A stretch of 64,000 bases of DNA from Maritimibacter sp. (GTDB lineage Bacteria > Pseudomonadota > Alphaproteobacteria > Rhodobacterales > Rhodobacteraceae). The stretch spans positions 25,947 through 89,946 of the forward strand of contig NZVC01000032.1 of assembly GCA_002701395.1 (NCBI GenBank), written 5' to 3'. How positions within the stretch are numbered: position 1 is the stretch's first letter; the number at the start of each line of letters is the position of its first letter. The position numbers and the translations under genes were made by a program. Shown here piece after piece: positions 1 through 64,000 of the stretch. Under the pieces are notes generated by a model. It did not search any database and was not told the DNA's origin. It saw only the letters and a program-made list of their open reading frames with translations.

Positions 1-519
1 CACGCGCATGACCCGGGTGCGTTCGATCCGCACGTCTGGTTGTTGCCTGAAAACGCCCTGACGTGGCTGGATGTCATCGCGGCGCACCTGTCTGACGCGG
101 ACCCCGACAATGCCGATGCGTACCAGCAGAACGCGGCGGCGGCGCACGAGCGGCTGACGGCGCTGTTTGCGGAGCTGAACGACACGCTGGCGCCGGTCCG
201 GTCGGTCGATCTTGTCCTGTTTCACGACGCGACGCAGTATTTCGAGGCCGGGCTCGGCCTGCATGCTGCCGGCACGATGACGATGGGTGAAAGCGCGCCC
301 AGCCCGCGGCGGCTGTCCGAGCTTGCCGAAGAGGTCGCCGCGCTGGATCACGCCTGCATTGTGCTGGAACCCCATGTCAGCCCCGGACTTGCCCGGGCGG
401 TCGGCGCGGACGTGCCCTATGCGGTGATCGACCTGCAGGGGGCCGAGAACCCGACTGGCCCCGATTTCTACGGCGCCTTGCTGCGGGGGATTGCCGACGA
501 CCTGAAGGGCTGTCTTTAG
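1..519 (+). CDS. znuA: Zinc ABC transporter substrate-binding protein, C-terminal part (ZnuA-like)
   Basis: This is the 3' end of a gene that starts before the window; the frame is open from base 1 and codes 172 residues. It begins in a His/Asp-rich stretch (HAHDPG) followed at once by DPHVWL, the motif of cluster A-I (ZnuA/TroA family) metal-binding proteins. The C-terminal lobe follows with VLFHDATQYF and LEPHVSPG, which supply further metal-site histidines. The family captures periplasmic Zn2+ (or Mn2+) for a ZnuBC permease. The partner genes would lie upstream and are not visible. The stop overlaps the convergent exoD-like gene by 4 bp. Zinc over manganese is inferred from the His-rich loop. 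Confidence 0.85.
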   Translation, partial: HAHDPGAFDPHVWLLPENALTWLDVIAAHLSDADPDNADAYQQNAAAAHERLTALFAELNDTLAPVRSVDLVLFHDATQYFEAGLGLHAAGTMTMGESAPSPRRLSELAEEVAALDHACIVLEPHVSPGLARAVGADVPYAVIDLQGAENPTGPDFYGALLRGIADDLKGCL

Positions 520-1154
520 ACCACCAGCATGTAGACCAGCGTTGCCGCGCATCCGATCACGAAGAACCCGATCACAGAGATCAGCCCGTCGCGCACCAGA
601 AGCGACAGCGAGAACAACGTGACCGCGCCGCCGAGGATCGAAGAGGTGAACGGCAGCAGTTCGAGGAAGGGCATCGCAAGGCCGCACAGCAGGCACGCAA
701 GCTCTGTGACCCATGAGAACGGGCGCGAGACAAGGAAGCTGACCCTTTCGCGCGACATGCGGTCAAGGAATCCCGCCGGTTTGCGTAGCCAGCGGGTCGC
801 CTTGAGAAGCGAAGAGGACTTCACCTTTCGGCGCATCATCCAGTCGGGCAACCACAAGTGGTCGCGGTTCATCAATAGCTGGATCGCCACAAGCGCGATG
901 GTGATGCCGCAGATCGAAGAGAATGCCGGAACGCCCGACAACGGCGACAGGACGGCCAGCGCGGGCGCCATCAGCACCGGGACGAAAGAGGCCTCGCCCA
1001 GCGCCGATACGACCTCGCGAAGCGTCGTTTTTTCACCGTCGGCGGAGGATTCCATGCGGTCGATGACCTCGCACACAGAAGCCGGCCCCGAGTCGTGAAC
1101 CGAGTCGCCGTCTTCGACCGCGTTGCGGCCCATCTGGGTGTCAGTGCTGGTCAA
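516..1154 (-). CDS. Exopolysaccharide synthesis ExoD-family membrane protein
   Basis: A 212-residue protein with a polar N-terminus of about 55 residues, then several hydrophobic segments (about 55-95, 145-175 and 180-212). The order of conserved blocks (a Leu-rich start to helix 1, PALAVLSPLSGVP, then a central basic region ending in the RW-RKPAGFLDR stretch) matches the ExoD family (PF06055). ExoD was found through effects on exopolysaccharide and alkali tolerance in rhizobia, but its biochemical role is unknown. It is a single gene converging on znuA. The ATG at 1154 is the only good upstream start. Confidence 0.75.
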   Translation of the reverse strand: MTSTDTQMGRNAVEDGDSVHDSGPASVCEVIDRMESSADGEKTTLREVVSALGEASFVPVLMAPALAVLSPLSGVPAFSSICGITIALVAIQLLMNRDHLWLPDWMMRRKVKSSSLLKATRWLRKPAGFLDRMSRERVSFLVSRPFSWVTELACLLCGLAMPFLELLPFTSSILGGAVTLFSLSLLVRDGLISVIGFFVIGCAATLVYMLVV

Positions 1155-1381
1155 TCTTTAGTCCTCGGAAACGGTCGTGCGAAACATGCGGGCCACTGTG
1201 CGTTGCATGGATGTCGCGGCTGTGAAACGAGGCTTGGTCCGCCGCAAGCGACGGATAAACAACACTTCATCACCTGCGACGCATCGCGTACTATCAGCTT
1301 CTATAACTCCCGACGGCGCTTGCGGTTCCGCCTTACGTCGGACCCGGCGCGGCAACCCGCCGCACAAATGTTTCAGTCGTA

Positions 1382-1413
1382 GTATTGACAGAAGTGTCAT
1401 TTTGAACAAATTC
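1382..1413 (+). promoter_or_regulatory. Probable promoter and operator of the RND efflux operon
   Basis: TTGACA (1385-1390) is followed 17 bp later by AAATTC (1408-1413), a perfect -35 with a poor -10. A perfect dyad TGACA-GAAG-TGTCA (1386-1399) overlaps the -35. Such a site is what a TetR-family repressor would bind, and a TetR gene closes this operon. The rest of the 1155-1448 gap shows no convincing gene. Confidence 0.5.
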
Positions 1414-1448
1414 CCGGTCGCGGGCCATCCGGTTCGGAGGGTGAGATT

Positions 1449-2510
1449 ATGAGTGGACTATTTCGGGCCGCAGCCGCGGCCGGGCTGATCGCAGTGACTG
1501 CCAGCGCCGCAAGTGCGGAAACCGCGCTTCCCGTACAGATCGTCGAGGTAACCGAGCAAACGCTGCCGCGTGACTATGTCCTGATCGGGTCGATCGAGGC
1601 GCAGAACAGCTATCCCGCGGCGTTCCGCACCGGCGGCCGCATCGTCGAGATCGCCGTCGAGGTCGGGGACGATGTGAACCGCGGCGACCTGATCGCGCGG
1701 GTCGATCCGGCGCAGGCGAACGCTTCGCTCAGCGCCGCCGAGGCATCCTTGGCCGCCGCAGAGGCCGCGCTGGTTCAGGCCGAGCAGGCCCGCGACCGCG
1801 CCGCGAACCTTGTCGAACGCGGCGTCGGCACGCAATCCACCCTCGACGAGGCGGAAGAGGCGCTGACCTCTGCCATATCCTCGCGCGATCAGGCAGCGGC
1901 CCAGCTTGACCGCGCCTGGCAGGCGGTCGAAGACACCGAGATCCGCGCCATCGAGGACGTGATCGTGATCGAGCGCAGAGCCGACGTTGGCGAGGTGGCG
2001 ACCGCTGGATCGGCCGTTGTCTCTCTGGCAAGTCAGGGCAAGCGCGAAGCGGTGTTCTATGCCCCCGACGTTGGCGGTCTGTCCGCGTTCATCGGCAGAA
2101 GCTTCACCGTTTCGCCACGTGGAAGCGACGCCGAGTTCAAGGCGCGCGTCCGCGAGGTGTCGCCGGTCCTGACCGAGTCCGGCACCGTCGAGGTCCGGGC
2201 GGAAATCCCGGAAGACCTTGGCGAAGCGATGCTGATCGGCGCCACCGTGACCGGCTCTGTCACCATCACCAGCCTGCCGATCATGCGGGTCCCTTGGAAC
2301 GCCCTGACGGCCACAGCGGACGGCCCGGCGGTCTGGCTGGTGGACCCGGAAACCATGCGCGCCCACCTGTCCGGGGTCGAGGTCTGGGCCTATGCGGACG
2401 TGTTCGTCGCGATCACGGGTGGCCTTGAAGAAGGCGACCTTGTCGTCGGTGCGGGGTCGCAATTCATGTACGACGGTCGCCTTGTCGAGGCAGGGGAGGG
2501 TTCGGAATGA
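1449..2510 (+). CDS. RND efflux periplasmic adaptor (membrane fusion protein) 1
   Basis: A 353-residue HlyD/AcrA-type adaptor. It has a signal peptide (residues 1-23, ending SAASAE), a lipoyl half-domain (GRIVEIAVEVGDDVNRGDLIA, about 57-78), an Ala-rich coiled-coil hairpin with heptads (about 85-160), then beta-barrel and membrane-proximal domains. It would join the inner-membrane pump at 3589 to an outer-membrane channel. No outer-membrane factor is encoded here, so a TolC-like protein from elsewhere is presumed. The ATG is preceded by GGAGGGTGAG. The stop overlaps the next adaptor by 4 bp. Confidence 0.88.
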   Translation: MSGLFRAAAAAGLIAVTASAASAETALPVQIVEVTEQTLPRDYVLIGSIEAQNSYPAAFRTGGRIVEIAVEVGDDVNRGDLIARVDPAQANASLSAAEASLAAAEAALVQAEQARDRAANLVERGVGTQSTLDEAEEALTSAISSRDQAAAQLDRAWQAVEDTEIRAIEDVIVIERRADVGEVATAGSAVVSLASQGKREAVFYAPDVGGLSAFIGRSFTVSPRGSDAEFKARVREVSPVLTESGTVEVRAEIPEDLGEAMLIGATVTGSVTITSLPIMRVPWNALTATADGPAVWLVDPETMRAHLSGVEVWAYADVFVAITGGLEEGDLVVGAGSQFMYDGRLVEAGEGSE

Positions 2511-3592
2511 AACGCGTTATGGTCCTTGTTTCGTTGGCGTTCCTGTTGCCCGCACCGCTGCCTGCAAGCGAACCCGTGGTGCCCGCCGAAGAACCTCTGG
2601 TGACTGCGGATGTGCCGCGGCCCGTGATCTCGGAAATCGTGTCCGAAGACCAAAGCACCGAACGCGGCTTCGCGGGCGTGGTGCAGGGCGAGAACGTCGT
2701 GACGCTGGCGTTCCAGACCAGCGGCCGCTTGGCGACCCTGAACGTGGACGTCGGCGATGTCGTGGCGCGCGGCGATGTCCTGGCGACGCTGGACGGCATC
2801 ACGCTGGAAGAAGACCTTGCCGCTTCGCGCGCCGCGCTGAGCGCCGCCGCCGCCGAGGCGCGGCTGGGCCGCCAGCAGTTCGATCGCACAACGCGGCTTG
2901 TCGAACTGGGCGTCGCCACCACCGCCGCGCTGGAGCAGGCGCGCGCCTACCGGGACGCGACCGCCGCCAGCCTTCGCAGCGCCGAGGCGCAGCTGTCGCA
3001 GGCCGAGGACGCCGCCGCCTATGGCACGCTTTTGGCGCCGCGCGAAGGCATCATCCTGTCGACGCAGGCAGAGCCGGGCACGCTTGTGTCGCCCGGCACG
3101 GCGATCCTTGAACTGGTCGACGTTCTGGGGCGCGAGGCGGTGATCGACGTGCCCACGGAATACGTCACGCTGCTGCCGCGCCGCGCGATCTTCGACGTGC
3201 GGCACCATTCCGCCAGCGTCACGCCGGTGAAGGCTGTGCTGCGACTGGTCGAGCCGGTGGCCGATGCCAACCTAGATACCCGCCGCTTGCGGCTGACCCT
3301 GCAGGATCCGCCGGACGATTTCCGCATCGGCAGCCTCGTCACCGCGACCTACGCGACCGAGACCGCGCCGGTGATCTCGCTGCCTGCTGGCGCCATCGGG
3401 GGCACCGAGGACGCGCCGGGGGTCTGGCGTGTCGGGCCGGGTCGCGCGGTGGAATTCGTTCCCGTGGAACTGGGCCCCGAGGTGGGACGCCGGGTGGTGA
3501 TCACGTCGGGTGTCGGTGACGGCGACGAGATCGTAGTGCGGGGCGCGTCGAGCCTCGAAGAAGGACAGATCGTCGGGGAGCATCGGGAATGA
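2507..3592 (+). CDS. RND efflux periplasmic adaptor (membrane fusion protein) 2
   Basis: A second, divergent adaptor of 361 residues with its own signal peptide (cleavage near PLPASEP). The lipoyl half-domain (GRLATLNVDVGDVVARGDVLATL, about 72-94) and an Ala-rich hairpin (about 100-175) are clear. Tandem adaptor genes before one RND pump are known in alphaproteobacteria and may form a hetero-adaptor ring. Start and stop both overlap neighbours by 4 bp, so translation is probably coupled. Confidence 0.87.
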   Translation: MKRVMVLVSLAFLLPAPLPASEPVVPAEEPLVTADVPRPVISEIVSEDQSTERGFAGVVQGENVVTLAFQTSGRLATLNVDVGDVVARGDVLATLDGITLEEDLAASRAALSAAAAEARLGRQQFDRTTRLVELGVATTAALEQARAYRDATAASLRSAEAQLSQAEDAAAYGTLLAPREGIILSTQAEPGTLVSPGTAILELVDVLGREAVIDVPTEYVTLLPRRAIFDVRHHSASVTPVKAVLRLVEPVADANLDTRRLRLTLQDPPDDFRIGSLVTATYATETAPVISLPAGAIGGTEDAPGVWRVGPGRAVEFVPVELGPEVGRRVVITSGVGDGDEIVVRGASSLEEGQIVGEHRE

Positions 3593-6500
3593 AAGGCTTC
3601 AACCTGTCCGACTGGGCGCTGGGGCACCGGTCCTTCGTCTGGTTCCTGATGCTGGTGTCGCTGATCGGCGGCGGCCTGTCCTATATGTCGATGGGGCGCG
3701 AGGAAGACCCGTCTTTCACCATCCGCACCATGGTCGTGTCCGCGTCGATGCCTGGTGCCACTGCCGAAGAGACCGTGACGCAGGTCACCGACCGGATCGA
3801 GCGGAAGCTGCAGGAACTGGACGTTCTGGATTCGACCCGCTCGGTCACTTATCCGGGGCAGGCCGTGGTCTATGTCGATCTGCGCGACGACATGGATTCG
3901 TCCGAGATTCCGATCGCATGGACCAAGGTCCGCAACATGATGTCGGACATCCGTGGCGATTTTCCGAACGAGTTCGCGGGCTTCGGGTTCAACGACAACT
4001 TCGGCGACGTCTACGGCAACATCTTCGCCTTCACGTCCGACGGCTACCGCCCGGAAGAATTGAAGGACTATGTCGAGGATGTCCGCGACGCGGTCCAGCA
4101 GCTTCCCGCTGCAGGCAAGGTGGACCTGATCGGAACCCGCGAACGGGTCATCTATCTTGAATTCTCGACCGAGCGCATGGCGGCCCTTGGCCTGAACGCG
4201 CAGACCGTGCTGACCACATTGGGGGCGCAGAACGCCATCGTGCCGTCGGGCACGATCCACACCGAACGAGAACGCCTTCTGCTTCGCGTCGGCGGTCAGT
4301 TCGAAGATGCCGAGGCGCTGGCCGCCGCGCCGCTGCGGTCGGGCGACATTTTCTTCACCTTGTCCGACGTGGCCGACGTCAGCGAAGGCTATATCGACCC
4401 GCCGGATTCCTTGGTGCGGTACAACGGGGAACCGGCCATCGGGCTGATCATCGGCATGCGGCCCGGCGAGAACATTCTCGACTTCGGCGAGGAAATCGAC
4501 GCGCTGATGGCCGAGATGGTCAAGGACCTGCCGATCGGGATCGAGGTGCACAAGGTCGCCGACCAACCGCATGTGGTGGACGAGTCCGTCGGCCACTTTG
4601 TGCAGGCGCTGGCCGAGGCGGTTCTGATCGTGCTGGCCGTCAGCTTCGTCTCTCTCGGCATTCGGGCCGGCTTTGTCGTCAGCCTGACGATCCCGCTGGT
4701 GTTGGCGCTGACGTTCCTGATCCTGAACGAGATGGGCATCACGCTGCAGCGGATCTCGCTGGGGGCGCTGATCATTGCGCTGGGCCTGCTGGTAGACGAC
4801 GCGATGATCGCGATCGAGACGATGATCTCGCGGCTGGAGCGCGGCGAAAGCCGGACGAAGGCGGCGGCCTATGCTTGGACGACGATCGCGTGGCCGATGC
4901 TGACCGGCACGCTGATCACCGTCGCGGGCTTCATTCCCATCGGGCTGAACGGCAGTCAGGCGGGCGAGTACACGATCTCGCTGTTCTACGTCATCGCGGT
5001 CTCGCTTGTGCTAAGCTGGATCGTCGCCGTCCTGTTCGCGCCGGTGCTGGGCGCGACCTTCCTGCCGAAGAAATGGAAGCACACGCATGGCGAACCGGGT
5101 TGGCTGCGGCGCAGGTTCCACGGCGTGTTGCGGCTGGCGATGCGGTTCCGGTGGCTGACGATCCTTGTCACGCTTGCCGCGTTCGCCGTCGCACTGCTTG
5201 GCATGGCGAAGGTCGAACAGCAGTTCTTCCCGACGTCCGACCGGACCGAGATCGTGGTGGACGTGACGCTGCGCCAAAACGCTAGCTTCAACGCGACCAA
5301 TTCCGAAATGGCGGATTTCGAGGCATGGCTGGCAGAGCAGGAGGAACCGACCTTCTGGACCGCCTACATCGGGGACGGGGCGCCCCGGTTCATCCTGACC
5401 CACGATGCGCCCACCGCCGGGCCGAACATCGGGCAGGTGGTGATCGTGACCCCGGATCTGGACGCCCGCGATGCGCTGACAGCGAAGATCCGCGAATACT
5501 CGCTTGAACATGTCGCGGTCGAGTTCTTCCCGAAGTTCATCGAGCTTGGGCCGCCGGTCGGCAAGCCGGTGCAGTATCGCGTGGCCGGAACCGACTATGC
5601 GGTGCTGCGTGAGGAGGCGCTGAAGCTGGCGGCGGTGCTGTCGAAGGATCAGCGACTGGACGCCATCAGCCTTGACTGGAACGAGCCCAGCCGCGTCATC
5701 CGGGTGGATCTTGACCAAGCGCGGATGCGGCAGCTTGGCCTGACGCAGGCCGACGTCGCCAACGTGCTGACTAGCCTGTTCGAAGGCACCACCGTCACCC
5801 AGCTGCGCGATGGGCGCACGCTGGTGGACGTGCTGGCGCGGGGCGAGGCGCAGGACCGTTCGACGCTGTCCTCGCTTGAGGATCTGCAGTTCGCCGGTGG
5901 GGACGGGACACCGATCCCGCTGTCGTCGATCGCCAGTCTGACATGGACAACCGAACAGCCGATCATCCGCCAAGAGGATCGGACGCCGGTGATCACCGTG
6001 AAGGCCGCCGTCATCAGCGACGACCAGCCGGCCACCATCGTGAACGATCAGGCCGCCGATATCGAAGCGTTCCGCCAAGAGCTGCCAAGGGGCTACACGG
6101 TCGAGATCGGCGGCGTCGTCGAAACCAGCGCCGAAAGTCAGGCGCCCATCGTCGCCGTCGTGCCGATCATGATCCTGATCATCCTGACGCTGACCATGAT
6201 GCAGATGCAAAGCTTCCGCCTGATGGCGGTGGTCATGGCAGTTGCGCCGCTGGGCCTGATCGGCGTGGTCGTGGCGCTGCTGGGGTCCGGCGCGCCGATG
6301 GGCTTCGTCGCGGTGCTGGGGGTGCTGGCGCTGGTCGGCATCCTGATCCGGAACTCGATCATCCTCGTGCAGGCAATTCAGGACCTGCTGGAAGCGGGCC
6401 GCAGCCGTTGGGACGCCGTGTTCGAGGCCTCGGACCAGCGTGCCCGCCCGATCCTGCTGACCGCGGCGGCGGCCAGCCTCGCGCTGATCCCGATCTCGCG

Positions 6501-6630
6501 CCAGATCTTCTGGGGGCCGATGGCCTTCGCGATGATGGGCGGCATCATTGCAGGGACGCTGATCACCCTGCTGTTCGTCCCGGCGCTGTACTGCGCCGTG
6601 TTCAACGTCAAACGACCGGAGAAGGAATGA
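3589..6630 (+). CDS. RND-family efflux pump, inner-membrane subunit
   Basis: A full-length pump of 1013 residues (AcrB-like, about 1000-1050 expected). TM1 lies at residues 15-33, a first large periplasmic loop at about 35-335, a TM bundle at about 338-490, a second periplasmic loop at about 555-840 and a closing TM bundle. TM4 carries the proton-relay pair in GLLVDDAMIAIE. It exports unidentified hydrophobic or amphiphilic compounds by proton antiport. The substrate cannot be read from the sequence. It lies between the two adaptors and the TetR gene in one 5.9-kb operon. Confidence 0.93.
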   Translation: MKGFNLSDWALGHRSFVWFLMLVSLIGGGLSYMSMGREEDPSFTIRTMVVSASMPGATAEETVTQVTDRIERKLQELDVLDSTRSVTYPGQAVVYVDLRDDMDSSEIPIAWTKVRNMMSDIRGDFPNEFAGFGFNDNFGDVYGNIFAFTSDGYRPEELKDYVEDVRDAVQQLPAAGKVDLIGTRERVIYLEFSTERMAALGLNAQTVLTTLGAQNAIVPSGTIHTERERLLLRVGGQFEDAEALAAAPLRSGDIFFTLSDVADVSEGYIDPPDSLVRYNGEPAIGLIIGMRPGENILDFGEEIDALMAEMVKDLPIGIEVHKVADQPHVVDESVGHFVQALAEAVLIVLAVSFVSLGIRAGFVVSLTIPLVLALTFLILNEMGITLQRISLGALIIALGLLVDDAMIAIETMISRLERGESRTKAAAYAWTTIAWPMLTGTLITVAGFIPIGLNGSQAGEYTISLFYVIAVSLVLSWIVAVLFAPVLGATFLPKKWKHTHGEPGWLRRRFHGVLRLAMRFRWLTILVTLAAFAVALLGMAKVEQQFFPTSDRTEIVVDVTLRQNASFNATNSEMADFEAWLAEQEEPTFWTAYIGDGAPRFILTHDAPTAGPNIGQVVIVTPDLDARDALTAKIREYSLEHVAVEFFPKFIELGPPVGKPVQYRVAGTDYAVLREEALKLAAVLSKDQRLDAISLDWNEPSRVIRVDLDQARMRQLGLTQADVANVLTSLFEGTTVTQLRDGRTLVDVLARGEAQDRSTLSSLEDLQFAGGDGTPIPLSSIASLTWTTEQPIIRQEDRTPVITVKAAVISDDQPATIVNDQAADIEAFRQELPRGYTVEIGGVVETSAESQAPIVAVVPIMILIILTLTMMQMQSFRLMAVVMAVAPLGLIGVVVALLGSGAPMGFVAVLGVLALVGILIRNSIILVQAIQDLLEAGRSRWDAVFEASDQRARPILLTAAAASLALIPISRQIFWGPMAFAMMGGIIAGTLITLLFVPALYCAVFNVKRPEKE

Positions 6631-7310
6631 TGAACGCGATGGGAGACCACCGCACCCGTGTGGCCGAGCAGCGGCGCGTGAAGATGCGCCGACGCCTGAT
6701 CGAGGCCGCAACCCGCGTTTTCGCGCGGCAGGGTCCGGAAGGGACGGTGATCGAGCATGTCATCGAAGAGGCCGGCGTTGCCCGTGGCACGTTCTACAAC
6801 CACTTCCGCAGCATCGACGCGCTGCTAGAGGCCGCGAAGAACGAGCTTGGCCACGAGATCATCCAACTGGCATCCGCCTCGGCGCGGAAGAACAGCGGCG
6901 ATGCGCGGGTGCAGATGGTGCAGGGGCTGAAAGGTTTCATCGACGTCGCACGGCGCTATCCGCTGTTTCTGGAATTCCTTGCGCGACTTGGTATGCGCGG
7001 CGCCGGGCCGGGTAGCTACGTCCGCGAGGTCACGCCGATCTACCTTGAAGAGGGGATGAAGGCAGGTCTGTTCTGTCCGATCCCGTCGCAGATCGCCATC
7101 GACATCCTCGAGTCCAGCTCGCTGGCGGTCCTGCGTCGGCTTCACAATGGTTGCGATGTCGACGTCGACGCCTTCGTGGCGGCGATGCTGCGCGCGATGG
7201 GGGTCGAGCCCGAGGAATCCGAGCGTCTGGCGGCGGTGCCGCTAGAGGCGCTGGAGGTTCCCGAAGACAGCATGATCGCCCAAACCGACGCGTTCCGGGT
7301 CGCAAGCTGA
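6627..7310 (+). CDS. TetR-family regulator of the RND operon
   Basis: A 227-residue protein with an N-terminal helix-turn-helix (VIEEAGVARGTFYNHF, about residues 45-60) and a variable C-terminal ligand-binding domain. The first ATG overlaps the pump stop (ATGA); a second in-frame ATG is 3 bp further, and AGAAGGA serves both. As last gene of the pump operon it is the natural candidate to bind the dyad at 1386-1399 and repress the operon until ligand binds. The link is inferred from position. Confidence 0.85.
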   Translation: MMNAMGDHRTRVAEQRRVKMRRRLIEAATRVFARQGPEGTVIEHVIEEAGVARGTFYNHFRSIDALLEAAKNELGHEIIQLASASARKNSGDARVQMVQGLKGFIDVARRYPLFLEFLARLGMRGAGPGSYVREVTPIYLEEGMKAGLFCPIPSQIAIDILESSSLAVLRRLHNGCDVDVDAFVAAMLRAMGVEPEESERLAAVPLEALEVPEDSMIAQTDAFRVAS

Positions 7311-7320
7311 CCCAAACGAT

Positions 7321-7350
7321 AAGGGCCGCCCCGGGAAAGGGCGACCCTTT
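7321..7350 (+). terminator. Rho-independent-like terminator after the RND/tetR operon
   Basis: Arms AAGGGCCGCCC and GGGCGACCCTT pair with one mismatch around a short loop, followed by TTTGTCATTT. The convergent ask gene ends at 7377, so the element may act in both directions. Confidence 0.7.
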
Positions 7351-7376
7351 GTCATTTCAAACCTGCCGATGGCGGA

Positions 7377-8813
7377 TCAGGCGGCTTTCCTGGGAAAAGC
7401 GGCCGGCTGGTTTTCGACCAGCGCGCCGTGCAGCGCCTTGATCGCCGGCTTCAGGTCGTCGCGTTCCAGGACGTACAGGACGTCCACGTTGCGCGGGCCT
7501 TGGCTGGCGCCGATGGATTCCAGACCGGCATCCGCGATGGCCTGAAGGCCACGGGTCAGCACCGACAGACCGCGCAGGTCGCGACCGATGACCGATGCCA
7601 CGCTCAGCGTCCGCGACCGGACTTCGGCCGACGGATAGCGTTCCGACAGATCCCGTTCGACGCGCCGCATGGTCTTCAGCGAGGCATCGACATAGTGGGT
7701 GATCGTGTTGGCGTTCGACACCTTCGACACGATCCGCACGTTGTGGCGCGTCAGCACCTCAAGGATCGCGGCGTCGTAGCCCTTCACGCCCACCATGTCC
7801 TGTTCGAACAGTTCCAGCGCGATGATGTCGAGGCCGGTCACGATCTCGACGGCGGGTTCCTCGGCCGGCTGATCGTCGATCAGCGTGCCCGGATCGCCCG
7901 GCTCGAAGGCGTTCGTAACGCGCAGCGGCACATCGGCCTGGCGCAGCGTCTTGGCGGCCTTCGGGTGGATCGCTTCCATGCCCATGTTCGACAGCTGGTC
8001 GGCCACGTCATAGTTGGTCCGGCCCAGCTTGCGCACGGCGTCCTGACCCACAAGGTTGGGGTCGGCGGACGACAGGTGGAATTCCTTGTGAATGATCGCC
8101 TCGCGCGCACCCGTCAGGGCGGCGAGCTTCGAGAACGTCACTTCGGAATAACCCCGGTCGAACTCGCGCATCAGGCCTTCGGCGCATTGCGCGTAGCCGG
8201 TCACGATCGGCATCTCGGTCGCCGGATCGACACCGCTCATGGCAGAGTTGATACGTTCTTCCAGCGACACGTCGCCTTGGTCACGCCAGCCCGACAGATC
8301 CACCAGACGCGCGTTCACGCCCGCCCGCTGAAGCATCTGGGTCGTGACGAAGGCGGAATGCGCCTCGCCCAGCCCGGACAGCAATTCGCGGATCTGCAGC
8401 ATATGTTCCGACAGGCGGAAGTGGCCGTAGGAACACAGGCGCTGCAGGTCGATCAGGCAGTTGCGTGCGCCTTCGATCCGTTCGCGGACGAAGCCGTCGG
8501 CCCGTTCGATGTCGGCCGAGTGCTCCAGCACCTTGCCGTGCGCCTCGGTCATCGCCTCGGCGACCTTGTCCAGCGCCTCGTGCCAGCCGTGGTCGTTGTC
8601 CGAGTTGGCGAACCGGGCATAGACGCCCGCGTCGCCAGTCTTCTTGTGTTCCAGCAGCAGGTTGGTGATGCCGCCAAAGGCCGACACGACGAAGACGCGC
8701 CCGTAGCGGTCGGCGCCCGTGCGCTCGCCGATGAACAGCGTGTCCCGCAGTTCATCGACGCGCGACATGGACGTGCCGCCGATTTTCTCGACTGTGTGGT
8801 TTTGCTCGGTCAT
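7377..8813 (-). CDS. ask_ect: Aspartate kinase of the ectoine pathway (Ask_Ect)
   Basis: A 478-residue aspartokinase. The N-terminal kinase domain starts VEKIGGTSMSR, the KxGG(T/S)S signature; tandem ACT domains occupy about 330-470. It makes L-aspartyl phosphate, the first step toward aspartate semialdehyde, which EctB then consumes. Ectoine-linked aspartokinases form a specialised subgroup thought to escape normal feedback control. The context (last gene of ectABC-ask, 3 bp after ectC) supports that assignment, while the feedback property is inferred. The stop is followed by the convergent tetR terminator. Confidence 0.92.
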   Translation of the reverse strand: MTEQNHTVEKIGGTSMSRVDELRDTLFIGERTGADRYGRVFVVSAFGGITNLLLEHKKTGDAGVYARFANSDNDHGWHEALDKVAEAMTEAHGKVLEHSADIERADGFVRERIEGARNCLIDLQRLCSYGHFRLSEHMLQIRELLSGLGEAHSAFVTTQMLQRAGVNARLVDLSGWRDQGDVSLEERINSAMSGVDPATEMPIVTGYAQCAEGLMREFDRGYSEVTFSKLAALTGAREAIIHKEFHLSSADPNLVGQDAVRKLGRTNYDVADQLSNMGMEAIHPKAAKTLRQADVPLRVTNAFEPGDPGTLIDDQPAEEPAVEIVTGLDIIALELFEQDMVGVKGYDAAILEVLTRHNVRIVSKVSNANTITHYVDASLKTMRRVERDLSERYPSAEVRSRTLSVASVIGRDLRGLSVLTRGLQAIADAGLESIGASQGPRNVDVLYVLERDDLKPAIKALHGALVENQPAAFPRKAA

Positions 8814-8816
8814 GGC

Positions 8817-9218
8817 TTAGTCGGCAAGTTCCTTCGCCGGCGCATAGGACCCGTCCTCTTGGTGGACCTCGGTACCGGTCACGGGCGGATTGAAACAGCA
8901 CGCCATTACGAGTTCTTCCTCGGCTTTCAGCGTGTGCTTGTCATGTTCGTTCAGCGCATACATGACGCCGGGCGTGATCTCGTGCGTCTCGCCGGTGGCG
9001 AGGTCGGTGATCGTGCCTTTGCCCTGCATGCAGTAAACGCTCTCGAAGTGGTTCTTGTAGTGGAACGTGTGTTCCGAACCCGCCTCGAGGAAGGTGATGT
9101 GGAAGGAAAAGCCCATCCCGTCCTGGGCCAGCAGCATCCGCACGCTGGTCCAGTTGGCATCGGACACCACGCGGTCGCGCTCGTCCTTTACGATCTTGTT
9201 GAAGTCACGAACGATCAT
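8817..9218 (-). CDS. ectC: L-ectoine synthase
   Basis: A 133-residue single-domain cupin of the usual EctC length, starting MIVRDFNKI. It contains the conserved block SFHITFLEAGSEHTFHYKNH and the ESVYCMQGKG metal-site region. It cyclises N-gamma-acetyl-2,4-diaminobutyrate to ectoine by loss of water; the family is iron-dependent. Six bp separate it from ectB and 3 bp from ask. No ectD (hydroxylase) follows, so the pathway encoded here stops at ectoine. Confidence 0.96.
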   Translation of the reverse strand: MIVRDFNKIVKDERDRVVSDANWTSVRMLLAQDGMGFSFHITFLEAGSEHTFHYKNHFESVYCMQGKGTITDLATGETHEITPGVMYALNEHDKHTLKAEEELVMACCFNPPVTGTEVHQEDGSYAPAKELAD

Positions 9219-9224
9219 GTGGGG

Positions 9225-10517
9225 TTACTCCGCAGCAATAGTGTTGTTGGTGGTGACGTCGCGAGCCGCATCGAGAACGATGTTCAGGCCCTTGCGGAAC
9301 GTCTCCTTCGGGGTGGTCAGCGGCGCCAGCACTTTGACGACTTCGTCGTCCGGGCCGGAGGTCTCGATGATAAGACCTTTCTCGAACGCGCGACCGCAGA
9401 TTTTCGAGGCCAGCTCGCCCGAGCCGACGTCGACGCCACGCATCAGGCCGCGGCCCTTCAGCTTGCCGCCGTCGACGATCTCGGCCAGATCGGCCAGCGC
9501 CTCGGTCAGGATCTCTTCCTTCTCGGCCAGCTCTTTTTCAAAGCTATCGTCGGCCCAGAACTTCTCGATCGCCACGCGGGCGGTCACGAAGGCATGGGTG
9601 TTGCCGCGGAAGGTGCCGTTGTGCTCGGCCGGGCCCATCACGTCATGTTCGGGGCGCACAAGGACAAGGCCCAGCGGCAGGCCGAAGCCCGAGACCGACT
9701 TCGCCATCGTCACGATGTCCGGCTGGATATCCATTTTCTCGAACGAGAAGAACGTGCCGGTCCGGCCACAGCCCGCCTGAATGTCATCGACGATCAGCAG
9801 CGCGCCGTGTTCCTTGGCCAACTTGGCAACCTTCTGGACCCACTCGGTGCGGGCAGCGTTCAGACCGCCTTCGCCCTGCACGGTTTCCAGCAGGATCGCA
9901 GCCGGAGCGTCAACGCCGGACGAGGCGTCTTTCAGCACGGCTTCCAGGAACTTCGTGGTGTCGCAGTCTTCGCCCATATAGCGGTCAAAGGGCATACGCG
10001 TCACGCCGGTCAGCGCAGCGCCAGCGGCGCCGCCACGGTGATAGCCGTTGCCGGTTGCGGCAAGGGCGCCCATCGTCACGCCGTGGAAGCCGTTGGTAAA
10101 GGCGATGATGTTGGTGCGGCCAGTCACCTTGCGGGCGATCTTCATCGCCGCCTCAACGGCGTTGGCGCCTGTCGGGCCGGTGAACATCACCTTGTGGTCC
10201 ATTCCGCGCGGTTCGAGGATCTTTTCCTCGAACGTCGTCAGGAAGTCGCCCTTGGTGTCGGTGTGCAGGTCAAGACCGTGCGCGATCCCGTCGTTCGAAA
10301 TGTGATCGATCAGCGCCTGCTTCATGTCCGGGTCGTTGTGCCCGTAGTTCAGCGACGAGCAACCGGCCAGGAAGTCGATGTAGGTGTTGCCTTTGTCGTC
10401 GGTCAGCTCGGACCCGGACGCGCTGGCGAATGACGTCGGGAAGCCACGGCAGTAAGAGCGGGCTTCGCTTTCGCGACGTTCGTAGATCTCATAGTTTTTA
10501 TTCATGTCTTTCGGCAT
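9225..10517 (-). CDS. ectB: Diaminobutyrate-2-oxoglutarate transaminase
   Basis: A 430-residue class-III aminotransferase. It shows the cofactor-site features GPTGANAVEAAMKIAR, the VDDIQAGCGRTG motif holding the PLP-contacting Asp, and the Schiff-base lysine in TMAKSVSG. It converts L-aspartate-4-semialdehyde and L-glutamate to L-2,4-diaminobutyrate. AAGGAG lies 6 bp before the chosen ATG. It is the second gene of the ectoine operon, 55 bp after ectA. Confidence 0.96.
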   Translation of the reverse strand: MPKDMNKNYEIYERRESEARSYCRGFPTSFASASGSELTDDKGNTYIDFLAGCSSLNYGHNDPDMKQALIDHISNDGIAHGLDLHTDTKGDFLTTFEEKILEPRGMDHKVMFTGPTGANAVEAAMKIARKVTGRTNIIAFTNGFHGVTMGALAATGNGYHRGGAAGAALTGVTRMPFDRYMGEDCDTTKFLEAVLKDASSGVDAPAAILLETVQGEGGLNAARTEWVQKVAKLAKEHGALLIVDDIQAGCGRTGTFFSFEKMDIQPDIVTMAKSVSGFGLPLGLVLVRPEHDVMGPAEHNGTFRGNTHAFVTARVAIEKFWADDSFEKELAEKEEILTEALADLAEIVDGGKLKGRGLMRGVDVGSGELASKICGRAFEKGLIIETSGPDDEVVKVLAPLTTPKETFRKGLNIVLDAARDVTTNNTIAAE

Positions 10518-10572
10518 GTCGTGCTCCTTTCGGGAAGGAATTTCTGTGAGGGGAAACCGGGTGCGGCGGCGC

Positions 10573-11106
10573 TTATGCAGCGCGCGCCAGCGGGGCCGGT
10601 TGCGGCAGTTCGACCGTCACCATGTGCTCGGTGTCGTGCTTGCCGCCAAAATGTTCTTCGCTTTCGAAATGCGGCTCGTCCGACAGGTCGCCGCCGATAT
10701 GGCGGGCGAAGCTGCGGAAAAGACCCCACGACGCGTCGTTGTCTTCGGTGATCGTGGTCTTCAGGTGCGTGGCACCTTCACATTCGCCGCGGTTCACCAG
10801 CTCGAGCAGCATCTTGCGCCCAAGGCCAAGACCGCGCGCTTTCGGGCCGACAGCGACCTGCCAGACGAAAAGCTCTTCTTTCGCCGGGATCATGTGGCCC
10901 GAGATCCAGCCCACGATTTCGCCGTTCAGTTCCGCCACCACGCAGGTGTCGCGGAAATGGTCGGCTTGGACCAGATTGCAGTACATGGAATTTTCGTCGA
11001 GCGGTTTGCAGGCTTTCACCAGCTCCCAGATTTCGGCCCCGTCCGTCGCGTCCGGCTTGCGCAGAAGGGGCGTCCGCGATCGGGGTGTGATGGTGTCTTT
11101 CGGCAT
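10573..11106 (-). CDS. ectA: L-2,4-diaminobutyrate N-acetyltransferase
   Basis: A GNAT-fold enzyme of about 177 residues with the acetyl-CoA loop in VAVGPKARGLGLGRKML and the ectoine-type segments WELVKACKPLDENS and ITEDNDASWGLF. It transfers acetyl from acetyl-CoA to the gamma-amino group of diaminobutyrate. An ATG 21 bp upstream (11127) is also in frame; I prefer 11106 (MPKDTIT) because the best promoter would put the transcript start only a few bases before 11127. It is the first gene of the operon and divergent from ectR. Confidence 0.93.
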   Translation of the reverse strand: MPKDTITPRSRTPLLRKPDATDGAEIWELVKACKPLDENSMYCNLVQADHFRDTCVVAELNGEIVGWISGHMIPAKEELFVWQVAVGPKARGLGLGRKMLLELVNRGECEGATHLKTTITEDNDASWGLFRSFARHIGGDLSDEPHFESEEHFGGKHDTEHMVTVELPQPAPLARAA

Positions 11107-11141
11107 GGCTTTTACCGTTCCTCGCATTTCGTTCGGTAGAC

Positions 11142-11170
11142 TAAATAGATTGGACGCCGTTTGGTTTCAA
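11142..11170 (-). promoter_or_regulatory. Candidate sigma-70-type promoter of ectABC-ask
   Basis: On the minus strand TTGAAA (11170-11165) and TATTTA (11147-11142) are 17 bp apart. They lie in a strikingly AT-rich 226-bp spacer between ectA and the divergent marR gene, where an osmotically controlled, EctR-repressed promoter is expected. The rest of the spacer (AT-rich, 11171-11260) likely holds the marR promoter; no further motif could be assigned. Confidence 0.5.
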
Positions 11171-11332
11171 CGAATGAAAGAAAAATCCACGAATTTGTTG
11201 CTAAAATAGTGATATGCGGAAAAAATCTTTCACATAGCGAAGGAATTTGCCCTGAAAAGTCCCTCACCTCATGAAGGATGTGCCACCGGCGGGGTGTTGC
11301 CGATCCCTGCGGAGCGAGGATAAACCCGTCAT

Positions 11333-11839
11333 ATGGCCGAAGATGTAAGCCCCAGAACCGACCAAAGCCTGATCGCGCTTCGCAGGATTCTGCGTGCGAC
11401 AGAGCTGTACGAACGAAACCTTGCGCAGGCCGCGGGGCTGACGCCAGCACAGTTGCGGGTGCTGCAACTGGTGGCCGGCGGGAAGAACGCCGGGGTCACA
11501 CCCAAAGAGCTTGCGAACCGCATGGGCGTCAGTCAGGCGACGGTGACGGCGCTGGTCGACAAGCTGGTCGCGCGGGGCATGGTCACCCGCTACCGGTCCG
11601 AGGCGGACCGCCGCCAGACGGACGTTGTCATCACTGACGCGGGCCGCGCGGCGGTCGATACCGCGCCGGATGCTCTGCAACAGCGGTTCGTGAAATCCTT
11701 CGAGACGCTGAAGGACTGGGAGCAGGCGCTGCTGATCTCGTCGCTGGAGCGGGTCGCCTCGATGCTGAATGCCGAGGAAATGGATGCCTCTCCGGTGCTG
11801 ACCTTCGGCGAGATCAAGTCGAGCGCACCCAAGCGATAA
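11333..11839 (+). CDS. ectR: MarR-family regulator, probable EctR
   Basis: A 168-residue winged-helix protein. The recognition region is TPKELANRMGVSQATVTALVDKL (about 61-83), followed by the wing RYRSEADRRQTDVVIT. Divergent MarR genes named ectR repress ectABC in halotolerant methylotrophs and other bacteria, and the arrangement here is the same. The likely operator is in the shared AT-rich spacer. Assignment to EctR is by position and family. Confidence 0.82.
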   Translation: MAEDVSPRTDQSLIALRRILRATELYERNLAQAAGLTPAQLRVLQLVAGGKNAGVTPKELANRMGVSQATVTALVDKLVARGMVTRYRSEADRRQTDVVITDAGRAAVDTAPDALQQRFVKSFETLKDWEQALLISSLERVASMLNAEEMDASPVLTFGEIKSSAPKR

Positions 11840-11866
11840 GGGCCGCCGCAACGGCAGCGGATTTTT

Positions 11867-11886
11867 CCGCCATGCGGGCGGTTTTT
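11867..11886 (+). terminator. Terminator of ectR
   Basis: Stem CCGCC / GGCGG with a five-base loop, directly followed by TTTTT. A second GC-rich imperfect dyad precedes it at 11840-11860. Confidence 0.7.
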
Positions 11887-11933
11887 CCCGCTTGACGCCC
11901 TGCGCCGCCTCGCATACCTACGCCGGCGGTTCC

Positions 11934-12010
11934 GGCGGAGTAGCTCAGTTGGTTAGAGCAGAGGAATCATAATCCTTGTGTCGGGGGTTCAAGTCCCTCC
12001 TCCGCTACCA
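11934..12010 (+). tRNA. tRNA-Met (anticodon CAU), probably elongator
   Basis: A 77-base cloverleaf. The acceptor GGCGGAG pairs with CTCCGCT (one G-U), the D-loop contains AGCTCAGTTGGTTAGAGC, the anticodon stem GAGGA/TCCTT encloses a loop with CAT, the T-arm contains GGTTCAAGTCC, and the CCA end is encoded (12008-12010). CAU may also belong to tRNA-Ile2 (lysidine-modified); the acceptor and anticodon stems look more like elongator Met. Confidence 0.93.
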
Positions 12011-12131
12011 CCACCTTCCAGTCATGACTGACATGCACGATCGCGGCGCTTCGGCGCCGCGTCGTCGTGTGTCTTGCGGTCACGCGGCGATGCGCTGGCA
12101 TGGCGTTTGCTGTGCGGTTCCTGCACCTCAG

Positions 12132-12175
12132 TTGCGTCTGATGCAAGTAAACGTCTTATATTTGCAATTTTAGCA
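12132..12175 (+). promoter_or_regulatory. Candidate LysR operator pair before the peptide-type ABC operon
   Basis: TTGC-N6-TGCA at 12132-12145 and a near copy TTGC-N6-AGCA at 12162-12175, 30 bp apart, lie 47-90 bp before the substrate-binding protein gene. The same TTGC-N6-TGCA spacing occurs just before the LysR gene at 19529. Apart from these motifs, the interval 12011-12221 shows no gene. Confidence 0.45.
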
Positions 12176-12221
12176 TATAAACGGCGACGCTAGTATCACT
12201 GGCATCGAAAGGGAGGAAACC

Positions 12222-13751
12222 ATGAGAATGTCACGCTGGCGCAGTGTCTGCGCCGCGAGTGCCCTTGCGCTCGCCACGTCCTTCGCCCCGGCCCACGCAA
12301 GCCCCGAGGACGACACGCTTCGCGCCGCGATGGCGGAAGAGATCCTGAACCTCGACTACAACTACACCACCAAGCGCGAGTACATCATCCTTGCGCAGCT
12401 GACCGATGCGACGCTGTTCAACATCGATCCGGAAACGCAGGAGGTAAATCCCTCGATCGCGACCGGGTACGAATGGGTCGACGACATGACGCTGGACGTC
12501 ACCCTGCGCGACGACGTGACGTTCCACGACGGAAGCACCCTGACGCCGGAAGACGTCGCCTACACCTACAATTGGATCGCCAGCCCCGAAAGCGAGTCGA
12601 ACGCCACGGGTGTCGTCGAACGCTGGCTGGACAATGCAGAGGTGACCGGGCCCGATACCGTGCGCTTTCACCTCAAGTCCGTGTATCCGCTGGTGATCCG
12701 CGACATGGCCAACCGGATCATGATCCGCAAGGACGGCACCTATAACGAAGGCGGAGAGATCGACCGCGACGCGATGTCCAGCGATCTGATCGGCACCGGC
12801 CCCTACCGTGTCGTCAGCTTCGAGCCGGGCACCGAACTGGTTCTGGAAAGGTTCGACGACTACTTCGGCGAGGCGCCCGAGATCGGCAACGTCGTGGTGC
12901 GAAACATTCCCGACGTCGGCACGCAGCAGGCAGAGCTGATGTCCGGCGGCATCGACTGGATGTTCAAGGTCCCGCTGGATCTTGCCGAAAGCCTTGGCGC
13001 CACGCCGATGGCCTCGCATCTCAGCGGTCCGGACCTGCGGGTCGGCTTCCTTGTGCTGGACGCTGGCGGCTACACCGACCCGGACGGCCCGCTGACCAAT
13101 GTGCTGGTGCGCCGCGCGGTCAATCACGCACTGAACACCGAGGAGATGGCCGAATTCCTGATCGGCGGCTCGGCAGAGGCGATCCACACCGCCTGTCACC
13201 CGGCGCAGTTCGGGTGCGACCAGAACGCGGTGGCCTATCCCTACGACCCCGAGAAAGCGAAGGCGCTGCTGGCCGAGGCCGGATATCCCGATGGCTTCCC
13301 GCTTGAACTGTGGGCCTACCGCGACAAGGCGGCGGCCGAGGCGATCGCGTCGGACCTGACCAAGGTCGGCATCGACGTGACCCTGCGCTATGTGAAGCTG
13401 GAAAGCCTGAACCAAGCCCGCGCCGCACGCGAAATCCCGGCGTACTTCGGCACTTGGGGATCGGGCGGCACCGCCGACACGGCGGCCATCGCGCGCATCC
13501 ACTTCTCGGGCCAGTCCGACCGCGACATGTCGGGCGACGGTGATCTGGCCGAGCTTGTGCTGTCGGCCGAGCAGACCAGCGACCAGGAAGAGCGGAAGTC
13601 GATCTATTCCGACGCCATCGGCAAGATCGCGGACGAGGCCCTGTGGGCGCCGCTGTTCTCTTACTCGGCGAACTACCTCGTGTCGCCAGAGCTTGATTTC
13701 CCGCTGGATCCGGACGGGCTGCCCCGTCTGCAGAACGCCAGCTGGAAGTGA
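12222..13751 (+). CDS. ABC transporter substrate-binding protein, family 5 (peptide/nickel type)
   Basis: A 509-residue periplasmic protein with signal peptide (cleavage near APAHA-SPE) and the typical SBP_bac_5 pattern: ATLFNIDP near the N-terminus, VTFHDGSTLTPEDVAYTYNW, and GTGPYRVVSFEPG. Family members bind di- and oligopeptides, nickel chelates, opines or glycosides, so the ligand cannot be named. The last gene of this operon, a lyase, suggests the ligand carries a succinyl- or fumarate-forming group. GGGAGGAAACC precedes the ATG. Confidence 0.9.
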   Translation: MRMSRWRSVCAASALALATSFAPAHASPEDDTLRAAMAEEILNLDYNYTTKREYIILAQLTDATLFNIDPETQEVNPSIATGYEWVDDMTLDVTLRDDVTFHDGSTLTPEDVAYTYNWIASPESESNATGVVERWLDNAEVTGPDTVRFHLKSVYPLVIRDMANRIMIRKDGTYNEGGEIDRDAMSSDLIGTGPYRVVSFEPGTELVLERFDDYFGEAPEIGNVVVRNIPDVGTQQAELMSGGIDWMFKVPLDLAESLGATPMASHLSGPDLRVGFLVLDAGGYTDPDGPLTNVLVRRAVNHALNTEEMAEFLIGGSAEAIHTACHPAQFGCDQNAVAYPYDPEKAKALLAEAGYPDGFPLELWAYRDKAAAEAIASDLTKVGIDVTLRYVKLESLNQARAAREIPAYFGTWGSGGTADTAAIARIHFSGQSDRDMSGDGDLAELVLSAEQTSDQEERKSIYSDAIGKIADEALWAPLFSYSANYLVSPELDFPLDPDGLPRLQNASWK

Positions 13752-13759
13752 CACGTCCC

Positions 13760-13790
13760 GTGCGGGGGCCGATACTGTCGGCCTCCGCAC
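13760..13790 (+). terminator. Strong hairpin between substrate-binding protein and permease genes
   Basis: Thirteen-base arms GTGCGGGGGCCGA / TCGGCCTCCGCAC with one mismatch and a five-base loop, no T-tract. More likely an mRNA 3'-end stabiliser or partial terminator giving more binding protein than permease than a full stop. Confidence 0.6.
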
Positions 13791-13809
13791 CAGATAGGAC
13801 CCTTGCCTC

Positions 13810-14727
13810 ATGTTGCGATACATCGCCCTGCGCGGGCTGCTCGCGCTTCTTGTCGCCTTCACGGTCTCGCTTGCCGCGTTCCTGCTGCTGAACGTCGCCG
13901 CCGACCCCGCTCAAGCCATCGCCGGAGAGGACGCGACCCCCGACGTGGTCGAGGCGATCCGCGCCCGCTATGGGCTGGATCGTCCGCTGTCGGTCCGCTA
14001 CTTCGACTGGCTCGGCGGCGTCCTGCAGGGCGACTTCGGCGAAAGCTATTACTGGCACAAGCCGGTGGCCGAACTGGTCGCGGACCGCGCGGACGAAACG
14101 ATCACGCTAGCCCTGTCGGCGCTGGCCGTCACCATCCTGATAGCCATTCCGCTGGGCGCGCTGGCCGCGCTGAACCCCAACAGCTGGATCGACCGTTTCG
14201 CGCTGGGCGTCGCCGTGTCGGCGCAGGCGGTGCCGAACTTCTGGCTGGGCCTGATCATGATCATCCTGTTCGGCGTCATGGTCCCGATCTTCCCTGTGTC
14301 GGGCGATGACAGCTGGCGCCACTTCGTCCTTCCGGCCTTCGTGCTGGGCGCGTCCTCGGTCCCGGCGGTCATGCGGCTGACGCGGACCGGCCTGATCGAG
14401 GTGATGGGCGCCGACTATGTCCGCACCGCCCGGTCGAAGGGTTTTCGCGGCTGGCCGCTGCTGCGCCGCCACGCGATGCGCAATGCGCTGCTGCCGGTGA
14501 TCTCGGTCCTTGCGGTGCAGCTGGGCCAGAAATTCGGCGGCTCTGTCATCACCGAGTCGATCTTCGCCATCAACGGGCTGGGCCGGCTGGCGCTGGAATC
14601 GATCCTCGGCGCGGACATTCCGACCGTGCAGATGCTGATCTTCGTCTTCGCCATCGTCTTCGTCGCCATGAACCTTCTTGCCGACATCCTGAATGCGGCA
14701 CTGGACCCGAGGATCCGGATCGGATGA
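13810..14727 (+). CDS. Peptide-type ABC transporter permease 1 (DppB-like)
   Basis: A 305-residue inner-membrane permease with about six TM helices. It starts MLRYIALRGLLALLVAFTVSLAAFLLLNVAADP, typical of the DppB/OppB branch, and carries the EAA loop in YVRTARSKGFRG (about 198-210) that contacts the ATPase. It pairs with the DppC-type permease that overlaps its stop by 4 bp. Confidence 0.9.
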   Translation: MLRYIALRGLLALLVAFTVSLAAFLLLNVAADPAQAIAGEDATPDVVEAIRARYGLDRPLSVRYFDWLGGVLQGDFGESYYWHKPVAELVADRADETITLALSALAVTILIAIPLGALAALNPNSWIDRFALGVAVSAQAVPNFWLGLIMIILFGVMVPIFPVSGDDSWRHFVLPAFVLGASSVPAVMRLTRTGLIEVMGADYVRTARSKGFRGWPLLRRHAMRNALLPVISVLAVQLGQKFGGSVITESIFAINGLGRLALESILGADIPTVQMLIFVFAIVFVAMNLLADILNAALDPRIRIG

Positions 14728-15644
14728 CCAGTACAGACCTTAGCTTTTCCACCACGCCCGCCGATGACGAGTCACAGACCGTGCTGACGCCGGGCCAGAT
14801 CTTTCGCCAGCGGCTGTTCGGTCACACCGGCTTTCTGATCGGGGCGGGCCTGATCCTTGTGATCGTCGTGATCGCGATCTTCGCGCCGCTGATCGCGCCG
14901 CATGACCCTTATGCGCAATCGCTGTCGGCGCGGATGCTGCCGCCGGTCTGGGTCGAGGGCGGCAACTGGGACTATCTGCTGGGCACCGACCAGAACGGCC
15001 GCGATTATCTCAGCCGGCTGATCTACGGCACCCGCGTGTCGATCACCATCGGCATTGGCGCGGCCACCGTCGGCCTGCTGATCGGCGTGACGCTGGGCGT
15101 CATCGCCGGGTACTTCGGCGGCTGGGCGGACCATGCGATCAGCTTCCTGCTGACCGCGCAGCTGGCGCTTCCCGGACTGCTGCTGGCGATGGCGCTGGTG
15201 TTCATCATCGGCCCGTCGATCTGGGTGGTGATCGGCATCGTCGGGGTTCTGCACTGGACCTACTACCTGGTGGTGACCCGTGCCGCGACGCAACGCATCC
15301 GCAGTCAGGACTTTGTCGCCGCCGCCGCCGCATCGGGGGCCAGCCCGCGGCAGATCATCTGGCACGAGATCATGCCCAACCTGCTGAGCGCGATCATCGT
15401 GATTTTCACCTTCGAACTGGGCATCGCGATCCTTGCCGAAAGCTCGCTGAGCTTTCTCGGCGTGGGCATCCAGCCGCCGACCCCGTCGTGGGGCCTGATG
15501 ATCGCCGAGGGCAAGCAGGCCATGTTCTATCGGCCGTGGCTGGTGGTTCTGCCGGGCATCTGCCTGTTCCTGCTGGTCATCGGCGCCAACCTGATGGGCG
15601 ACGGCCTGCGCGACATCACTTCGCCAGAGGGGCGCAACGAATGA
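14724..15644 (+). CDS. Peptide-type ABC transporter permease 2 (DppC-like)
   Basis: A 306-residue permease with the DppC/OppC N-terminal helix, the FAPLIAPHDPYAQ segment, the LLGTDQNGRDYLSRLIYGTR block diagnostic of the family, and an EAA loop (FVAAAAASGASPRQIIWHEI, about 192-211). It forms the heterodimeric channel with the preceding permease. Both ends overlap neighbours by 4 bp. Confidence 0.9.
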   Translation: MTSTDLSFSTTPADDESQTVLTPGQIFRQRLFGHTGFLIGAGLILVIVVIAIFAPLIAPHDPYAQSLSARMLPPVWVEGGNWDYLLGTDQNGRDYLSRLIYGTRVSITIGIGAATVGLLIGVTLGVIAGYFGGWADHAISFLLTAQLALPGLLLAMALVFIIGPSIWVVIGIVGVLHWTYYLVVTRAATQRIRSQDFVAAAAASGASPRQIIWHEIMPNLLSAIIVIFTFELGIAILAESSLSFLGVGIQPPTPSWGLMIAEGKQAMFYRPWLVVLPGICLFLLVIGANLMGDGLRDITSPEGRNE

Positions 15645-17272
15645 GCCAGCTTCTGGATATCCGAAATCTCGACATCTCGCTGGCGCTGCCGGGCGGCATG
15701 TTGCACGCGGTCAAGGACATTTCGCTGTCGCTGGACCGGGGCGAGGCGCTGGGCATCGTCGGCGAAAGCGGCTCTGGCAAGTCGATGACGGCGCTGGCCC
15801 TGATGCGGCTGCTGCCCCGCAGTGCCCGGCCAAAGGCCGCGCGGCTGGCCTTCGACGGGCAGGATCTGCCCCAGCTTGACGACCGCACGTTCGCCGCGAC
15901 CATCGCGGGCCCGCGGATCGGCATGATCTTTCAGGAACCGATGACGTCGCTGAACCCGGTCTACACCATCGGGCGCCAGATGACCGAGGCCGCCGTGGCG
16001 CGCGGTCTGATGTCCGCCACGGCGGCGCGAAAAAAGGCGGTCGACCTGCTGGACCGAGTCGGCATCCCCGATCCGCAGGGCCGTATGAGCCAGTTCCCGC
16101 ACCAGATGTCCGGCGGCCAGCGGCAGCGCGTGATGATCGCGATGACGCTGATGCTGGACCCGGACCTGTTGATCGCGGACGAGCCGACGACCGCGCTGGA
16201 CGTGACGGTGCAGGCGCAAATCCTTGACCTGCTGGACGACCTGCGGCGCGAACGACAGATGGGGCTGATCCTGATCTCGCACGATCTGGCCGTGGTGGCA
16301 GAGAGGACGGACAAGGTCGCTGTGATGTACGCTGGTGAACTGGTCGAACAGGGGCCCGCCAGGCAGGTCATGTTTGCCCCGCAGCACGACTATACCCGGA
16401 TGCTGCTGGATTCGATCCCGCGTCTGGATGGCGAACCGGCGCATGTCATTTCGGCGCGCGCCTCCGACGACGAGGTGATCGTCGCCCGCGACGTGACCCG
16501 GCTGTTCACCTCGCGCAAGGGGCTGTTCGGCCCGAAGCGCGAGATCCGGGCGCTGGACGGTGTCAGCCTGTCGGTGAAGCGCGGCGAGACGATGGCCCTG
16601 ATCGGCGAAAGCGGTTCGGGCAAATCGACACTGGCGCGCATCCTTCTGGGGCTGGACCAGCCGACGTCCGGCGCGGTGTCGATGCTGGGCCGTCCGCTGG
16701 CCGACCTGCCCGCGACGGAACGGGCGCGGTTCGTGCAGCCGGTGTTTCAGGACCCCTACACCTCGCTCAACCCGCGTCGGCGGCTGTCCGAGATCATCGC
16801 GCGACCGCTGGTGCTGCGGGGCGAGGGGGACGGCACGAGCCGCATGGCGGCGGTGAAAGAGGCGATGGAACATGTCCGCCTGCCCGCACGCTTGCTGCAC
16901 GCCTATCCGTCGCAGCTGTCCGGCGGGCAACGCCAGCGCGTGGCCATCGCCCGCGCGCTTGTCACCCGGCCCGAGGCGCTGATCTGCGACGAGCCGACCT
17001 CGGCGCTGGACGTGTCGGTGCAGGCGCAGATCCTGAAGCTGCTGGAAGACCTGCGCCGCGAGATGGGGCTGACCACGTTGCTGATCACCCACGACATGGC
17101 GGTGGTGCACGAAACGGCCGACCGGGTCGCGGTCATGTATCAGGGCCGCATCGTGGAACACGGCACCGCCGCCGACGTCCTGTCGAACCCGACGAATGAC
17201 TATACCGCACGCCTGCTGGCGGCGGCGCCGCGCTTTGGCGACGGGGCGCCGGTGACAGAGGATGCCCGATGA
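15641..17272 (+). CDS. Fused dual ATP-binding protein of the peptide-type ABC importer
   Basis: 543 residues with two complete nucleotide-binding domains in one chain, equivalent to DppD plus DppF. Each half has Walker A (GESGSGKSM at about 41 and GESGSGKST at about 322), a signature LSGGQ-like motif and Walker B ([23 protein letters not shown]). The start ATG overlaps the permease stop (ATGA). It powers import through the two permeases. Fused Dpp/Opp-type ATPases are common in Rhodobacterales. Confidence 0.92.
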
Positions 17273-18612
17273 AGCTTGGAACCCCGAACCTGACGCCCGA
17301 CACCCTGTTCGCGCGCGAAACGCTGTGGCAGTCGTGGCTGGACGTCGAGGCTGCGCTGGCCGAGGTGCAGGCCGACATGGGCATGATCCCGGACCACGCC
17401 GCCGAGGGCATCCGCGCCGCCGCGCGGCTGGACACCATCGGGATCGAGGCGTTGCAGGCCGACATCCGCGTCACCCATGCGCCGATCCTGTCGCTGACCC
17501 GGCTGCTGGGGCGCGCCGCGGGCGAGGCCGGGGCGTGGGTCCATTGGGGCGCGACGACGCAGAACGTGATCCAGACCGGGCGCATCCTGCTGATCCGCGA
17601 AGCCGACCGCGCCATCCGCAAGGCGCTTCGGTCGGTGCTGGAACAATTGGCCGACACCGCGACGACCCATGCTGAAACGCTGATGGCGGGCCGCACCAAC
17701 CGGCAACATGCGTTGCCGATCACCTATGGGTTCAAGGTCGCTGGCTGGATCGAAGAGATGACCCGCGCCATCGACCGGCTGGACCACGGCGGCCGCCGCC
17801 TGTTCGTGCTTCCGTTCGGCGGCGCGGTCGGCGCATTGCACGCCTATGGCGCCGGCGGGCAAGAGCTGAACGCGCGGCTGGCCGCGCGGTTCGGGCTGGA
17901 CAAGTTGCTGGTGCCCGGGCGCGCGATCAACGACCTGTTCGCGGACTACGTGCTGCAACTGTCGCTGCTGGCGATGACCATCGAGCGTATCGCGTCCGAG
18001 CTGTACCTGCTGATGACCGAGGAAATCGGAGAGGTGTCGGAAACACTGGACGCCGGGACGGTCGGGTCCTCGACCATGCCGCACAAGATCAATCCCAAGT
18101 ATGTCGTCCGCGTGCTGGCCGAGGCGGCCGAACTGCGCGGGCTGGCGGGCTCGGCGCTGGAAACCGGGGCCTCCAGTCACGAGGGCGACGCGGTGCGCAA
18201 CCAGTTGGTCAATGCCGTGCTGGACCGCGCGGTCCCGCTGGCGTGGACGCTGGCCGAGGGATTCGATGGCTTGCTGCGCCGGATCGCGGTCGATCCTGAC
18301 CGAATGGAACAGAACTTGCGGGCCACCGGCGGGGCCATCGCGACCGAACGGCTGATGATGATGCTTGCGCCCCGGACCGGGCGTGCGGCGGCGCACGACC
18401 TGATCCACCACGCGCTGGACCACCGTGCGGCGGGGCAGACGGTGCTGGACGCGCTGCTGTCGGATGGCGCGGTGCGCCAGCACATGACCGAACCGGACAT
18501 TCGCGACGGTCTGGACCCGGCTGGCTATTGCGGCGACAGCGCCCGCATCGCCCGCGATGCCGCCGCCCTTGCGCACAAGGTGGCCAAAAGCCTTACGGAT
18601 CAGATCAGGTAG
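17269..18612 (+). CDS. Fumarase/aspartase-superfamily lyase (adenylosuccinate lyase or CMLE-like)
   Basis: 447 residues with the three conserved superfamily regions: HWGATTQNV near 90 (substrate His/Thr), ITYGFKVAGW near 150, and the signature GSSTMPHKINPK near 264-275, whose mobile loop holds the catalytic Ser. Members cleave succinyl C-N or C-O bonds with release of fumarate, or cycloisomerise 3-carboxymuconate. As the last, translationally coupled gene of an ABC importer operon, it probably acts on the imported compound, not on purines. It may be an aminocarboxylate or N-succinyl amino acid lyase, which is only an inference. Its 3' end overlaps the convergent lysR by 13 bp. Confidence 0.8.
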   Translation: MKLGTPNLTPDTLFARETLWQSWLDVEAALAEVQADMGMIPDHAAEGIRAAARLDTIGIEALQADIRVTHAPILSLTRLLGRAAGEAGAWVHWGATTQNVIQTGRILLIREADRAIRKALRSVLEQLADTATTHAETLMAGRTNRQHALPITYGFKVAGWIEEMTRAIDRLDHGGRRLFVLPFGGAVGALHAYGAGGQELNARLAARFGLDKLLVPGRAINDLFADYVLQLSLLAMTIERIASELYLLMTEEIGEVSETLDAGTVGSSTMPHKINPKYVVRVLAEAAELRGLAGSALETGASSHEGDAVRNQLVNAVLDRAVPLAWTLAEGFDGLLRRIAVDPDRMEQNLRATGGAIATERLMMMLAPRTGRAAAHDLIHHALDHRAAGQTVLDALLSDGAVRQHMTEPDIRDGLDPAGYCGDSARIARDAAALAHKVAKSLTDQIR

Positions 18613-19529
18613 ACGCTGTCGGCAAGCCCGGGTTCGGTGGCGCGGCGGTCTTCGACATGGGCCATGATGCCATCAAGAAAGACCTCTGCCAGCTCGGCGC
18701 GCGGCCCTTTCGCGTGCACGCTGGCGTAGGTGATCCAGTGGTCGCCCTCTAGTGGACGCAGCGCCATGCCCTGCATCGTGGCCGGGGTCATCACCATCGG
18801 GTCGATCAGGGTCAGTCCTAGGCCCTGCCGCACCATCTCGACGGTCACGATTGTCGATCCCGTTTCGAACGCGATCTCGGGCCGCAGGCCTGCGGTGCCC
18901 ATCACGTCTTCCAGCCGGTCGCGCCACCGTTGCCCTGCCGCCAGAGATACCAGCGGACCGGCGGCCAGATCGCCAAGCGCGACCTCCTTCGCACGTTCCA
19001 GCGGATGCCCCGCAGGCATCAGCACGCACAGTCGCGACCGCAGCACGGGCATGATGTCGATCGGGATGATCTCGTTCTCGACCGGAAGCGAGATAAGGCC
19101 CATGTTGTAGCCCCGCGCGGCAACCTTGCTTTCGATCTCGAACCGGCTTTCAACGTGGACCGTGCATTGCAGGTCGATGCCCTCGCGCCGCAGCCGGGCG
19201 ATGGTGGGCACGACAAGCCCGTTCGCCAGCGGTGCGGCGGTGACCACCGACAGCCAGTTACGGGTCCGCGTGCGGATGTCGCGGGCGATCAGCGGGATCT
19301 CGTCGATGCCGTCCAGCGTGTTGGAAATCTGCTGATAGAAAAGCGCGCCTTCGTCCGTCAGTTCAAGGTTCCGCCGCGAGCGTGAGAACAGCGTCAGCGA
19401 CAGTTGACCTTCCAGCTGTGTCAGCAGGCGGCTGGCGGCGGACGGTGAAAGGTTCAGCCGGTCGGCGGCCTCTGACAGCGAGCCGGTGGCGACGACATAG
19501 CGGAACAGGCGAAGACCCCGAAGGTTCAT
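18600..19529 (-). CDS. LysR-family regulator, convergent to the ABC/lyase operon
   Basis: 309 residues with the LysR helix-turn-helix at the N-terminus (GSLSEAADRLNLSPSAASRLLTQLE, about 17-41) and a two-lobed effector domain. It resembles regulators of organic-acid and aromatic catabolism. A TTGC-N6-TGCA element lies 14 bp before its ATG and recurs before the ABC operon, which suggests it controls that operon and itself. Confidence 0.85.
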   Translation of the reverse strand: MNLRGLRLFRYVVATGSLSEAADRLNLSPSAASRLLTQLEGQLSLTLFSRSRRNLELTDEGALFYQQISNTLDGIDEIPLIARDIRTRTRNWLSVVTAAPLANGLVVPTIARLRREGIDLQCTVHVESRFEIESKVAARGYNMGLISLPVENEIIPIDIMPVLRSRLCVLMPAGHPLERAKEVALGDLAAGPLVSLAAGQRWRDRLEDVMGTAGLRPEIAFETGSTIVTVEMVRQGLGLTLIDPMVMTPATMQGMALRPLEGDHWITYASVHAKGPRAELAEVFLDGIMAHVEDRRATEPGLADSVYLI

Positions 19530-19542
19530 GGCAGGCTCTGAG

Positions 19543-19556
19543 TTGCGATAATTGCA
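19543..19556 (-). promoter_or_regulatory. Candidate LysR autoregulatory site
   Basis: TTGC-gataat-TGCA at 19543-19556, same half-sites and spacing as the element at 12132-12145 before the ABC operon. It lies directly before the lysR start. Confidence 0.4.
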
Positions 19557-19583
19557 TCCAATTGCCGTATGTTTGCGGTTTTG

Positions 19584-19811
19584 TCAAAATAGCGCCGAGG
19601 CTTGGATGGCGTGACGTTCGGTGGAATCCGACGGTGCGGCAAGCACGATCACGATGACGGTGCACAGGATCAGGATCGCCGAGCCGGATGCAATGACGAT
19701 GGCACGGGACTGCAGCAACCCCTTGCGGGCATGGCACCGGCCACAGAGGCGCCCGGCCAGCCGCATCCGGTGACCGCATTCGCGGCAGCGGAAGACCCTG
19801 AGTGCAGGCAT
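19584..19811 (-). CDS. Small zinc-ribbon membrane protein, function unknown
   Basis: 75 residues. The N-terminal half has two CxxC pairs (FRCRECGHR and LCGRCHAR) that would hold one Zn2+; a single TM helix follows (about 38-60, IVIASGSAILILCTVIVIVLA) and then a short polar tail. GGGGAGA lies before the ATG at 19811, chosen over the ATG at 19838, which lacks a ribosome site. No named family is recognised. It stands alone between lysR and gntR. Confidence 0.55.
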   Translation of the reverse strand: MPALRVFRCRECGHRMRLAGRLCGRCHARKGLLQSRAIVIASGSAILILCTVIVIVLAAPSDSTERHAIQASALF

Positions 19812-19947
19812 CTTCGTCGTCTCCCCAAGACTGAACATTCACGTATGCCGTACCCCGGAAAATCACCGGAGATGGTTAAATTTCGCTTAATCGGCGGCAG
19901 GTTGGCTGGGCGGATCGTTCGCCCGCTGGGACGGGCGCCGATCACAT

Positions 19948-20023
19948 TTCTGTATACATAAGCGCCCCGTGATGGCCGTATGTCCGCCGCGCGTTATTCT
20001 TTGACAGGGAAATGTATACAGAA
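19948..20023 (+). promoter_or_regulatory. Promoter with paired inverted GntR/FadR-type operators
   Basis: TTCTGTATACAT (19948-19959) and its exact reverse complement ATGTATACAGAA (20012-20023) share the palindromic core TGTATACA, the kind of site bound by FCD-type GntR regulators. The second copy sits in the spacer of a TTGACA (20001-20006) promoter with a weak TAGCGT -10 at 20024. Binding should block transcription of gntR and the genes after it. The remaining gap 19812-19947 shows nothing else. Confidence 0.65.
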
Positions 20024-20054
20024 TAGCGTTTCGCCAGCGGCAAAGGGAGGAACC

Positions 20055-20789
20055 ATGCCGACGGAGGAGAGAGTCTCTCAGTACGAGAAGGCGCTTCAGG
20101 AGTTGCGCGCGCTTATCCTGAACGGCGGGGTCGAGGCGAACACCCGACTGGCCGAGACCGCGCTTGCCGAACGTTTCGGAATTTCACGCACGCCGCTGCG
20201 GCAGGCGATGGACCGGCTGGTCGAGGAAGGCCTGCTGGAACGCGCCGACACCGGGCGCTGCCGTGTCGCAAGTTTCACCATGGAAGACATCATCGACGCC
20301 ATCGAACTGCGCGGCGTCGTCGAGGGCACGGCGGCCCGGCTGGCGGCCGAACGCGGCGCGGATCCGGCGCTGGCGGTCGAATGTCGCGCGGTGCTTGATG
20401 CGCTGGACCGGGCGACGGCGTCGGCGGATGCGATCGACTTCACGGCCTACGTGCGGCTGAACGCGCGGTTTCACGAACTGATCGCCGCGCTGGCCGGAAG
20501 CCGCGTGGTGCAGCGCGAGGTCGAACGCGCCGCGCGCCTGCCACTCGCGTCGCCCAGCGCGTTCTTGCAGGGGCAGGAGGTCGTGCACGACTTCCGCGCC
20601 TCGCTGCCCCGCGCGCAACGTCAGCACCGCGCCCTGTTCGACGCCATCCTCGCCCGCGAAGGCGCGCGCGCGGAATCGCTGGCCCGCGAACATGCGCGGC
20701 TTGCGCGGATCAATCTTGAATACGCCATGCAGGCCGGACCGGACATCGCGGAACGCGTGCCGGGTCTTGCGCTTGTTTCAGACAACTGA
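20055..20789 (+). CDS. GntR-family (FadR/FCD subfamily) regulator
   Basis: 244 residues: winged helix-turn-helix (TRLAETALAERFGISRTPLRQAMDRLVEEGLL, about 32-63) then an all-alpha FCD ligand domain (about 85-235) with the usual Asp/His metal-site positions. GGGAGGA precedes the ATG at 20055. The paired TGTATACA operators just upstream suggest autorepression. It is 19 bp before the O-demethylase gene and most likely responds to that pathway's substrate. Confidence 0.88.
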   Translation: MPTEERVSQYEKALQELRALILNGGVEANTRLAETALAERFGISRTPLRQAMDRLVEEGLLERADTGRCRVASFTMEDIIDAIELRGVVEGTAARLAAERGADPALAVECRAVLDALDRATASADAIDFTAYVRLNARFHELIAALAGSRVVQREVERAARLPLASPSAFLQGQEVVHDFRASLPRAQRQHRALFDAILAREGARAESLAREHARLARINLEYAMQAGPDIAERVPGLALVSDN

Positions 20790-20808
20790 CCATAGGAGGA
20801 ACCACATT

Positions 20809-22209
20809 ATGTCCAGTCTCAGTGACGCGATTGCAAAGGCCGGAAATCCGGTCGACATGCTTCGGAACTCGGCCATCGGGATGTACGTCTATCCCGTCGT
20901 TGCGCCCGAGTTCACCAACTGGCGCGACGAGCAGCGCGCGTGGCGCGAGTCGGCGGTGCTGTTCGACCAGTCCCACCACATGGACGAGCTGATCGTCGAG
21001 GGCCCGGACGCCGAGGCGTTCCTTGCGCATGTGGGCATCAACGGTTTCGCCAACTTCGACCTTGCCCGCGCCAAGCACTTCGTGCCTGTCACCCCGGCGG
21101 GCCATGTCATCGGCGACATGATCATTTTCCGCGAGCGTGAGGACAAGTTCATCCTCGTCGGCCGCGCACCGACCGCGAACTGGACAAAGTTCCAAGCCGC
21201 CATCGGCAGCTGGAAGGTCCGCCTGATCCACGACCCGCGCTCTGACAGCCGCCCCGATGGAGAGCGGGTGCTTCGCACGCACTATCGCTTCCAGATCCAG
21301 GGCCCCGACGCGCCGAAGATCTTCGAGGTGATGAACGGCGGGCCCGTTCCGGACATCAAGTTTTTCCACGTCGACTGGATCAACATCGGGTCCAAGAAGG
21401 TGCAGGCCCTGCGCCACGGCATGTCCGGCGCGCCCGGTCTGGAAGTCTGGGGTCCTTACAAGGACAAGGCCTACATCCAGTCGGTGATCATGGAATCCGC
21501 CGAGAAGGCGGGCGTGAACCTCGTGCGCTGCGGCAGCCGCGCCTATTCGACCAACACGCTTGAATCCGGCTGGATCCCCAGCCCGCTGCCCGGCATCTAC
21601 ACCGGCGACGGCATGATGCAGGAATACCGCGATTACCTAGGCGCCGACGCCTACGAAGCCGTGGGTTCGATCGGCGGCAGCTATGTCAGCGACAACATCG
21701 CGGACTATTACGTGAACCCGTTCGAGCTGGGCTATGGCTTCTACATCGGCTGGAAGAAAGACGACTTCATCGGCAAGGACGCCCTGACCAAGATGAAGGA
21801 CGGCCCGAACCGCAAGAAGGTCACCTTCGAGTGGAACAAGGACGACGTTCTGAAGGTCATCGCCAGCGGCTTCGAGGACGGCACGCCCTACAAATGGATC
21901 GACTTCCCGCAGCCGAACTATGCCAGTTCTAGCGCCGATATGGTGATGCAGGGCGACAAGATGGTCGGGATGAGCATGTTCAACGGCTATTCGTTCAACG
22001 AACGCTGCATGCTGTCGCTGGGCGTGGTCGACGAAAGCGTTCAGGAAGGCGACGTGCTGACCATGAAATGGGGCGAGCCGGACGACACCGGCAAGACCTC
22101 GACAGAGACGCACAAGCAGGCCGAAATCCGCGTTCGCGTGTCGCCTACGCCTTACTCGCGCGAGGCGCGCGAAGGCTATGCGGCCGATAGCTGGCGGGCC
22201 AAGGGCTAG
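20809..22209 (+). CDS. LigM/DesA-like tetrahydrofolate-dependent O-demethylase
   Basis: 466 residues, close to LigM (about 470). Long stretches follow the LigM pattern as I recall it: MLRNSAIGMYVYPVVAPEF, FDQSHHMDELIV, VPVTPAGHVIGDMIIF, RHGMSGAPGLEVWGPY and SNTLESGWIPSPLP-like segments. LigM and DesA move the methyl group of vanillate, 3-O-methylgallate or syringate to tetrahydrofolate; the fold is that of GcvT and the DMSP demethylase DmdA. The substrate here is probably a methoxylated aromatic acid, but other methyl donors are possible. AGGAGGA precedes the ATG at 20809. Confidence 0.82.
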   Translation: MSSLSDAIAKAGNPVDMLRNSAIGMYVYPVVAPEFTNWRDEQRAWRESAVLFDQSHHMDELIVEGPDAEAFLAHVGINGFANFDLARAKHFVPVTPAGHVIGDMIIFREREDKFILVGRAPTANWTKFQAAIGSWKVRLIHDPRSDSRPDGERVLRTHYRFQIQGPDAPKIFEVMNGGPVPDIKFFHVDWINIGSKKVQALRHGMSGAPGLEVWGPYKDKAYIQSVIMESAEKAGVNLVRCGSRAYSTNTLESGWIPSPLPGIYTGDGMMQEYRDYLGADAYEAVGSIGGSYVSDNIADYYVNPFELGYGFYIGWKKDDFIGKDALTKMKDGPNRKKVTFEWNKDDVLKVIASGFEDGTPYKWIDFPQPNYASSSADMVMQGDKMVGMSMFNGYSFNERCMLSLGVVDESVQEGDVLTMKWGEPDDTGKTSTETHKQAEIRVRVSPTPYSREAREGYAADSWRAKG

Positions 22210-22233
22210 AAATAACGAAGAATTCTATTTTCG

Positions 22234-22286
22234 CGGGGGCGGGCAGAGGTTAGGTTCGCCCCCGTCAACATCACTGGTGTCACCAG
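22234..22286 (+). other. Hairpin and dyad between demethylase and TRAP genes
   Basis: Stem CGGGGGCG (22234-22241) / CGCCCCCG (22257-22264), then a perfect palindrome CTGGTG-T-CACCAG (22274-22286) just before the dctP ribosome site. Possibly an RNA processing hairpin plus an operator; no T-tract. Confidence 0.45.
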
Positions 22287-22299
22287 GGGAGGGAACGAC

Positions 22300-23280
22300 A
22301 TGAAATTCGACAGACTGATTGCAGCCGCCGCCATCGCGGTCGGGTTTGCCGGAACGGTTTCGGCGCAGGAGCTGAAGTTCGCAAGCTTCACGCCGCCGTT
22401 CCACACGATCAACGCCAGCGTGATCGAAAAGCTGAACGCCGACGTCTCGGCGGCCACCGACGGTGCGCTGACCGTTCAGGGCTACCACGGCGGCGAGCTT
22501 GGCGCCGGTCCGCTGGAACAGTACGTGCGCGTCGTGCAAGGCGCGGCGGATATGTCCTGGGGCTTGCCGGGCTATACCTCGTCGCAGTTCGAGAAGACGA
22601 TGATCGCGGAACTTCCGGGCGCGATCCCGGATGACATGGCCGGCTACGAGGCGCTGTGGGCCGCGTTCGACAGCGAACTTGTCGGCGAATTCCCGGCGAC
22701 CAAGGCGCTGGCGCTTTGGACGTCCGAGCCCAACATCTTCATCATGCGTGAAACGGCGATCCGTACGCCCGAGGACCTTGCCGGCCTGAAGGTCCGCGTC
22801 GCGGGTGCGACGGCTGCCGAGGTGGCGACCGCGCTGGGCGCGACCCCCGTGCAGATGCCGATGACCGAGGTCTACAACGCGATGCAGACCGGCCTGATCG
22901 ACGGTGTGATCACCGGCGTGTCCGTTCTGACCGACTTCAAACTGAACGAAGTGACCGGCGCCGTGACCATCGGCGCGCCGCTGGGCCGCCTGACGTTCTA
23001 CACGGTCATGAACCAAGGCGTGTACGACGGCCTCGGCGATGCAGAAAAGGCCGCGCTGGACGAAGCATCGGGCATGAGCCTGTCGAAAAGCGCCGAAGAT
23101 GCGTGGAATGCCGTCGCGGACGAGGCGCTTGCCGCCGCACGCGAGAACGACGCGATCGAGGTGGTCGACCTGTCCGAGGACGAGCAGGCGGCCTTCGCCG
23201 AAGCCGTCGCGGATGTGGTGGATTCCTACGTCGCCCGCGTCGGTGGCGAGTCCGCGCTTGCGGCACTTCGCGGCGAGTAA
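22300..23280 (+). CDS. dctP: TRAP transporter substrate-binding protein (DctP family)
   Basis: 326 residues with signal peptide (cleavage after VSAQ, about 24) and the DctP fold. LAGLKVRVAGATAAEVATALGATPVQMPMTEVY (about 166-198) holds the conserved Arg that binds the substrate carboxylate. It delivers an organic acid to the DctQM permease. Position behind the O-demethylase suggests an aromatic or methoxylated acid. GGGGAGGGAACGAC precedes the ATG. Confidence 0.9.
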   Translation: MKFDRLIAAAAIAVGFAGTVSAQELKFASFTPPFHTINASVIEKLNADVSAATDGALTVQGYHGGELGAGPLEQYVRVVQGAADMSWGLPGYTSSQFEKTMIAELPGAIPDDMAGYEALWAAFDSELVGEFPATKALALWTSEPNIFIMRETAIRTPEDLAGLKVRVAGATAAEVATALGATPVQMPMTEVYNAMQTGLIDGVITGVSVLTDFKLNEVTGAVTIGAPLGRLTFYTVMNQGVYDGLGDAEKAALDEASGMSLSKSAEDAWNAVADEALAAARENDAIEVVDLSEDEQAAFAEAVADVVDSYVARVGGESALAALRGE

Positions 23281-23287
23281 CGGCTGA

Positions 23288-23797
23288 ATGCACGCGATAC
23301 GAAAACTGGCGGACGGGCTGATCGGTCTGTCCGCCATTCTCGGCACGCTCGGCCTTCTGGCCGAGCTTGTCGTGATCCTGATCGACGTCATCGGCCGGGC
23401 TCTTGGCTCTCCGCTGTATGGCGCGCAGGACGTCACCACCATGTCGATGGTCATTCTGGTGTTCGGTGCGATGGCGCTGTGTGACCGGGCCGGTGGCCAC
23501 ATCTCGGTCGACCTGCTGGAAAACCGTTTTCCCGGCTGGCTGAACCGCATCCTGGATATCGTGTCGGCGCTGTTCGGGGCCGTGATCTTCGCCGCGCTTG
23601 CGTGGACCGTGATGGAAAGCGCGAAGCTGTCGGTGATGCTGAACCTGTCGACCAACCTGATCAAGCTGCCGAAGGCGTGGTTCCAGTACGCCCTGTCGGT
23701 CTTCGCCATCGTCACGGCGATGGGCATGTTGCTGCGCGCGGTAGAGCTGACCTTTACCGACCGTGACGTGCGCAAGGAAGGAACCCCCGAAGCATGA
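23288..23797 (+). CDS. dctQ: TRAP transporter small permease (DctQ family)
   Basis: 169 residues with four TM helices (about 10-32, 48-66, 90-110 and 128-150) and the conserved ALCDRAGGHISVDLL motif of DctQ proteins. It couples the substrate-binding protein to the large permease. The start is 7 bp after dctP and the stop overlaps dctM by 4 bp. Confidence 0.9.
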   Translation: MHAIRKLADGLIGLSAILGTLGLLAELVVILIDVIGRALGSPLYGAQDVTTMSMVILVFGAMALCDRAGGHISVDLLENRFPGWLNRILDIVSALFGAVIFAALAWTVMESAKLSVMLNLSTNLIKLPKAWFQYALSVFAIVTAMGMLLRAVELTFTDRDVRKEGTPEA

Positions 23798-25098
23798 CCC
23801 CCGCCGCGACCGGCCTTGTGGGCATTATCGCCCTGTTCGTTCTGTTGGCCCTGCGCATTCCCGTCGCCTTCGCCATGTTCATCGTGGGCTTTGTCGGCAT
23901 CGCCGCGCTGAACGGGTTGAACGCCGCCACGTCGCTGTTGGCGTCCGAGGCGTTCACCTTGGGCTCGTCGGCGGAACTGGTGGTGATCCCGCTGTTCATT
24001 CTGATGGGCAACATCGCCTCGGTCACCGGCATGAGCCGGCGGCTGTACGACGCGGCCTATGCCGTGATCGGCCAGCTGCGCGGCGGTCTGGCATCGGCCA
24101 CGGTGATCGGCTGCGGCGGCTTTGCCGCGCTGTCCGGGTCATCCGTCGCCGCCGCTTTGACGATGGGCCGGGTGTCGCTGGCCGAGATGGACCGCTTCAA
24201 CTATGACACGCGGCTGTCCACCGGCGTTGTCGCCGCGGGCGGCACGCTGGGCATCCTGATCCCGCCGTCGACCGGCTTCGTGATCTACGCGATCCTGACC
24301 GAGCAAAGCATCGGCCGCCTGTTCCTGGCCGGCGTGCTGCCGGGCATCCTGCTGCTGTCTTTGTTCCTGCTGACCATCACCGTGATCTGCTGGATCCGCC
24401 CCGAAATGGGGCCCGCCGGTCCGCGCACGACCATGTCCGAGAAGGCGCAGGCAATGGCGGGCGCAATCCCGATCCTTGCGGTGATCGTGCTGACCATCGG
24501 CGGCATCTACGGCGGCATGTTCTCTCCGACAGAGGCCGCTGCGGTGGGCGCCGGGGCGGTCGTGCTGATCGGCTTTGCGATGCGCACGCTGACGTTGCGA
24601 ACGCTGTGGAAGGCCAGCCGGGATTCCATCGTCACGACGGCGACGGTCATGCTGATCCTGATCGCCGCGCACCTGATCAACCCGTTCCTTGCCCTGTCGC
24701 ACATCCCGCAGGCTGTGGGCGAGTTCCTGACCGGGCTGAGCCTGCCGGTGACCGGCGTGCTGGTCATCATCCTGCTGATCTATCTTGTACTCGGTTGCTT
24801 CCTCGAGGGCTTCGCAATGCTGGTCCTGACGCTGCCGATCTTCTTCCCGGTGGTCACGCAGCTGGGCGTCGATCCGATCTGGTTCGGGGTGCTGGTGGTG
24901 CTGACGCTGGAGATGGGGCTGATCTCTCCTCCGGTCGGGATCAACGTGTTCATCGTGAAATCGGTGGCGCAGAATGTCTCGCTGGCCCGGATCTTCCGGG
25001 GCGTGCTGCCGTTCTGGCTGGCGATGATGGCGGCGGTGGCGATCCTGATCGCCTTCCCGCAGATCTCGTTGTTCCTGCCGGATACGATGATCCGATAG
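23794..25098 (+). CDS. dctM: TRAP transporter large permease (DctM family)
   Basis: 434 residues, about 12 TM helices, with the motifs GCGGFAALSGSSVAAALTMG and AAGGTLGILIPPSTGFVIYAI diagnostic of DctM, plus SPPVGINVFIVKSVA near the C-terminus. It is the Na+-driven channel of the TRAP system and overlaps dctQ by 4 bp. Confidence 0.92.
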   Translation: MTPAATGLVGIIALFVLLALRIPVAFAMFIVGFVGIAALNGLNAATSLLASEAFTLGSSAELVVIPLFILMGNIASVTGMSRRLYDAAYAVIGQLRGGLASATVIGCGGFAALSGSSVAAALTMGRVSLAEMDRFNYDTRLSTGVVAAGGTLGILIPPSTGFVIYAILTEQSIGRLFLAGVLPGILLLSLFLLTITVICWIRPEMGPAGPRTTMSEKAQAMAGAIPILAVIVLTIGGIYGGMFSPTEAAAVGAGAVVLIGFAMRTLTLRTLWKASRDSIVTTATVMLILIAAHLINPFLALSHIPQAVGEFLTGLSLPVTGVLVIILLIYLVLGCFLEGFAMLVLTLPIFFPVVTQLGVDPIWFGVLVVLTLEMGLISPPVGINVFIVKSVAQNVSLARIFRGVLPFWLAMMAAVAILIAFPQISLFLPDTMIR

Positions 25099-25106
25099 CT
25101 GGCAAT

Positions 25107-25155
25107 CCCTCCCCGCTGGGCTAAACTTCGCATAAGCGAAGCCGGCAGGGGAGGG
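25107..25155 (+). other. Hairpin that would hide the ribosome-binding site of the VOC gene
   Basis: Outer arms CCCTCCCC (25107-25114) and GGGGAGGG (25148-25155) are exact complements; the inner stem is CTTCGC-ATAA-GCGAAG (25126-25141). GGGGAGGG is also the Shine-Dalgarno of the ATG at 25160. Alternatively it is a terminator for the TRAP operon, but there is no T-tract. Confidence 0.55.
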
Positions 25156-25159
25156 CGCC

Positions 25160-25759
25160 ATGAGCAAGGACATCCGGAAGATCCAGACGCAGGGGGTGCA
25201 TCATATCACCCTGATGGGCGCGGACCGGCAGACATCCATCGACTTCTGGGAGGGCGTGCTGGGCATGCCCTTCATTTTCGACCAGCCCAACCTGGACGAC
25301 CCGGAGCAGGGCCATTTGTATTTCGATCCGGGCGACGGGCGGCTGATCACGATCTTCACCAAGGAAGACCGGGCCGTCGACCCGCGCCGGACGCCCACGG
25401 ACACGGGCTGTGTCCACCACATCGCCTTCAACGTCAGCCGCGCGAGCTTCAGCCAGGTCGTCGAGCGGCTGGAAGCGCGGGGGATCGGACATTCCGGCCC
25501 GAAGGACCGGGGCTTCATGGATTCGATCTATTTCAAGGACCCGCTGGGGCTTTTGATCGAATTGGCCTGCTATCGCTTCGAGCCGCCCGAGGGCCACCGC
25601 CACGCCGACGTGATGATCGAGGCGCACCGCATCCGCGTGGCGCGCGGCGACGATCACATTCAAGAGGTGCATCTGGCGGACGCGATCGAGCTGTTGGTGG
25701 AACGGTCGCAGCAATCGCTGTCCGACGACCGCGGCGCGAAGAACCCGTATTCGCGCTAG
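25160..25759 (+). CDS. VOC-family metalloenzyme (glyoxalase / ring-cleaving dioxygenase type)
   Basis: 199 residues with two beta-alpha-beta-beta-beta modules. Candidate metal ligands are His in GVHHITL (about 14), His in CVHHIAF (about 89) and Glu in LLIELACY. It resembles bacterial ring-cleaving dioxygenases and glyoxalases. It is 61 bp after dctM on the same strand and may act downstream of the O-demethylase on a demethylated catechol, an inference from context. Its last ~50 residues (EVHLADAIELLVERSQQ) are polar and look like an added tail. Confidence 0.7.
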   Translation: MSKDIRKIQTQGVHHITLMGADRQTSIDFWEGVLGMPFIFDQPNLDDPEQGHLYFDPGDGRLITIFTKEDRAVDPRRTPTDTGCVHHIAFNVSRASFSQVVERLEARGIGHSGPKDRGFMDSIYFKDPLGLLIELACYRFEPPEGHRHADVMIEAHRIRVARGDDHIQEVHLADAIELLVERSQQSLSDDRGAKNPYSR

Positions 25760-25780
25760 GCGCGGTGCTGGTCCGCCGGG

Positions 25781-25895
25781 CGGGGGGCGGGTGCCCCCCG
25801 CGCACCGCAAGTGCGCATACGAGACGGCGAGGGGGCTCTGCCCCCGTCACGCTGGCGCGTGACTCCCCCGAGGTATTTCGGAAGAGAAGAAGCCG
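25781..25895. repeat. Palindromic intergenic element (REP-like) between convergent genes
   Basis: Three hairpins in a row: CGGGGGGC/GCCCCCCG (25781-25800), GGGGGC-TCT-GCCCCC (25831-25845) and GTCACGC-TGGC-GCGTGAC (25846-25863), then CCCCCGAGGTATTT and an AAGAGAAGAAG tail. The last part resembles a recurrent intergenic palindrome of Rhodobacterales genomes as I remember it. It probably ends transcription from both sides. Confidence 0.6.
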
Positions 25896-25902
25896 GGCTG
25901 GG

Positions 25903-26652
25903 TCAGGTGAAGATTTTCTGGAACCAAGACAGCGGCAGGTGGCGGCCCACCGTGAACAGCCACGCAAAGGGCTTGGGGAAGCTGTGCGAGAAGCGGTTCG
26001 AGCGGATGCCTTTCAGGACCTCTTGCGCGGCGGCGTCCGGTTCCATGATCTGCGGCATCCGGAAGTCGTTCTTGTCGGTCAGGCGGGTTCGGATGAAGCC
26101 CGGATTGACGCGCTGGACGGTGACGCCGGTGTCCTTCAGGTCGGCGCGCAGGTTTTCCGCCAGATGCATGACCGCCGCCTTCGAGGCGCCGTAGCCCACC
26201 GCGCCGGGCAGGCCCGCGAAGCCAGACAGCGATCCGATCAGCACGATGCGGCCACGGCCACGGCGCAGCAGCGCCGGGACCACCGCGCCAAGGACATTCA
26301 CGCAGCCTATGAAGTTCACCTGCGCCATCTTGCGGACGGCGCCGGCGTTCCAATCGGTCGCCTTCACGGGCTCGTAGAACCCGGCGCCGAAGATGATGCC
26401 ATCGAAATCGCCCGCGGCGAGCACGGCGGCTTGCGCGGCGTCCGGGGCGGTGACGTCCAACGGCAGGGCGCGGGCGTCCGTCAGGCCAGCGGCGAGGTCG
26501 TTCAGGCGATCTTCGCTGCGGGCGGACAGGATCAGGCGGGCGCCCTTGGCGTCCAGCGCCTCGGCCACGGCGCGGCCAAGGCCCTCGGACGCGCCGACGA
26601 TCCACCACGTCTTGCCACGAAAAGGGCCGGTGTCTGGCTCTGTATCAGGCAT
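25903..26652 (-). CDS. Short-chain dehydrogenase/reductase in the RpoE-linked operon
   Basis: 249 residues, classical SDR: WIVGASEGLGRAVAEAL nucleotide loop (about 14-30), conserved IGSLSGFAG serine region, and catalytic YGASK. The start at 26652 overlaps the CFA-synthase stop by 8 bp; a longer frame exists but its extra residues are not SDR-like. It is the last of four genes divergent from rpoE. An SDR belongs to the rpoE-chrR neighbourhood of Rhodobacter as I recall. The substrate is unknown. Confidence 0.85.
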   Translation of the reverse strand: MPDTEPDTGPFRGKTWWIVGASEGLGRAVAEALDAKGARLILSARSEDRLNDLAAGLTDARALPLDVTAPDAAQAAVLAAGDFDGIIFGAGFYEPVKATDWNAGAVRKMAQVNFIGCVNVLGAVVPALLRRGRGRIVLIGSLSGFAGLPGAVGYGASKAAVMHLAENLRADLKDTGVTVQRVNPGFIRTRLTDKNDFRMPQIMEPDAAAQEVLKGIRSNRFSHSFPKPFAWLFTVGRHLPLSWFQKIFT

Positions 26653-27802
26653 GGGCGAGTTCGACCTGCACGACATCGGTGTTCCCCGCCGCGAAAGCGG
26701 CGGAGCAGATGCCAAGGTAATAGCGCCACGAACGCAGGAAGCGTTCATCGAACCCGAGCGCGCGGATGCGGTCGGCCTGCGCGTCGAGCCGGTCCTGCCA
26801 TTCGGCGCAGGTACGGGCATAGTCCTGCCCGAACGAGAACACGTCCTTCACCGCAAGCCCGGCGCGGCGTGCCTGTTCGGCGATGCGGTCGTCGGACAGC
26901 AGCATGCCACCCGGGAAGGTGTACTGACGGATGAAGTCGGACGTGCGCCGGTAGAGGTCGAAGCGGTGATCCGGCACCGTGATTGCCTGCACCACCGCGC
27001 GGCCCCCGTCCGACAAGCGGTTTTTCAGGGTCGCGAAATAGGTCGGCCAATAGGCCTCGCCCACTGCCTCGATCATCTCGATCGACACGATGTGGTCGTA
27101 GGTGCCCTCGCTTTTGCGGTAGTCCTGCAGCCGGATGTCGGCGCGCCCGTCCAGCCGCGCATCGGCATAGCCCTTCTGGGCGTGCGAGATTGTCAGCCCG
27201 GTCACATGACGGCCCTGATCGGCGGCGCGCTCGGCGAAGCCGCCCCAGCCGCAGCCGATTTCAAGGATGCGCTCGCCTTCGGGCAGGCGGTCGAGGATGC
27301 GGTCGTACTTGCGGTCCTGCGCGCGCGACAGGTCGCCGTCCTCTGCCGTGTAAAGCGCCGAGGAATAGGTCATGCCGGGGTCCAGCCAAAGCTGGTAGAA
27401 CTCGTTGCCGACGTCGTAATGGGCGCGGATGTTGCGCGATGCGCCGGTCGGCGAATTGCGGCGCAGGATGCGGTCGGCGATGCGGAACTTCAGCGTCTGC
27501 CAGAACCCGGCGTCAGTAAAGCTGTCGAACTCGTCGTAGTTTTCCAGCGCCAGACCGATCAGCGTCGCGATCGACGGGGTGTCCCACAGGCCGGCGACGT
27601 AAGCCTCGCCCAGTCCGACGTCGGCGCGCGCGGCGGCGGCGGTCACGACGGACCAGTCGTGGATTTCCATCACCGCTTCGGGGGCGCCGTCACCGAATGT
27701 CAGCCAGTCGCCCTCGGGCGTCCGAAGGCGCAGCGTGCCGTTCTTGATGCGCGCGCAGCTGTCTAGGAATTCGCGCCGGACGCGGTCGCTGAGAAACGGC
27801 AT
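26645..27802 (-). CDS. Cyclopropane-fatty-acyl-phospholipid synthase family methyltransferase
   Basis: 385 residues, the usual length. The SAM site is ILEIGCGWGGFAERAADQG (about 186-204), the YDHIVSIEMIEAVGEAYW block supplies active-site residues, and RSWRYYLGICSAAF near the C-terminus has the conserved Cys of the family. It methylates a double bond of a phospholipid acyl chain. In Rhodobacter, relatives under RpoE control belong to the furan-fatty-acid route (UfaM/UfaD/UfaO) and help the singlet-oxygen response. Whether this one makes cyclopropane or methyl-branched chains cannot be told. GGAGATCACC precedes the ATG. Confidence 0.9.
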   Translation of the reverse strand: MPFLSDRVRREFLDSCARIKNGTLRLRTPEGDWLTFGDGAPEAVMEIHDWSVVTAAAARADVGLGEAYVAGLWDTPSIATLIGLALENYDEFDSFTDAGFWQTLKFRIADRILRRNSPTGASRNIRAHYDVGNEFYQLWLDPGMTYSSALYTAEDGDLSRAQDRKYDRILDRLPEGERILEIGCGWGGFAERAADQGRHVTGLTISHAQKGYADARLDGRADIRLQDYRKSEGTYDHIVSIEMIEAVGEAYWPTYFATLKNRLSDGGRAVVQAITVPDHRFDLYRRTSDFIRQYTFPGGMLLSDDRIAEQARRAGLAVKDVFSFGQDYARTCAEWQDRLDAQADRIRALGFDERFLRSWRYYLGICSAAFAAGNTDVVQVELAHA

Positions 27803-27803
27803 T

Positions 27804-28574
27804 TCAGGTGATCTCCTTGGCGGGTGGTTCTGGTCTTGGACGGTAGCGCGCTCCCTTGAGTTTCAAGACGAGAGCCTGCCAGTAGATTAGGGAAATCGTC
27901 CGGATCGCGCCAAGAGGGCGGCGCAGGCTGGCGGCGACGATCCCGCGCGAGGTCAGCGGGCGGCGCGGACCCGTCAGCGTGGCGATCAGGCCCTCGTCCC
28001 CGTTGCGATGAACGATGCGGATCGCGATGCGGTCGGGGCGCATGTCGAAGGTGAACTCGTAATCGCCCGCCACGTCCTGAAACGGCGAGACATGCAGCGC
28101 CTTCTGCGCCGTGATGCGGTCGTGGCGCGTGATTGGGGCGAAGCCGGGCAGGTGGCACAGGTAGCTGTGGCGGTCGTGGAACGGCGTCGACACCTCGGCG
28201 ATCACGGCGCACAGGCTGTCGCCCTCGAACGCAAGCCAGAAGCTGACCGGGTTGAAGGAATAGCCAAGAAATGACGGCTGCGTCAGCAGCAGAAGCTGCC
28301 GGTCGCCCAAGGGGCCCGGTGCGTCAAGGTCGAACCCATGTGCCGCAAGCGCCTCGCGCGCCCAGTCGGCGCCGCGTCCGTCCCCCAGCGGGCCGCCGTG
28401 GTCGCGGTCGCGCACGGCAGCCACGTTGCGCCGGTTGCGCGAGAACAGCCACGGCCCGCCCCGATAGGTTGGGTCGATCAGCACATAGTCCACGCCGTAG
28501 CGGAACCTGTTGCCGATCGACCCGCGCCGGATGTGAGTGGTGGCGCAAGGAATATGTTCGGGGGCGTGGGTCAC
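27804..28574 (-). CDS. DUF1365 family protein
   Basis: 256 residues. Segments such as RFRYGVDYVLIDPTYRGG, FLGYSFNPVSFW and HNRPNE-like CHLPGFAPI regions are typical of DUF1365. The family regularly sits between an FAD amine-oxidase-like gene and a CFA synthase. The start is a GTG whose bases overlap the upstream stop (GTGA). No reaction is proven; a part in fatty-acid modification is inferred from the fixed neighbourhood. Confidence 0.82.
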   Translation of the reverse strand: MTHAPEHIPCATTHIRRGSIGNRFRYGVDYVLIDPTYRGGPWLFSRNRRNVAAVRDRDHGGPLGDGRGADWAREALAAHGFDLDAPGPLGDRQLLLLTQPSFLGYSFNPVSFWLAFEGDSLCAVIAEVSTPFHDRHSYLCHLPGFAPITRHDRITAQKALHVSPFQDVAGDYEFTFDMRPDRIAIRIVHRNGDEGLIATLTGPRRPLTSRGIVAASLRRPLGAIRTISLIYWQALVLKLKGARYRPRPEPPAKEIT

Positions 28575-29860
28575 GCCGCCTGCGTCTGCGGTGTGGCGGC
28601 CTGCATCGCGCGGACGATACGGACCGCACTGGCGAACCCGTCCTCGTGAAACCCATGCCGGGTCCACGCCCCGGCGAACCAGGTGCGATGGGTGCCCTGC
28701 AAACCGTGCAGTCTTTGCTGCGCGGCAAGAGCGGCCTCGTCGAACACCGGATGGCGGAAGGTCGTCTCGTCGTAGGTCAGCGCCTCGTTCACCGGGGTGG
28801 ACGGGTTGAGCGTGACGAACAGCGGGTCGCTTTCGGGAATGTTCTGCAGCCGGTTCATCCAGTAGGTCACGCCGATCGCGGTTTCGGGGCGGCTTGTGTC
28901 GGCCTTGTAGACCCAGCTGGACCACGCCTGACGGCGTCGCGGCATCTGGCGGGTGTCGCGGTGCAGCACCATGCGGTTGTCCTGGAACCGGATGGCCCCA
29001 AGCGTCGCGCTTTCGTCGGCAGAGGGGCGCGCCAGCAGGCGCAGCGCGACGTCGGAGTGACACGCGAAGATCACGTCGTCGTAGCGTTCGGACCCGCTTG
29101 CGGTGCGGATGGTGACACCGGCGGCGTCACGCTCGACCGCCTGCACAGGCGTCCCGGTCCGCATCGCAACACCGTGGCCGCGCAGGTGGTGTTCCAGTCG
29201 GGTGACGTATTCGCGGCTGCCGCCGTCGACCGTCCACCATTGGTGCTGGCCCCCGGCCGACAGCAGGGCGTGATTGCGGAAAAATTGCACCAGCGCGCGG
29301 GCGGGGAAGTCGCGGATCTTTTCGGTGGGGGTCGACCAGATCGCGCCGCACAGCGGGGTCAGGTAGTAATCCTGAAACCATGCGCCAAGGTTCAATTCGT
29401 CCATGAGGTCGCCGATGGTCCCGGTGCCGGCATAGCTTTCGGCCCGCGCGTTGAACCGCAGGATGTCGCGCACCATGCGGGCGAAGCCGGGGCGCAGGGC
29501 GTTGCGGGGCTGGGCCAGCATCGCGCGCAGGCTGCGCAGGGCGTACTCGATCCGGCCATCGTCGATCGTCGCGCCGAAGCTCATGTCGCTTTTCGCCACG
29601 GGCACGTCGAGATCTTGGAACATCCGGGTCAGGTGCGGATAGGTCGCGTAGTTGAAGACGATAAAGCCGGTGTCGACGGGCTGATCGCCGCGCAGGCCCG
29701 CGTTGACGGTGCGGGCGTGACCGCCCAGCCGGGGGGCGGCTTCGTACACGGTGACGGGCCGGCCCGGGGCCAGCAGATAGGCGGCGGCAAGGCCGGAGAT
29801 GCCACCGCCGATGATGGCGACGCGGCCCTGCGGCGAGGTCTGGACGAGATCGAGCGACAT
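28571..29860 (-). CDS. FAD-dependent oxidoreductase (amine-oxidase fold, lipid-modification type)
   Basis: 429 residues. The dinucleotide-binding motif VAIIGGGISGLAAAYLL (about 14-30) is followed by GGHARTVN and DTGFIVFN, as in FAD desaturases/isomerases such as phytoene desaturase. It is the first gene of the operon transcribed away from rpoE. The R. sphaeroides counterpart next to rpoE is RpoE-controlled and tied to furan-fatty-acid formation (desaturation step proposed). The exact step for this protein is an inference. Confidence 0.82.
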   Translation of the reverse strand: MSLDLVQTSPQGRVAIIGGGISGLAAAYLLAPGRPVTVYEAAPRLGGHARTVNAGLRGDQPVDTGFIVFNYATYPHLTRMFQDLDVPVAKSDMSFGATIDDGRIEYALRSLRAMLAQPRNALRPGFARMVRDILRFNARAESYAGTGTIGDLMDELNLGAWFQDYYLTPLCGAIWSTPTEKIRDFPARALVQFFRNHALLSAGGQHQWWTVDGGSREYVTRLEHHLRGHGVAMRTGTPVQAVERDAAGVTIRTASGSERYDDVIFACHSDVALRLLARPSADESATLGAIRFQDNRMVLHRDTRQMPRRRQAWSSWVYKADTSRPETAIGVTYWMNRLQNIPESDPLFVTLNPSTPVNEALTYDETTFRHPVFDEAALAAQQRLHGLQGTHRTWFAGAWTRHGFHEDGFASAVRIVRAMQAATPQTQAA

Positions 29861-29885
29861 GAGTTCCCCTCGGGGTGATTTAACC

Positions 29886-29914
29886 GGTTACGCGAGCCGC
29901 AAGATTGCGGATCA
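29886..29914 (-). promoter_or_regulatory. RpoE (ECF11-type) promoter for the FAD/DUF1365/CFA/SDR operon
   Basis: Minus strand: TGATCC (29914-29909), exactly 18 bp, then TAACC (29890-29886). The R. sphaeroides RpoE consensus is TGATCC-N18-TAAGA. It is 26 bp before the FAD gene start. Confidence 0.72.
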
Positions 29915-29919
29915 TTTTT

Positions 29920-29948
29920 TGATCCGATGCTGCAAGTGGTCCGTAAGA
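29920..29948 (+). promoter_or_regulatory. RpoE (ECF11-type) autoregulated promoter of rpoE-chrR
   Basis: Perfect match to the RpoE consensus: TGATCC (29920-29925), 18 bp, TAAGA (29944-29948). It lies back to back with the minus-strand promoter; the two -35 boxes are separated only by TTTTT. The transcript should start near 29955. Confidence 0.85.
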
Positions 29949-30040
29949 GCGGTATGCTTATCGGAAACGTGGAACCTGCCGACCTCGAACCGCCTGATCT
30001 TTCAGGTCTTCTGTCGGCGCAGACGGGGACCCGAAAGACG

Positions 30041-30604
30041 GTGCTTAGTAAGCGGGCCGAGTATTCGGACCAGACGTTATGGATGCTGGCGGTGCGCGAC
30101 ACGCGCGACCGGGTGGCGTTCGGTCGCCTGTTCGACCATTTCGCACCTCGCCTGAAGGCGGTGGTGCTGCGGTCGGGCAGCGCGGAAGGGCAGGCCGAGG
30201 AAATCGTGCAGGAGGTCATGCTGACCGTCTGGCGCAAGGCCGCTCAATTCGATCCGGAACGGGCGCAGGTCTCGTCCTGGATCTATCAGATCGCGCGGAA
30301 CCGTCAGATCGACGTTGTCCGCAAGGAAAACCGGCCCGTGCCGGAGGAACTGGGATACGAGGCCGAGGCCGAACCGGATGCAAGCCGGGTCATCGCCGTC
30401 GAAGAGGAATCGGGCAAGCTGCGTGCGGCACTGGGGGCGCTGACCCCCGAGCAACGCAGCGTGATCGAGAAAGCCTATTTCGGCGAGATGACCCATCAGG
30501 ACATCCGCGACGATACCGGGTTGCCGCTAGGCACCATAAAGTCGCGGATCCGGCTTGGGCTGGAACGGCTTCGCCATGAACTGAAAGGACTGCGAGACGA
30601 ATGA
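30041..30604 (+). CDS. rpoE: ECF sigma factor RpoE (singlet-oxygen response)
   Basis: About 187 residues from a GTG at 30041. Region 2 contains FDHFAPRLKAVVLRSG and SWIYQIARNRQIDVVRKE; region 4 contains TGLPLGTIKSRIRLGLERLRHEL. The frame is open further up (ATG at 29954 and 29927), but 29927 lies inside the promoter and 29954 would give a leaderless message, so a start inside the transcript fits family length better. It drives genes against 1O2 and is held by ChrR, whose gene overlaps the stop by 4 bp. Confidence 0.9.
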   Translation: MLSKRAEYSDQTLWMLAVRDTRDRVAFGRLFDHFAPRLKAVVLRSGSAEGQAEEIVQEVMLTVWRKAAQFDPERAQVSSWIYQIARNRQIDVVRKENRPVPEELGYEAEAEPDASRVIAVEEESGKLRAALGALTPEQRSVIEKAYFGEMTHQDIRDDTGLPLGTIKSRIRLGLERLRHELKGLRDE

Positions 30605-31236
30605 CGCAGATTGTGCATCACGTACCGGAACGGTTGCTGGTGGCCTATGCCGCCGGCACGTTGCCGCAGGCGTTTTCGCTTGTGGTCGCGGCGCATGTTT
30701 CGATGTGCGACCAGTGCCGCGCCGCTTTGGAAGCCCACCATGCGGTGGGTGGGGCGCTGCTGGAAGACGAGCCGAAAAGCGACGTGTCGGGACAGTTGAA
30801 GGCGGACCTGATGTCCCGGCTGGACGACGCCGTGCCGGACGAACCCGTCTATCGCCGTCAAGGGCCGTTCCCGGCCCCGGTGGTTGCGGCCATGCAGGGC
30901 CGCGGCCCGCGCTGGACCAAGCTGGGCGGCGGCGTGAAGCAAAGCATCCTGTCGGCGGATGCCACCGGATCGGTACGGCTTTTGTCGATCCCCGGCGGGC
31001 AGGCCGTCCCAGACCATACGCATGGCGGGCTGGAACTGACGCTGGTGTTGCAGGGTGCTTTCGCGGACGAGACCGGGCGCTTTGGCGCCGGCGATCTGGA
31101 AGTCGCGAACGACGATCTGGAACACAAGCCCATCGCCGAGGCGGGGCCGGACTGCATCTGCCTTGCCGCGACCGATGCGCCGCTGCGGTTCCGTGCGCTG
31201 GTGCCCCGGCTGTTGCAGCCGTTGTTCCGCATCTGA
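30601..31236 (+). CDS. chrR: Zinc-dependent anti-sigma factor ChrR
   Basis: 211 residues. The N-terminal anti-sigma domain has the zinc set His7, His32, Cys36, Cys39 (HVSMCDQC), one residue shifted from the known R. sphaeroides ChrR ligands. The C-terminal cupin has DHTHGGLE (His139, His141, Glu145), His175 and the pair Cys185/Cys187, all needed for the singlet-oxygen response in the model protein. It binds and silences RpoE until singlet oxygen triggers its breakdown. Nothing essential appears missing. Confidence 0.94.
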   Translation: MTQIVHHVPERLLVAYAAGTLPQAFSLVVAAHVSMCDQCRAALEAHHAVGGALLEDEPKSDVSGQLKADLMSRLDDAVPDEPVYRRQGPFPAPVVAAMQGRGPRWTKLGGGVKQSILSADATGSVRLLSIPGGQAVPDHTHGGLELTLVLQGAFADETGRFGAGDLEVANDDLEHKPIAEAGPDCICLAATDAPLRFRALVPRLLQPLFRI

Positions 31237-31247
31237 CGGAGCCGCAC

Positions 31248-31288
31248 GCAGCACGATCTTCCAGAAGGTCGTGCTGCGCAGGGTTTTT
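31248..31288 (+). terminator. Terminator of rpoE-chrR
   Basis: Arms GCAGCACGATCTTC (31248-31261) and GAAGGTCGTGCTGC (31264-31277) pair over 14 bases with one G-U, followed by a TTTTT run at 31284-31288. The phnM gene converges from the other side. Confidence 0.8.
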
Positions 31289-31300
31289 GGGAAGGTCTTG

Positions 31301-32494
31301 CTACGCCACCCGCTGACCGCGCGACCAGCTGCCCCGGATCACCGGGAAATTGTCCGTCGGGCGCACGCGCACCACGTCGGCGCGGCGGCCTTCGGCAAGT
31401 TCGCCGCGATCCGTCAGCCCGGTTGCGGCGGCGGGCGCGGCGGTGACCGTCCGGATCGCACGCGGCAGGTCGTCCCAGAACGCGCCCAGCCGGAACGCCG
31501 ACAACATCAGCGCCGCCGGAACGTAGTCTGACGACACCACGTCCAGCAGATCCAACCCCGCCAGTTCCAGTGCCGAGACGTTGCCCGAGTGCGATCCGCC
31601 CCGGATGATGTTCGGCGCGCCCATCATGATCGCGATGCCCTGTTCGCGGCAGGCGCGGGCGGCCTCGACGGTGGTCGGGAATTCGGCCAGCCGAATGCCG
31701 TGCGCGGCCGAGGTCGCGACGTGGTCCGCCGTGGTGTCATCGTGGCTGGCCAGCACGGCGCCGTACCGGGCGGCCTCGCGCACGGCCAGCGCCTCGTGCC
31801 GGTCGCCATAGGCGTCGCGCAGCGACTTGAGGTGGGTGAAGTGCTCTTCGACCTCGGCCTCTGTCATGTGTTTCTTGCCCATCAGGTAGTGGCGCAGCTT
31901 CGACACGTCGCGGAACTGGCGCTGGCCGGGGGTGTGGTCCATCAGGCTGACGATGCCGACACGGTCGCGGGGGCCGAATTCTTCCATCTCCTCGGCCAGC
32001 GTGGCCGAACAGATCTCGGCCCGCAGGTGCAGGAAGTGGCTGATCTTGGTCAGGCCCGCGTCGCGCAGGCGCAGGATCTCGGACGCCGTCGACCGGGCGT
32101 ATTTGTCGTACCGCCCCTTGCCCTCGGTGATCGACCCCACGCGCAGCGCGTCGAACACGGTGGTGATGCCGGTCGCCGCAAGCTCGCCGTCATGGGCAAG
32201 GATCGCGGGCGCCAGCGGCCAGTCGACGCCGGGCCGGGGCTGAATGTGGCGTTCAAGGTTGTCGGTATGCAGCTCGACAAGGCCGGGGACGATGTAATCG
32301 CTGTCGCAGTCGATGGCGCCCGTCGGCACGTCCGGGGTTTCTTCGACCGACACGATGGTGTCGCCGTCGAAGGTGAGGCGTCCGTGCGCCACGCGGTCGG
32401 ACAGCACGATGCGGGCGTTGGCGAGGCAGGTTTCCTGTGACACAGGGGTGTCATCTGTTTCTGCGATCCGGGACGGCGGGAAAGGGGAATTCAT
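31301..32494 (-). CDS. phnM: Alpha-D-ribose 1-methylphosphonate 5-triphosphate diphosphatase
   Basis: Up to 397 residues, amidohydrolase family. DYIVPGLVELHTDNLERHIQPRPGVDW (about 46-72) holds the first metal-site His, and further His/Asp ligands lie in LASHDDTTADHV and SGNVSALE. It removes diphosphate from the ribosyl-methylphosphonate triphosphate made by PhnGHIL, giving the PhnJ substrate. The frame allows an ATG at 32494 whose CATG is shared with the divergent DUF1045 start; homologues start near LANARIVL, so a GTG at 32443 (380 residues) is quite possible. Confidence 0.9.
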   Translation of the reverse strand: MNSPFPPSRIAETDDTPVSQETCLANARIVLSDRVAHGRLTFDGDTIVSVEETPDVPTGAIDCDSDYIVPGLVELHTDNLERHIQPRPGVDWPLAPAILAHDGELAATGITTVFDALRVGSITEGKGRYDKYARSTASEILRLRDAGLTKISHFLHLRAEICSATLAEEMEEFGPRDRVGIVSLMDHTPGQRQFRDVSKLRHYLMGKKHMTEAEVEEHFTHLKSLRDAYGDRHEALAVREAARYGAVLASHDDTTADHVATSAAHGIRLAEFPTTVEAARACREQGIAIMMGAPNIIRGGSHSGNVSALELAGLDLLDVVSSDYVPAALMLSAFRLGAFWDDLPRAIRTVTAAPAAATGLTDRGELAEGRRADVVRVRPTDNFPVIRGSWSRGQRVA

Positions 32495-33167
32495 GTCAGA
32501 CTACACCCGATATGCGATCTATTATCTGCCGCCCGAAGGCCCGCTTCAACGGTTCGGGGCGGAATGGCTTGGCTGGGACGTGGGGCGCGGCGCAGCGGTG
32601 CCGCAGCCCGATGTGACGGGGATCGCCGAGATCACGGCGACGCCCCGCAAGTACGGTTTCCACGGCACGCTGAAGCCGCCGTTCCGGCTGGCCGAGGGGT
32701 GCGGCGGCGATGACCTGCACGCGGCCGTCGCGGCGATGGTCGCCGACCAGCCGCCCGTGTGGCTGGATGCGCTGGTGCCCAGCGCGCTGGGCCATTTCCT
32801 TGCGTTGAAGCCCAAGGGCGAGACTGCCGCGCTGGCCGCGATGGCGGGGCGCTGCGTGGCCGAACTTGACGCCTTCCGCGCGCCCGCGCCCGAGGCCGAA
32901 CTGGCGCGGCGGCGCAAGGCGGGTCTGAGCGCGCGACAGGAAGAGATGCTGCTGCGCTGGGGCTATCCCTACGTATTCGACGATTTCCGCTTTCACATGA
33001 CCCTCAGCGGCCGGTTGCCGCCGGACGAACTGACCCGCGTGCTGGCCGAGGTCGAGGCGCGTCTGCCCGCGCTTCCCGAACCCTACGTGATCGATCAGGT
33101 GGCGCTGGCGGGCGAGCGTTCCGACGGGATGTTCGAGCTGATCCATCGCTACACCTTCACGGGGTAA
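32493..33167 (+). CDS. DUF1045 phosphonate-metabolism protein, 2H phosphoesterase
   Basis: 224 residues with two H-x-T motifs, YGFHGTLKPPF (about 53-63) and FRFHMTLSGRL (about 168-178), the active-site signature of 2H cyclic phosphodiesterases. The family is known only from C-P lyase loci. PhnP, which opens the cyclic ribose phosphate formed by PhnJ, is not seen in the window, so this protein may do that job (inference). It runs opposite to the phn genes: its 3' end overlaps phnN by 19 bp and its 5' end meets phnM. GGGGAA precedes the ATG. Confidence 0.88.
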   Translation: MSDYTRYAIYYLPPEGPLQRFGAEWLGWDVGRGAAVPQPDVTGIAEITATPRKYGFHGTLKPPFRLAEGCGGDDLHAAVAAMVADQPPVWLDALVPSALGHFLALKPKGETAALAAMAGRCVAELDAFRAPAPEAELARRRKAGLSARQEEMLLRWGYPYVFDDFRFHMTLSGRLPPDELTRVLAEVEARLPALPEPYVIDQVALAGERSDGMFELIHRYTFTG

Positions 33168-33691
33168 AGGGCGTCCAGCGCGGCCGCGACCGTTTCGTCC
33201 AGTGACCCGTCGTTCGAGATCTCGATGACGGGCACGCCCTCGGGGATGCCAAGGGCCGAACGTTCCAGCCGCTTCGCGATGCTGTCCGGCGTTTCGCGGC
33301 CACGGCCCTGAAGGCGGCGGGCCAGCGTTTCGGGCGTGGCGGTCAGCGACAGGATCGCCGAGTTCGCGAAGGCGCGCTTCATCTCGGGCAAAACCGACCG
33401 AGACAGGTTCACCAGCAGGTCGGTGCCACCGGCCAGCTGGTCGCGCACGGTGGCGGGGATGCCGTACAGCAAGCCATGCGCGGCCCAGTGCAGGCAAAAG
33501 GCATCGGCGGCCAGCAGTTCGGCAAAGCGGTCCTCGGTGACGGGGGTATAATCCTCGCCGCCCAGACCGGGCGCGCGGGTGATTACCCGGCGCACCAGTT
33601 CGACGGACGGGCGGCGCTCCGCCAGCGCGGTCATCACGCTGTCCTTGCCGACGCCCGAAGGGCCGACAACGGCGATCAGGCGCCCGGTCAT
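33149..33691 (-). CDS. phnN: Ribose 1,5-bisphosphate phosphokinase
   Basis: 180 residues with P-loop VGPSGVGKDS (about 9-18), guanylate-kinase-like fold and the RxxGxGRETPDSI lid region. It phosphorylates ribose 1,5-bisphosphate to PRPP, closing the C-P lyase pathway. The start overlaps the phnL stop by 4 bp (ATGA). The 3' end overlaps the DUF1045 gene on the other strand. Confidence 0.93.
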   Translation of the reverse strand: MTGRLIAVVGPSGVGKDSVMTALAERRPSVELVRRVITRAPGLGGEDYTPVTEDRFAELLAADAFCLHWAAHGLLYGIPATVRDQLAGGTDLLVNLSRSVLPEMKRAFANSAILSLTATPETLARRLQGRGRETPDSIAKRLERSALGIPEGVPVIEISNDGSLDETVAAALDALYPVKV

Positions 33692-34371
33692 GCCGCCCGC
33701 GCCGGGGTGAAGGCCGACACGTCGATCTGCCGGTCGCAGACCCGGTCGCGCGCGTCCGCGTCGTGGAAGATCCCCACGATCGCCGCGCCGCGCGCTTTGG
33801 CCTCTTCGATCAGCGTCAGCACCGTCTCGCGGTTGATCGCGTCAAGGCTTGCGGTCGGTTCGTCCAGCAACATCGCCGGGAAAGGATAAGCGAAGCCGCG
33901 CGCGATGTTCACGCGTTGCTGCTCGCCGCCCGAGAAGGTGGTGGGCGACAGGCTCCACAGGGTGCGCGGGATGTTCAGCCGGGTCAGTAGGGTTTCGGCC
34001 CGTTCGCGGGCGACGTCGGCCCCGCTGCCGGTCGCCAGCAGCGGCTCCATTACAACGTCCAGCGTCGGTACCCGGGGCACGACCCGCAGGAACTGCGAGA
34101 CATAGCCAAGGACGGTGCGTCGCAGTTCGAGGATCTCGCGCGGTTCGGCTGTCGCGACGTCGGTGTCGCCGACCCGGATCGAGCCTGAGGCGGCAAGGTA
34201 GTTGCCGTAGATCATGCGCATCAGCGTGGATTTGCCCGCCCCCGATGCGCCGGTCAGCGCGACGCATTCGCCGGGCGCGACGGACAGGGTCGCCCCCTCC
34301 ATCACCGGAATGGCGGCGCCGCCCTGATTGTGCAGGCGAAAGGTCTTCGTCACATCGCGGATCTCGATCAT
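33688..34371 (-). CDS. phnL: C-P lyase complex ABC-type protein PhnL
   Basis: 227 residues with Walker A GASGAGKST (about 42-50), signature FSGGEQQRVNIARG and Walker B MLLDEPTASLD. PhnL works with PhnGHI in making the ribosyl-methylphosphonate triphosphate and is not part of an importer. The ATG at 34371 overlaps the stop of the small upstream ORF; an in-frame ATG at 34386 is the alternative. Confidence 0.92.
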   Translation of the reverse strand: MIEIRDVTKTFRLHNQGGAAIPVMEGATLSVAPGECVALTGASGAGKSTLMRMIYGNYLAASGSIRVGDTDVATAEPREILELRRTVLGYVSQFLRVVPRVPTLDVVMEPLLATGSGADVARERAETLLTRLNIPRTLWSLSPTTFSGGEQQRVNIARGFAYPFPAMLLDEPTASLDAINRETVLTLIEEAKARGAAIVGIFHDADARDRVCDRQIDVSAFTPARAA

Positions 34372-34625
34372 AGCCAAGTCTTCCATTCAAGCAGCAGGGA
34401 GGCGCCAAGCGTGGGCGGGAACACACCGCGCAGCGTCGCCGAGGCGCCATCGGTCGGGTGGGGTTGCGGTTTGGTGGGCGCGAGCAGCGTCACGACGGCA
34501 CGACAGAGGCTTATGCCGCTGGTTTGCCGCGAACCGATCCGGCCACCGCGATCCTCGGCCACCGACGCGCGGGGCGTGGCGAACGGGGCAAAGCCCTGCC
34601 CCGACCGTTCGTATGCAATACGCAT
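34368..34625 (-). CDS. Uncharacterised 85-residue ORF between phnK and phnL
   Basis: It starts 2 bp after the phnK stop (ATG at 34625; an overlapping TTG at 34631 is also in frame) and its TGA overlaps the phnL ATG. This fits the packing of every neighbour and suggests it is translated. It is rich in Arg, Pro, Ser and Thr with a hydrophobic end (LGASLLLEWKTWL) and no signal peptide or known motif. I do not recognise a family. It could be a coupling leader or a degenerate remnant. Base composition is slightly less GC-biased than its neighbours. Confidence 0.5.
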   Translation of the reverse strand: MRIAYERSGQGFAPFATPRASVAEDRGGRIGSRQTSGISLCRAVVTLLAPTKPQPHPTDGASATLRGVFPPTLGASLLLEWKTWL

Positions 34626-34627
34626 GG

Positions 34628-35416
34628 TCAAACCTGCAGGACCGAGCTGACAAGCAGCTGGGTATAGCCATGCTGCGGGTCGTCCAGCACCTGATCGGTC
34701 AGGCCGGTTTCGACCACGTGCCCGTCTTTCATCACCATCAGCCGGTGCGCCAGCAACCGCACCACGGCCAAGTCGTGAGTGACGATGACGGCGGACAGGC
34801 CCATGTCGCGGACAAGACCGCGCAGCAGGTCCAGCAGCCGCGCCTGCACGCTGACATCCAGCCCGCCGGTGGGTTCGTCCATGAACACAAGGCGGGGTCC
34901 GGTCACAAGGTTGCGGGCGATCTGCAACCGCTGCTGCATGCCGCCGGAGAAGGCGGTGGGGCGGTCGTCGACCCGGTCGGCGGCGATCTCGACCCGGCCT
35001 AGCCAGTCGATCGCGGTTTCGCGGATCTCGCCGTAATGCCGCGCGCCGACGGCCATCAACCGTTCGCCGACGTTGCCGCCAGCCGACACCCCCATGCGCA
35101 GCCCGTCGCGTGCGTGCTGATGAACGAAGGCCCAGTCGGTGCGGCCTAACATCCGCCGCTCGGGCTCGGACATGGTCAGGGTGTCGCGGGGGCCATCGGC
35201 GCGGGTGTCGAAAATGACCTGCCCGCTGTCCGGCGGCAGATGCCCGGCAAGGCAGTTCAGCAACGTCGACTTGCCCGACCCGCTTTCGCCGACGATGCCC
35301 ATGACCTCGCCCGGGTACAGGTCGAATGAGACGTCGGCGCAGCCGATGCGCGCGCCATAGCGGCGGGTCAGGTCCCGCACGGACAGCAGCGGGGTCACGG
35401 GGTCATCGCGGGTCAT
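34628..35416 (-). CDS. phnK: C-P lyase complex ABC-type protein PhnK
   Basis: 262 residues with Walker [10 protein letters not shown] (about 42-50), FSGGMQQRLQIARN signature and Walker B LVFMDEPTGGLD. It resembles DppD/OppD ATPases, as PhnK does. In E. coli a PhnK dimer docks on PhnGHIJ and is required for C-P bond cleavage in vivo. The start overlaps the VOC gene by 14 bp. Confidence 0.92.
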   Translation of the reverse strand: MTRDDPVTPLLSVRDLTRRYGARIGCADVSFDLYPGEVMGIVGESGSGKSTLLNCLAGHLPPDSGQVIFDTRADGPRDTLTMSEPERRMLGRTDWAFVHQHARDGLRMGVSAGGNVGERLMAVGARHYGEIRETAIDWLGRVEIAADRVDDRPTAFSGGMQQRLQIARNLVTGPRLVFMDEPTGGLDVSVQARLLDLLRGLVRDMGLSAVIVTHDLAVVRLLAHRLMVMKDGHVVETGLTDQVLDDPQHGYTQLLVSSVLQV

Positions 35417-35804
35417 AGCTGAACTCCAACCGGGCGCCGCCGGGTTCGTTGATCATGAAATGCACCTTCGGCCCGGTGCCCGAAAGCTCTGGCGCGAACT
35501 CGACCGCGACACCCGGCCAGCCGCAGACGCGGTCGTACAGGCGATCCAGCGCCTCGCGCGTTGGCACCTTCAGCGCCACGTGGTGCAGTCCGACGTTCGC
35601 GTGCCGGTCAAAGTCGCGAAGATCGTCGCCCTTTTGCTGCCAAAGGGTCAGCTTCGCATGGCCGTTGGTGACGTAGATCGCCGGATAGTCCGGGTTGCCA
35701 CCGAACCGCGTCCAGCCAAGCCCGTCGATGAAGAAGCGGGCCGAGGCGTCAAGATCCGACACCGTCAGACCAAGATGGTCGATCCCAAGATGATCTTCGG
35801 TCAT
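35403..35804 (-). CDS. VOC-family protein inside the C-P lyase operon
   Basis: 133 residues, glyoxalase/bleomycin-resistance fold. IDHLGLTVSDLDASARFF starts the first module and LHHVALKVPTREALDRLY the second; metal ligands could be His9, His74 and Glu128 (ARLEFSYD). Its start overlaps phnJ by 4 bp, so it is expressed with the lyase. VOC members that act on phosphonates include FosA/FosX, but no such activity is proven here. It could also detoxify an aldehyde or lactone by-product. Confidence 0.78.
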   Translation of the reverse strand: MTEDHLGIDHLGLTVSDLDASARFFIDGLGWTRFGGNPDYPAIYVTNGHAKLTLWQQKGDDLRDFDRHANVGLHHVALKVPTREALDRLYDRVCGWPGVAVEFAPELSGTGPKVHFMINEPGGARLEFSYDPR

Positions 35805-36673
35805 GCCGCATCCTCGGTCATCGCACCCGCGTGCCCGGCGGCGCGCCGACCTTCGCAGTAATCGGTGTCCGAGCAGACGAACATCCGCCCGCCCGCATCG
35901 TCGGTAATCACCTCGTCAAGGTAACTGTCGTCCGCCCCGCACAGGGCGCAAGGATGCGGCGCCTTCGAAGCGTCGAAGGGGTGATCCTCGAAATCAAGGC
36001 TGACCACCTTCGTGTAGGGCGGCAGCGCATAGATCCGTTGCTCGCGCCCCGCGCCGAACAGCTGGATCGCCGCCATCTCCATCTTCGGGTTGTCGAACTT
36101 CGGGATCGGCGAGGGGTCCATGACATAGCGGTCCTCGACCTTCACCGGATAGGCGTAAGAGGTCGCGATGTGTCCGTGCCGCGAGATGTCCTCGTACAGC
36201 TTGACGTGCATCAGCCCGTATTCTTCCAGCGCGTGCATCTTCCGCGTCTCTGTCTCGCGGGGTTCGAGGAACCGCAGCGGCTCGGGGATGGGAACCTGAT
36301 AGACAAGGATCTGGTCCTCGGTCAGGTCCTCTTCCGGGATGCGGTGGCGCGTCTGGATCACGCTTGCCTCGGCGGTGCGGGTGGTGGTCGCGACGCCGGC
36401 GGTCTTCTGAAAGAACTTCCGGATCGACACCGCGTTCGTGGTGTCGTCCGCGCCTTGGTCGATGACCTTCAGCGTGTCGTCCGGGGTCAGCGTCGCCGCC
36501 GACACCTGCACCCCGCCGGTGCCCCAGCCATAGGGCATCGGCATTTCGCGGCTGGCGAACGGCACTTGGTACCCCGGCACGGCCAGCCCCTTGAGGATGG
36601 CACGGCGGATCATTCGCTTTGTCTGCTCGTCGAGGTACGCGAAGTTGTAGTCGGCAAGGGTGTCGTCACTCAT
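35801..36673 (-). CDS. phnJ: Carbon-phosphorus lyase core subunit PhnJ
   Basis: 290 residues. The C-terminus has Cys242, Cys245, Cys267 and Cys273 (HPCALCG ... FVCSDTDYC), each one residue beyond the E. coli set Cys241/244/266/272, which hold the [4Fe-4S] cluster and the catalytic thiyl Cys. The radical-SAM reaction cleaves the C-P bond to give methane (or other alkane) and a cyclic ribose phosphate. All catalytic residues are present. It follows the EamA gene by 4 bp. Confidence 0.96.
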   Translation of the reverse strand: MSDDTLADYNFAYLDEQTKRMIRRAILKGLAVPGYQVPFASREMPMPYGWGTGGVQVSAATLTPDDTLKVIDQGADDTTNAVSIRKFFQKTAGVATTTRTAEASVIQTRHRIPEEDLTEDQILVYQVPIPEPLRFLEPRETETRKMHALEEYGLMHVKLYEDISRHGHIATSYAYPVKVEDRYVMDPSPIPKFDNPKMEMAAIQLFGAGREQRIYALPPYTKVVSLDFEDHPFDASKAPHPCALCGADDSYLDEVITDDAGGRMFVCSDTDYCEGRRAAGHAGAMTEDAA

Positions 36674-36677
36674 GGTC

Positions 36678-37523
36678 CTAGGTCCGGTTCAGGCGCAGCA
36701 TGATCGCGCCGGTCAGGGTCATTGCGGTCGACACGACCTTGGCGAGGCTGATGCGCTCGCGCAGGACGGTGACGCCGATCAGAAGGGCGAAGACGATGGA
36801 GGTTTCGCGCAGGGCGGTGACAAGGGCGATGGGCGCCTGCGTGAAGGCCCACACCACGAGAAGGTAGGCAGTGAAGGACGCGCCGCCGCCAAGGAAGAAA
36901 TGCTTGCGCAGCCGCAGCGCGTCGCGGATCACGGTCGGCCGCACCACCGCCCAGCCCGCAAGGAACGCGATGCCGTCGATGGCAGCGAGCCAGCCGTAGA
37001 ACCCTAGCGCGCTTCCGGCCAGCCGCGCGCCGTGCCCGTCGATGATCGAATACCCGGCGATGAAGCCGCCGGTGATCAGCGCCAGCAGCGCGGCCTTGCC
37101 CTGAAACAGCCCGTCCGCCTTGCGTGCAAGGCTGGTCGAGGCGATGCCGACCGAGATAATCAGAATCGACGCAAGCTCGAAGGTCGAGAAGGTCTGGTGA
37201 AAGAACAACGCGGTGCCGATCACCACAAGCAGCGGCGAGGCGCCGCGCGCGATGGGATAGACCTGCGTCAGGTCGCCGATCCGATAGGCCTGGATCAGGA
37301 AGACGTTGTAGCCAAGGTGCAGCGCCACCCCGGCCAGCAGCCACGGCCAGACCTCGGGGGCGGGGACCCCGGCGAAGGGCAGCAGGACAAGGCCGAACAG
37401 GCCCTGACCCACGATCACGGCGGTCATCGACGCGGCTTTGTCGGCGCCGCCCTTGACCATCGCGTTCCAGATCGCGTGCAGCAGGGCCGCCAGCATGACG
37501 ATGGCGAAGACGGTTCCGGTCAT
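36678..37523 (-). CDS. EamA/DMT-type permease associated with phosphonate use (phn_DUF6-like)
   Basis: 281 residues with ten predicted TM helices and two EamA repeats; it starts MTGTVFAIVMLAALLHAIWNAMVKG, as in the TIGR family described as a phosphonate-utilisation-associated membrane protein. AAGGAGA lies before the ATG at 37523 (a longer frame exists without a ribosome site). It may export or import a pathway intermediate such as an amine or acylated product; the substrate is unknown. It lies directly before phnJ. Confidence 0.82.
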   Translation of the reverse strand: MTGTVFAIVMLAALLHAIWNAMVKGGADKAASMTAVIVGQGLFGLVLLPFAGVPAPEVWPWLLAGVALHLGYNVFLIQAYRIGDLTQVYPIARGASPLLVVIGTALFFHQTFSTFELASILIISVGIASTSLARKADGLFQGKAALLALITGGFIAGYSIIDGHGARLAGSALGFYGWLAAIDGIAFLAGWAVVRPTVIRDALRLRKHFFLGGGASFTAYLLVVWAFTQAPIALVTALRETSIVFALLIGVTVLRERISLAKVVSTAMTLTGAIMLRLNRT

Positions 37524-37612
37524 CCGCGGTCTCCTTGCCGTGGTCCGCGGCGTGTCAAAGTTGCGCCGCGTTCTTCGGTCAGGCTGTGGCCAAGCCAACC
37601 GAAGGACGCCCG

Positions 37613-37870
37613 ATGTTCCAATCCGTACCCTGCCGCGAAACGGTCAGCCTGCTGTGGTCGCTGGTGTTCGGCGCGGGCGACGCCTGCGTGTCGCTGTCGA
37701 TGTGGTCGGTTCTGGGCGCGCTGATCCCGTTCGGCGTAGCGGTCTTCGCGCTGCAATGGGTGGTGAAGCGCCTTCTGTTCGGCCGTCCGTCCGCCACTCG
37801 CGGTCGAGAGGCCGCGCCACCGCTGCGGGCCGGTCAGCGCCGCGCCGCGCACCTTCGCGAAGGCGACTGA
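37613..37870 (+). CDS. Small hypothetical membrane protein opposite to the phn operon
   Basis: 85 residues from an ATG with GAAGGA six bases upstream. One long hydrophobic stretch (about 10-47, possibly two helices) is followed by the basic tail typical of a cytoplasmic anchor (KRLLFGRP). No family is recognised. It is the only plus-strand gene inside the 352-bp gap between the EamA and DUF559 genes and converges on DUF559. A chance frame cannot be excluded. Confidence 0.4.
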   Translation: MFQSVPCRETVSLLWSLVFGAGDACVSLSMWSVLGALIPFGVAVFALQWVVKRLLFGRPSATRGREAAPPLRAGQRRAAHLREGD

Positions 37871-37875
37871 GCGCG

Positions 37876-38220
37876 TCAGGCAAGCCTGAGCCGCAGATCC
37901 TCCAGCACACCGGGCAGGTTGGTCAGCACGTCCGGATTCCAGTAGCGCAGTACGGTATAGCCCTTGGCTGTCAGCCACGCGTCGCGGACGTGGTCCCGCG
38001 GGTTCTGCGCGTGCTGGCCGCCGTCGACCTCGATCACCAGCCGGCGCGACGGGATCAGGAAGTCCACGATGTAGGGTCCGATCGGCGCTTGCCGCCGGAC
38101 GGACAGCCCCATGAAACGATGCGCGCGCAGCTGATGCCACAGCCGGGTCTCGGCCTCGGTCATCGTGCTGCGCAACTGCTTCGCGCGGGCCCTTTGGGTC
38201 GCGGTGCGGAAGCCGGTCAT
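37876..38220 (-). CDS. DUF559 protein, PD-(D/E)XK-like nuclease fold
   Basis: 114 residues. The core TEAETRLWHQLRAHRFMGLSVRRQ, then YIVDFLIPSRRLVIEVDGGQH, shows the D...E-x-D pattern of DUF559, related to Vsr-type endonucleases. Such genes move often and are scattered through genomes. It interrupts the usual phnI-phnJ order and lies beside a GC-rich inverted repeat, so it is probably an insertion and not a phosphonate gene. Confidence 0.82.
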   Translation of the reverse strand: MTGFRTATQRARAKQLRSTMTEAETRLWHQLRAHRFMGLSVRRQAPIGPYIVDFLIPSRRLVIEVDGGQHAQNPRDHVRDAWLTAKGYTVLRYWNPDVLTNLPGVLEDLRLRLA

Positions 38221-38303
38221 CGGGGTTCCCTGTTGCCTTGGGTCGGGCAGAGGGTGGGGCGAGGGTGGTTAAGGGCGGGTTAAATGCGGATGTTGCGACT
38301 TGC

Positions 38304-38445
38304 CCCCCTCCCTGGCCCTCCCCCCTGCAGGGGGAGGGGACCCAGAGGCGGCGAGGTCCGTCGCTTGGACGTTGGCGGTCTGACACCATCCGTGCAGGGG
38401 CACGGTATTCCCTCCCCCCTGCCGGGGGGAGGGCCAGGGAGGGGG
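38304..38445. repeat. 142-bp inverted-repeat element (BIME/MITE-like)
   Basis: Perfect 22-bp terminal arms (38304-38325 and 38424-38445), each forming part of its own hairpin: CCCTCCCCCC-TGCA-GGGGGAGGGG on the left and a TGCC-centred copy on the right. The middle part has no gene. It is the only content of the phnI-DUF559 gap apart from flanking GC-rich sequence. Confidence 0.75.
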
Positions 38446-38457
38446 CCCAATCCCCAA

Positions 38458-39522
38458 TCATTCCGCAGCCTCGCGCCGCAGCTTGCGCACCAGCTCCAGC
38501 TCGGACTGGAAATCCACGTAGTGCGGCAGCTTGATATGCTCCAGAAACCCCGTCGCCTGAATGTTGTCGCCGTGGTACAGCACGAATTCGGTGTCCTGCG
38601 CCGGGGCGCCGACGTTGTCTTCGCCCAGCTCTTCCCACCGCAACGCCCGGTCGACCAGCGCCATCGAGATTGCCTTGCGCTCCGACTGGCCGAACACCAG
38701 TCCGTAGCCCCGCGTGAACTGCGGCGGTTCGGTCTTCGAGCCTTTGAACTGGTTCACCGTCTCGCATTCGGTCAGCGTCACCTCGCCGATCTCGATCGCG
38801 AAGCCCAGTTCCGGCACCTCCATCTCGACGGCCACCGCGCCGATACGCAACTCGCCCACGAACGCATGGTTGCGCGCATAGCCGCGCTGGGTCGAGTAGG
38901 CGAGGCCCAGCGTGAACCCCTCGTCCGCCCGGGCCAGCGCCTGAAGCCGCAGCGCGCGGTCGGCGGGCAGCTCCATCGGTTCGCGCGTCAGGTCGGGCGG
39001 CGTGGCGTCATCGGCCGGGGCGTCCTCGATCAGGCCTTCCCGGTTGAGGAACTCGGTCACGTGCGGCACCTGTTCCGGCGGCGCAGTGCGCTCTGGCGCA
39101 TCGGGCACCTCGCCGTCGGCGGCGAGTTTGAAGTCCAGCAGCCGGTGGGTGTAGTCGAACGTCGGCCCCAGCACCTGCCCGCCGGGCAGGTCCTTGAACG
39201 TCGCCGAGATGCGCCGTTCGCAGGCCATGTCGCCGGTGTCCAAGGGTTGGGAATAGCCGAACCGGGGCAGGGTCGTGCGGTACGCGCGGATCAGGAAAAC
39301 CGCCTCGATCAGGTCGCCGCGTGCCTGCTTGATCGCCAGCGCGGCAAGGTCGGGATCGTACAGCGAGCCTTCGGCCATCACCCGGTTCACCGCCAGCGTC
39401 ATCTGTTCGCGGATCTGGTCCACCGACAGTTCCGCCACTGACCTGTCGCCGCGCCGCTCCTCGGCCAGCCACGTATGGGCGTTGTCGATGGCGCGCTCGC
39501 CGCCCTTTACCGCGACATACAT
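38458..39522 (-). CDS. phnI: C-P lyase complex subunit PhnI
   Basis: 354 residues starting MYVAVKGGERAIDNAHTWLAEERRG, the typical PhnI N-terminus, with conserved LALGLAYSTQRGYARNHAFVGELR-type and TEFVLYHGDNIQATGFLEHIKLPHYVDFQSEL-type C-terminal regions present. PhnI is a nucleosidase that swaps adenine of MgATP for methylphosphonate together with PhnG, H and L. The ATG shares one base with the phnH stop (TGATG). The inverted-repeat element begins 13 bp after its end. Confidence 0.94.
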   Translation of the reverse strand: MYVAVKGGERAIDNAHTWLAEERRGDRSVAELSVDQIREQMTLAVNRVMAEGSLYDPDLAALAIKQARGDLIEAVFLIRAYRTTLPRFGYSQPLDTGDMACERRISATFKDLPGGQVLGPTFDYTHRLLDFKLAADGEVPDAPERTAPPEQVPHVTEFLNREGLIEDAPADDATPPDLTREPMELPADRALRLQALARADEGFTLGLAYSTQRGYARNHAFVGELRIGAVAVEMEVPELGFAIEIGEVTLTECETVNQFKGSKTEPPQFTRGYGLVFGQSERKAISMALVDRALRWEELGEDNVGAPAQDTEFVLYHGDNIQATGFLEHIKLPHYVDFQSELELVRKLRREAAE

Positions 39523-40088
39523 CAGCAGACCTCCGTAGAGCGGGGCAGCGCGGCCAGCCGGTCGCCGCAGGTAAAGACGAAATCCAGCCCCAGCGGGAAC
39601 AGCGCGCGGTTGGCGCGGAAGGCGTCCGTTTCGGGCAGCGACAGCATGGCGGTGTCGCGGATGCCGGGGCCGCGCAGGGTGGCGCCGTCGGGGCTTAGCT
39701 GATCGGTCTCGACGATCAGCGTGGCGGACCGGTCGGGATACTCGGAGGTCCCGATAGCGAACGTAGCCTTCGGCAGGGCATCCCAGCGTCCGACGGCGAA
39801 CATCGCCTCTTCGGGGCCGGTCAACGGCGCGCCAAGGTGAAACCGGATCCAGTCGCGCACCGCGGCGCAGTCGGCATCGCCGGCAAGGTGCACCGGCGTG
39901 TCGGCGTCGCATAGCGTCAGCAGAACCGCACCGGCGGCGGGCGACAGGGGCGCGGGCGGGGTCGCGCCGGTGATGGTCTCGATCCGGCCGGGCCGGGCCA
40001 TCGCCGACATGATGGCGCGAAACGCGGTCGCGGCCTGCGGGGCCGGGTCGGCAAAGCCGCCTTCAAGATGCGCAGTGGCGGCGTTCAT
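39522..40088 (-). CDS. phnH: C-P lyase complex subunit PhnH
   Basis: 188 residues. FADPAPQAATAFRAIMSAMARPG near the start and DTAMLSLPETDAFRANRALFPLGLDFVF near the end are PhnH hallmarks. It is a structural subunit of the PhnGHIJ core. The ATG at 40088 overlaps the phnG stop (ATGA); a longer frame upstream is not PhnH-like. Confidence 0.93.
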   Translation of the reverse strand: MNAATAHLEGGFADPAPQAATAFRAIMSAMARPGRIETITGATPPAPLSPAAGAVLLTLCDADTPVHLAGDADCAAVRDWIRFHLGAPLTGPEEAMFAVGRWDALPKATFAIGTSEYPDRSATLIVETDQLSPDGATLRGPGIRDTAMLSLPETDAFRANRALFPLGLDFVFTCGDRLAALPRSTEVC

Positions 40089-40585
40089 CCGTCGTCCCCC
40101 CGCACCAGCGTGAAGAATTCGACCCGGGTCGCGGCCGCCTTTGCGGCGCGGGTGGCCCGGCGGTCGGCTTCTTCGGTCATCAGCGGGTCCAGCACATCCA
40201 ACCGGACCGTCCGCGCGGCATCGGTCTGCATCAGGGCATCGACCAGCGCCGCCGCCTCGGCATCCTGCTTGTTGCGGCCCTGCACATAGCCGTGCCCGAC
40301 CGTGCCGTCCGCCAGCTTCAGCGAACAGCGCGTCACGGTCATCTCTCCAAGATTGAACGGCCCACCTGTGGCGCCCGCACGGCCGCGCACCATGACGGCC
40401 CCGATCTCGGGCTTGCGAAGCCAGTCGAAGCCGCGCGGCAGGTCGGCGGCCAGCGCCGCGACCCGCCCGCCGGGGGCGCGGGCCAGCAGCCCAAGCCAGT
40501 CCCGGCGCGCGTCGGTGCCTGCCGTTCCGTGAGTGGATTGATCGAGCATCTCGACAGCTTCCGCCATTACTATACAACTAGACAT
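40085..40585 (-). CDS. phnG: C-P lyase complex subunit PhnG
   Basis: Up to 166 residues, first gene of the operon. RRDWLGLLARAP, PEIGAVMVRGRAGATGGPFNLGEMTVTRCSLKLADGTVGHGYVQGRNKQDAE are in the expected PhnG order. The ATG at 40585 has AAGG six bases upstream; an ATG at 40567 is the alternative. It forms the core with PhnH, I and J. Confidence 0.93.
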   Translation of the reverse strand: MSSCIVMAEAVEMLDQSTHGTAGTDARRDWLGLLARAPGGRVAALAADLPRGFDWLRKPEIGAVMVRGRAGATGGPFNLGEMTVTRCSLKLADGTVGHGYVQGRNKQDAEAAALVDALMQTDAARTVRLDVLDPLMTEEADRRATRAAKAAATRVEFFTLVRGDDG

Positions 40586-40626
40586 ATCCTGCCTTAGCAG
40601 GACGGTTTACACCACCCCAGTTGTAT
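40572..40626. promoter_or_regulatory. Candidate PhnF operator region between phnG and phnF
   Basis: Exact inverted 8-mers ATACAACT (40572-40579) and AGTTGTAT (40619-40626) flank a perfect hairpin TCCTGC-CTTA-GCAGGA (40587-40602). The whole 55-bp spacer of the divergent pair is thus symmetric. No Pho-box is seen here. Confidence 0.5.
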
Positions 40627-40640
40627 GAACTTTTGGCGAC

Positions 40641-41372
40641 ATGACGACGAAGAGTTCCCGTAAGACGCCGTTGTGGCAGGCCATCGCCGGTGCGCTGAAA
40701 GGCGACATCGCCGAGGGGCGCTATCGCGAGGGTGACAAGCTACCGACCGAGTCGGAGCTGGCAGAGCGGTTCGGTGTGAACCGGCACACGGTGCGCCATG
40801 CGCTGTCGACGCTGGTCGAGGATGGCGTGATCCGAACCCGGCGCGGGGCGGGCGCCTTCGTCACGGCGCGGCCCACCGACTATCCGCTGGGCGCGCGGGT
40901 GCGGTTCAACCAGAACCTACTTGCTGCCGGGCGGACGCCGGACCGCAAGATCCTGCAGGTCGAGGAATCCGTTCCCGCAAGCCCGGTCGTTGCAGAACGG
41001 CTGGGGCTGGCCGCGGGCGAGCCGGTCTGCGTTTATCGGGGGCTGTCGCTGGCCGACGGGCAGCCGGTTGCGCTGTTCGAAAGCCATTTCCCCGCCGCGC
41101 GCTTTGCCGGAATCGGCGCTGCCCTGCGCGAGCTGCGCAGCGTGACGCAGTCGCTGGCCCGCTTCGGGGTCGAGGACTATGTCCGGCAGTCCACGCGCCT
41201 GTCGGCGCGGGCGGCGGACGCGACGCAGGCGCTGCACCTTGGTCTGACCGAGGGCGCGCCGCTGCTGTATTCCGAAGGCGTCAACGTCGATGCCGGCGAC
41301 GTACCGGTCGAGTTCGGCCGCACATGGTTTGCGGGCGACAGGATTACGCTGACCTTGGGCGACGAGAGCTAG
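40641..41372 (+). CDS. phnF: Phosphonate-operon regulator PhnF (GntR/HutC family)
   Basis: 243 residues: winged helix (DKLPTESELAERFGVNRHTVRHALSTLVEDGVI, about 32-64) and a UTRA ligand domain (about 85-238). Divergent from phnG, as PhnF usually is. It likely represses the lyase operon until a phosphonate or phosphate-stress signal binds. The 3' end overlaps oxyR by 4 bp. Confidence 0.9.
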   Translation: MTTKSSRKTPLWQAIAGALKGDIAEGRYREGDKLPTESELAERFGVNRHTVRHALSTLVEDGVIRTRRGAGAFVTARPTDYPLGARVRFNQNLLAAGRTPDRKILQVEESVPASPVVAERLGLAAGEPVCVYRGLSLADGQPVALFESHFPAARFAGIGAALRELRSVTQSLARFGVEDYVRQSTRLSARAADATQALHLGLTEGAPLLYSEGVNVDAGDVPVEFGRTWFAGDRITLTLGDES

Positions 41373-42250
41373 GCGACGCGGCGCGGCAGGTCCCGCACGG
41401 CATTCGCGATCTCGGCGAACTGGGGGCCCATCGGACTGCTTTTGCGCCAGACCATTCCCACCGTCCGCTTTGGGCGCGGCGCACCCAGCCGGGCGACTGA
41501 CACGTCGGCTGACCGCGTCTCGGTCGCGACGGCCATCTCGGGGATCAGGGTCACTCCGATCCCGGCGCCGACCATCTGCACCAGCGTGGACAGGGAACTG
41601 CCCTCCATCAGGTCGCGCGGGCCGGTGGTGGTGGCCTGACAGAACGACAACGCCTGATCGCGAAAGCAGTGTCCCTCTTCTAGCAGAAGCAGGCGCATTT
41701 CGCGCAGGATCTCCGGGCGGGGCACCGGCAGGCCCGCGTCGGCGGCGGGGCGGACAAGCACGAAGTCCTCGTCGAACAGCGGTTCCTCGTGCAGCGCCGC
41801 CTCGGACACTGGCAGGGCCACGACGGCAAGGTCCAGCCGCGCCTCGTTCAGGTCGCGGATGAGCGAGCCGGTAATTGCCTCGCGCGGGCGGATGTCTAGA
41901 TCGGGGTTCCGCTGCCCCAGCGCCTTGATGAGGTCCGGCAGCAGGTAGGGCGCGACAGTCGGGATGACCCCGATCCGCAACCGCCCCGTCAACGGTCCTT
42001 GCGCCGCGCGGGCAAGGTCGTTCAACTCGTCCACCGCGCGCAGGATCTCTTTCGCGCGCTCGGCCAGCTCTTCGCCCAGCCCGCTTAGACGGATCTGCCG
42101 GGCGCCGCGTTCGATCAGCGGAGCCCCCAGCAGGGCTTCCAGCTCTTTTATCTGCACCGACAGCGCCGGTTGCGAGATGCCGCAGGTTTCCGCCGCGCGC
42201 CCGAAGTGGCCGTGCCGGGCCAGCGCCACGAAGTAGCGCAGGTGTTTCAT
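41369..42250 (-). CDS. oxyR: Hydrogen peroxide sensor OxyR (LysR family)
   Basis: About 293 residues from ATG 42250 (in-frame ATGs at 42265 and 42271 also exist). Helix-turn-helix in HGHFGRAAETCGISQPALSVQIKELE; the effector domain has the OxyR redox pair in GHCFRDQALSFC, matching E. coli Cys199/Cys208. Oxidation to a disulphide activates catalase genes. It is divergent from katG, the expected target. Confidence 0.92.
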   Translation of the reverse strand: MKHLRYFVALARHGHFGRAAETCGISQPALSVQIKELEALLGAPLIERGARQIRLSGLGEELAERAKEILRAVDELNDLARAAQGPLTGRLRIGVIPTVAPYLLPDLIKALGQRNPDLDIRPREAITGSLIRDLNEARLDLAVVALPVSEAALHEEPLFDEDFVLVRPAADAGLPVPRPEILREMRLLLLEEGHCFRDQALSFCQATTTGPRDLMEGSSLSTLVQMVGAGIGVTLIPEMAVATETRSADVSVARLGAPRPKRTVGMVWRKSSPMGPQFAEIANAVRDLPRRVA

Positions 42251-42270
42251 GGTCAGTCCATTCATAACCA

Positions 42271-42279
42271 TAGCCTATC
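42271..42279. promoter_or_regulatory. ATAG-C-CTAT dyad in the oxyR-katG spacer
   Basis: A perfect short palindrome made of the ATAG/CTAT half-sites known from OxyR operators, inside an AT-rich part of the spacer (42251-42310) that should carry both promoters. The spacing is tighter than in the E. coli consensus, so the call is tentative. Confidence 0.35.
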
Positions 42280-42298
42280 ATGAGTATATGAACTTTAA

Positions 42299-44620
<2,322 letters not shown>

Positions 44621-44638
44621 TCGTCGTTAAGAATTGGG

Positions 44639-44668
44639 AAAGGGCCGTCCTTCGGGGCGGCCCTTTTG
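44639..44668 (+). terminator. Terminator of katG
   Basis: Stem AAAGGGCCGTCC / GGGCGGCCCTTT closed by TTCG, running into TTTTG. Confidence 0.85.
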
Positions 44669-44768
44669 CTTTGGCTTGCCAGGATAAAGCGCCGGTTCGC
44701 TGCGTGTGATGCCGGTCCCCCGTCGAGCGTTTTCCGCCGCGATAGCAGGGTCTGAAATATGCAGGCTG

Positions 44769-45680
44769 TTAGCTGCCGCCGTCGTTCATCACGCCCGGCA
44801 AGTCGCGGATCAAGACGGTGGCAAGGGCATCGACCTGTGGCGGGTTGCCCCGCCGTTCGTGCATCAACAGGCTGATCTCTGGCGAGCCGGCCGTCCAGTG
44901 CGGCAGGACGCGGCCCAACCGTCCCGCTGCGACATCCTGGGCGCAGACATACGCGGGCAGGGCCACCACGCCCAGCCCGTCTGTCGCCGCTTGTTTCAAT
45001 GTAGACATGTCGTCGCTGCGCAGGCGCACCGCATATGGGACCGAGGCCGTGCTGCCGTCTGGCCCGACCAAGGACCACGCGCTGCCAGCGGGCCGCCAGC
45101 CAAGCGAAAGGCCGGGCTGACCTTCCAAGTCCGTGGGAGTGGCCGAGGCGCCGAGGCGCCGCGCAAGATCGGGGGCGGCGAACAGGTGCCACGGCGCCGA
45201 GGTTATCCGTCTCTGGATCAAGCCGGAGTCGGGCAGCAGTCTGGCGTGGCCCCGGATGGCAAGGTCGATGCCGTCGCCGATCATGTCCGCATAGTCGTTG
45301 GACGCTTGAAGGCGCAATACGACGCGCGGGTTGTCGGCCAAGAAGCGCGGCAGGATGCGGGCAAGCGCGAACTGCGCGACCCCGACGGAACACGACAGGG
45401 TGACCGTGCCCTCCAGAGCGTCCTTGTCGCGGCGCACCGACGCCTCTGCCGCGACCATGCAGTCCAGCGCCATCTTGGCGTGACGGTAATAAGCCTCGCC
45501 CGCTTCGGTCAGCGACATGTGCCGTGAATCGCGGTTCAGCAGCCGCGTGCCAAGCGTGTCTTCCAACGCTTTCACCTGCCGGCTGATCCGCGACTTGGGA
45601 ATACCAAGGTTCCGCGCCGCCGCCGAGAAGCCCTGTTTCTCGACGACATGCACCAAGTAATAGGCTTGGTTCAGGTCCAT
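44769..45680 (-). CDS. LysR-family regulator divergent from a pirin gene
   Basis: 303 residues from the ATG at 45680, which has GGGAGG upstream; the frame runs on to 45806 but those residues are not LysR-like. Helix-turn-helix KQGFSAAARNLGIPKSRISRQVKALE (about 18-43). It is of the CrgA/AaeR-like group that often stands divergent to pirin or quinone-reductase genes. Likely regulator of the plus-strand genes at 45797-47499. Confidence 0.85.
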   Translation of the reverse strand: MDLNQAYYLVHVVEKQGFSAAARNLGIPKSRISRQVKALEDTLGTRLLNRDSRHMSLTEAGEAYYRHAKMALDCMVAAEASVRRDKDALEGTVTLSCSVGVAQFALARILPRFLADNPRVVLRLQASNDYADMIGDGIDLAIRGHARLLPDSGLIQRRITSAPWHLFAAPDLARRLGASATPTDLEGQPGLSLGWRPAGSAWSLVGPDGSTASVPYAVRLRSDDMSTLKQAATDGLGVVALPAYVCAQDVAAGRLGRVLPHWTAGSPEISLLMHERRGNPPQVDALATVLIRDLPGVMNDGGS

Positions 45681-45796
45681 CAATCTGCCTCCCACCACTT
45701 TGCGCCGTTCCATATTCAGAACGATGGGTTCCGAAATCAACGGATTTCGCGAGGTTTGTCCCGTTTGTAGGTTCGTCTTCATCACAGGAGGCGAAT

Positions 45797-46663
45797 ATGA
45801 CCGCACAAGACACCGCTTGGACCGAAGACCCCCGGATCGCGATCACGGCGATCCAGCAAGGCGAGACGATGACGCGTGGCGAGGGCTTCGAAGCACTCAG
45901 CTTCATCCATCGCACCTTGGACGGGTTGATGGATCCGCTGATCATGGTCGACCATTTCACCATGACCGCGCCGACTTTCGCGCCCCATGCCCATGCCGGT
46001 CTTTCTGCGGTCAGCGTCCTTTTCGAGGACAGCACCGGCAGCTTCCGCAGCCGGGATTCCCTTGGCAACGATATCGAATTGGCGCCGGGCGACATGTACT
46101 GGCTTAGGGCCGCGCGGGGGGCGGTCCACGACGAAGCGCCGACGACCGGGTCGCGGACCCATGCGCTTCAGATCTTCGTCAACCTGCCTGCGGCGATGAA
46201 ACTGGACGCGCCCGCCGCCTTGCACGTCGCCGCGACGGACATGCCGGTCATCGAGGGGCCCGGCCATCGGGTGCGGGTGATTACCGGCGCAAGCAACGGG
46301 GTAACCGGTGCGACGCCACCGGCCATGCCATTGACCATACTCGACATCACCCTGCAGCCGAACGGCAGCTTCGCGCACCACCCAGTGGCAGGAGACGCCC
46401 TTTGGGTGCACGCGATCCGGGGCGACGTCGAGGTCGAGATCGACGGAACCCGGCATCGGTTCGGCCCGGACGAGGCGCTGGTGGCCCATGGCGGCCAAGA
46501 GATCCGCCTGCGGACCAGCGAAGGCGGTCAGGCCGTCCTTCTTGCCGGTCGCCCGCTTCGCGAACCCTTCGTTCAGAAGGGGCCCTACGCGATGAGCGAT
46601 GCAGGTCAGCTGGCCGACGTCATTGCCGCCCACGCCGCCGGCGCGCTTGGCTCGATCGACTGA
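45797..46663 (+). CDS. Pirin-family cupin protein
   Basis: 288 residues, bicupin. The N-terminal metal site resembles pirin: APHAHAGLSAVSVLFEDSTGSF (about 55-76) in place of the usual HPHRGFETVTY, with a later His/Glu set. Bacterial pirins include quercetin 2,3-dioxygenases and regulators of central enzymes, so the role is open. AGGAGGCGAAT precedes the ATG. Linked with a flavin reductase and DUF2798 gene, a set suggestive of quinone or flavonoid stress. Confidence 0.85.
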   Translation: MTAQDTAWTEDPRIAITAIQQGETMTRGEGFEALSFIHRTLDGLMDPLIMVDHFTMTAPTFAPHAHAGLSAVSVLFEDSTGSFRSRDSLGNDIELAPGDMYWLRAARGAVHDEAPTTGSRTHALQIFVNLPAAMKLDAPAALHVAATDMPVIEGPGHRVRVITGASNGVTGATPPAMPLTILDITLQPNGSFAHHPVAGDALWVHAIRGDVEVEIDGTRHRFGPDEALVAHGGQEIRLRTSEGGQAVLLAGRPLREPFVQKGPYAMSDAGQLADVIAAHAAGALGSID

Positions 46664-46712
46664 CAGCCGCCGGCCATCAAACGACCCCACTGAAAATCAA
46701 AGGAGAAGTCCC

Positions 46713-47252
46713 ATGAAAATCCTCGCGTTCGGCGCCAGCAACAGCAGGGCGTCCATCAACAAATCCCTTGCACGATTTACCGCGACACTGGTTCCCCATG
46801 CCGAGATCGAGGTGTTGGATCTTGCCGACTATGACCTTCCGATCTTCAGCACGGACCTAGAGGCCGAGATCGGCAAGCCCCCGGCAGCCCAAGCGTTCTT
46901 CGACCGGATCGGAGCGGCGGACGGGGTGATCGTATCCTTCGCCGAACACAACGGGTCCTATTCCGCCGCCTATAAAAACCTGTTCGATTGGGCCAGCCGG
47001 ATCGACCAGAAGGTGTTCCAGAACAAGCCGACGGTTTACCTGTCGACCTCTCCCGGCGCCGGGGGCGCGGGCAGTGTGCTGGCCTTGGCCAAGGGTTCGG
47101 CGCGCTTTTTCGGGGCAGACCTGAAGGCGGCCGTGTCGGTCGCGAGCTTCTACGACGTGTTCGATCCGGAAACCGGGCGCATCACCGAACCGACTGCCTT
47201 GTCGGCGCTGACGACGGCGGCCGAAACGCTGGCCCTGGCAGAGGTGGCCTGA
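46713..47252 (+). CDS. NAD(P)H-dependent FMN reductase (NADPH_dep_FMN_red family)
   Basis: 179 residues, flavodoxin-like. ILAFGASNSRASINKSLARF binds FMN phosphate, and SFAEHNGSYSAAYKNLFDWASR holds the usual PEYN-like loop, here AEHNGSYS. Such enzymes reduce quinones, azo compounds or FMN. AAGGAGAAGTCCC precedes the ATG. Fifty bp after the pirin gene. Confidence 0.87.
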   Translation: MKILAFGASNSRASINKSLARFTATLVPHAEIEVLDLADYDLPIFSTDLEAEIGKPPAAQAFFDRIGAADGVIVSFAEHNGSYSAAYKNLFDWASRIDQKVFQNKPTVYLSTSPGAGGAGSVLALAKGSARFFGADLKAAVSVASFYDVFDPETGRITEPTALSALTTAAETLALAEVA

Positions 47253-47253
47253 G

Positions 47254-47499
47254 ATGACCCATCACAATCGCCTTCACAGGCTGACCGGTTCGCTTGTCCT
47301 GTCGGCCTTCATGTCCATGGCTTTGTCCGGTGTCTTCACTTTGCTGGAGTTCGGGGTGTCGTGGACGTGGCTGCGAACATGGGGGCAGAGCATCCTGATC
47401 GCACTACCGATCGCCTTTGCGCTGGATATGATCCTCGGAGATACGCTGCGCGCTTTTGCGGGCGGTCTGGCGGACAAGGCCGCGAAGGCCTGGCCGTAG
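47254..47499 (+). CDS. DUF2798 small membrane protein
   Basis: 81 residues with two TM helices (about 12-34 and 44-64), the DUF2798 layout, starting 1 bp after the flavin reductase stop. The family has no known function and is often near redox or pirin genes. Confidence 0.75.
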   Translation: MTHHNRLHRLTGSLVLSAFMSMALSGVFTLLEFGVSWTWLRTWGQSILIALPIAFALDMILGDTLRAFAGGLADKAAKAWP

Positions 47500-47582
47500 G
47501 GTCGTTGGCGGGCCAAGTCCCTTGCTCGGGATGTCGATCTTCCTGAAAGGATAAAACCATTGCGGACGGGGGCCTATCAGAC

Positions 47583-48071
47583 ATGACCGGAACACCACCC
47601 ACACTGCACATGATTTTCGGCAAGATCGCGTCGGGCAAATCCACCCTATGCGTCAAGCTCGGCACCGAAGCTGGAACCGTCGTCATATCAGAGGACGACT
47701 GGCTGAACGCTCTCTTCGCAGACGACATGGCGTCGATCAAAGACTATGGCCGCTGTGCGCGGAAGCTTCGGGGCGTGGTGGGTCCGCACGTCGTCTCTTT
47801 GCTGCAAGCAGGTGTCTCGGTCGTTCTGGATTTTCAGGCGAACACCGTCGATGCACGCAACTGGATGCGGGGAATATTTGAGAAGGCGGGCGCCTCTCAT
47901 ATTCTTCATGTGCTGGACGTGCCGGATGATGTTTGCCTGGAACGGCTTCGGATGCGCAACGCGGAAGGCGGTCACGCATTCGCCGTGACGGAGGACCAGT
48001 TCCACCAAATCTTAAGGCACGTCGTTCTGCCTTCAGCCGACGAGCAATTTAACGTCGTCCTGCACGGTTAG
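47583..48071 (+). CDS. P-loop ATP-binding kinase-like protein (AAA_33 / zeta-toxin-like)
   Basis: 162 residues. Walker A FGKIASGKST (about 12-21), the ISEDDWLNALF segment typical of small-molecule kinases of this group, VVLDFQANTVDARNW as Walker B region, and a lid with RLRMRN. Relatives phosphorylate small metabolites, antibiotics or UDP-sugars. No antitoxin is adjacent, so a toxin role is unlikely. There is no strong ribosome site and GC content is lower than around it. Confidence 0.7.
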   Translation: MTGTPPTLHMIFGKIASGKSTLCVKLGTEAGTVVISEDDWLNALFADDMASIKDYGRCARKLRGVVGPHVVSLLQAGVSVVLDFQANTVDARNWMRGIFEKAGASHILHVLDVPDDVCLERLRMRNAEGGHAFAVTEDQFHQILRHVVLPSADEQFNVVLHG

Positions 48072-48167
48072 GGCGCGGACCAAGCGCGCGTCGGGACGAC
48101 CTTGCGCCAATCTGTATCGGGTTCCCCGACCCGTTCGCTGGCGATGATCCTTCGCGAACGCCAGCGC

Positions 48168-48195
48168 AAAGGGCCACCCGATAGGGCGGCCCTTT
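48168..48195. terminator. Bidirectional terminator between the kinase and aldo-keto reductase genes
   Basis: AAAGGGCCACCC / GGGCGGCCCTTT around GATA, between convergent genes ending at 48071 and 48232. The rest of the gap shows nothing. Confidence 0.75.
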
Positions 48196-48231
48196 CCTGT
48201 CTCTGAATCATGTGCGGACCGATTGGTCCGA

Positions 48232-49329
48232 TCACCTTTCCCAAGGCGTTACGTCCGCCCCGCCGAACAGCATCTGCTTCGGCAGTTGGAAGATGAAGTA
48301 CGGGTTCAGCGAAGGCAGCGCGCTGACAGCGTCCAGCCGGTTGCGCTGATCCTCTGTCAGTTCAAGCGACAGCGCCGCGAAGTTCCCCTTTAGCTGCTCT
48401 GGGCGGCTGGCGCCCAGCAGAAGCGAGGTCGTGTCCCGCTGACCCAAGACCCAAGCCAGCGCCACCTGCGCCATCGGTGCGTCCTGCTCCTCGGCGACGT
48501 CACGGACGACATCCACGATGTCGAAGTTGCGGTCGGTGAACAGCATGCTGCCATAGGGGTTCGCGCCGTTCAGCCGTTCACGCGGGGCATCACCGGCCGT
48601 GTCCGCAGCGTTCGGGACCTGTGCGCCGATCGCGGTTTCGGTCAGCTTTTCGCGCCCGTATTTCCCGGTCAGCAGCCCGCCCGCAAGCGGGCTCCACGGC
48701 ATCATGCCCAGCCCGAATTCTCGCGCCATCGGCAGCAGGTCCAGTTCGACGCCGCGTTCGACCAGCGACCATGCATTCTGCAGCCCGACCGGGCCGGGCA
48801 GGCCATGCACCGCCGCCAGCGTGGCGATCTTCGCGACGTACCACGACGGCGCGTTCGAGAAGCCATAGTGCAGGATCTCGCCCCGCGCCGTGGCATCGGC
48901 CAGCGTTCGCAGAACCTCTTCGGCGGGGGTCAGCTGGTCCCAGACGTGAACCCAGTACAGGTCGATCCGGTCGACGCCCAGCCGGGCCAGCGACCCCTCG
49001 ATGCCCGCGCGGATGTTGAAGCGCCCGTTGCCGCCGTGCATCGGCGTGCCTTCGGTTCTGGGAAAGCCGGACTTGGTCGAGATCACCAGACGGTCCCGCA
49101 GCCCGCTGTCGGCAAGGAACCGGCCCAGCATCTTTTCGCTTTCGCCGCCGCTGTAGACGTCCGCCGTGTCGATCAGGTTGCCACCCGCCTCGACATAGGT
49201 GTCGAACAGGGCGCGGGCCGTCGGTTCGTCGGTGCCCCAGCGTCCGGCGCCGAAGGTCATGGTGCCAAGCGCAAGAGGGCTGACGATCAGCCCCGAACGG
49301 CCAAAGGTGCGATAGTCGGTCATCTGCAT
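48232..49329 (-). CDS. Aldo/keto reductase
   Basis: 365 residues, TIM barrel. Catalytic set: Asp and Tyr in LIDTADVYSGGESE (about 53-66), Lys in VISTKSGFP, and His in YWVHVWDQ. NADPH site near the C-terminal LLGASRPEQLKGN. It reduces aldehydes or ketones; the substrate is not predictable. AAGGAGAC precedes the ATG. Divergent from the LysR gene at 49424. Confidence 0.9.
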   Translation of the reverse strand: MQMTDYRTFGRSGLIVSPLALGTMTFGAGRWGTDEPTARALFDTYVEAGGNLIDTADVYSGGESEKMLGRFLADSGLRDRLVISTKSGFPRTEGTPMHGGNGRFNIRAGIEGSLARLGVDRIDLYWVHVWDQLTPAEEVLRTLADATARGEILHYGFSNAPSWYVAKIATLAAVHGLPGPVGLQNAWSLVERGVELDLLPMAREFGLGMMPWSPLAGGLLTGKYGREKLTETAIGAQVPNAADTAGDAPRERLNGANPYGSMLFTDRNFDIVDVVRDVAEEQDAPMAQVALAWVLGQRDTTSLLLGASRPEQLKGNFAALSLELTEDQRNRLDAVSALPSLNPYFIFQLPKQMLFGGADVTPWER

Positions 49330-49423
49330 GTGATGTCTCCTTGTGTTGGACGGAAACCTAGGTGGATGCAGGCCGCGCGATTAGGTGCTATCGGTGCCGT
49401 GAGCTTGTGAGGAAAATTCAGCA

Positions 49424-50311
49424 ATGGCGCGACTGCCGCTCAACGACCTTGCCGCCTTCGCGGCGGTGGCCCGCACGCAAAGCTTCACCGCCGCGGCGGC
49501 AGAGTTCGGCGTGTCGCCCTCGGCGCTGAGCCACGCGATGCGGGGTCTGGAAGAGCGGCTGGGCGTGCGCCTTCTGGCACGGTCGACCCGATCCGTGGCC
49601 GCGACAGAGGCGGGGCTGGCACTTCTGGACCGCCTGTCGCCCGCGCTGGCCGAGATCGAGTCGGGGCTAGAGGATCTTGCCGACTGGCGGGACAGCCCCG
49701 AAGGCGTCGTGCGGATCACGACCTTTCACTGGATCGCGTCGACCTATCTGGCCCGCGCCCTGCCGGCCTTCCTTATGGCGCATCCGGGCATCACGGTGCA
49801 GGTCACGGTCGATGACGGGTTTCAGGACATTGTCAGCGGTGGCTTCGATGCGGGGGTCCGGTTCGGCGACGACGTCGAGAAGGACATGATCGCGGTGCGT
49901 CTTGGGCCGCCGATGCGGCACGTCGTGGTCGCGACACCCGACTATTGGGCCCGCCACGGTCGGCCCGAACACCCGCGCGACCTGCGCGACCACGACTGCG
50001 TCAGCTACCACCAGATCAGCGGCGGCACGATCGCCCCGTGGGAGTTCGAAAGAAAGGGCCGCACGCTGCGACAGCGCGTGACCGGGCAGCTTGTCTGCAA
50101 CTCTTCCGACCTCGCGCTGGCGCTGGTGCGCACCGGCGCCTGCGTAAGCCTGCACATGGAAGAGGACGTCGCCGACGACATCGCCGCAGGTCGGCTGGAG
50201 ACCGTGCTGGACGACTGGACGGAACCCTTCGCGGGCCTCGCTCTGTACCATCCAAGCCGCCGCCAGACGCCGCCCGCGTTGCGGGCGCTGATCGACTTTC
50301 TCAAGGTCTAG
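49424..50311 (+). CDS. LysR-family regulator divergent from the aldo/keto reductase
   Basis: 295 residues; helix-turn-helix [34 protein letters not shown] (about 19-52), effector domain to the end. Divergent LysR/aldo-keto reductase pairs are common, the regulator controlling the reductase. The stop is 12 bp before the convergent phnE2 stop. Confidence 0.88.
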
Positions 50312-50323
50312 GGCGCTTGGGGC

Positions 50324-51673
50324 TTAGTGCTTGTCCTCGGACCGCCCGATCAGCTTGGTGCGCAGCCAGCCCGACAGCCAGTCCATCGCCATCACCATCA
50401 GCACCACCAGCACGATGTAATAGGCGACCTCTTCCCAGTCCTTCTGTGTCTGGATCGCCTGCGTCAGCAAAAGGCCGATCCCGCCGCCGGTGATCGCGCC
50501 GATGATCGTGGCGGACCGGGTGTTGGATTCGAAAAAGTACAGGATCTGCGACAGCAGCACCGGGACCACCTGCGGGATCACCCCGAAGCGGTATCGTTGC
50601 AGCGGCTTGGCCCCGGTGGACGAGACGCCCTCGATCTGCTTCTCGTCGACGTTTTCCAGCGCCTCGGAGAACAGCTTGCCGAAGGTGCCGGTGTCGGTGA
50701 TCAGGATCGCCAGCGTGCCGGTCAGCGGGCCGGGGCCGAAAGCGCGCGACAGGACGATGGTCCAGATCAGGCCGTCCACGCCGCGCACGAAGTCGAAGAT
50801 GCGCCGCATCCCGAACCGCACGGCCATCAGCGGGCTGAACCGCTTCGCCGCGAGAAAGCCCAGCGGCAGCGCGACCAGCGCCGCGCCGAAGGTGCCAAGG
50901 AAGGCCATCAGGATGGTTTCGCCGATGGCCCAGGCCACATCGGAATGGCGCCACATCGCGTTGTGCCAGAAATCCTGAAACGCGCCTTGGATGTTGCCCC
51001 GTTCCGGGTCCAGCTGTTCGCCAAACGCGATCTGAGAGAAGCTTTTGCCGTAGTAGGGGCTGTCGAGCGTGAACCAGAACAGCTCCCACCCCGGGAAATA
51101 GCGGAACACTTCGGTCTTGGACCTTGTGATGGTCACGCGCCCGTTGTCGGTGGTGATCGCAACCCGGCGGTCGCCGGCGTTGATCCAGTCCGGCGGCGTG
51201 TCGCCAAGGTTGGTCACGATCCGGCCGCCGTCGAAATGCGCTTCGATCATGCCGAAGCCGGGCACGTCGAACTCGGTCCGGTTGTCGGGCAGGATGCGCA
51301 CCTCGTAGCCGTCTTCAAGATCGACCACGGTGGCGTCGCCGTCGTCCGACACCCAGTCCGGGCGCATCCCGTCCGGGTACATGCCCTTGCGCTCGCCCTC
51401 GATCGCATAGTCGATCCCGCCCGAGCGATGGTCGCGGGTGACGTGGGTCTTGTAGGACCAACTGTCCGACGCCAGCGTCACCGCGTTGTCCAGCCGCGCG
51501 CGCTGGGCCAGTCCGGCGATGTCGAAGGCGAAGAAGATATAGACGAGGTAGGCCAGAACAAGCGCGGGCAGACCGAAGGTCACCAGTCGCTTGCGACGGA
51601 ACAGGTGGTCCGCCGTGGCCTTGGCCGTACCAAGGGGGTCGCCCGCCTGAAGGGTGATGGTGGCGTCGGTCAT
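50324..51673 (-). CDS. phnE: Phosphonate ABC transporter permease PhnE2 with large periplasmic insert
   Basis: 449 residues, much longer than its partner (294). TM1 at about 30-50 is followed by a polar, beta-rich region of about 170 residues (55-225) before the permease core, whose coupling loop includes ENVDEKQIEGVSSTGAKPLQRYRFGVIP. The insert likely lies in the periplasm and may touch PhnD. The ATG at 51673 overlaps the phnE1 stop (ATGA). Confidence 0.9.
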   Translation of the reverse strand: MTDATITLQAGDPLGTAKATADHLFRRKRLVTFGLPALVLAYLVYIFFAFDIAGLAQRARLDNAVTLASDSWSYKTHVTRDHRSGGIDYAIEGERKGMYPDGMRPDWVSDDGDATVVDLEDGYEVRILPDNRTEFDVPGFGMIEAHFDGGRIVTNLGDTPPDWINAGDRRVAITTDNGRVTITRSKTEVFRYFPGWELFWFTLDSPYYGKSFSQIAFGEQLDPERGNIQGAFQDFWHNAMWRHSDVAWAIGETILMAFLGTFGAALVALPLGFLAAKRFSPLMAVRFGMRRIFDFVRGVDGLIWTIVLSRAFGPGPLTGTLAILITDTGTFGKLFSEALENVDEKQIEGVSSTGAKPLQRYRFGVIPQVVPVLLSQILYFFESNTRSATIIGAITGGGIGLLLTQAIQTQKDWEEVAYYIVLVVLMVMAMDWLSGWLRTKLIGRSEDKH

Positions 51674-52554
51674 GCGTGACCTCCCTCGGTCAGGCGGTTG
51701 CGGTAGCGGCTGGACAGTTGGTCGAACAGCACGATCGCCCCGAACAGCAGGATGAAGATCGCGGCGGCGGCGTCGAACTGGCCGGGCCCCCACGACATCG
51801 CGTTGCGCAGTTCATAGCCAAGCCCGCCCGCGCCGACGAAGCCAAGGATGGCAGAGGCACGGATGTTGATCTCGAACCGCAGCAAGGAATAGCTGACGAA
51901 GTTGGGCGCGACCTGCGGTATCACGCCGAGCAGCATGCGCTGGCTCCAGTTCGCCCCGACCGAGGCCAAGCCGTCGACCGGCTTCAGGTCGGCGTTTTCC
52001 GTAACTTCCGAGAACAGCTTGCCCAGTGCGCCTGCGGTGTGGAAAGCGATGGCGATCATCGCGGGCACCGGCCCGCCGCCCAGCATGAAGATCAGCACCA
52101 GCGCGATGACGATCTCGGGGACCGCGCGCATGATGTCCATGATCCGCCGGAACAGCGGCACAAGGCGCGGCCAGCGCGCCAGCCCGCGGGTCGACAGGAA
52201 CGACAGCACAAGGCCCAGCAGCGCGCCCACAAGGGTGGACACGGCGGCGATGTTCAGTGTCTCGACCAGCGCGGGGAAGAATTTCACAAGGTTCGCGGGC
52301 AACTCGGCGCGTTTCTCCCACGCCTCCGAAATCACCGCGGCCGGGTAGTCCCCGACATTCGCCAGCCCGTCCCAGAAGCCGCCCGCGTTGCGGCCGTCGG
52401 CGACGACGAAGCCCGATACCAGCAGCAGCGTGAAGATGGCCAGCGTCAGCCCGCCGTACAGCCGCTTTTTGCGGGCAAGTTCCATGTAGCCCGCTTGCAG
52501 GTCGGCGATGCGCGTCTGCGGGGCCGCGGCGGCGGGGTGCGATATGTCAGTCAT
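51670..52554 (-). CDS. phnE: Phosphonate ABC transporter permease PhnE1
   Basis: 294 residues, six TM helices, with the coupling loop ENADLKPVDGLASVGANWSQRMLLGVIPQ parallel to that of PhnE2. The two permeases would form the heterodimeric channel. It follows phnD after a hairpin-bearing 64-bp gap. Confidence 0.92.
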   Translation of the reverse strand: MTDISHPAAAAPQTRIADLQAGYMELARKKRLYGGLTLAIFTLLLVSGFVVADGRNAGGFWDGLANVGDYPAAVISEAWEKRAELPANLVKFFPALVETLNIAAVSTLVGALLGLVLSFLSTRGLARWPRLVPLFRRIMDIMRAVPEIVIALVLIFMLGGGPVPAMIAIAFHTAGALGKLFSEVTENADLKPVDGLASVGANWSQRMLLGVIPQVAPNFVSYSLLRFEINIRASAILGFVGAGGLGYELRNAMSWGPGQFDAAAAIFILLFGAIVLFDQLSSRYRNRLTEGGHA

Positions 52555-52576
52555 GGGAATCCGGGTCAGAACGAAA

Positions 52577-52601
52577 CCGGGGGCCCCGATGGGACCCCCG
52601 G
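52577..52601 (-). terminator. Hairpin between phnD and phnE1
   Basis: CCGGGGG (52577-52583) / CCCCCGG (52595-52601), no T-tract. Likely stabilises phnC-phnD mRNA or causes partial stop, so that binding protein exceeds permease. Confidence 0.55.
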
Positions 52602-52618
52602 CGAAAGCAGTGGCCGTA

Positions 52619-53536
52619 TCAGCCGCCGATCTTGGCTTTGCGGGCCTCGATCACCGAGAGATAGGCGTCATGGGTGATCGGGTCGAAGCCCAGCGTGTCA
52701 CCGGCGGCAACGCCGTAGGCGCAGTCCGGGTCGGTTTCCTGCAGGTTGTCGACCAGCTCGATCATCGTGGCTTTCACCTCTTCCGGCAGCGCGGTGCGAA
52801 CGACCACGGGGCCTTCGGGGATGACCTTGGATTTCCAGATCTCGACCAGTTCGTTCATGTCGATCAGGCCAGCGTCGACGGCTTTGCGCAGGGCGCCCGA
52901 GTTATAGCCGTCTTCCCAGTTGCCCTGGCCGTCGGCCCAGGTCACACCGCCTTCGATGTCGCCGTTGAAGACCGCGACGATGGTCTGTTCGTGACCGCCG
53001 GTGAATTTCACTTCACCAAAGTAGTCGCCGGATTCCATCGAGGCGCCGGTTTCTTCCGGGATCTCGATCGACGGGATCAGGTAGCCCGAGGTCGAGTTCG
53101 GGTCGCCGAAGCCGAAGGCTTTGCCCTGCATGTCTTCCAGCGAGGTGATGCCGCTGTCGGCACGGGCGAAACCGATCGAGTGGTAGCCGTACGAGCCGTC
53201 GAGGTTGATCTTGACCAGCGCCGGGGTCACGGCTTCGGGGTCTTCCAGATAGACCGCCGCGTAGCCCGACGCGCCCAGCCATGCCATGTCCAGCGTGCCG
53301 CCCAGCAGGCCTTGGATCACGCCGTTGTAGTCGGCCGGGGCGAACAGCTTGATCGGAACGCCAAGGGCTTCTTCGGCATAGTCCTGCAGGCAGGCATAGC
53401 TGTTCATGCGGTCCTGCGCGTTTTCGCCGCCGAGGATGCCAATGCGGAATTCCTCGATGTCCTGCGCAACGGCGCCGGATGCGATCGCGGTGGCCGTCAG
53501 GGCCAGGGCAAGGCCGGAAAAGAGGCGAGTCTTCAT
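52619..53536 (-). CDS. phnD: Phosphonate/phosphate-type periplasmic binding protein PhnD
   Basis: 305 residues from the ATG at 53536, which has GGAG upstream. Signal peptide to about residue 25 (SGAVAQD). The family blocks FRIGILGGENAQDRMNSYACLQDYAEEALGV and ALVKINLDGSYGYHSIGFARADSGITSLEDMQGKAFGFGDPNSTSGY are present. It binds alkylphosphonates for PhnCE. Confidence 0.93.
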   Translation of the reverse strand: MKTRLFSGLALALTATAIASGAVAQDIEEFRIGILGGENAQDRMNSYACLQDYAEEALGVPIKLFAPADYNGVIQGLLGGTLDMAWLGASGYAAVYLEDPEAVTPALVKINLDGSYGYHSIGFARADSGITSLEDMQGKAFGFGDPNSTSGYLIPSIEIPEETGASMESGDYFGEVKFTGGHEQTIVAVFNGDIEGGVTWADGQGNWEDGYNSGALRKAVDAGLIDMNELVEIWKSKVIPEGPVVVRTALPEEVKATMIELVDNLQETDPDCAYGVAAGDTLGFDPITHDAYLSVIEARKAKIGG

Positions 53537-53582
53537 CACTGTCTCCATTGTGGTTGCCCGGCATTGCGGGCGGGTTCAGGGA

Positions 53583-54395
53583 TCAGGCGTAGGCCGCAGC
53601 GGCCAGTTCGGTCCTGTCCAAGGCTTCGATTTGGGTCGAGGTGGCGCCTTCCGAGAAATCGTCCCCGGCGCCGTAGATGTCGCGCGCGGCGGTGGTCGTC
53701 AGCGCGTCGGGTTCCCCGTCGAAGACGATCCGGCCGTCGCGCATCCCGATCACGCGGTCGCAGTAGCGGCGCGCGGTATCCAGCGTGTGCAGGTTGCAGA
53801 CGACCATTCGGCCGTCCTCTTCGTGGATGCGGCGCAGCGCATCCATCACGATCTGCGCGTTCATCGGGTCAAGCGAGGCGATGGGTTCGTCCGCAAGGAT
53901 GATGTCGGGGTCCTGCATTAGGGCGCGCGCGATGGCGACGCGCTGCTGCTGGCCGCCGGACAGCGCCTCGGCCCGTTTCGACGCGTGCTCGGCGATGCCG
54001 AGCCGGTCGAGGATCTCGATGGCGCGGTGGATGTCGGACTGCGGATACAGGTTGAACAGCGTGGCGAAGGTGGACCGCTTGTTCAGGGGGCCGTGCAAGA
54101 CGTTCGACACGACGTCCATGCGGGGGACAAGATTGAACTGCTGGAAGATCATCGCACAGCGCGACTGCCATTCGCGGCGCTGGGCGCCCTTCAGGCCAGT
54201 GATCTCGCGTCCTTCGTAGGTGATCGAGCCGTCGCTGGCGTCCGCAAGGCGGTTCATCATCCGCAGCAGCGTCGACTTGCCCGCGCCGGACCGTCCGATG
54301 ACGCCGATCATGCAGGGCCGGTCCACGGTGAAAGAGATGTTGTCTACTGCGGTCCGTTCCCCGAACCGCTTCGTCAGCGACGATACGTGCAGCAT
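53583..54395 (-). CDS. phnC: Phosphonate ABC transporter ATP-binding protein PhnC
   Basis: 270 residues. Walker [11 protein letters not shown] (about 33-42), signature [16 protein letters not shown], Walker [13 protein letters not shown]. First gene of phnCDE1E2. The Pho-box-like array 59-102 bp before its start suggests induction by phosphate starvation. Confidence 0.94.
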
Positions 54396-54453
54396 GAATG
54401 CCCCCTGAAGTCCCGGGGACTGCTACGTGCCGTCGGCGTCGTTTGTGTTAAGC

Positions 54454-54497
54454 TTTTGCGACGGTTTTCTTGCGGTTGCGAAACGGTTTTGTGACAG
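54454..54497 (-). promoter_or_regulatory. Four-unit Pho-box-like array before phnC
   Basis: On the minus strand four 7-mers are phased at exactly 11 bp: CTGTCAC (54497-54491), CCGTTTC (54486-54480), CCGCAAG (54475-54469), CCGTCGC (54464-54458), each followed by a 4-base spacer that is AAAA three times and GCAA once. The first unit is nearly the PhoB half-site CTGTCAT; the 7+4 layout is that of Pho boxes. Nothing else was found in 54498-54598. Confidence 0.62.
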
Positions 54498-54598
54498 CCC
54501 GTTTCGGGGGCAGCAAGGCGCGCGGATCATCCCCCGATGCGGTATTTACGAGCGTGCGTTCAAGCTGCCCGAAGTGTCTGTGTTACGGCCCGGGCCGG

Positions 54599-55834
54599 TC
54601 AGGGGCGCGCCACGGTTCCGTCCGCCAGCCAGCCGTCGAACAGGTTCAGCACCGTGTCGGCGAACGCCGCGTCGTTGATGTGGGCGTCTACGTCGACGCG
54701 GGTGCATGTGTCGGGACATGTGGCGCGCATCTCTTGCAGGAAGGCGGCAAGTCCCTCGGCGTCGTGCAGGTCTGCACCGGGACGGTCCCACTCGTTGCAG
54801 CCGCCTTCGGGCAGCAACAACACGGTCGGCCCTGTTGCCTGCGCCAGTCGCTCGGCATGGGCGCGGGCCACGGCACGGCGGCGGTCGGCATCCAGCACGA
54901 CCGAGCTTAGCAGGCGGTTGTGCGCGTGGCTGGGCAGGTCGGCCAGCGCGTCGGGCACGGGTTGCCAGCCGGCAAGGTCGACAAGGTCGTAACACCCCGG
55001 CGCGACCATCTGCGGCGTGCCGTTGCGCCCGGCGGCGGTCAGCCTGTCCGCCCCGGCAGATATGGCAGAGCCGTGGATGTGGTTGCCGACCTCTTGCGTC
55101 GCGAAGTCCATGACGCAGGCGAAGGCCCCCTGCGCGGCCAGCGCCTCGAACGCGCGGCCGCCCATGCCGGTGGCGTGGAAAACGGCAACCTCGAAGCCGC
55201 GCTTTTCCAGCGCGGGTTTCAGCGGCACCATATAGCGCAGCACCGTCTTCCCGAACGAGGTCATGCCGATCAGCGGCTTCGTCCGGTCTGGCCGTTCCAC
55301 CGCGCGCGCCGCGCCCAGCACCGCGCCCGCCGCCTGCGACAGGGACGCCTTGCAGACCGAGTTCAGGCCGTACAACCCTCCCGCCCACAGGATCATCTGC
55401 ACGTCCGCCGGAATCCGGTCGGGCGGCATCAGCGGGGAAAAGCTGACGGTCGAGACGATGTATTTCGGCACCCCCAGTGGCAAGGCCAGTGCGACGTCCA
55501 GCGCAAGGTCGGTGCCCATCGTGCCGCCAAGGATCAGCACGCCGTCCACCTTGCTTTCTGCATGCAGCCGCGCGGCCAGCAGCGACGCGCCCTTCGCCAT
55601 GATCTGCATCGCACGGTTCTCGTCACCGCCGTCGATGGCCTCGCGGATCGAATGCCCGCCCTCGGCCGCGACCTCGTGCTTCGAATGATCCGTCGGCTGC
55701 GACGGGTCGCCCAGCACGCTGACGTCCATCGTCCGCACCCGGCCGCCCTGGGCACGGATGACCGAAGCGAGGCAATGCAGCTCGTCGTCCTTGGTGTCCC
55801 ACGTGCCGATGATCAGGATCGTCGGGTCTGTCAT
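54599..55834 (-). CDS. UPF0261 / Tm-1-like ATP-binding domain protein
   Basis: 411 residues. The N-terminal half (PTILIIGTWDTKDDELHCLASVI, then GTMGTDLALDVALALPLGVPKYIVST) and C-terminal half (GMTSFGKTVLRYM, EGGCNEWDRPGADLHD) match UPF0261. The plant homologue Tm-1 binds ATP and blocks tobamovirus replication; bacterial members have no settled role, though ligase- or isomerase-like catabolic functions have been proposed. Last gene of the tct operon, so it probably acts on the imported acid. Confidence 0.87.
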   Translation of the reverse strand: MTDPTILIIGTWDTKDDELHCLASVIRAQGGRVRTMDVSVLGDPSQPTDHSKHEVAAEGGHSIREAIDGGDENRAMQIMAKGASLLAARLHAESKVDGVLILGGTMGTDLALDVALALPLGVPKYIVSTVSFSPLMPPDRIPADVQMILWAGGLYGLNSVCKASLSQAAGAVLGAARAVERPDRTKPLIGMTSFGKTVLRYMVPLKPALEKRGFEVAVFHATGMGGRAFEALAAQGAFACVMDFATQEVGNHIHGSAISAGADRLTAAGRNGTPQMVAPGCYDLVDLAGWQPVPDALADLPSHAHNRLLSSVVLDADRRRAVARAHAERLAQATGPTVLLLPEGGCNEWDRPGADLHDAEGLAAFLQEMRATCPDTCTRVDVDAHINDAAFADTVLNLFDGWLADGTVARP

Positions 55835-55938
55835 GGCCGGCCCCCTGCGTTTGCCCGGCTCACCCGCAGCGGTTTGCTGTGCGCGCGGCGAACCTCTGCC
55901 GCGTCGCGCTGGGCCTTGATCCGGGAAAGGTCCGGCAT
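55831..55938 (-). CDS. 35-codon ORF between tctA and the UPF0261 gene
   Basis: A good ribosome site (TAGGAGACACCC) precedes an ATG at 55938, just after the tctA stop, and the TGA overlaps the UPF0261 ATG (ATGA). The product MPDLSRIKAQRDAAEVRRAH... is a basic amphipathic helix with no known match. It may be a real small protein or a leader that couples translation of the next gene. Confidence 0.5.
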   Translation of the reverse strand: MPDLSRIKAQRDAAEVRRAHSKPLRVSRANAGGRP

Positions 55939-55947
55939 GGGTGTCTC

Positions 55948-57471
55948 CTACCGTGTCTGGCTGTCGTGGATGTCGTGGTCGTGGGCGTCTTCGGGCAGGT
56001 TGTCGCGGTGCTCGCGGATCACGCCGCGAATGTGCAGGATGATCAGGGCCACGATGGCCAGCGCCAGCAGCGCCGCGATGGGTCGATCGACGAAATCCAG
56101 CGGCGTCTTCACCCGCGCCATCGCCGAACGCAGCTTCACCTCCATGATGCCGCCGAGCACCATGCCCAGCACGATCGGGACCACCGGCAGGTTCTGCCGT
56201 TTCAGGATCAGCCCGAACACGCCGAAGCCCGCCGCGATGGCGCAGTCGGTGATCGAGTTGCGCAGGCTATACACGCCGACGAAGGACAGCGTCAGGATCG
56301 TCACGCCAAGGAACCGGGTGGGGACGCGGATGATCTTCATCAGCCAGTTCGACGCGAACAGCATGAACACCACGACGATCACGTTCAGCGCGATCATCGC
56401 GATGTACAGGGCATAGACGAAATCCAGCTGGTTCTGGAACAGGCCAGGACCGGGGATCACGTTGTGGACGTAGAACACCGACAGCATCATCGCGGTCAGC
56501 GCCTCGCCCGGAATGCCAAGCGCCAGCAGCGGGATCATCGCGGCGGCGGGGACCGCGTTGTTGGCGGACTCGCTGGCGACCAGACCCTCTGGCGACCCAT
56601 TTCCGAACGCGTCCGGGTCCTTCGACGTCTTTTGCGCGTAGGTATAGCTGAGGAACTGGGCCGTGAACTCTCCCACGCCGGGGATCATGCCCATCAGAAC
56701 GCCAAAGCCGGACCCGGCGGCGGCGACGCGCTTGTGGCGGAACACCTCGCGCATGGCGCGGCCCATGCTGCCCTTGATCCGCTGGGTGTCGGGCGCGGAT
56801 TCCGGGTCGGTCAGCAGGACGAAGGCCTGCGACAGCGCGAACAGGCCCAGCACCACGACGATCAGGTTGATGCCGGACGCCAGCCAGTCCTGCCCGAAGG
56901 TGAAACGCTGGGTGTATTTCACCGGCTCCAGCCCGACGGTCTGTAAGAACACGCCGAACGCCGCCAGCATCCCGGCGGCGAAGGTCTGGCCCCGGTGCGC
57001 CAGTACCACCAGAACAAGGCCCAACAGGGCGGCCAGAAAGATCTCGCGGCTGCCGAACATCGGCGCGATCTTCGCCAGCAGCGGCGCGAACAGGATCAGC
57101 GCCACGATGGACAGGATGCCGCCCATGAAGCTGGCGCCGTAGGCAAGGCCAAGCGCCCGCAGCGCCTCGCCCCGCTTGGTCATCGGGTGGCCGTCGTAGG
57201 TGGTCAGCGCGTTGACCGCCGTGCCGGGCGTGTTGATCAGGATCGCGGGCAGCGCACCGCCGAACATCGAAGATCCGTAGATACCCAGCAGCATCGTCAG
57301 CCCGACCAGCGGATCGAGCGAGAAGGTCGCGGGCAGCAGGATGGCGATGGCGACGGCGGGGCCGACACCGGGGATCGCGCCGATGATCACGCCGCCGATC
57401 GATCCGATCAGCAGCGCGAAGGCGACGTCGAAGCGGGCCAGAAGGTCGAGGCCAGAGAGAAACGCGTCCAT
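55948..57471 (-). CDS. tctA: Tripartite tricarboxylate transporter large permease (TctA)
   Basis: 507 residues, about 12 TM helices. GAIPGVGPAVAIAILLPATF (about 32-51), the duplicated GMIPGVGEFTAQFLSY, and LINTPGTAVNALTTYDGHPMTKRGEA are TctA marks. It is the channel subunit of a Na+- or H+-driven TTT system for a carboxylate. Starts directly after the tctB stop. Confidence 0.93.
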   Translation of the reverse strand: MDAFLSGLDLLARFDVAFALLIGSIGGVIIGAIPGVGPAVAIAILLPATFSLDPLVGLTMLLGIYGSSMFGGALPAILINTPGTAVNALTTYDGHPMTKRGEALRALGLAYGASFMGGILSIVALILFAPLLAKIAPMFGSREIFLAALLGLVLVVLAHRGQTFAAGMLAAFGVFLQTVGLEPVKYTQRFTFGQDWLASGINLIVVVLGLFALSQAFVLLTDPESAPDTQRIKGSMGRAMREVFRHKRVAAAGSGFGVLMGMIPGVGEFTAQFLSYTYAQKTSKDPDAFGNGSPEGLVASESANNAVPAAAMIPLLALGIPGEALTAMMLSVFYVHNVIPGPGLFQNQLDFVYALYIAMIALNVIVVVFMLFASNWLMKIIRVPTRFLGVTILTLSFVGVYSLRNSITDCAIAAGFGVFGLILKRQNLPVVPIVLGMVLGGIMEVKLRSAMARVKTPLDFVDRPIAALLALAIVALIILHIRGVIREHRDNLPEDAHDHDIHDSQTR

Positions 57472-58017
57472 CTAAAGGTACGTCATCATGAAGCTGCGGA
57501 ACGCGCCTGCGGGAAGCAGGCCATAGATTTCGCCTGCCGGGATCTTCACCTGCAGTAGACCCTTGAAGATCACAACGGTCGCGATGGCGAACACCGTGGC
57601 AATCCCCATCCAGCGGGCCGAGCGATAGCCAAGGCGGAAGGACAGGACGCAGCAGAAAGCGATGGTGGCCAGCAGATAGCCGATCCACGGCACCAACAGC
57701 ACATACGCCATGAACCACGCCGCGTATTCCAGCGAGCGGGCCCAATACAGCGCCTCTGCCAGACGTCCCGGAATGCGCTGCGACACCAGCGCGCCGGCAA
57801 GGTGCAGCGCGGCGAACAGGGTCATCAGCCCAAGCGAGATCGCGGGCCAGAAGGCGGGCTGCGCGAACAGCGCGGTGCGTTTTTCCACCCACGTCGTCTG
57901 GACCGGCAGGTTCAGCAGCAGGAACAGCGCGAAGGCGAAGAAGGCCAGCGCGAAGACCATGTCTCCGGGGCGGCGGTATCGCTTGAACAGGTCCTGAAAG
58001 GTTTGCAGGCGGCGCAT
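57472..58017 (-). CDS. tctB: Tripartite tricarboxylate transporter small permease (TctB)
   Basis: About 181 residues with four to five TM helices, of TctB type. Several in-frame ATGs lie close together (58032, 58020, 58017); 58017 has GGGG at a fitting distance and starts MRRLQTFQ. It partners TctA. Confidence 0.85.
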   Translation of the reverse strand: MRRLQTFQDLFKRYRRPGDMVFALAFFAFALFLLLNLPVQTTWVEKRTALFAQPAFWPAISLGLMTLFAALHLAGALVSQRIPGRLAEALYWARSLEYAAWFMAYVLLVPWIGYLLATIAFCCVLSFRLGYRSARWMGIATVFAIATVVIFKGLLQVKIPAGEIYGLLPAGAFRSFMMTYL

Positions 58018-58050
58018 CATGTCCCCGGACATCGACGAGGGTTTCGCGAT

Positions 58051-58110
58051 CCGGGCGGGATATGTCCCGCCCGGCACAGGCGACAGGCACCCCGGCCGTG
58101 GCAGCCGGGG
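58051..58110 (-). terminator. Two hairpins between tctC and tctB
   Basis: A perfect 10-bp stem CCGGGCGGGA-TATG-TCCCGCCCGG (58051-58074) and a 7-bp stem CCCCGGC/GCCGGGG (58090-58110) directly after tctC. No T-run; likely a 3'-end stabiliser or partial stop behind the binding-protein gene. Confidence 0.65.
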
Positions 58111-58120
58111 CGCCCCGCGA

Positions 58121-59071
58121 TCAGTTGTCGATCAGGTCGAGCACGGTGCCAAGCGTCGTGGCATCCTTTTCGATCTGCGCGGTCGAGGCGGCTTCGTCCT
58201 GCCAATAGATCAGCGCGCCCGTCTGCGCGGCCAGCTCTTTCGCGGCGTCCGAGTTGATCACTTCGACTGCGACGGCGGCGATCTTCTCGCGCACGTCGGC
58301 GGGCGTGTCCTTGTGAACGAACAGACCGTTCCACAGCGCGATGTCCAGTTCGGGGGCAAGTTCGCCCACGGTCGGGGCATCGGGCGTCAGCGGGATGCGT
58401 TCCGCGCCGACCGAGGCCAGCACCTTCACGTCGTCAAGGCAGGGCAGGATCAGCTGTAGCGTCGTGTTGATGACGTCCGCGTCGCCCGACGCCAGCGTGT
58501 TGCAGTCCAGCGCGTCGAACGCGGCGTCAGAGCCGTAATCGAAGCCCATCGTTTCGGCCAGCGCCAGCGTCACCTGCGTCGGGATCAGAACGGACCCGAA
58601 GTGCCCCAGCGCCACGTCGTTTTCGGCGGCGTAGCTGGCCAGTTCGTCCATCGTCGAATAGGGCGCGTCGCCCGCGGTGGCGATCACGAACGGGTAGGTC
58701 AGGAAGATGCCGACGGGTTCGAACGGGTTCGGGTCCAGCGCCGGGATGCCGACCTCGGGGCCGATCAGCGGCACGCCGATCACGAAGGACCCGATGGTGT
58801 AGCCGTCAGAGCCAGCCATCGCGACCTCGGCTGCGCCGGGGAACGGACCGCCGCCGCCGCCGGGCTTGTTCACCACGGCGGCGGGGACGCCGTAGGTTTC
58901 CTGAAACTGTTCGGCGATCATCCGGGTCAGCACGTCCTCAAGGTCGCCGGGCGGGAAGGGCACGACGAATTCGACGGGCTGTTCGGGGTATTCGGCCTGC
59001 GCCGCCGTCGGCGCGGTCACGGGCAGGGCCAAGGACAGCGCGACCGCGCTGGTGGCTACAATCTTGTGCAT
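58121..59071 (-). CDS. tctC: Tripartite tricarboxylate transporter substrate-binding protein (TctC/Bug family)
   Basis: 316 residues from the ATG at 59071 (AGGAGG 5 bp upstream; a GTG two codons earlier is too close to it). Signal peptide ends near AAQAEYP. VEFVVPFPPGDLEDVLTRMIAEQF near residues 33-56 and VVNKPGGGGGPFPG are Bug-type ligand loops. Substrate unknown; the family takes citrate, dicarboxylates, nicotinate and others. Confidence 0.92.
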   Translation of the reverse strand: MHKIVATSAVALSLALPVTAPTAAQAEYPEQPVEFVVPFPPGDLEDVLTRMIAEQFQETYGVPAAVVNKPGGGGGPFPGAAEVAMAGSDGYTIGSFVIGVPLIGPEVGIPALDPNPFEPVGIFLTYPFVIATAGDAPYSTMDELASYAAENDVALGHFGSVLIPTQVTLALAETMGFDYGSDAAFDALDCNTLASGDADVINTTLQLILPCLDDVKVLASVGAERIPLTPDAPTVGELAPELDIALWNGLFVHKDTPADVREKIAAVAVEVINSDAAKELAAQTGALIYWQDEAASTAQIEKDATTLGTVLDLIDN

Positions 59072-59201
59072 CTGCACCTCCTGTTGGATCGGTTCATTAT
59101 TTGAACCTGTGGTATCAAAAAATATTGCCCGCCTGCCGGATTTCTGTCAACGTTTCTGTGAAGCCGCCGGCGCGCAAATGCCGGGCAGACTGGGAACTTT
59201 A

Positions 59202-59987
59202 ATGGGCACGATCACCAAAGCTCTTGATTTGCTGAACTTTTTCTCTCGCAAGCGGCCAGAGATCGGACTGAGCGAGTTCGTGAAGCTGTCGGGGCGGGAC
59301 AAGGCGACGGTGCACCGGCACCTGACAGAGCTGGAGGAAAACGGCTTCCTTCAGCAGAACCCCGAGACTCGGGCTTACGGGCTTGGTCCGGCGATTCTGC
59401 GTCTGTCCGGGGTACGCGAGGCGACCTATCCGATGCGGTCCGTGCTGCGCCCCGTGGTGCGCGATCTGGCGGACGCGGTGGGCGAACTGGTCCATGCCTC
59501 GGTCCTGCAGGGCGAGATGCTGTCGCCCGTGGTCCACGCCGACCCGCTGGGCCACGGCACGCAGGTCCATTTCGACGAGGCCGAGATGCTGCCGCTTCAC
59601 GCGACCTCGTCCGGTCTGGCCGTGATGGCCTTCGCGCCCGACGCTTTCGTGTCACGGGTGCTGAAGGCCGGCCTGCCGGGGATCACGCAGCGCACGCTGA
59701 CGGACGCGGATGCGGTGCGGTCGCTGCTGGACAAGGTGCGCGCCACCGGGGTTGCCCGGCTGGACCGGGCCTTCGACGAGGAAGTCAGTTCGCAGGGCGT
59801 GCCGGTGTTCGGCGCCTTGGGCGAGGTCGTGGGCGCGCTGTCGGTGGCCATTCCCGCCGTGCGCGCAACCGAAGAGAAGATGACCGCGATCCTGCCTGCG
59901 CTGTGTGACGGCGCGGCGCGGGCGACGCGGGCGCTGGGCGGCCAGATGCCGCCGGAACATGCCGCCAAGTGGGCGGCCGAAACGTAA
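59202..59987 (+). CDS. IclR-family regulator
   Basis: 261 residues from ATG 59202 (GGGAA upstream; 59178 possible). Winged helix EIGLSEFVKLSGRDKATVHRHLTELEENGFL (about 18-48) and an IclR effector domain with ATSSGLAVMAF and LSVAIPAVR. Divergent from tctCBA and 11 bp before the aminotransferase gene, so it may control both. Confidence 0.9.
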   Translation: MGTITKALDLLNFFSRKRPEIGLSEFVKLSGRDKATVHRHLTELEENGFLQQNPETRAYGLGPAILRLSGVREATYPMRSVLRPVVRDLADAVGELVHASVLQGEMLSPVVHADPLGHGTQVHFDEAEMLPLHATSSGLAVMAFAPDAFVSRVLKAGLPGITQRTLTDADAVRSLLDKVRATGVARLDRAFDEEVSSQGVPVFGALGEVVGALSVAIPAVRATEEKMTAILPALCDGAARATRALGGQMPPEHAAKWAAET

Positions 59988-59998
59988 GGGAGAGCCCC

Positions 59999-61354
59999 AT
60001 GAAAGACATGAACTTTCTGAAGGAAAACAACGCCCGCCACCTGTGGCACCCGATGGCGCATCCGGCGGATTGCCAAGCGAACCCGCCCGACATCATCGTT
60101 GCAGGCGAAGGCTGCCGGATCACTGATGTCGACGGGCATTCCACCGTCGACGGCGTGGGCGGGCTGTGGAACGTGAACCTTGGCTATTCCTGTCAGCCGG
60201 TGAAGGACGCCATCGCCGAACAGCTGGATCGACTGCCGTATTACTCGATCTTCCGGGGCACCACGAACGACGCCGCGATCGAGCTGTCGTGGATGCTGCG
60301 CCAGTTCTTCGCCGAAGACGGCATGGGCCGCGCGTTCTATACCTCGGGCGGCGGCGACTCGGTCGAGATCGCCCTGCGGCTGGCGCGTCAGTACCACAAG
60401 GTGCGGGGCGAGGCCGGGCGGGTGAAATACCTGTCGCTGAAGAAGGGCTATCACGGCACCCACACGCTGGGCGCCAGCGTGAACGGCAACGCCAACTTCC
60501 GCACCCAGTACGAACCGCTGATGCCCGGCTGCTATCACATCCCGGCGCCGTATACCTATCGCAACCCGTTTAACGAAACCGACCCCGAGAGACTGGCGCA
60601 GCTGTGTCTTGCCGCGCTGGAGGACGAGATCAAATTCCAAAGCGCCGATACCATCGCCGCCTTCATCATGGAGCCGGTGCTGGGCGCGGGCGGGGTGATC
60701 CCGCCGCATGAAAGCTTCATGCCCGGCGTGCGCGAGATCTGCGACCGGTACGGCATCCTGCTGATCGCTGACGAGGTGATCACCGGCTTCGGACGCACCG
60801 GCGACTGGTCGGGCTCGCGCCACTGGGGCGTAAAGCCGGACATGATGACCACCGCCAAGGCGATCACCAACGGCTACTTCCCGTTCGGCGCCGTGATGAT
60901 CTCGGACGAGGTGGCCGAGGTGTTCGAGACCGACACCTCCGGTCGGGCCGCCATCGGATCGGGCTATACCTACTCTGGCCACCCGGTCGGCGCGGCGGCG
61001 GCCATCGCCTGCCTGAAGGAAACCGAACGGCTGCAAGTCAAGGACAACGCCGCCGCGCGGGGGGCGCAGATTTTTGCCGGGCTTCAGGCGCTGAAGGACA
61101 AGTACGACCTGATCGGCGACGTCCGTGGCGGGCACGGCATGATGTGCGCGATGGAGCTGGTGTCGGACCGGGCGGCGAAGACGCCGATCGACAAGGACAC
61201 GATCGCCAAGGTTCAGCGCACCGCCTATCAGTCCGGCGCGATGGTGCGGATGTCGGGCAACAACCTGATCCTGTCGCCGCCGCTGATCCTGTCCGAAGCC
61301 GAGGCCGACACGATCCTGCAGGCGCTCGACACGGGCTTTGCGGCGGTCGCCTGA
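59999..61354 (+). CDS. Class III (omega) aminotransferase
   Basis: 451 residues. HLWHPMAHP near the start, the pocket YTSGGGDSVEIALRLAR, the motif LLIADEVITGFGRTGDW with the PLP-contacting Asp, and the Schiff-base Lys in MMTTAKAITNGYFPFGAV. Related enzymes use beta-alanine, taurine, putrescine or aromatic amines with pyruvate as acceptor; the amine here is not predictable. GGGAGAGCCCC precedes the ATG. The stop shares a base with the next ATG (TGATG). Confidence 0.9.
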   Translation: MKDMNFLKENNARHLWHPMAHPADCQANPPDIIVAGEGCRITDVDGHSTVDGVGGLWNVNLGYSCQPVKDAIAEQLDRLPYYSIFRGTTNDAAIELSWMLRQFFAEDGMGRAFYTSGGGDSVEIALRLARQYHKVRGEAGRVKYLSLKKGYHGTHTLGASVNGNANFRTQYEPLMPGCYHIPAPYTYRNPFNETDPERLAQLCLAALEDEIKFQSADTIAAFIMEPVLGAGGVIPPHESFMPGVREICDRYGILLIADEVITGFGRTGDWSGSRHWGVKPDMMTTAKAITNGYFPFGAVMISDEVAEVFETDTSGRAAIGSGYTYSGHPVGAAAAIACLKETERLQVKDNAAARGAQIFAGLQALKDKYDLIGDVRGGHGMMCAMELVSDRAAKTPIDKDTIAKVQRTAYQSGAMVRMSGNNLILSPPLILSEAEADTILQALDTGFAAVA

Positions 61355-62115
61355 TGGATCTGGGAATAGCAGGGCGCCGGGCGCTGGTCTGCGGCGCGTC
61401 GGCGGGTATCGGCTTCGGCTGTGCGCAGGTGCTGGCGGCAGAGGGGTGCGAGGTGATCATGGTCGCCCGCGATCCCGGTCGCCTTGACGCCGCCGTGACA
61501 CAGGTTCCGGGCGCGCGCGGCGTCGTTGCCGACCTTGGCGAGGATGGGGTCGAGGCGCGGCTGCGCGACGCGGCGGGGCCGGTCGATATCCTTGTAACCA
61601 ATCCCGGCGTCAGCCCGGCGGGGTCGCTGACCGACGCTGCGACCGTGATGGACGCGACCCGCTCGGTTCCGGCGCAGACGATGGCGCTGATCGGGGCCTT
61701 CCTGCCGGGGATGCGGGCGGCGGGCTGGGGGCGGGTGGTCAACATCACCTCGTCCGGGGTCTTCGCAAGCGGTGCGGCGCTGGGCCTGTCCGGTGCGGTG
61801 CGGGCAACGCTGACACACATGGCCGCAAGTCTTGCGCAAGAGGTCGCCGCCGATGGCATCACCGTGAACTGCATCGCGCCGGGGCCGGTGGACACCGCCG
61901 GTCTGCAGCACTTCGTCGAACGCCGCGCGCGGGAAACCGGTCAGAGCGTGGCAGAGGTGCGCGCCGCGCGGCTGGCCAGCCTGCCGACGCGGCGATTCTC
62001 GGAACCCGCAGAGGTCGGGGCGCTGTGCGCTTTCCTTGCCTCCAGCCTTGCCGCGAATATCACCGGGCGCACGGTACTGGCCGACGGCGGCGCGAACGCG
62101 TACCCCTTTCTGTAG
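61354..62115 (+). CDS. SDR-fold protein lacking the canonical Tyr-xxx-Lys
   Basis: 253 residues. The nucleotide loop LVCGASAGIGFGCAQVL (about 10-26) and the Ser region NITSSGVFASG are normal. Where YxxxK is expected the sequence reads ALGLSGAVRATLTHMAA, so both catalytic Tyr and Lys are absent. VNCIAPGPVDT and RTVLADGGANAYPFL at the C-terminus are standard. It may be a binding protein or use another mechanism. Coupled to the aminotransferase by TGATG. Confidence 0.85.
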   Translation: MDLGIAGRRALVCGASAGIGFGCAQVLAAEGCEVIMVARDPGRLDAAVTQVPGARGVVADLGEDGVEARLRDAAGPVDILVTNPGVSPAGSLTDAATVMDATRSVPAQTMALIGAFLPGMRAAGWGRVVNITSSGVFASGAALGLSGAVRATLTHMAASLAQEVAADGITVNCIAPGPVDTAGLQHFVERRARETGQSVAEVRAARLASLPTRRFSEPAEVGALCAFLASSLAANITGRTVLADGGANAYPFL

Positions 62116-62156
62116 CGGTCGCGCCATCGGCGGACCGGGACTTGTGGAAGGGGGGC

Positions 62157-63416
62157 ATGGTGAAGGTCGCAATCGTCGGAGCAGGGATCGTGGGCGTGTC
62201 CACCGCGCTGTGGCTGCAGCGCGACGGGCATGATGTCACGCTGATCGACCGGGCCGGACCGGCCGAGGGAACAAGCTACGGCAACGGCGGCGTACTGGCA
62301 TCGGCGGGGATCGTTCCGATCACCGGGCCGGGCCTGATGCGCAAGGCGCCGAAGATGCTGTTCGACCCCAAGCAGCCGCTGTTCATGAAGTGGGGCTATG
62401 TACCAAGGCTTCTGCCGTGGCTGGCGCGGTACATGACCCACGCCACCGCCGCCGAGGCACGGCGGATCGCCTCGGCGGTCGCGGGCGTGGTGGGCGACAG
62501 CTATGCCGAGCATCTGTCGCTGGCCAAGGGCACGCGGGCTGAAAAATGGCTGGCTTCGTCCGACTATGTCTTCATCTACGACGACCGCGCCGCGTTCGAG
62601 GCGGACGCCTTCGGCTGGGGCCTGCGTCGCGAGAACGGATACAGTTGGGAGGAACTCGAAGGTTCGGCGTTCCGCGCCTATGACCCGGCCTTCGCGGATC
62701 ATCTGGGCTTCGCGGTGCGGCTGCCGGACCACGGGCGGATCGCCGACCCCGGTCGCTACGTGAAGGACCTTGCCGCCGAGGTCGAGGCGGCGGGCGGGCG
62801 TATCCTGAAGGCGGACGTCGAGGATTTCGTGATCGAGGGCGGTCGCGTCACCGGCCTGCGCGCCGAGGGCGATACGATCCCGTGCGATGCGGCGGTCGTG
62901 GCGACGGGCGTGTGGTCAGGGCCGCTGACCAAGGCGCTGGGCTTGAAGGTGCCGCTGGAATCCGAGCGCGGCTATCACATGGAATTCTGGAACCCCTCGA
63001 TCACGCCCCGGTCCCCGGTGATGGTGGCGGGCGGCAAGTTCGTCATCACCCCGATGGAGGGCCGCATCCGCGCCGCAGGCATCGTCGAGTTCGGCGGGCT
63101 GGACGCCGGCCCCAGCGCCGCGCCCTTCGAGTTGCTGCAAAAGAACGTCGCGGCGGCGCTTCCCGGACTGACGCAGGAAAAGGTGACGCGCTGGATGGGC
63201 CACCGCCCCGCGCCCGCGGATTCGATCCCCGTGATCGGAGAAGTTCCCGGCGCCAAGGGCGTCTTTACCGGGTTCGGTCATCACCACATCGGCCTGACGG
63301 GCGGTCCGAAGACCGGGCGGCTTCTGGCGCAGATGATCCAGGGACGGCAGCCGAACATCGACCTGTCGCCCTATTCCCCGGCCCGCTACGCGTCGTCCGG
63401 GGCGGCGTCGCGGTGA
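62157..63416 (+). CDS. FAD-dependent D-amino acid dehydrogenase/oxidase-like enzyme (DAO family)
   Basis: 419 residues. VAIVGAGIVGVSTALWLQRDGHDVTLID (about 4-31) binds FAD; TSYGNGGVLASAGIVPI and a C-terminal GHHHIGLTGGPKTGRLLA resemble DadA. DadA oxidises D-amino acids to 2-oxo acids and ammonia in the membrane; amine or N-methyl amino acid substrates are also possible. GGAAGGGGGG precedes the ATG. With the aminotransferase and SDR it forms an amine-handling set. Confidence 0.87.
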   Translation: MVKVAIVGAGIVGVSTALWLQRDGHDVTLIDRAGPAEGTSYGNGGVLASAGIVPITGPGLMRKAPKMLFDPKQPLFMKWGYVPRLLPWLARYMTHATAAEARRIASAVAGVVGDSYAEHLSLAKGTRAEKWLASSDYVFIYDDRAAFEADAFGWGLRRENGYSWEELEGSAFRAYDPAFADHLGFAVRLPDHGRIADPGRYVKDLAAEVEAAGGRILKADVEDFVIEGGRVTGLRAEGDTIPCDAAVVATGVWSGPLTKALGLKVPLESERGYHMEFWNPSITPRSPVMVAGGKFVITPMEGRIRAAGIVEFGGLDAGPSAAPFELLQKNVAAALPGLTQEKVTRWMGHRPAPADSIPVIGEVPGAKGVFTGFGHHHIGLTGGPKTGRLLAQMIQGRQPNIDLSPYSPARYASSGAASR

Positions 63417-63459
63417 TCCGGGCGGTCGTGTCGGTTCGGCCACGCGGGGGGCAGGCGGC

Positions 63460-64000
63460 GTGACCGCAGACATTCTGCGCTGGATCGGTCGCCACGGACG
63501 GCTGGCCCTGATCGCCGGGCTGGCGGCGGGGCTGGCATTGCCGGGGCTTTCGGCGGCGATCCGGCCCGGGCTGCCGTGGCTGGTGGCGGGGCTGATCTTT
63601 CTGAGCGCGCTGCGCATCGGGATGCGGGCGGCGGTGGGCAACCTTGGCGACGCCCGGGCCAGCCTTGGCCGCGTGCTGGCGATGCAGGTCGCGCTTCCCG
63701 TCGCGGGCGTGGTTGCGATGATCGTGGCGGGCATTGCCGACACCCCGGTCGGGCTTGCCCTGACGCTGGCGCTGTCGGCGCCGTCCATCGCGGGCAGCCC
63801 GGCCTTCGCCGTCATGCTGGGCCGAGACCCGGCCCCCGCGATGCGGTTGCTGATCCTCGGCACCGCGCTGTTTCCGCTGACGGTCTTGCCCGTTCTGTGG
63901 CTGTCGCCCGCGCTGGGCGGCCCGGCCGAGGTCGCGGGCGCGGCGCTGAGGCTGATCGCGGTGATCGTGGCCGCCGCCGCCGCGGCCTTTGCGCTGCGCC
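63460..64000 (+). CDS. Membrane transporter, N-terminal part (bile acid/Na+ symporter-like), cut by window end
   Basis: The frame is open from a GTG at 63460 to the window end, about 180 residues. It is highly hydrophobic with TM helices near 15-33, 38-56, 68-90, 97-115 and 128-150; ALPGLSAAIRPGLPWLVAGLIFLSALRIG recalls the SBF (bile acid:Na+ symporter / BASS) family. It is 43 bp after the FAD enzyme in the same direction, so it may carry the substrate of that operon. The family call is tentative because the C-terminal half is missing. Confidence 0.6.
   Translation, partial: MTADILRWIGRHGRLALIAGLAAGLALPGLSAAIRPGLPWLVAGLIFLSALRIGMRAAVGNLGDARASLGRVLAMQVALPVAGVVAMIVAGIADTPVGLALTLALSAPSIAGSPAFAVMLGRDPAPAMRLLILGTALFPLTVLPVLWLSPALGGPAEVAGAALRLIAVIVAAAAAAFALR

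Follow-up and report, generated by a model that had tools for sequence, protein, structure and literature searches.

The nearest described counterpart of the locus considered here is in R. sphaeroides, where, in the available text of PMC3818230, the rpoEchrR and RSP_1091-1087 operons each have an RpoE promoter and are both induced by RpoE under singlet oxygen. The same text gives RSP_1091/1090 as required for the breakdown of ChrR, an arrangement that its authors term a positive regulatory loop and that is demonstrated in that organism. UfaD is RSP1091, and the accessible portion of PMC7380195 states that UfaD and UfaO are both required for furan fatty acid synthesis in R. sphaeroides; a review, in the part available, places rpoEchrR and the furan genes within a conserved core regulon of about eight genes (PMC6852236). 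The pattern by which autoregulated ECF11 promoters are recognized, TGATCC-N16-CGTA, is also the consensus that the portion available of PMC5507510 prints for the P. syringae RpoE-type sigma factor, and Shewanella RpoE2 promoters are given with the same motifs in that of PMC4336711.

The Maritimibacter sp. locus analyzed here has the same head genes as that of R. sphaeroides in the same divergent order, with an RpoE promoter on each side and with ChrR (PMC3818230 and PMC7380195, both available in part), whereas its operon carries CMAS and SDR genes after ufaO and its −35 boxes stand 5 bp apart. Bidirectional promoters with a shared −10 element likewise yield starts in both directions within a small region, and in the accessible text describing them these starts lie 7–25 bp apart around a common −10 (PMC10268837); here, in contrast, it is the −35 flanks that meet, and the predicted starts fall outside that range, at about 74 bp. 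Alphaproteobacterial leaderless mRNAs, of which the available text of PMC3616915 counts 171 in S. meliloti, begin directly with their start codon, as would be expected here for rpoE, with the difference that in the present case leaderlessness would go with an autoregulated ECF promoter and extend across a family, and that the starts are predicted. Among the open-licence PubMed Central matches listed, none reports tight spacing or a leaderless rpoE in the text available. The circuit and its loop are already known, and the interesting part is the register between promoter and AUG.

The Divergent Promoter Pair and Its Genes

The analysis covers one 64 kb stretch of Maritimibacter sp. DNA (the window, to which coordinates refer unless stated otherwise), in which a promoter pair separates rpoE-chrR from a ufaD/ufaO-like FAD/DUF1365/CMAS/SDR operon. 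GGATCA (29909–29914), TTTTT (29915–29919) and TGATCC (29920–29925) form a palindrome, and each strand carries a perfect RpoE (ECF11) promoter, TGATCC-N16-CGTA, with the −35 boxes 5 bp apart. On the plus strand, the rpoE promoter has its −35 box TGATCC at 29920–29925 and its −10 motif CGTA, which matches the published consensus, at 29942–29945; on the minus strand, the promoter of the ufaD-type operon has its −35 box at 29909–29914 and, 16 bp away, a pattern match to CGTA at 29889–29892. This bears out a preliminary description of this DNA, which had proposed two back-to-back RpoE promoters with −35 boxes five T apart, and whose TGATCC-N18-TAAGA (plus) and N18-TAACC (minus) are equivalent to TGATCC-N16-CGTA on each strand. 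Counts against shuffled sequence point the same way: the palindrome GGATCA-N5-TGATCC occurs once in the window and in 0 of 100 shuffles, and TGATCC-N17–19-TAA has two matches in the window, both in the promoter pair, against 0.25 expected, a count of two being reached in 3 of 100 shuffles. The start codons of rpoE and the ufaD-like gene have 93 bp between them. In the organism's own genome, 30 loci read out of 81 looser matches contain nine TGATCC-N16-CGTA sites, four of which are the window's two promoters met twice, with the other five elsewhere. The assembly has a listed completeness of 100% and a contamination of 9.02%, and the closest named RpoE is that of Maritimibacter sp. ih11 (95%, L096).

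With the ATG that lies 8 nt beyond CGTA as its predicted leaderless start, the ECF11 sigma factor gene rpoE spans 29954–30604 on the plus strand (216 aa); a program-made list of open reading frames put its start at 29927, within the promoter. The best solved structure for its product is R. sphaeroides SigE (2q1z_A, E = 1.9e-56). The gene for the zinc/cupin anti-sigma factor, chrR (30601–31236, plus strand), overlaps the rpoE stop in ATGA and is assigned from profile matches, with TIGR02451 at 207.7 bits against a cut-off of 124.5, Cupin_7 over its cut-off, zf-HC2 slightly under (20.2 vs 22.2), and the narrower NF051881 also under (149 vs 300). The locus therefore holds what marks an ECF11 RpoE–ChrR system, namely a SigE homologue and an adjoining ChrR with zinc-finger and cupin regions.

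All four genes of the minus-strand operon are likewise assigned from profile matches. The first is a FAD amine-oxidase-type, ufaD-like gene (28571–29860), whose ATG lies 28 nt after its −10 and is preceded by the purine-rich GAGGGGAA. It is followed by a ufaO-like DUF1365 gene (27804–28574), with a probable GTG start overlapping the ufaD stop, a gene of the CMAS/cyclopropane-fatty-acid-synthase family (26645–27802), and an SDR gene (predicted extent 25903–26649). UfaD (FAD) and UfaO (DUF1365) genes adjoining under an RpoE promoter identify this as a putative ufa operon, and its one CMAS-family gene is compatible with either ufaM, the UfaM methyltransferase gene, or cfa. The profile matches and the structure match also agree with the neighbors named in the preliminary description, i.e., a sigma factor plus ChrR on one side and FAD/DUF1365/CMAS-CFA/SDR genes on the minus strand.

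Conservation and Spacing of the Pair

The complete double promoter with a 0–30 bp centre was found in 70 of 394 genomes of the family, with 0 matches to the reversed control pattern, and a class-wide scan found it in 16 of 385 genomes, two of which (the organism's own and G210) belong to the window's family. Among 80 named loci, 77 have ufaD in the DNA fetched, 49 of them in the window's gene order and 28 in another order. The pair is present in all 49 loci of the window's order, with a gap of 3–7 bp in 40 (4 bp in 23 and 5 bp in 10). For a larger set, biased to relatives of the window's RpoE and of R. sphaeroides RpoE, 170 loci were examined, of which 165 have an rpoE match and 124 have a divergent ufaD adjoining; four of these are without a recognized pair (L193, L198, L200 and L203), leaving 120, then 107 after removal of duplicates, and 106 after exclusion of L201 (three mismatches). 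The gap in these 106 loci is 3–8 bp in 55 and 10–138 bp in 51. The tight centres (3–8 bp) are 96% A/T (249 of 260 bases over the 55 loci), and 43 of the 55 have a centre of 4 or 5 bp. The A/T centre is not absolute, as the plasmid-borne Qingshengfaniella locus L222, which lies outside the 106-locus set, has the 5-bp centre TCTGG.

None of the genomes searched proved to be that of R. sphaeroides itself, the best match to its RpoE being 77%, and the 25 paired loci fetched with that protein have gaps of 12–138 bp (L201, with its three mismatches, is among them). We note also that two Celeribacter loci, L109 and L131, have a minus promoter that reads TGATCT and a gap of 16 or 15 bp, together with a second GGATCA 4 bp from the plus −35 box, as if some 11–12 bp had been inserted along with a spare −35 box, and that a third, L126, has a plain 4-bp gap.

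The history of the gap was followed on a tree of the RpoE, ChrR and FAD proteins (107 rows), a quick tree in which many branches are weakly supported. One clade has no tight gap (31 loose, 1 unscored) and contains all 25 paired loci fetched with R. sphaeroides RpoE; the other, which is the window's, has 55 tight and 20 loose gaps. At least 11 changes between tight and loose are needed on this tree, and at least seven when only well-supported branches are counted, where shuffled labels average 35.5. Of 25 independent pairings of tight relatives, 10 show a difference in gap length, of 1–3 bp, in a comparison where pairs picked within the 3–8 bp class cannot differ by more than 5. The indel rate per site is 0.27 (0.13–0.49) in tight gaps versus at least 0.29 in loose gaps, where 24 of 24 pairs differ, and is thus not clearly reduced in the tight pairs. 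With rates this similar, the persistence of the tight gap can be explained in good part by the shortness of the target alone, and we do not claim selection for overlap, of which the indel-rate comparison gave no signal.

In the window's clade, the A/T fraction of the 4 bp beside the −35 box is raised at loose pairs as well (0.68 and 0.78, n = 20), and it is 0.70 where an rpoE gene has no adjoining ufaD, as measured at the best candidate promoter of each (n = 31, some with mismatches). Upstream A/T was considered, and rejected, as a trait of all RpoE promoters, the other clade not being raised (0.42 and 0.53). In tight pairs, a single A/T tract may serve both promoters.

These observations bear directly on whether the tight gap has any function. 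If the promoters fire independently, with no functional interference, the gap would be a neutral compaction, maintained perhaps because each promoter requires A/T immediately upstream, and this is what one would read from an indel rate in tight gaps not clearly under that of loose ones, from the changes between tight and loose forced by well-supported branches, and from A/T raised also at loose pairs and at rpoE promoters without an adjoining ufaD. Such independence is harder to reconcile with predicted starts about 74 bp apart, which would leave little room for two polymerases, and with gaps that differ between paired tight relatives by only 1–3 bp, even though the class itself limits the difference to 5. 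On balance, we regard independent firing as a real possibility, if one that falls somewhat short of an even chance.

Register of the Predicted rpoE Start Codon

At 29954, 8 nt after the CGTA of the rpoE promoter, the window has an ATG in frame with rpoE, a feature absent from the preliminary description. Among 147 distinct loci with the strict promoter, an ATG stands at exactly this distance in 138, is in frame in all 138, and in 137 of these reads through to the conserved domain without an intervening stop. It is present in 106 of 108 loci with ufaD beside rpoE and in 32 of 39 others, the next commonest ATG offsets among the 108 being 11 (17 loci), 0 (10) and 14 (9). The nine loci without it comprise six from the class-wide set, which suggests that other families may not follow the rule, and three with an ATG at 9, 10 or 11 nt (in L176 the ATG is at 10, out of frame). 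A looser scan that accepted an ATG 4–14 nt after CGTA was positive in 348 of 394 genomes and gave at least 13 hits for the reversed control.

In all 103 tree loci that have the +8 ATG, the nucleotides between it and the conserved domain divide evenly into codons, 22–52 of them in 20 lengths, and independent pairs that differ in the distance from the −10 to the domain do so by multiples of three in 30 of 31 cases (tight 11/11, loose 19/20), the one exception involving L176. From the conserved frame and the whole-codon pattern, it is very likely that this N-terminal stretch is translated from the +8 ATG. Transcription is expected to begin about 8 nt after an ECF −10, and since this is where the ATG stands, the rpoE mRNA is probably leaderless, starting at 29954 as judged from the sequence and encoding a variable N-terminal extension. 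The amino acids of this extension appear hardly constrained, as the excess of differences at third codon positions is weak (83:81:103 in 14 close pairs); its second residue is Leu in 68 of 103 loci. The solved R. sphaeroides SigE chain, at 184 residues, seems to be without the extension.

Were rpoE instead to have an ordinary leader and to be translated from one of the start codons present downstream (e.g., GTG 30041), with the +8 ATG belonging elsewhere, the weak codon-position signal in the extension would fit, as would the publicly annotated rpoE of Qingshengfaniella alkalisoli (NZ_CP042262.1), which starts at 332125, i.e., 99 nt inside an in-frame ATG standing 8 nt after CGTA (2480 vs a predicted 2381 in L222). 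It would leave both the exact placement of an in-frame ATG in 138 of 147 loci and the whole codons in 103 of 103 without explanation, and we consider an ordinary leader to be quite improbable.

The 8-nt register was rejected as a rule of all these promoters, because the distance from CGTA to the ufaD ATG is mostly 28–30 nt (71 of 156 rows, duplicates included) and is 8 nt in 5 of the 156. In the second gene order, DUF1365-SDR and FAD-CFA form two divergent units downstream of chrR (28 of 77 named loci, e.g., L099, L102 and L107), with a recognized RpoE promoter pair at gaps of 17–90 bp in 22 of the 28. In all 22, ufaO has an in-frame, open ATG 8–12 nt after CGTA, which suggests that near-leaderless messages may recur in this regulon. 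The predicted combination of a leaderless or near-leaderless arm with a led arm would thereby return in this second order.

Probable Co-Induction and Possible Competition between the Two Promoters

We consider it likely that the region is a compact two-way autoregulatory promoter of the RpoE–ChrR (ECF11) system, including a leaderless rpoE and co-induction of the two operons. Its promoters, gene content and conservation, together with the register and frame of the start codon, are read here from the DNA, and co-induction and the loop are taken over from the R. sphaeroides papers. Once ChrR is destroyed, free RpoE would direct RNA polymerase to the two perfect back-to-back promoters; the plus transcript, probably leaderless, would run straight into the rpoE start codon and on into chrR, and the minus transcript, with a predicted leader of about 20 nt that includes a Shine-Dalgarno-like stretch, would supply the ufaD-ufaO-CMAS-SDR enzymes, so that both operons would be induced together. 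By analogy with R. sphaeroides, where the ufa products help to destroy ChrR, the promoter pair would close a positive loop.

With the −35 boxes so close, two holoenzymes would probably hinder each other, and we infer steric exclusion and its effect in the same way as the transcript starts and leaderless translation. The proposal in the preliminary description that two holoenzymes could hardly sit there together thus stands as far as mutual hindrance is concerned, which is probable given the roughly 74 bp between the predicted starts, and is weaker as regards outright exclusion. For comparison, the available text of PMC4469952 applies the term partly overlapping to divergent promoters of E. coli whose starts are separated by 64 bp. 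The expected outcome of such hindrance would be a roughly constant ratio of the two transcripts and a ceiling on total output, with no switch.

The consequences of exclusion were explored in a kinetic model of binding, unbinding and escape, in which both promoters use the same holoenzyme and E runs from 0.01 to 1000. With exclusive occupancy, the output ratio is unchanged over this entire range and the sum saturates, whereas with independent promoters of unequal strength the ratio drifts. Exclusion, if real, would therefore act as a splitter with a ceiling. We tentatively suggest, while considering it unlikely, that the overlapped pair is a fixed-ratio splitter of this kind, in which holoenzyme exclusion would hold rpoE-chrR:ufa transcription in one proportion whatever the amount of free RpoE and cap the positive loop, and the protein ratio would be set by the difference between a leaderless rpoE message and a ufaD message with a Shine-Dalgarno leader.

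The preliminary description had gone on to propose a built-in switch, in which competition would force a choice between making sigma/anti-sigma and making lipid enzymes. The 5-bp spacing of the −35 boxes, and gaps of 3–7 bp in 40 of the 49 named loci, would suit competition of this sort, but the two R. sphaeroides operons are co-induced in a positive loop in the available text of PMC3818230. Furthermore, exclusion with one shared activator keeps the ratio constant in the model and caps only the sum, and the 51 of 106 loci that keep this gene order with gaps of 10–138 bp indicate that overlap is unnecessary for the arrangement, such that a switch is highly improbable. Least probable of all is that a dimeric regulator (also) binds the palindrome GGATCA-N4/5-TGATCC, a reading for which the dyad half-sites about one helical turn apart and the 4 or 5 bp centre of 43 of the 55 tight loci could be cited, since both −10 motifs stay at 16 bp, relatives retain the two halves even with as much as 138 bp between them, and a spacing of 3–8 bp seems too variable for most dimer sites.

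Conclusions

The analysis locates a published stress loop on the 93 bp between two start codons. The natural variants of the compact two-way promoter, in which the same promoters stand at gaps of 3–138 bp, suit tests of how near divergent promoters can come before their polymerases interfere. Across a large bacterial family, the message of this sigma factor is predicted to be leaderless, and, if so, rpoE start codons in public records may be misplaced; in the one annotated relative read, the shift would be 33 codons.
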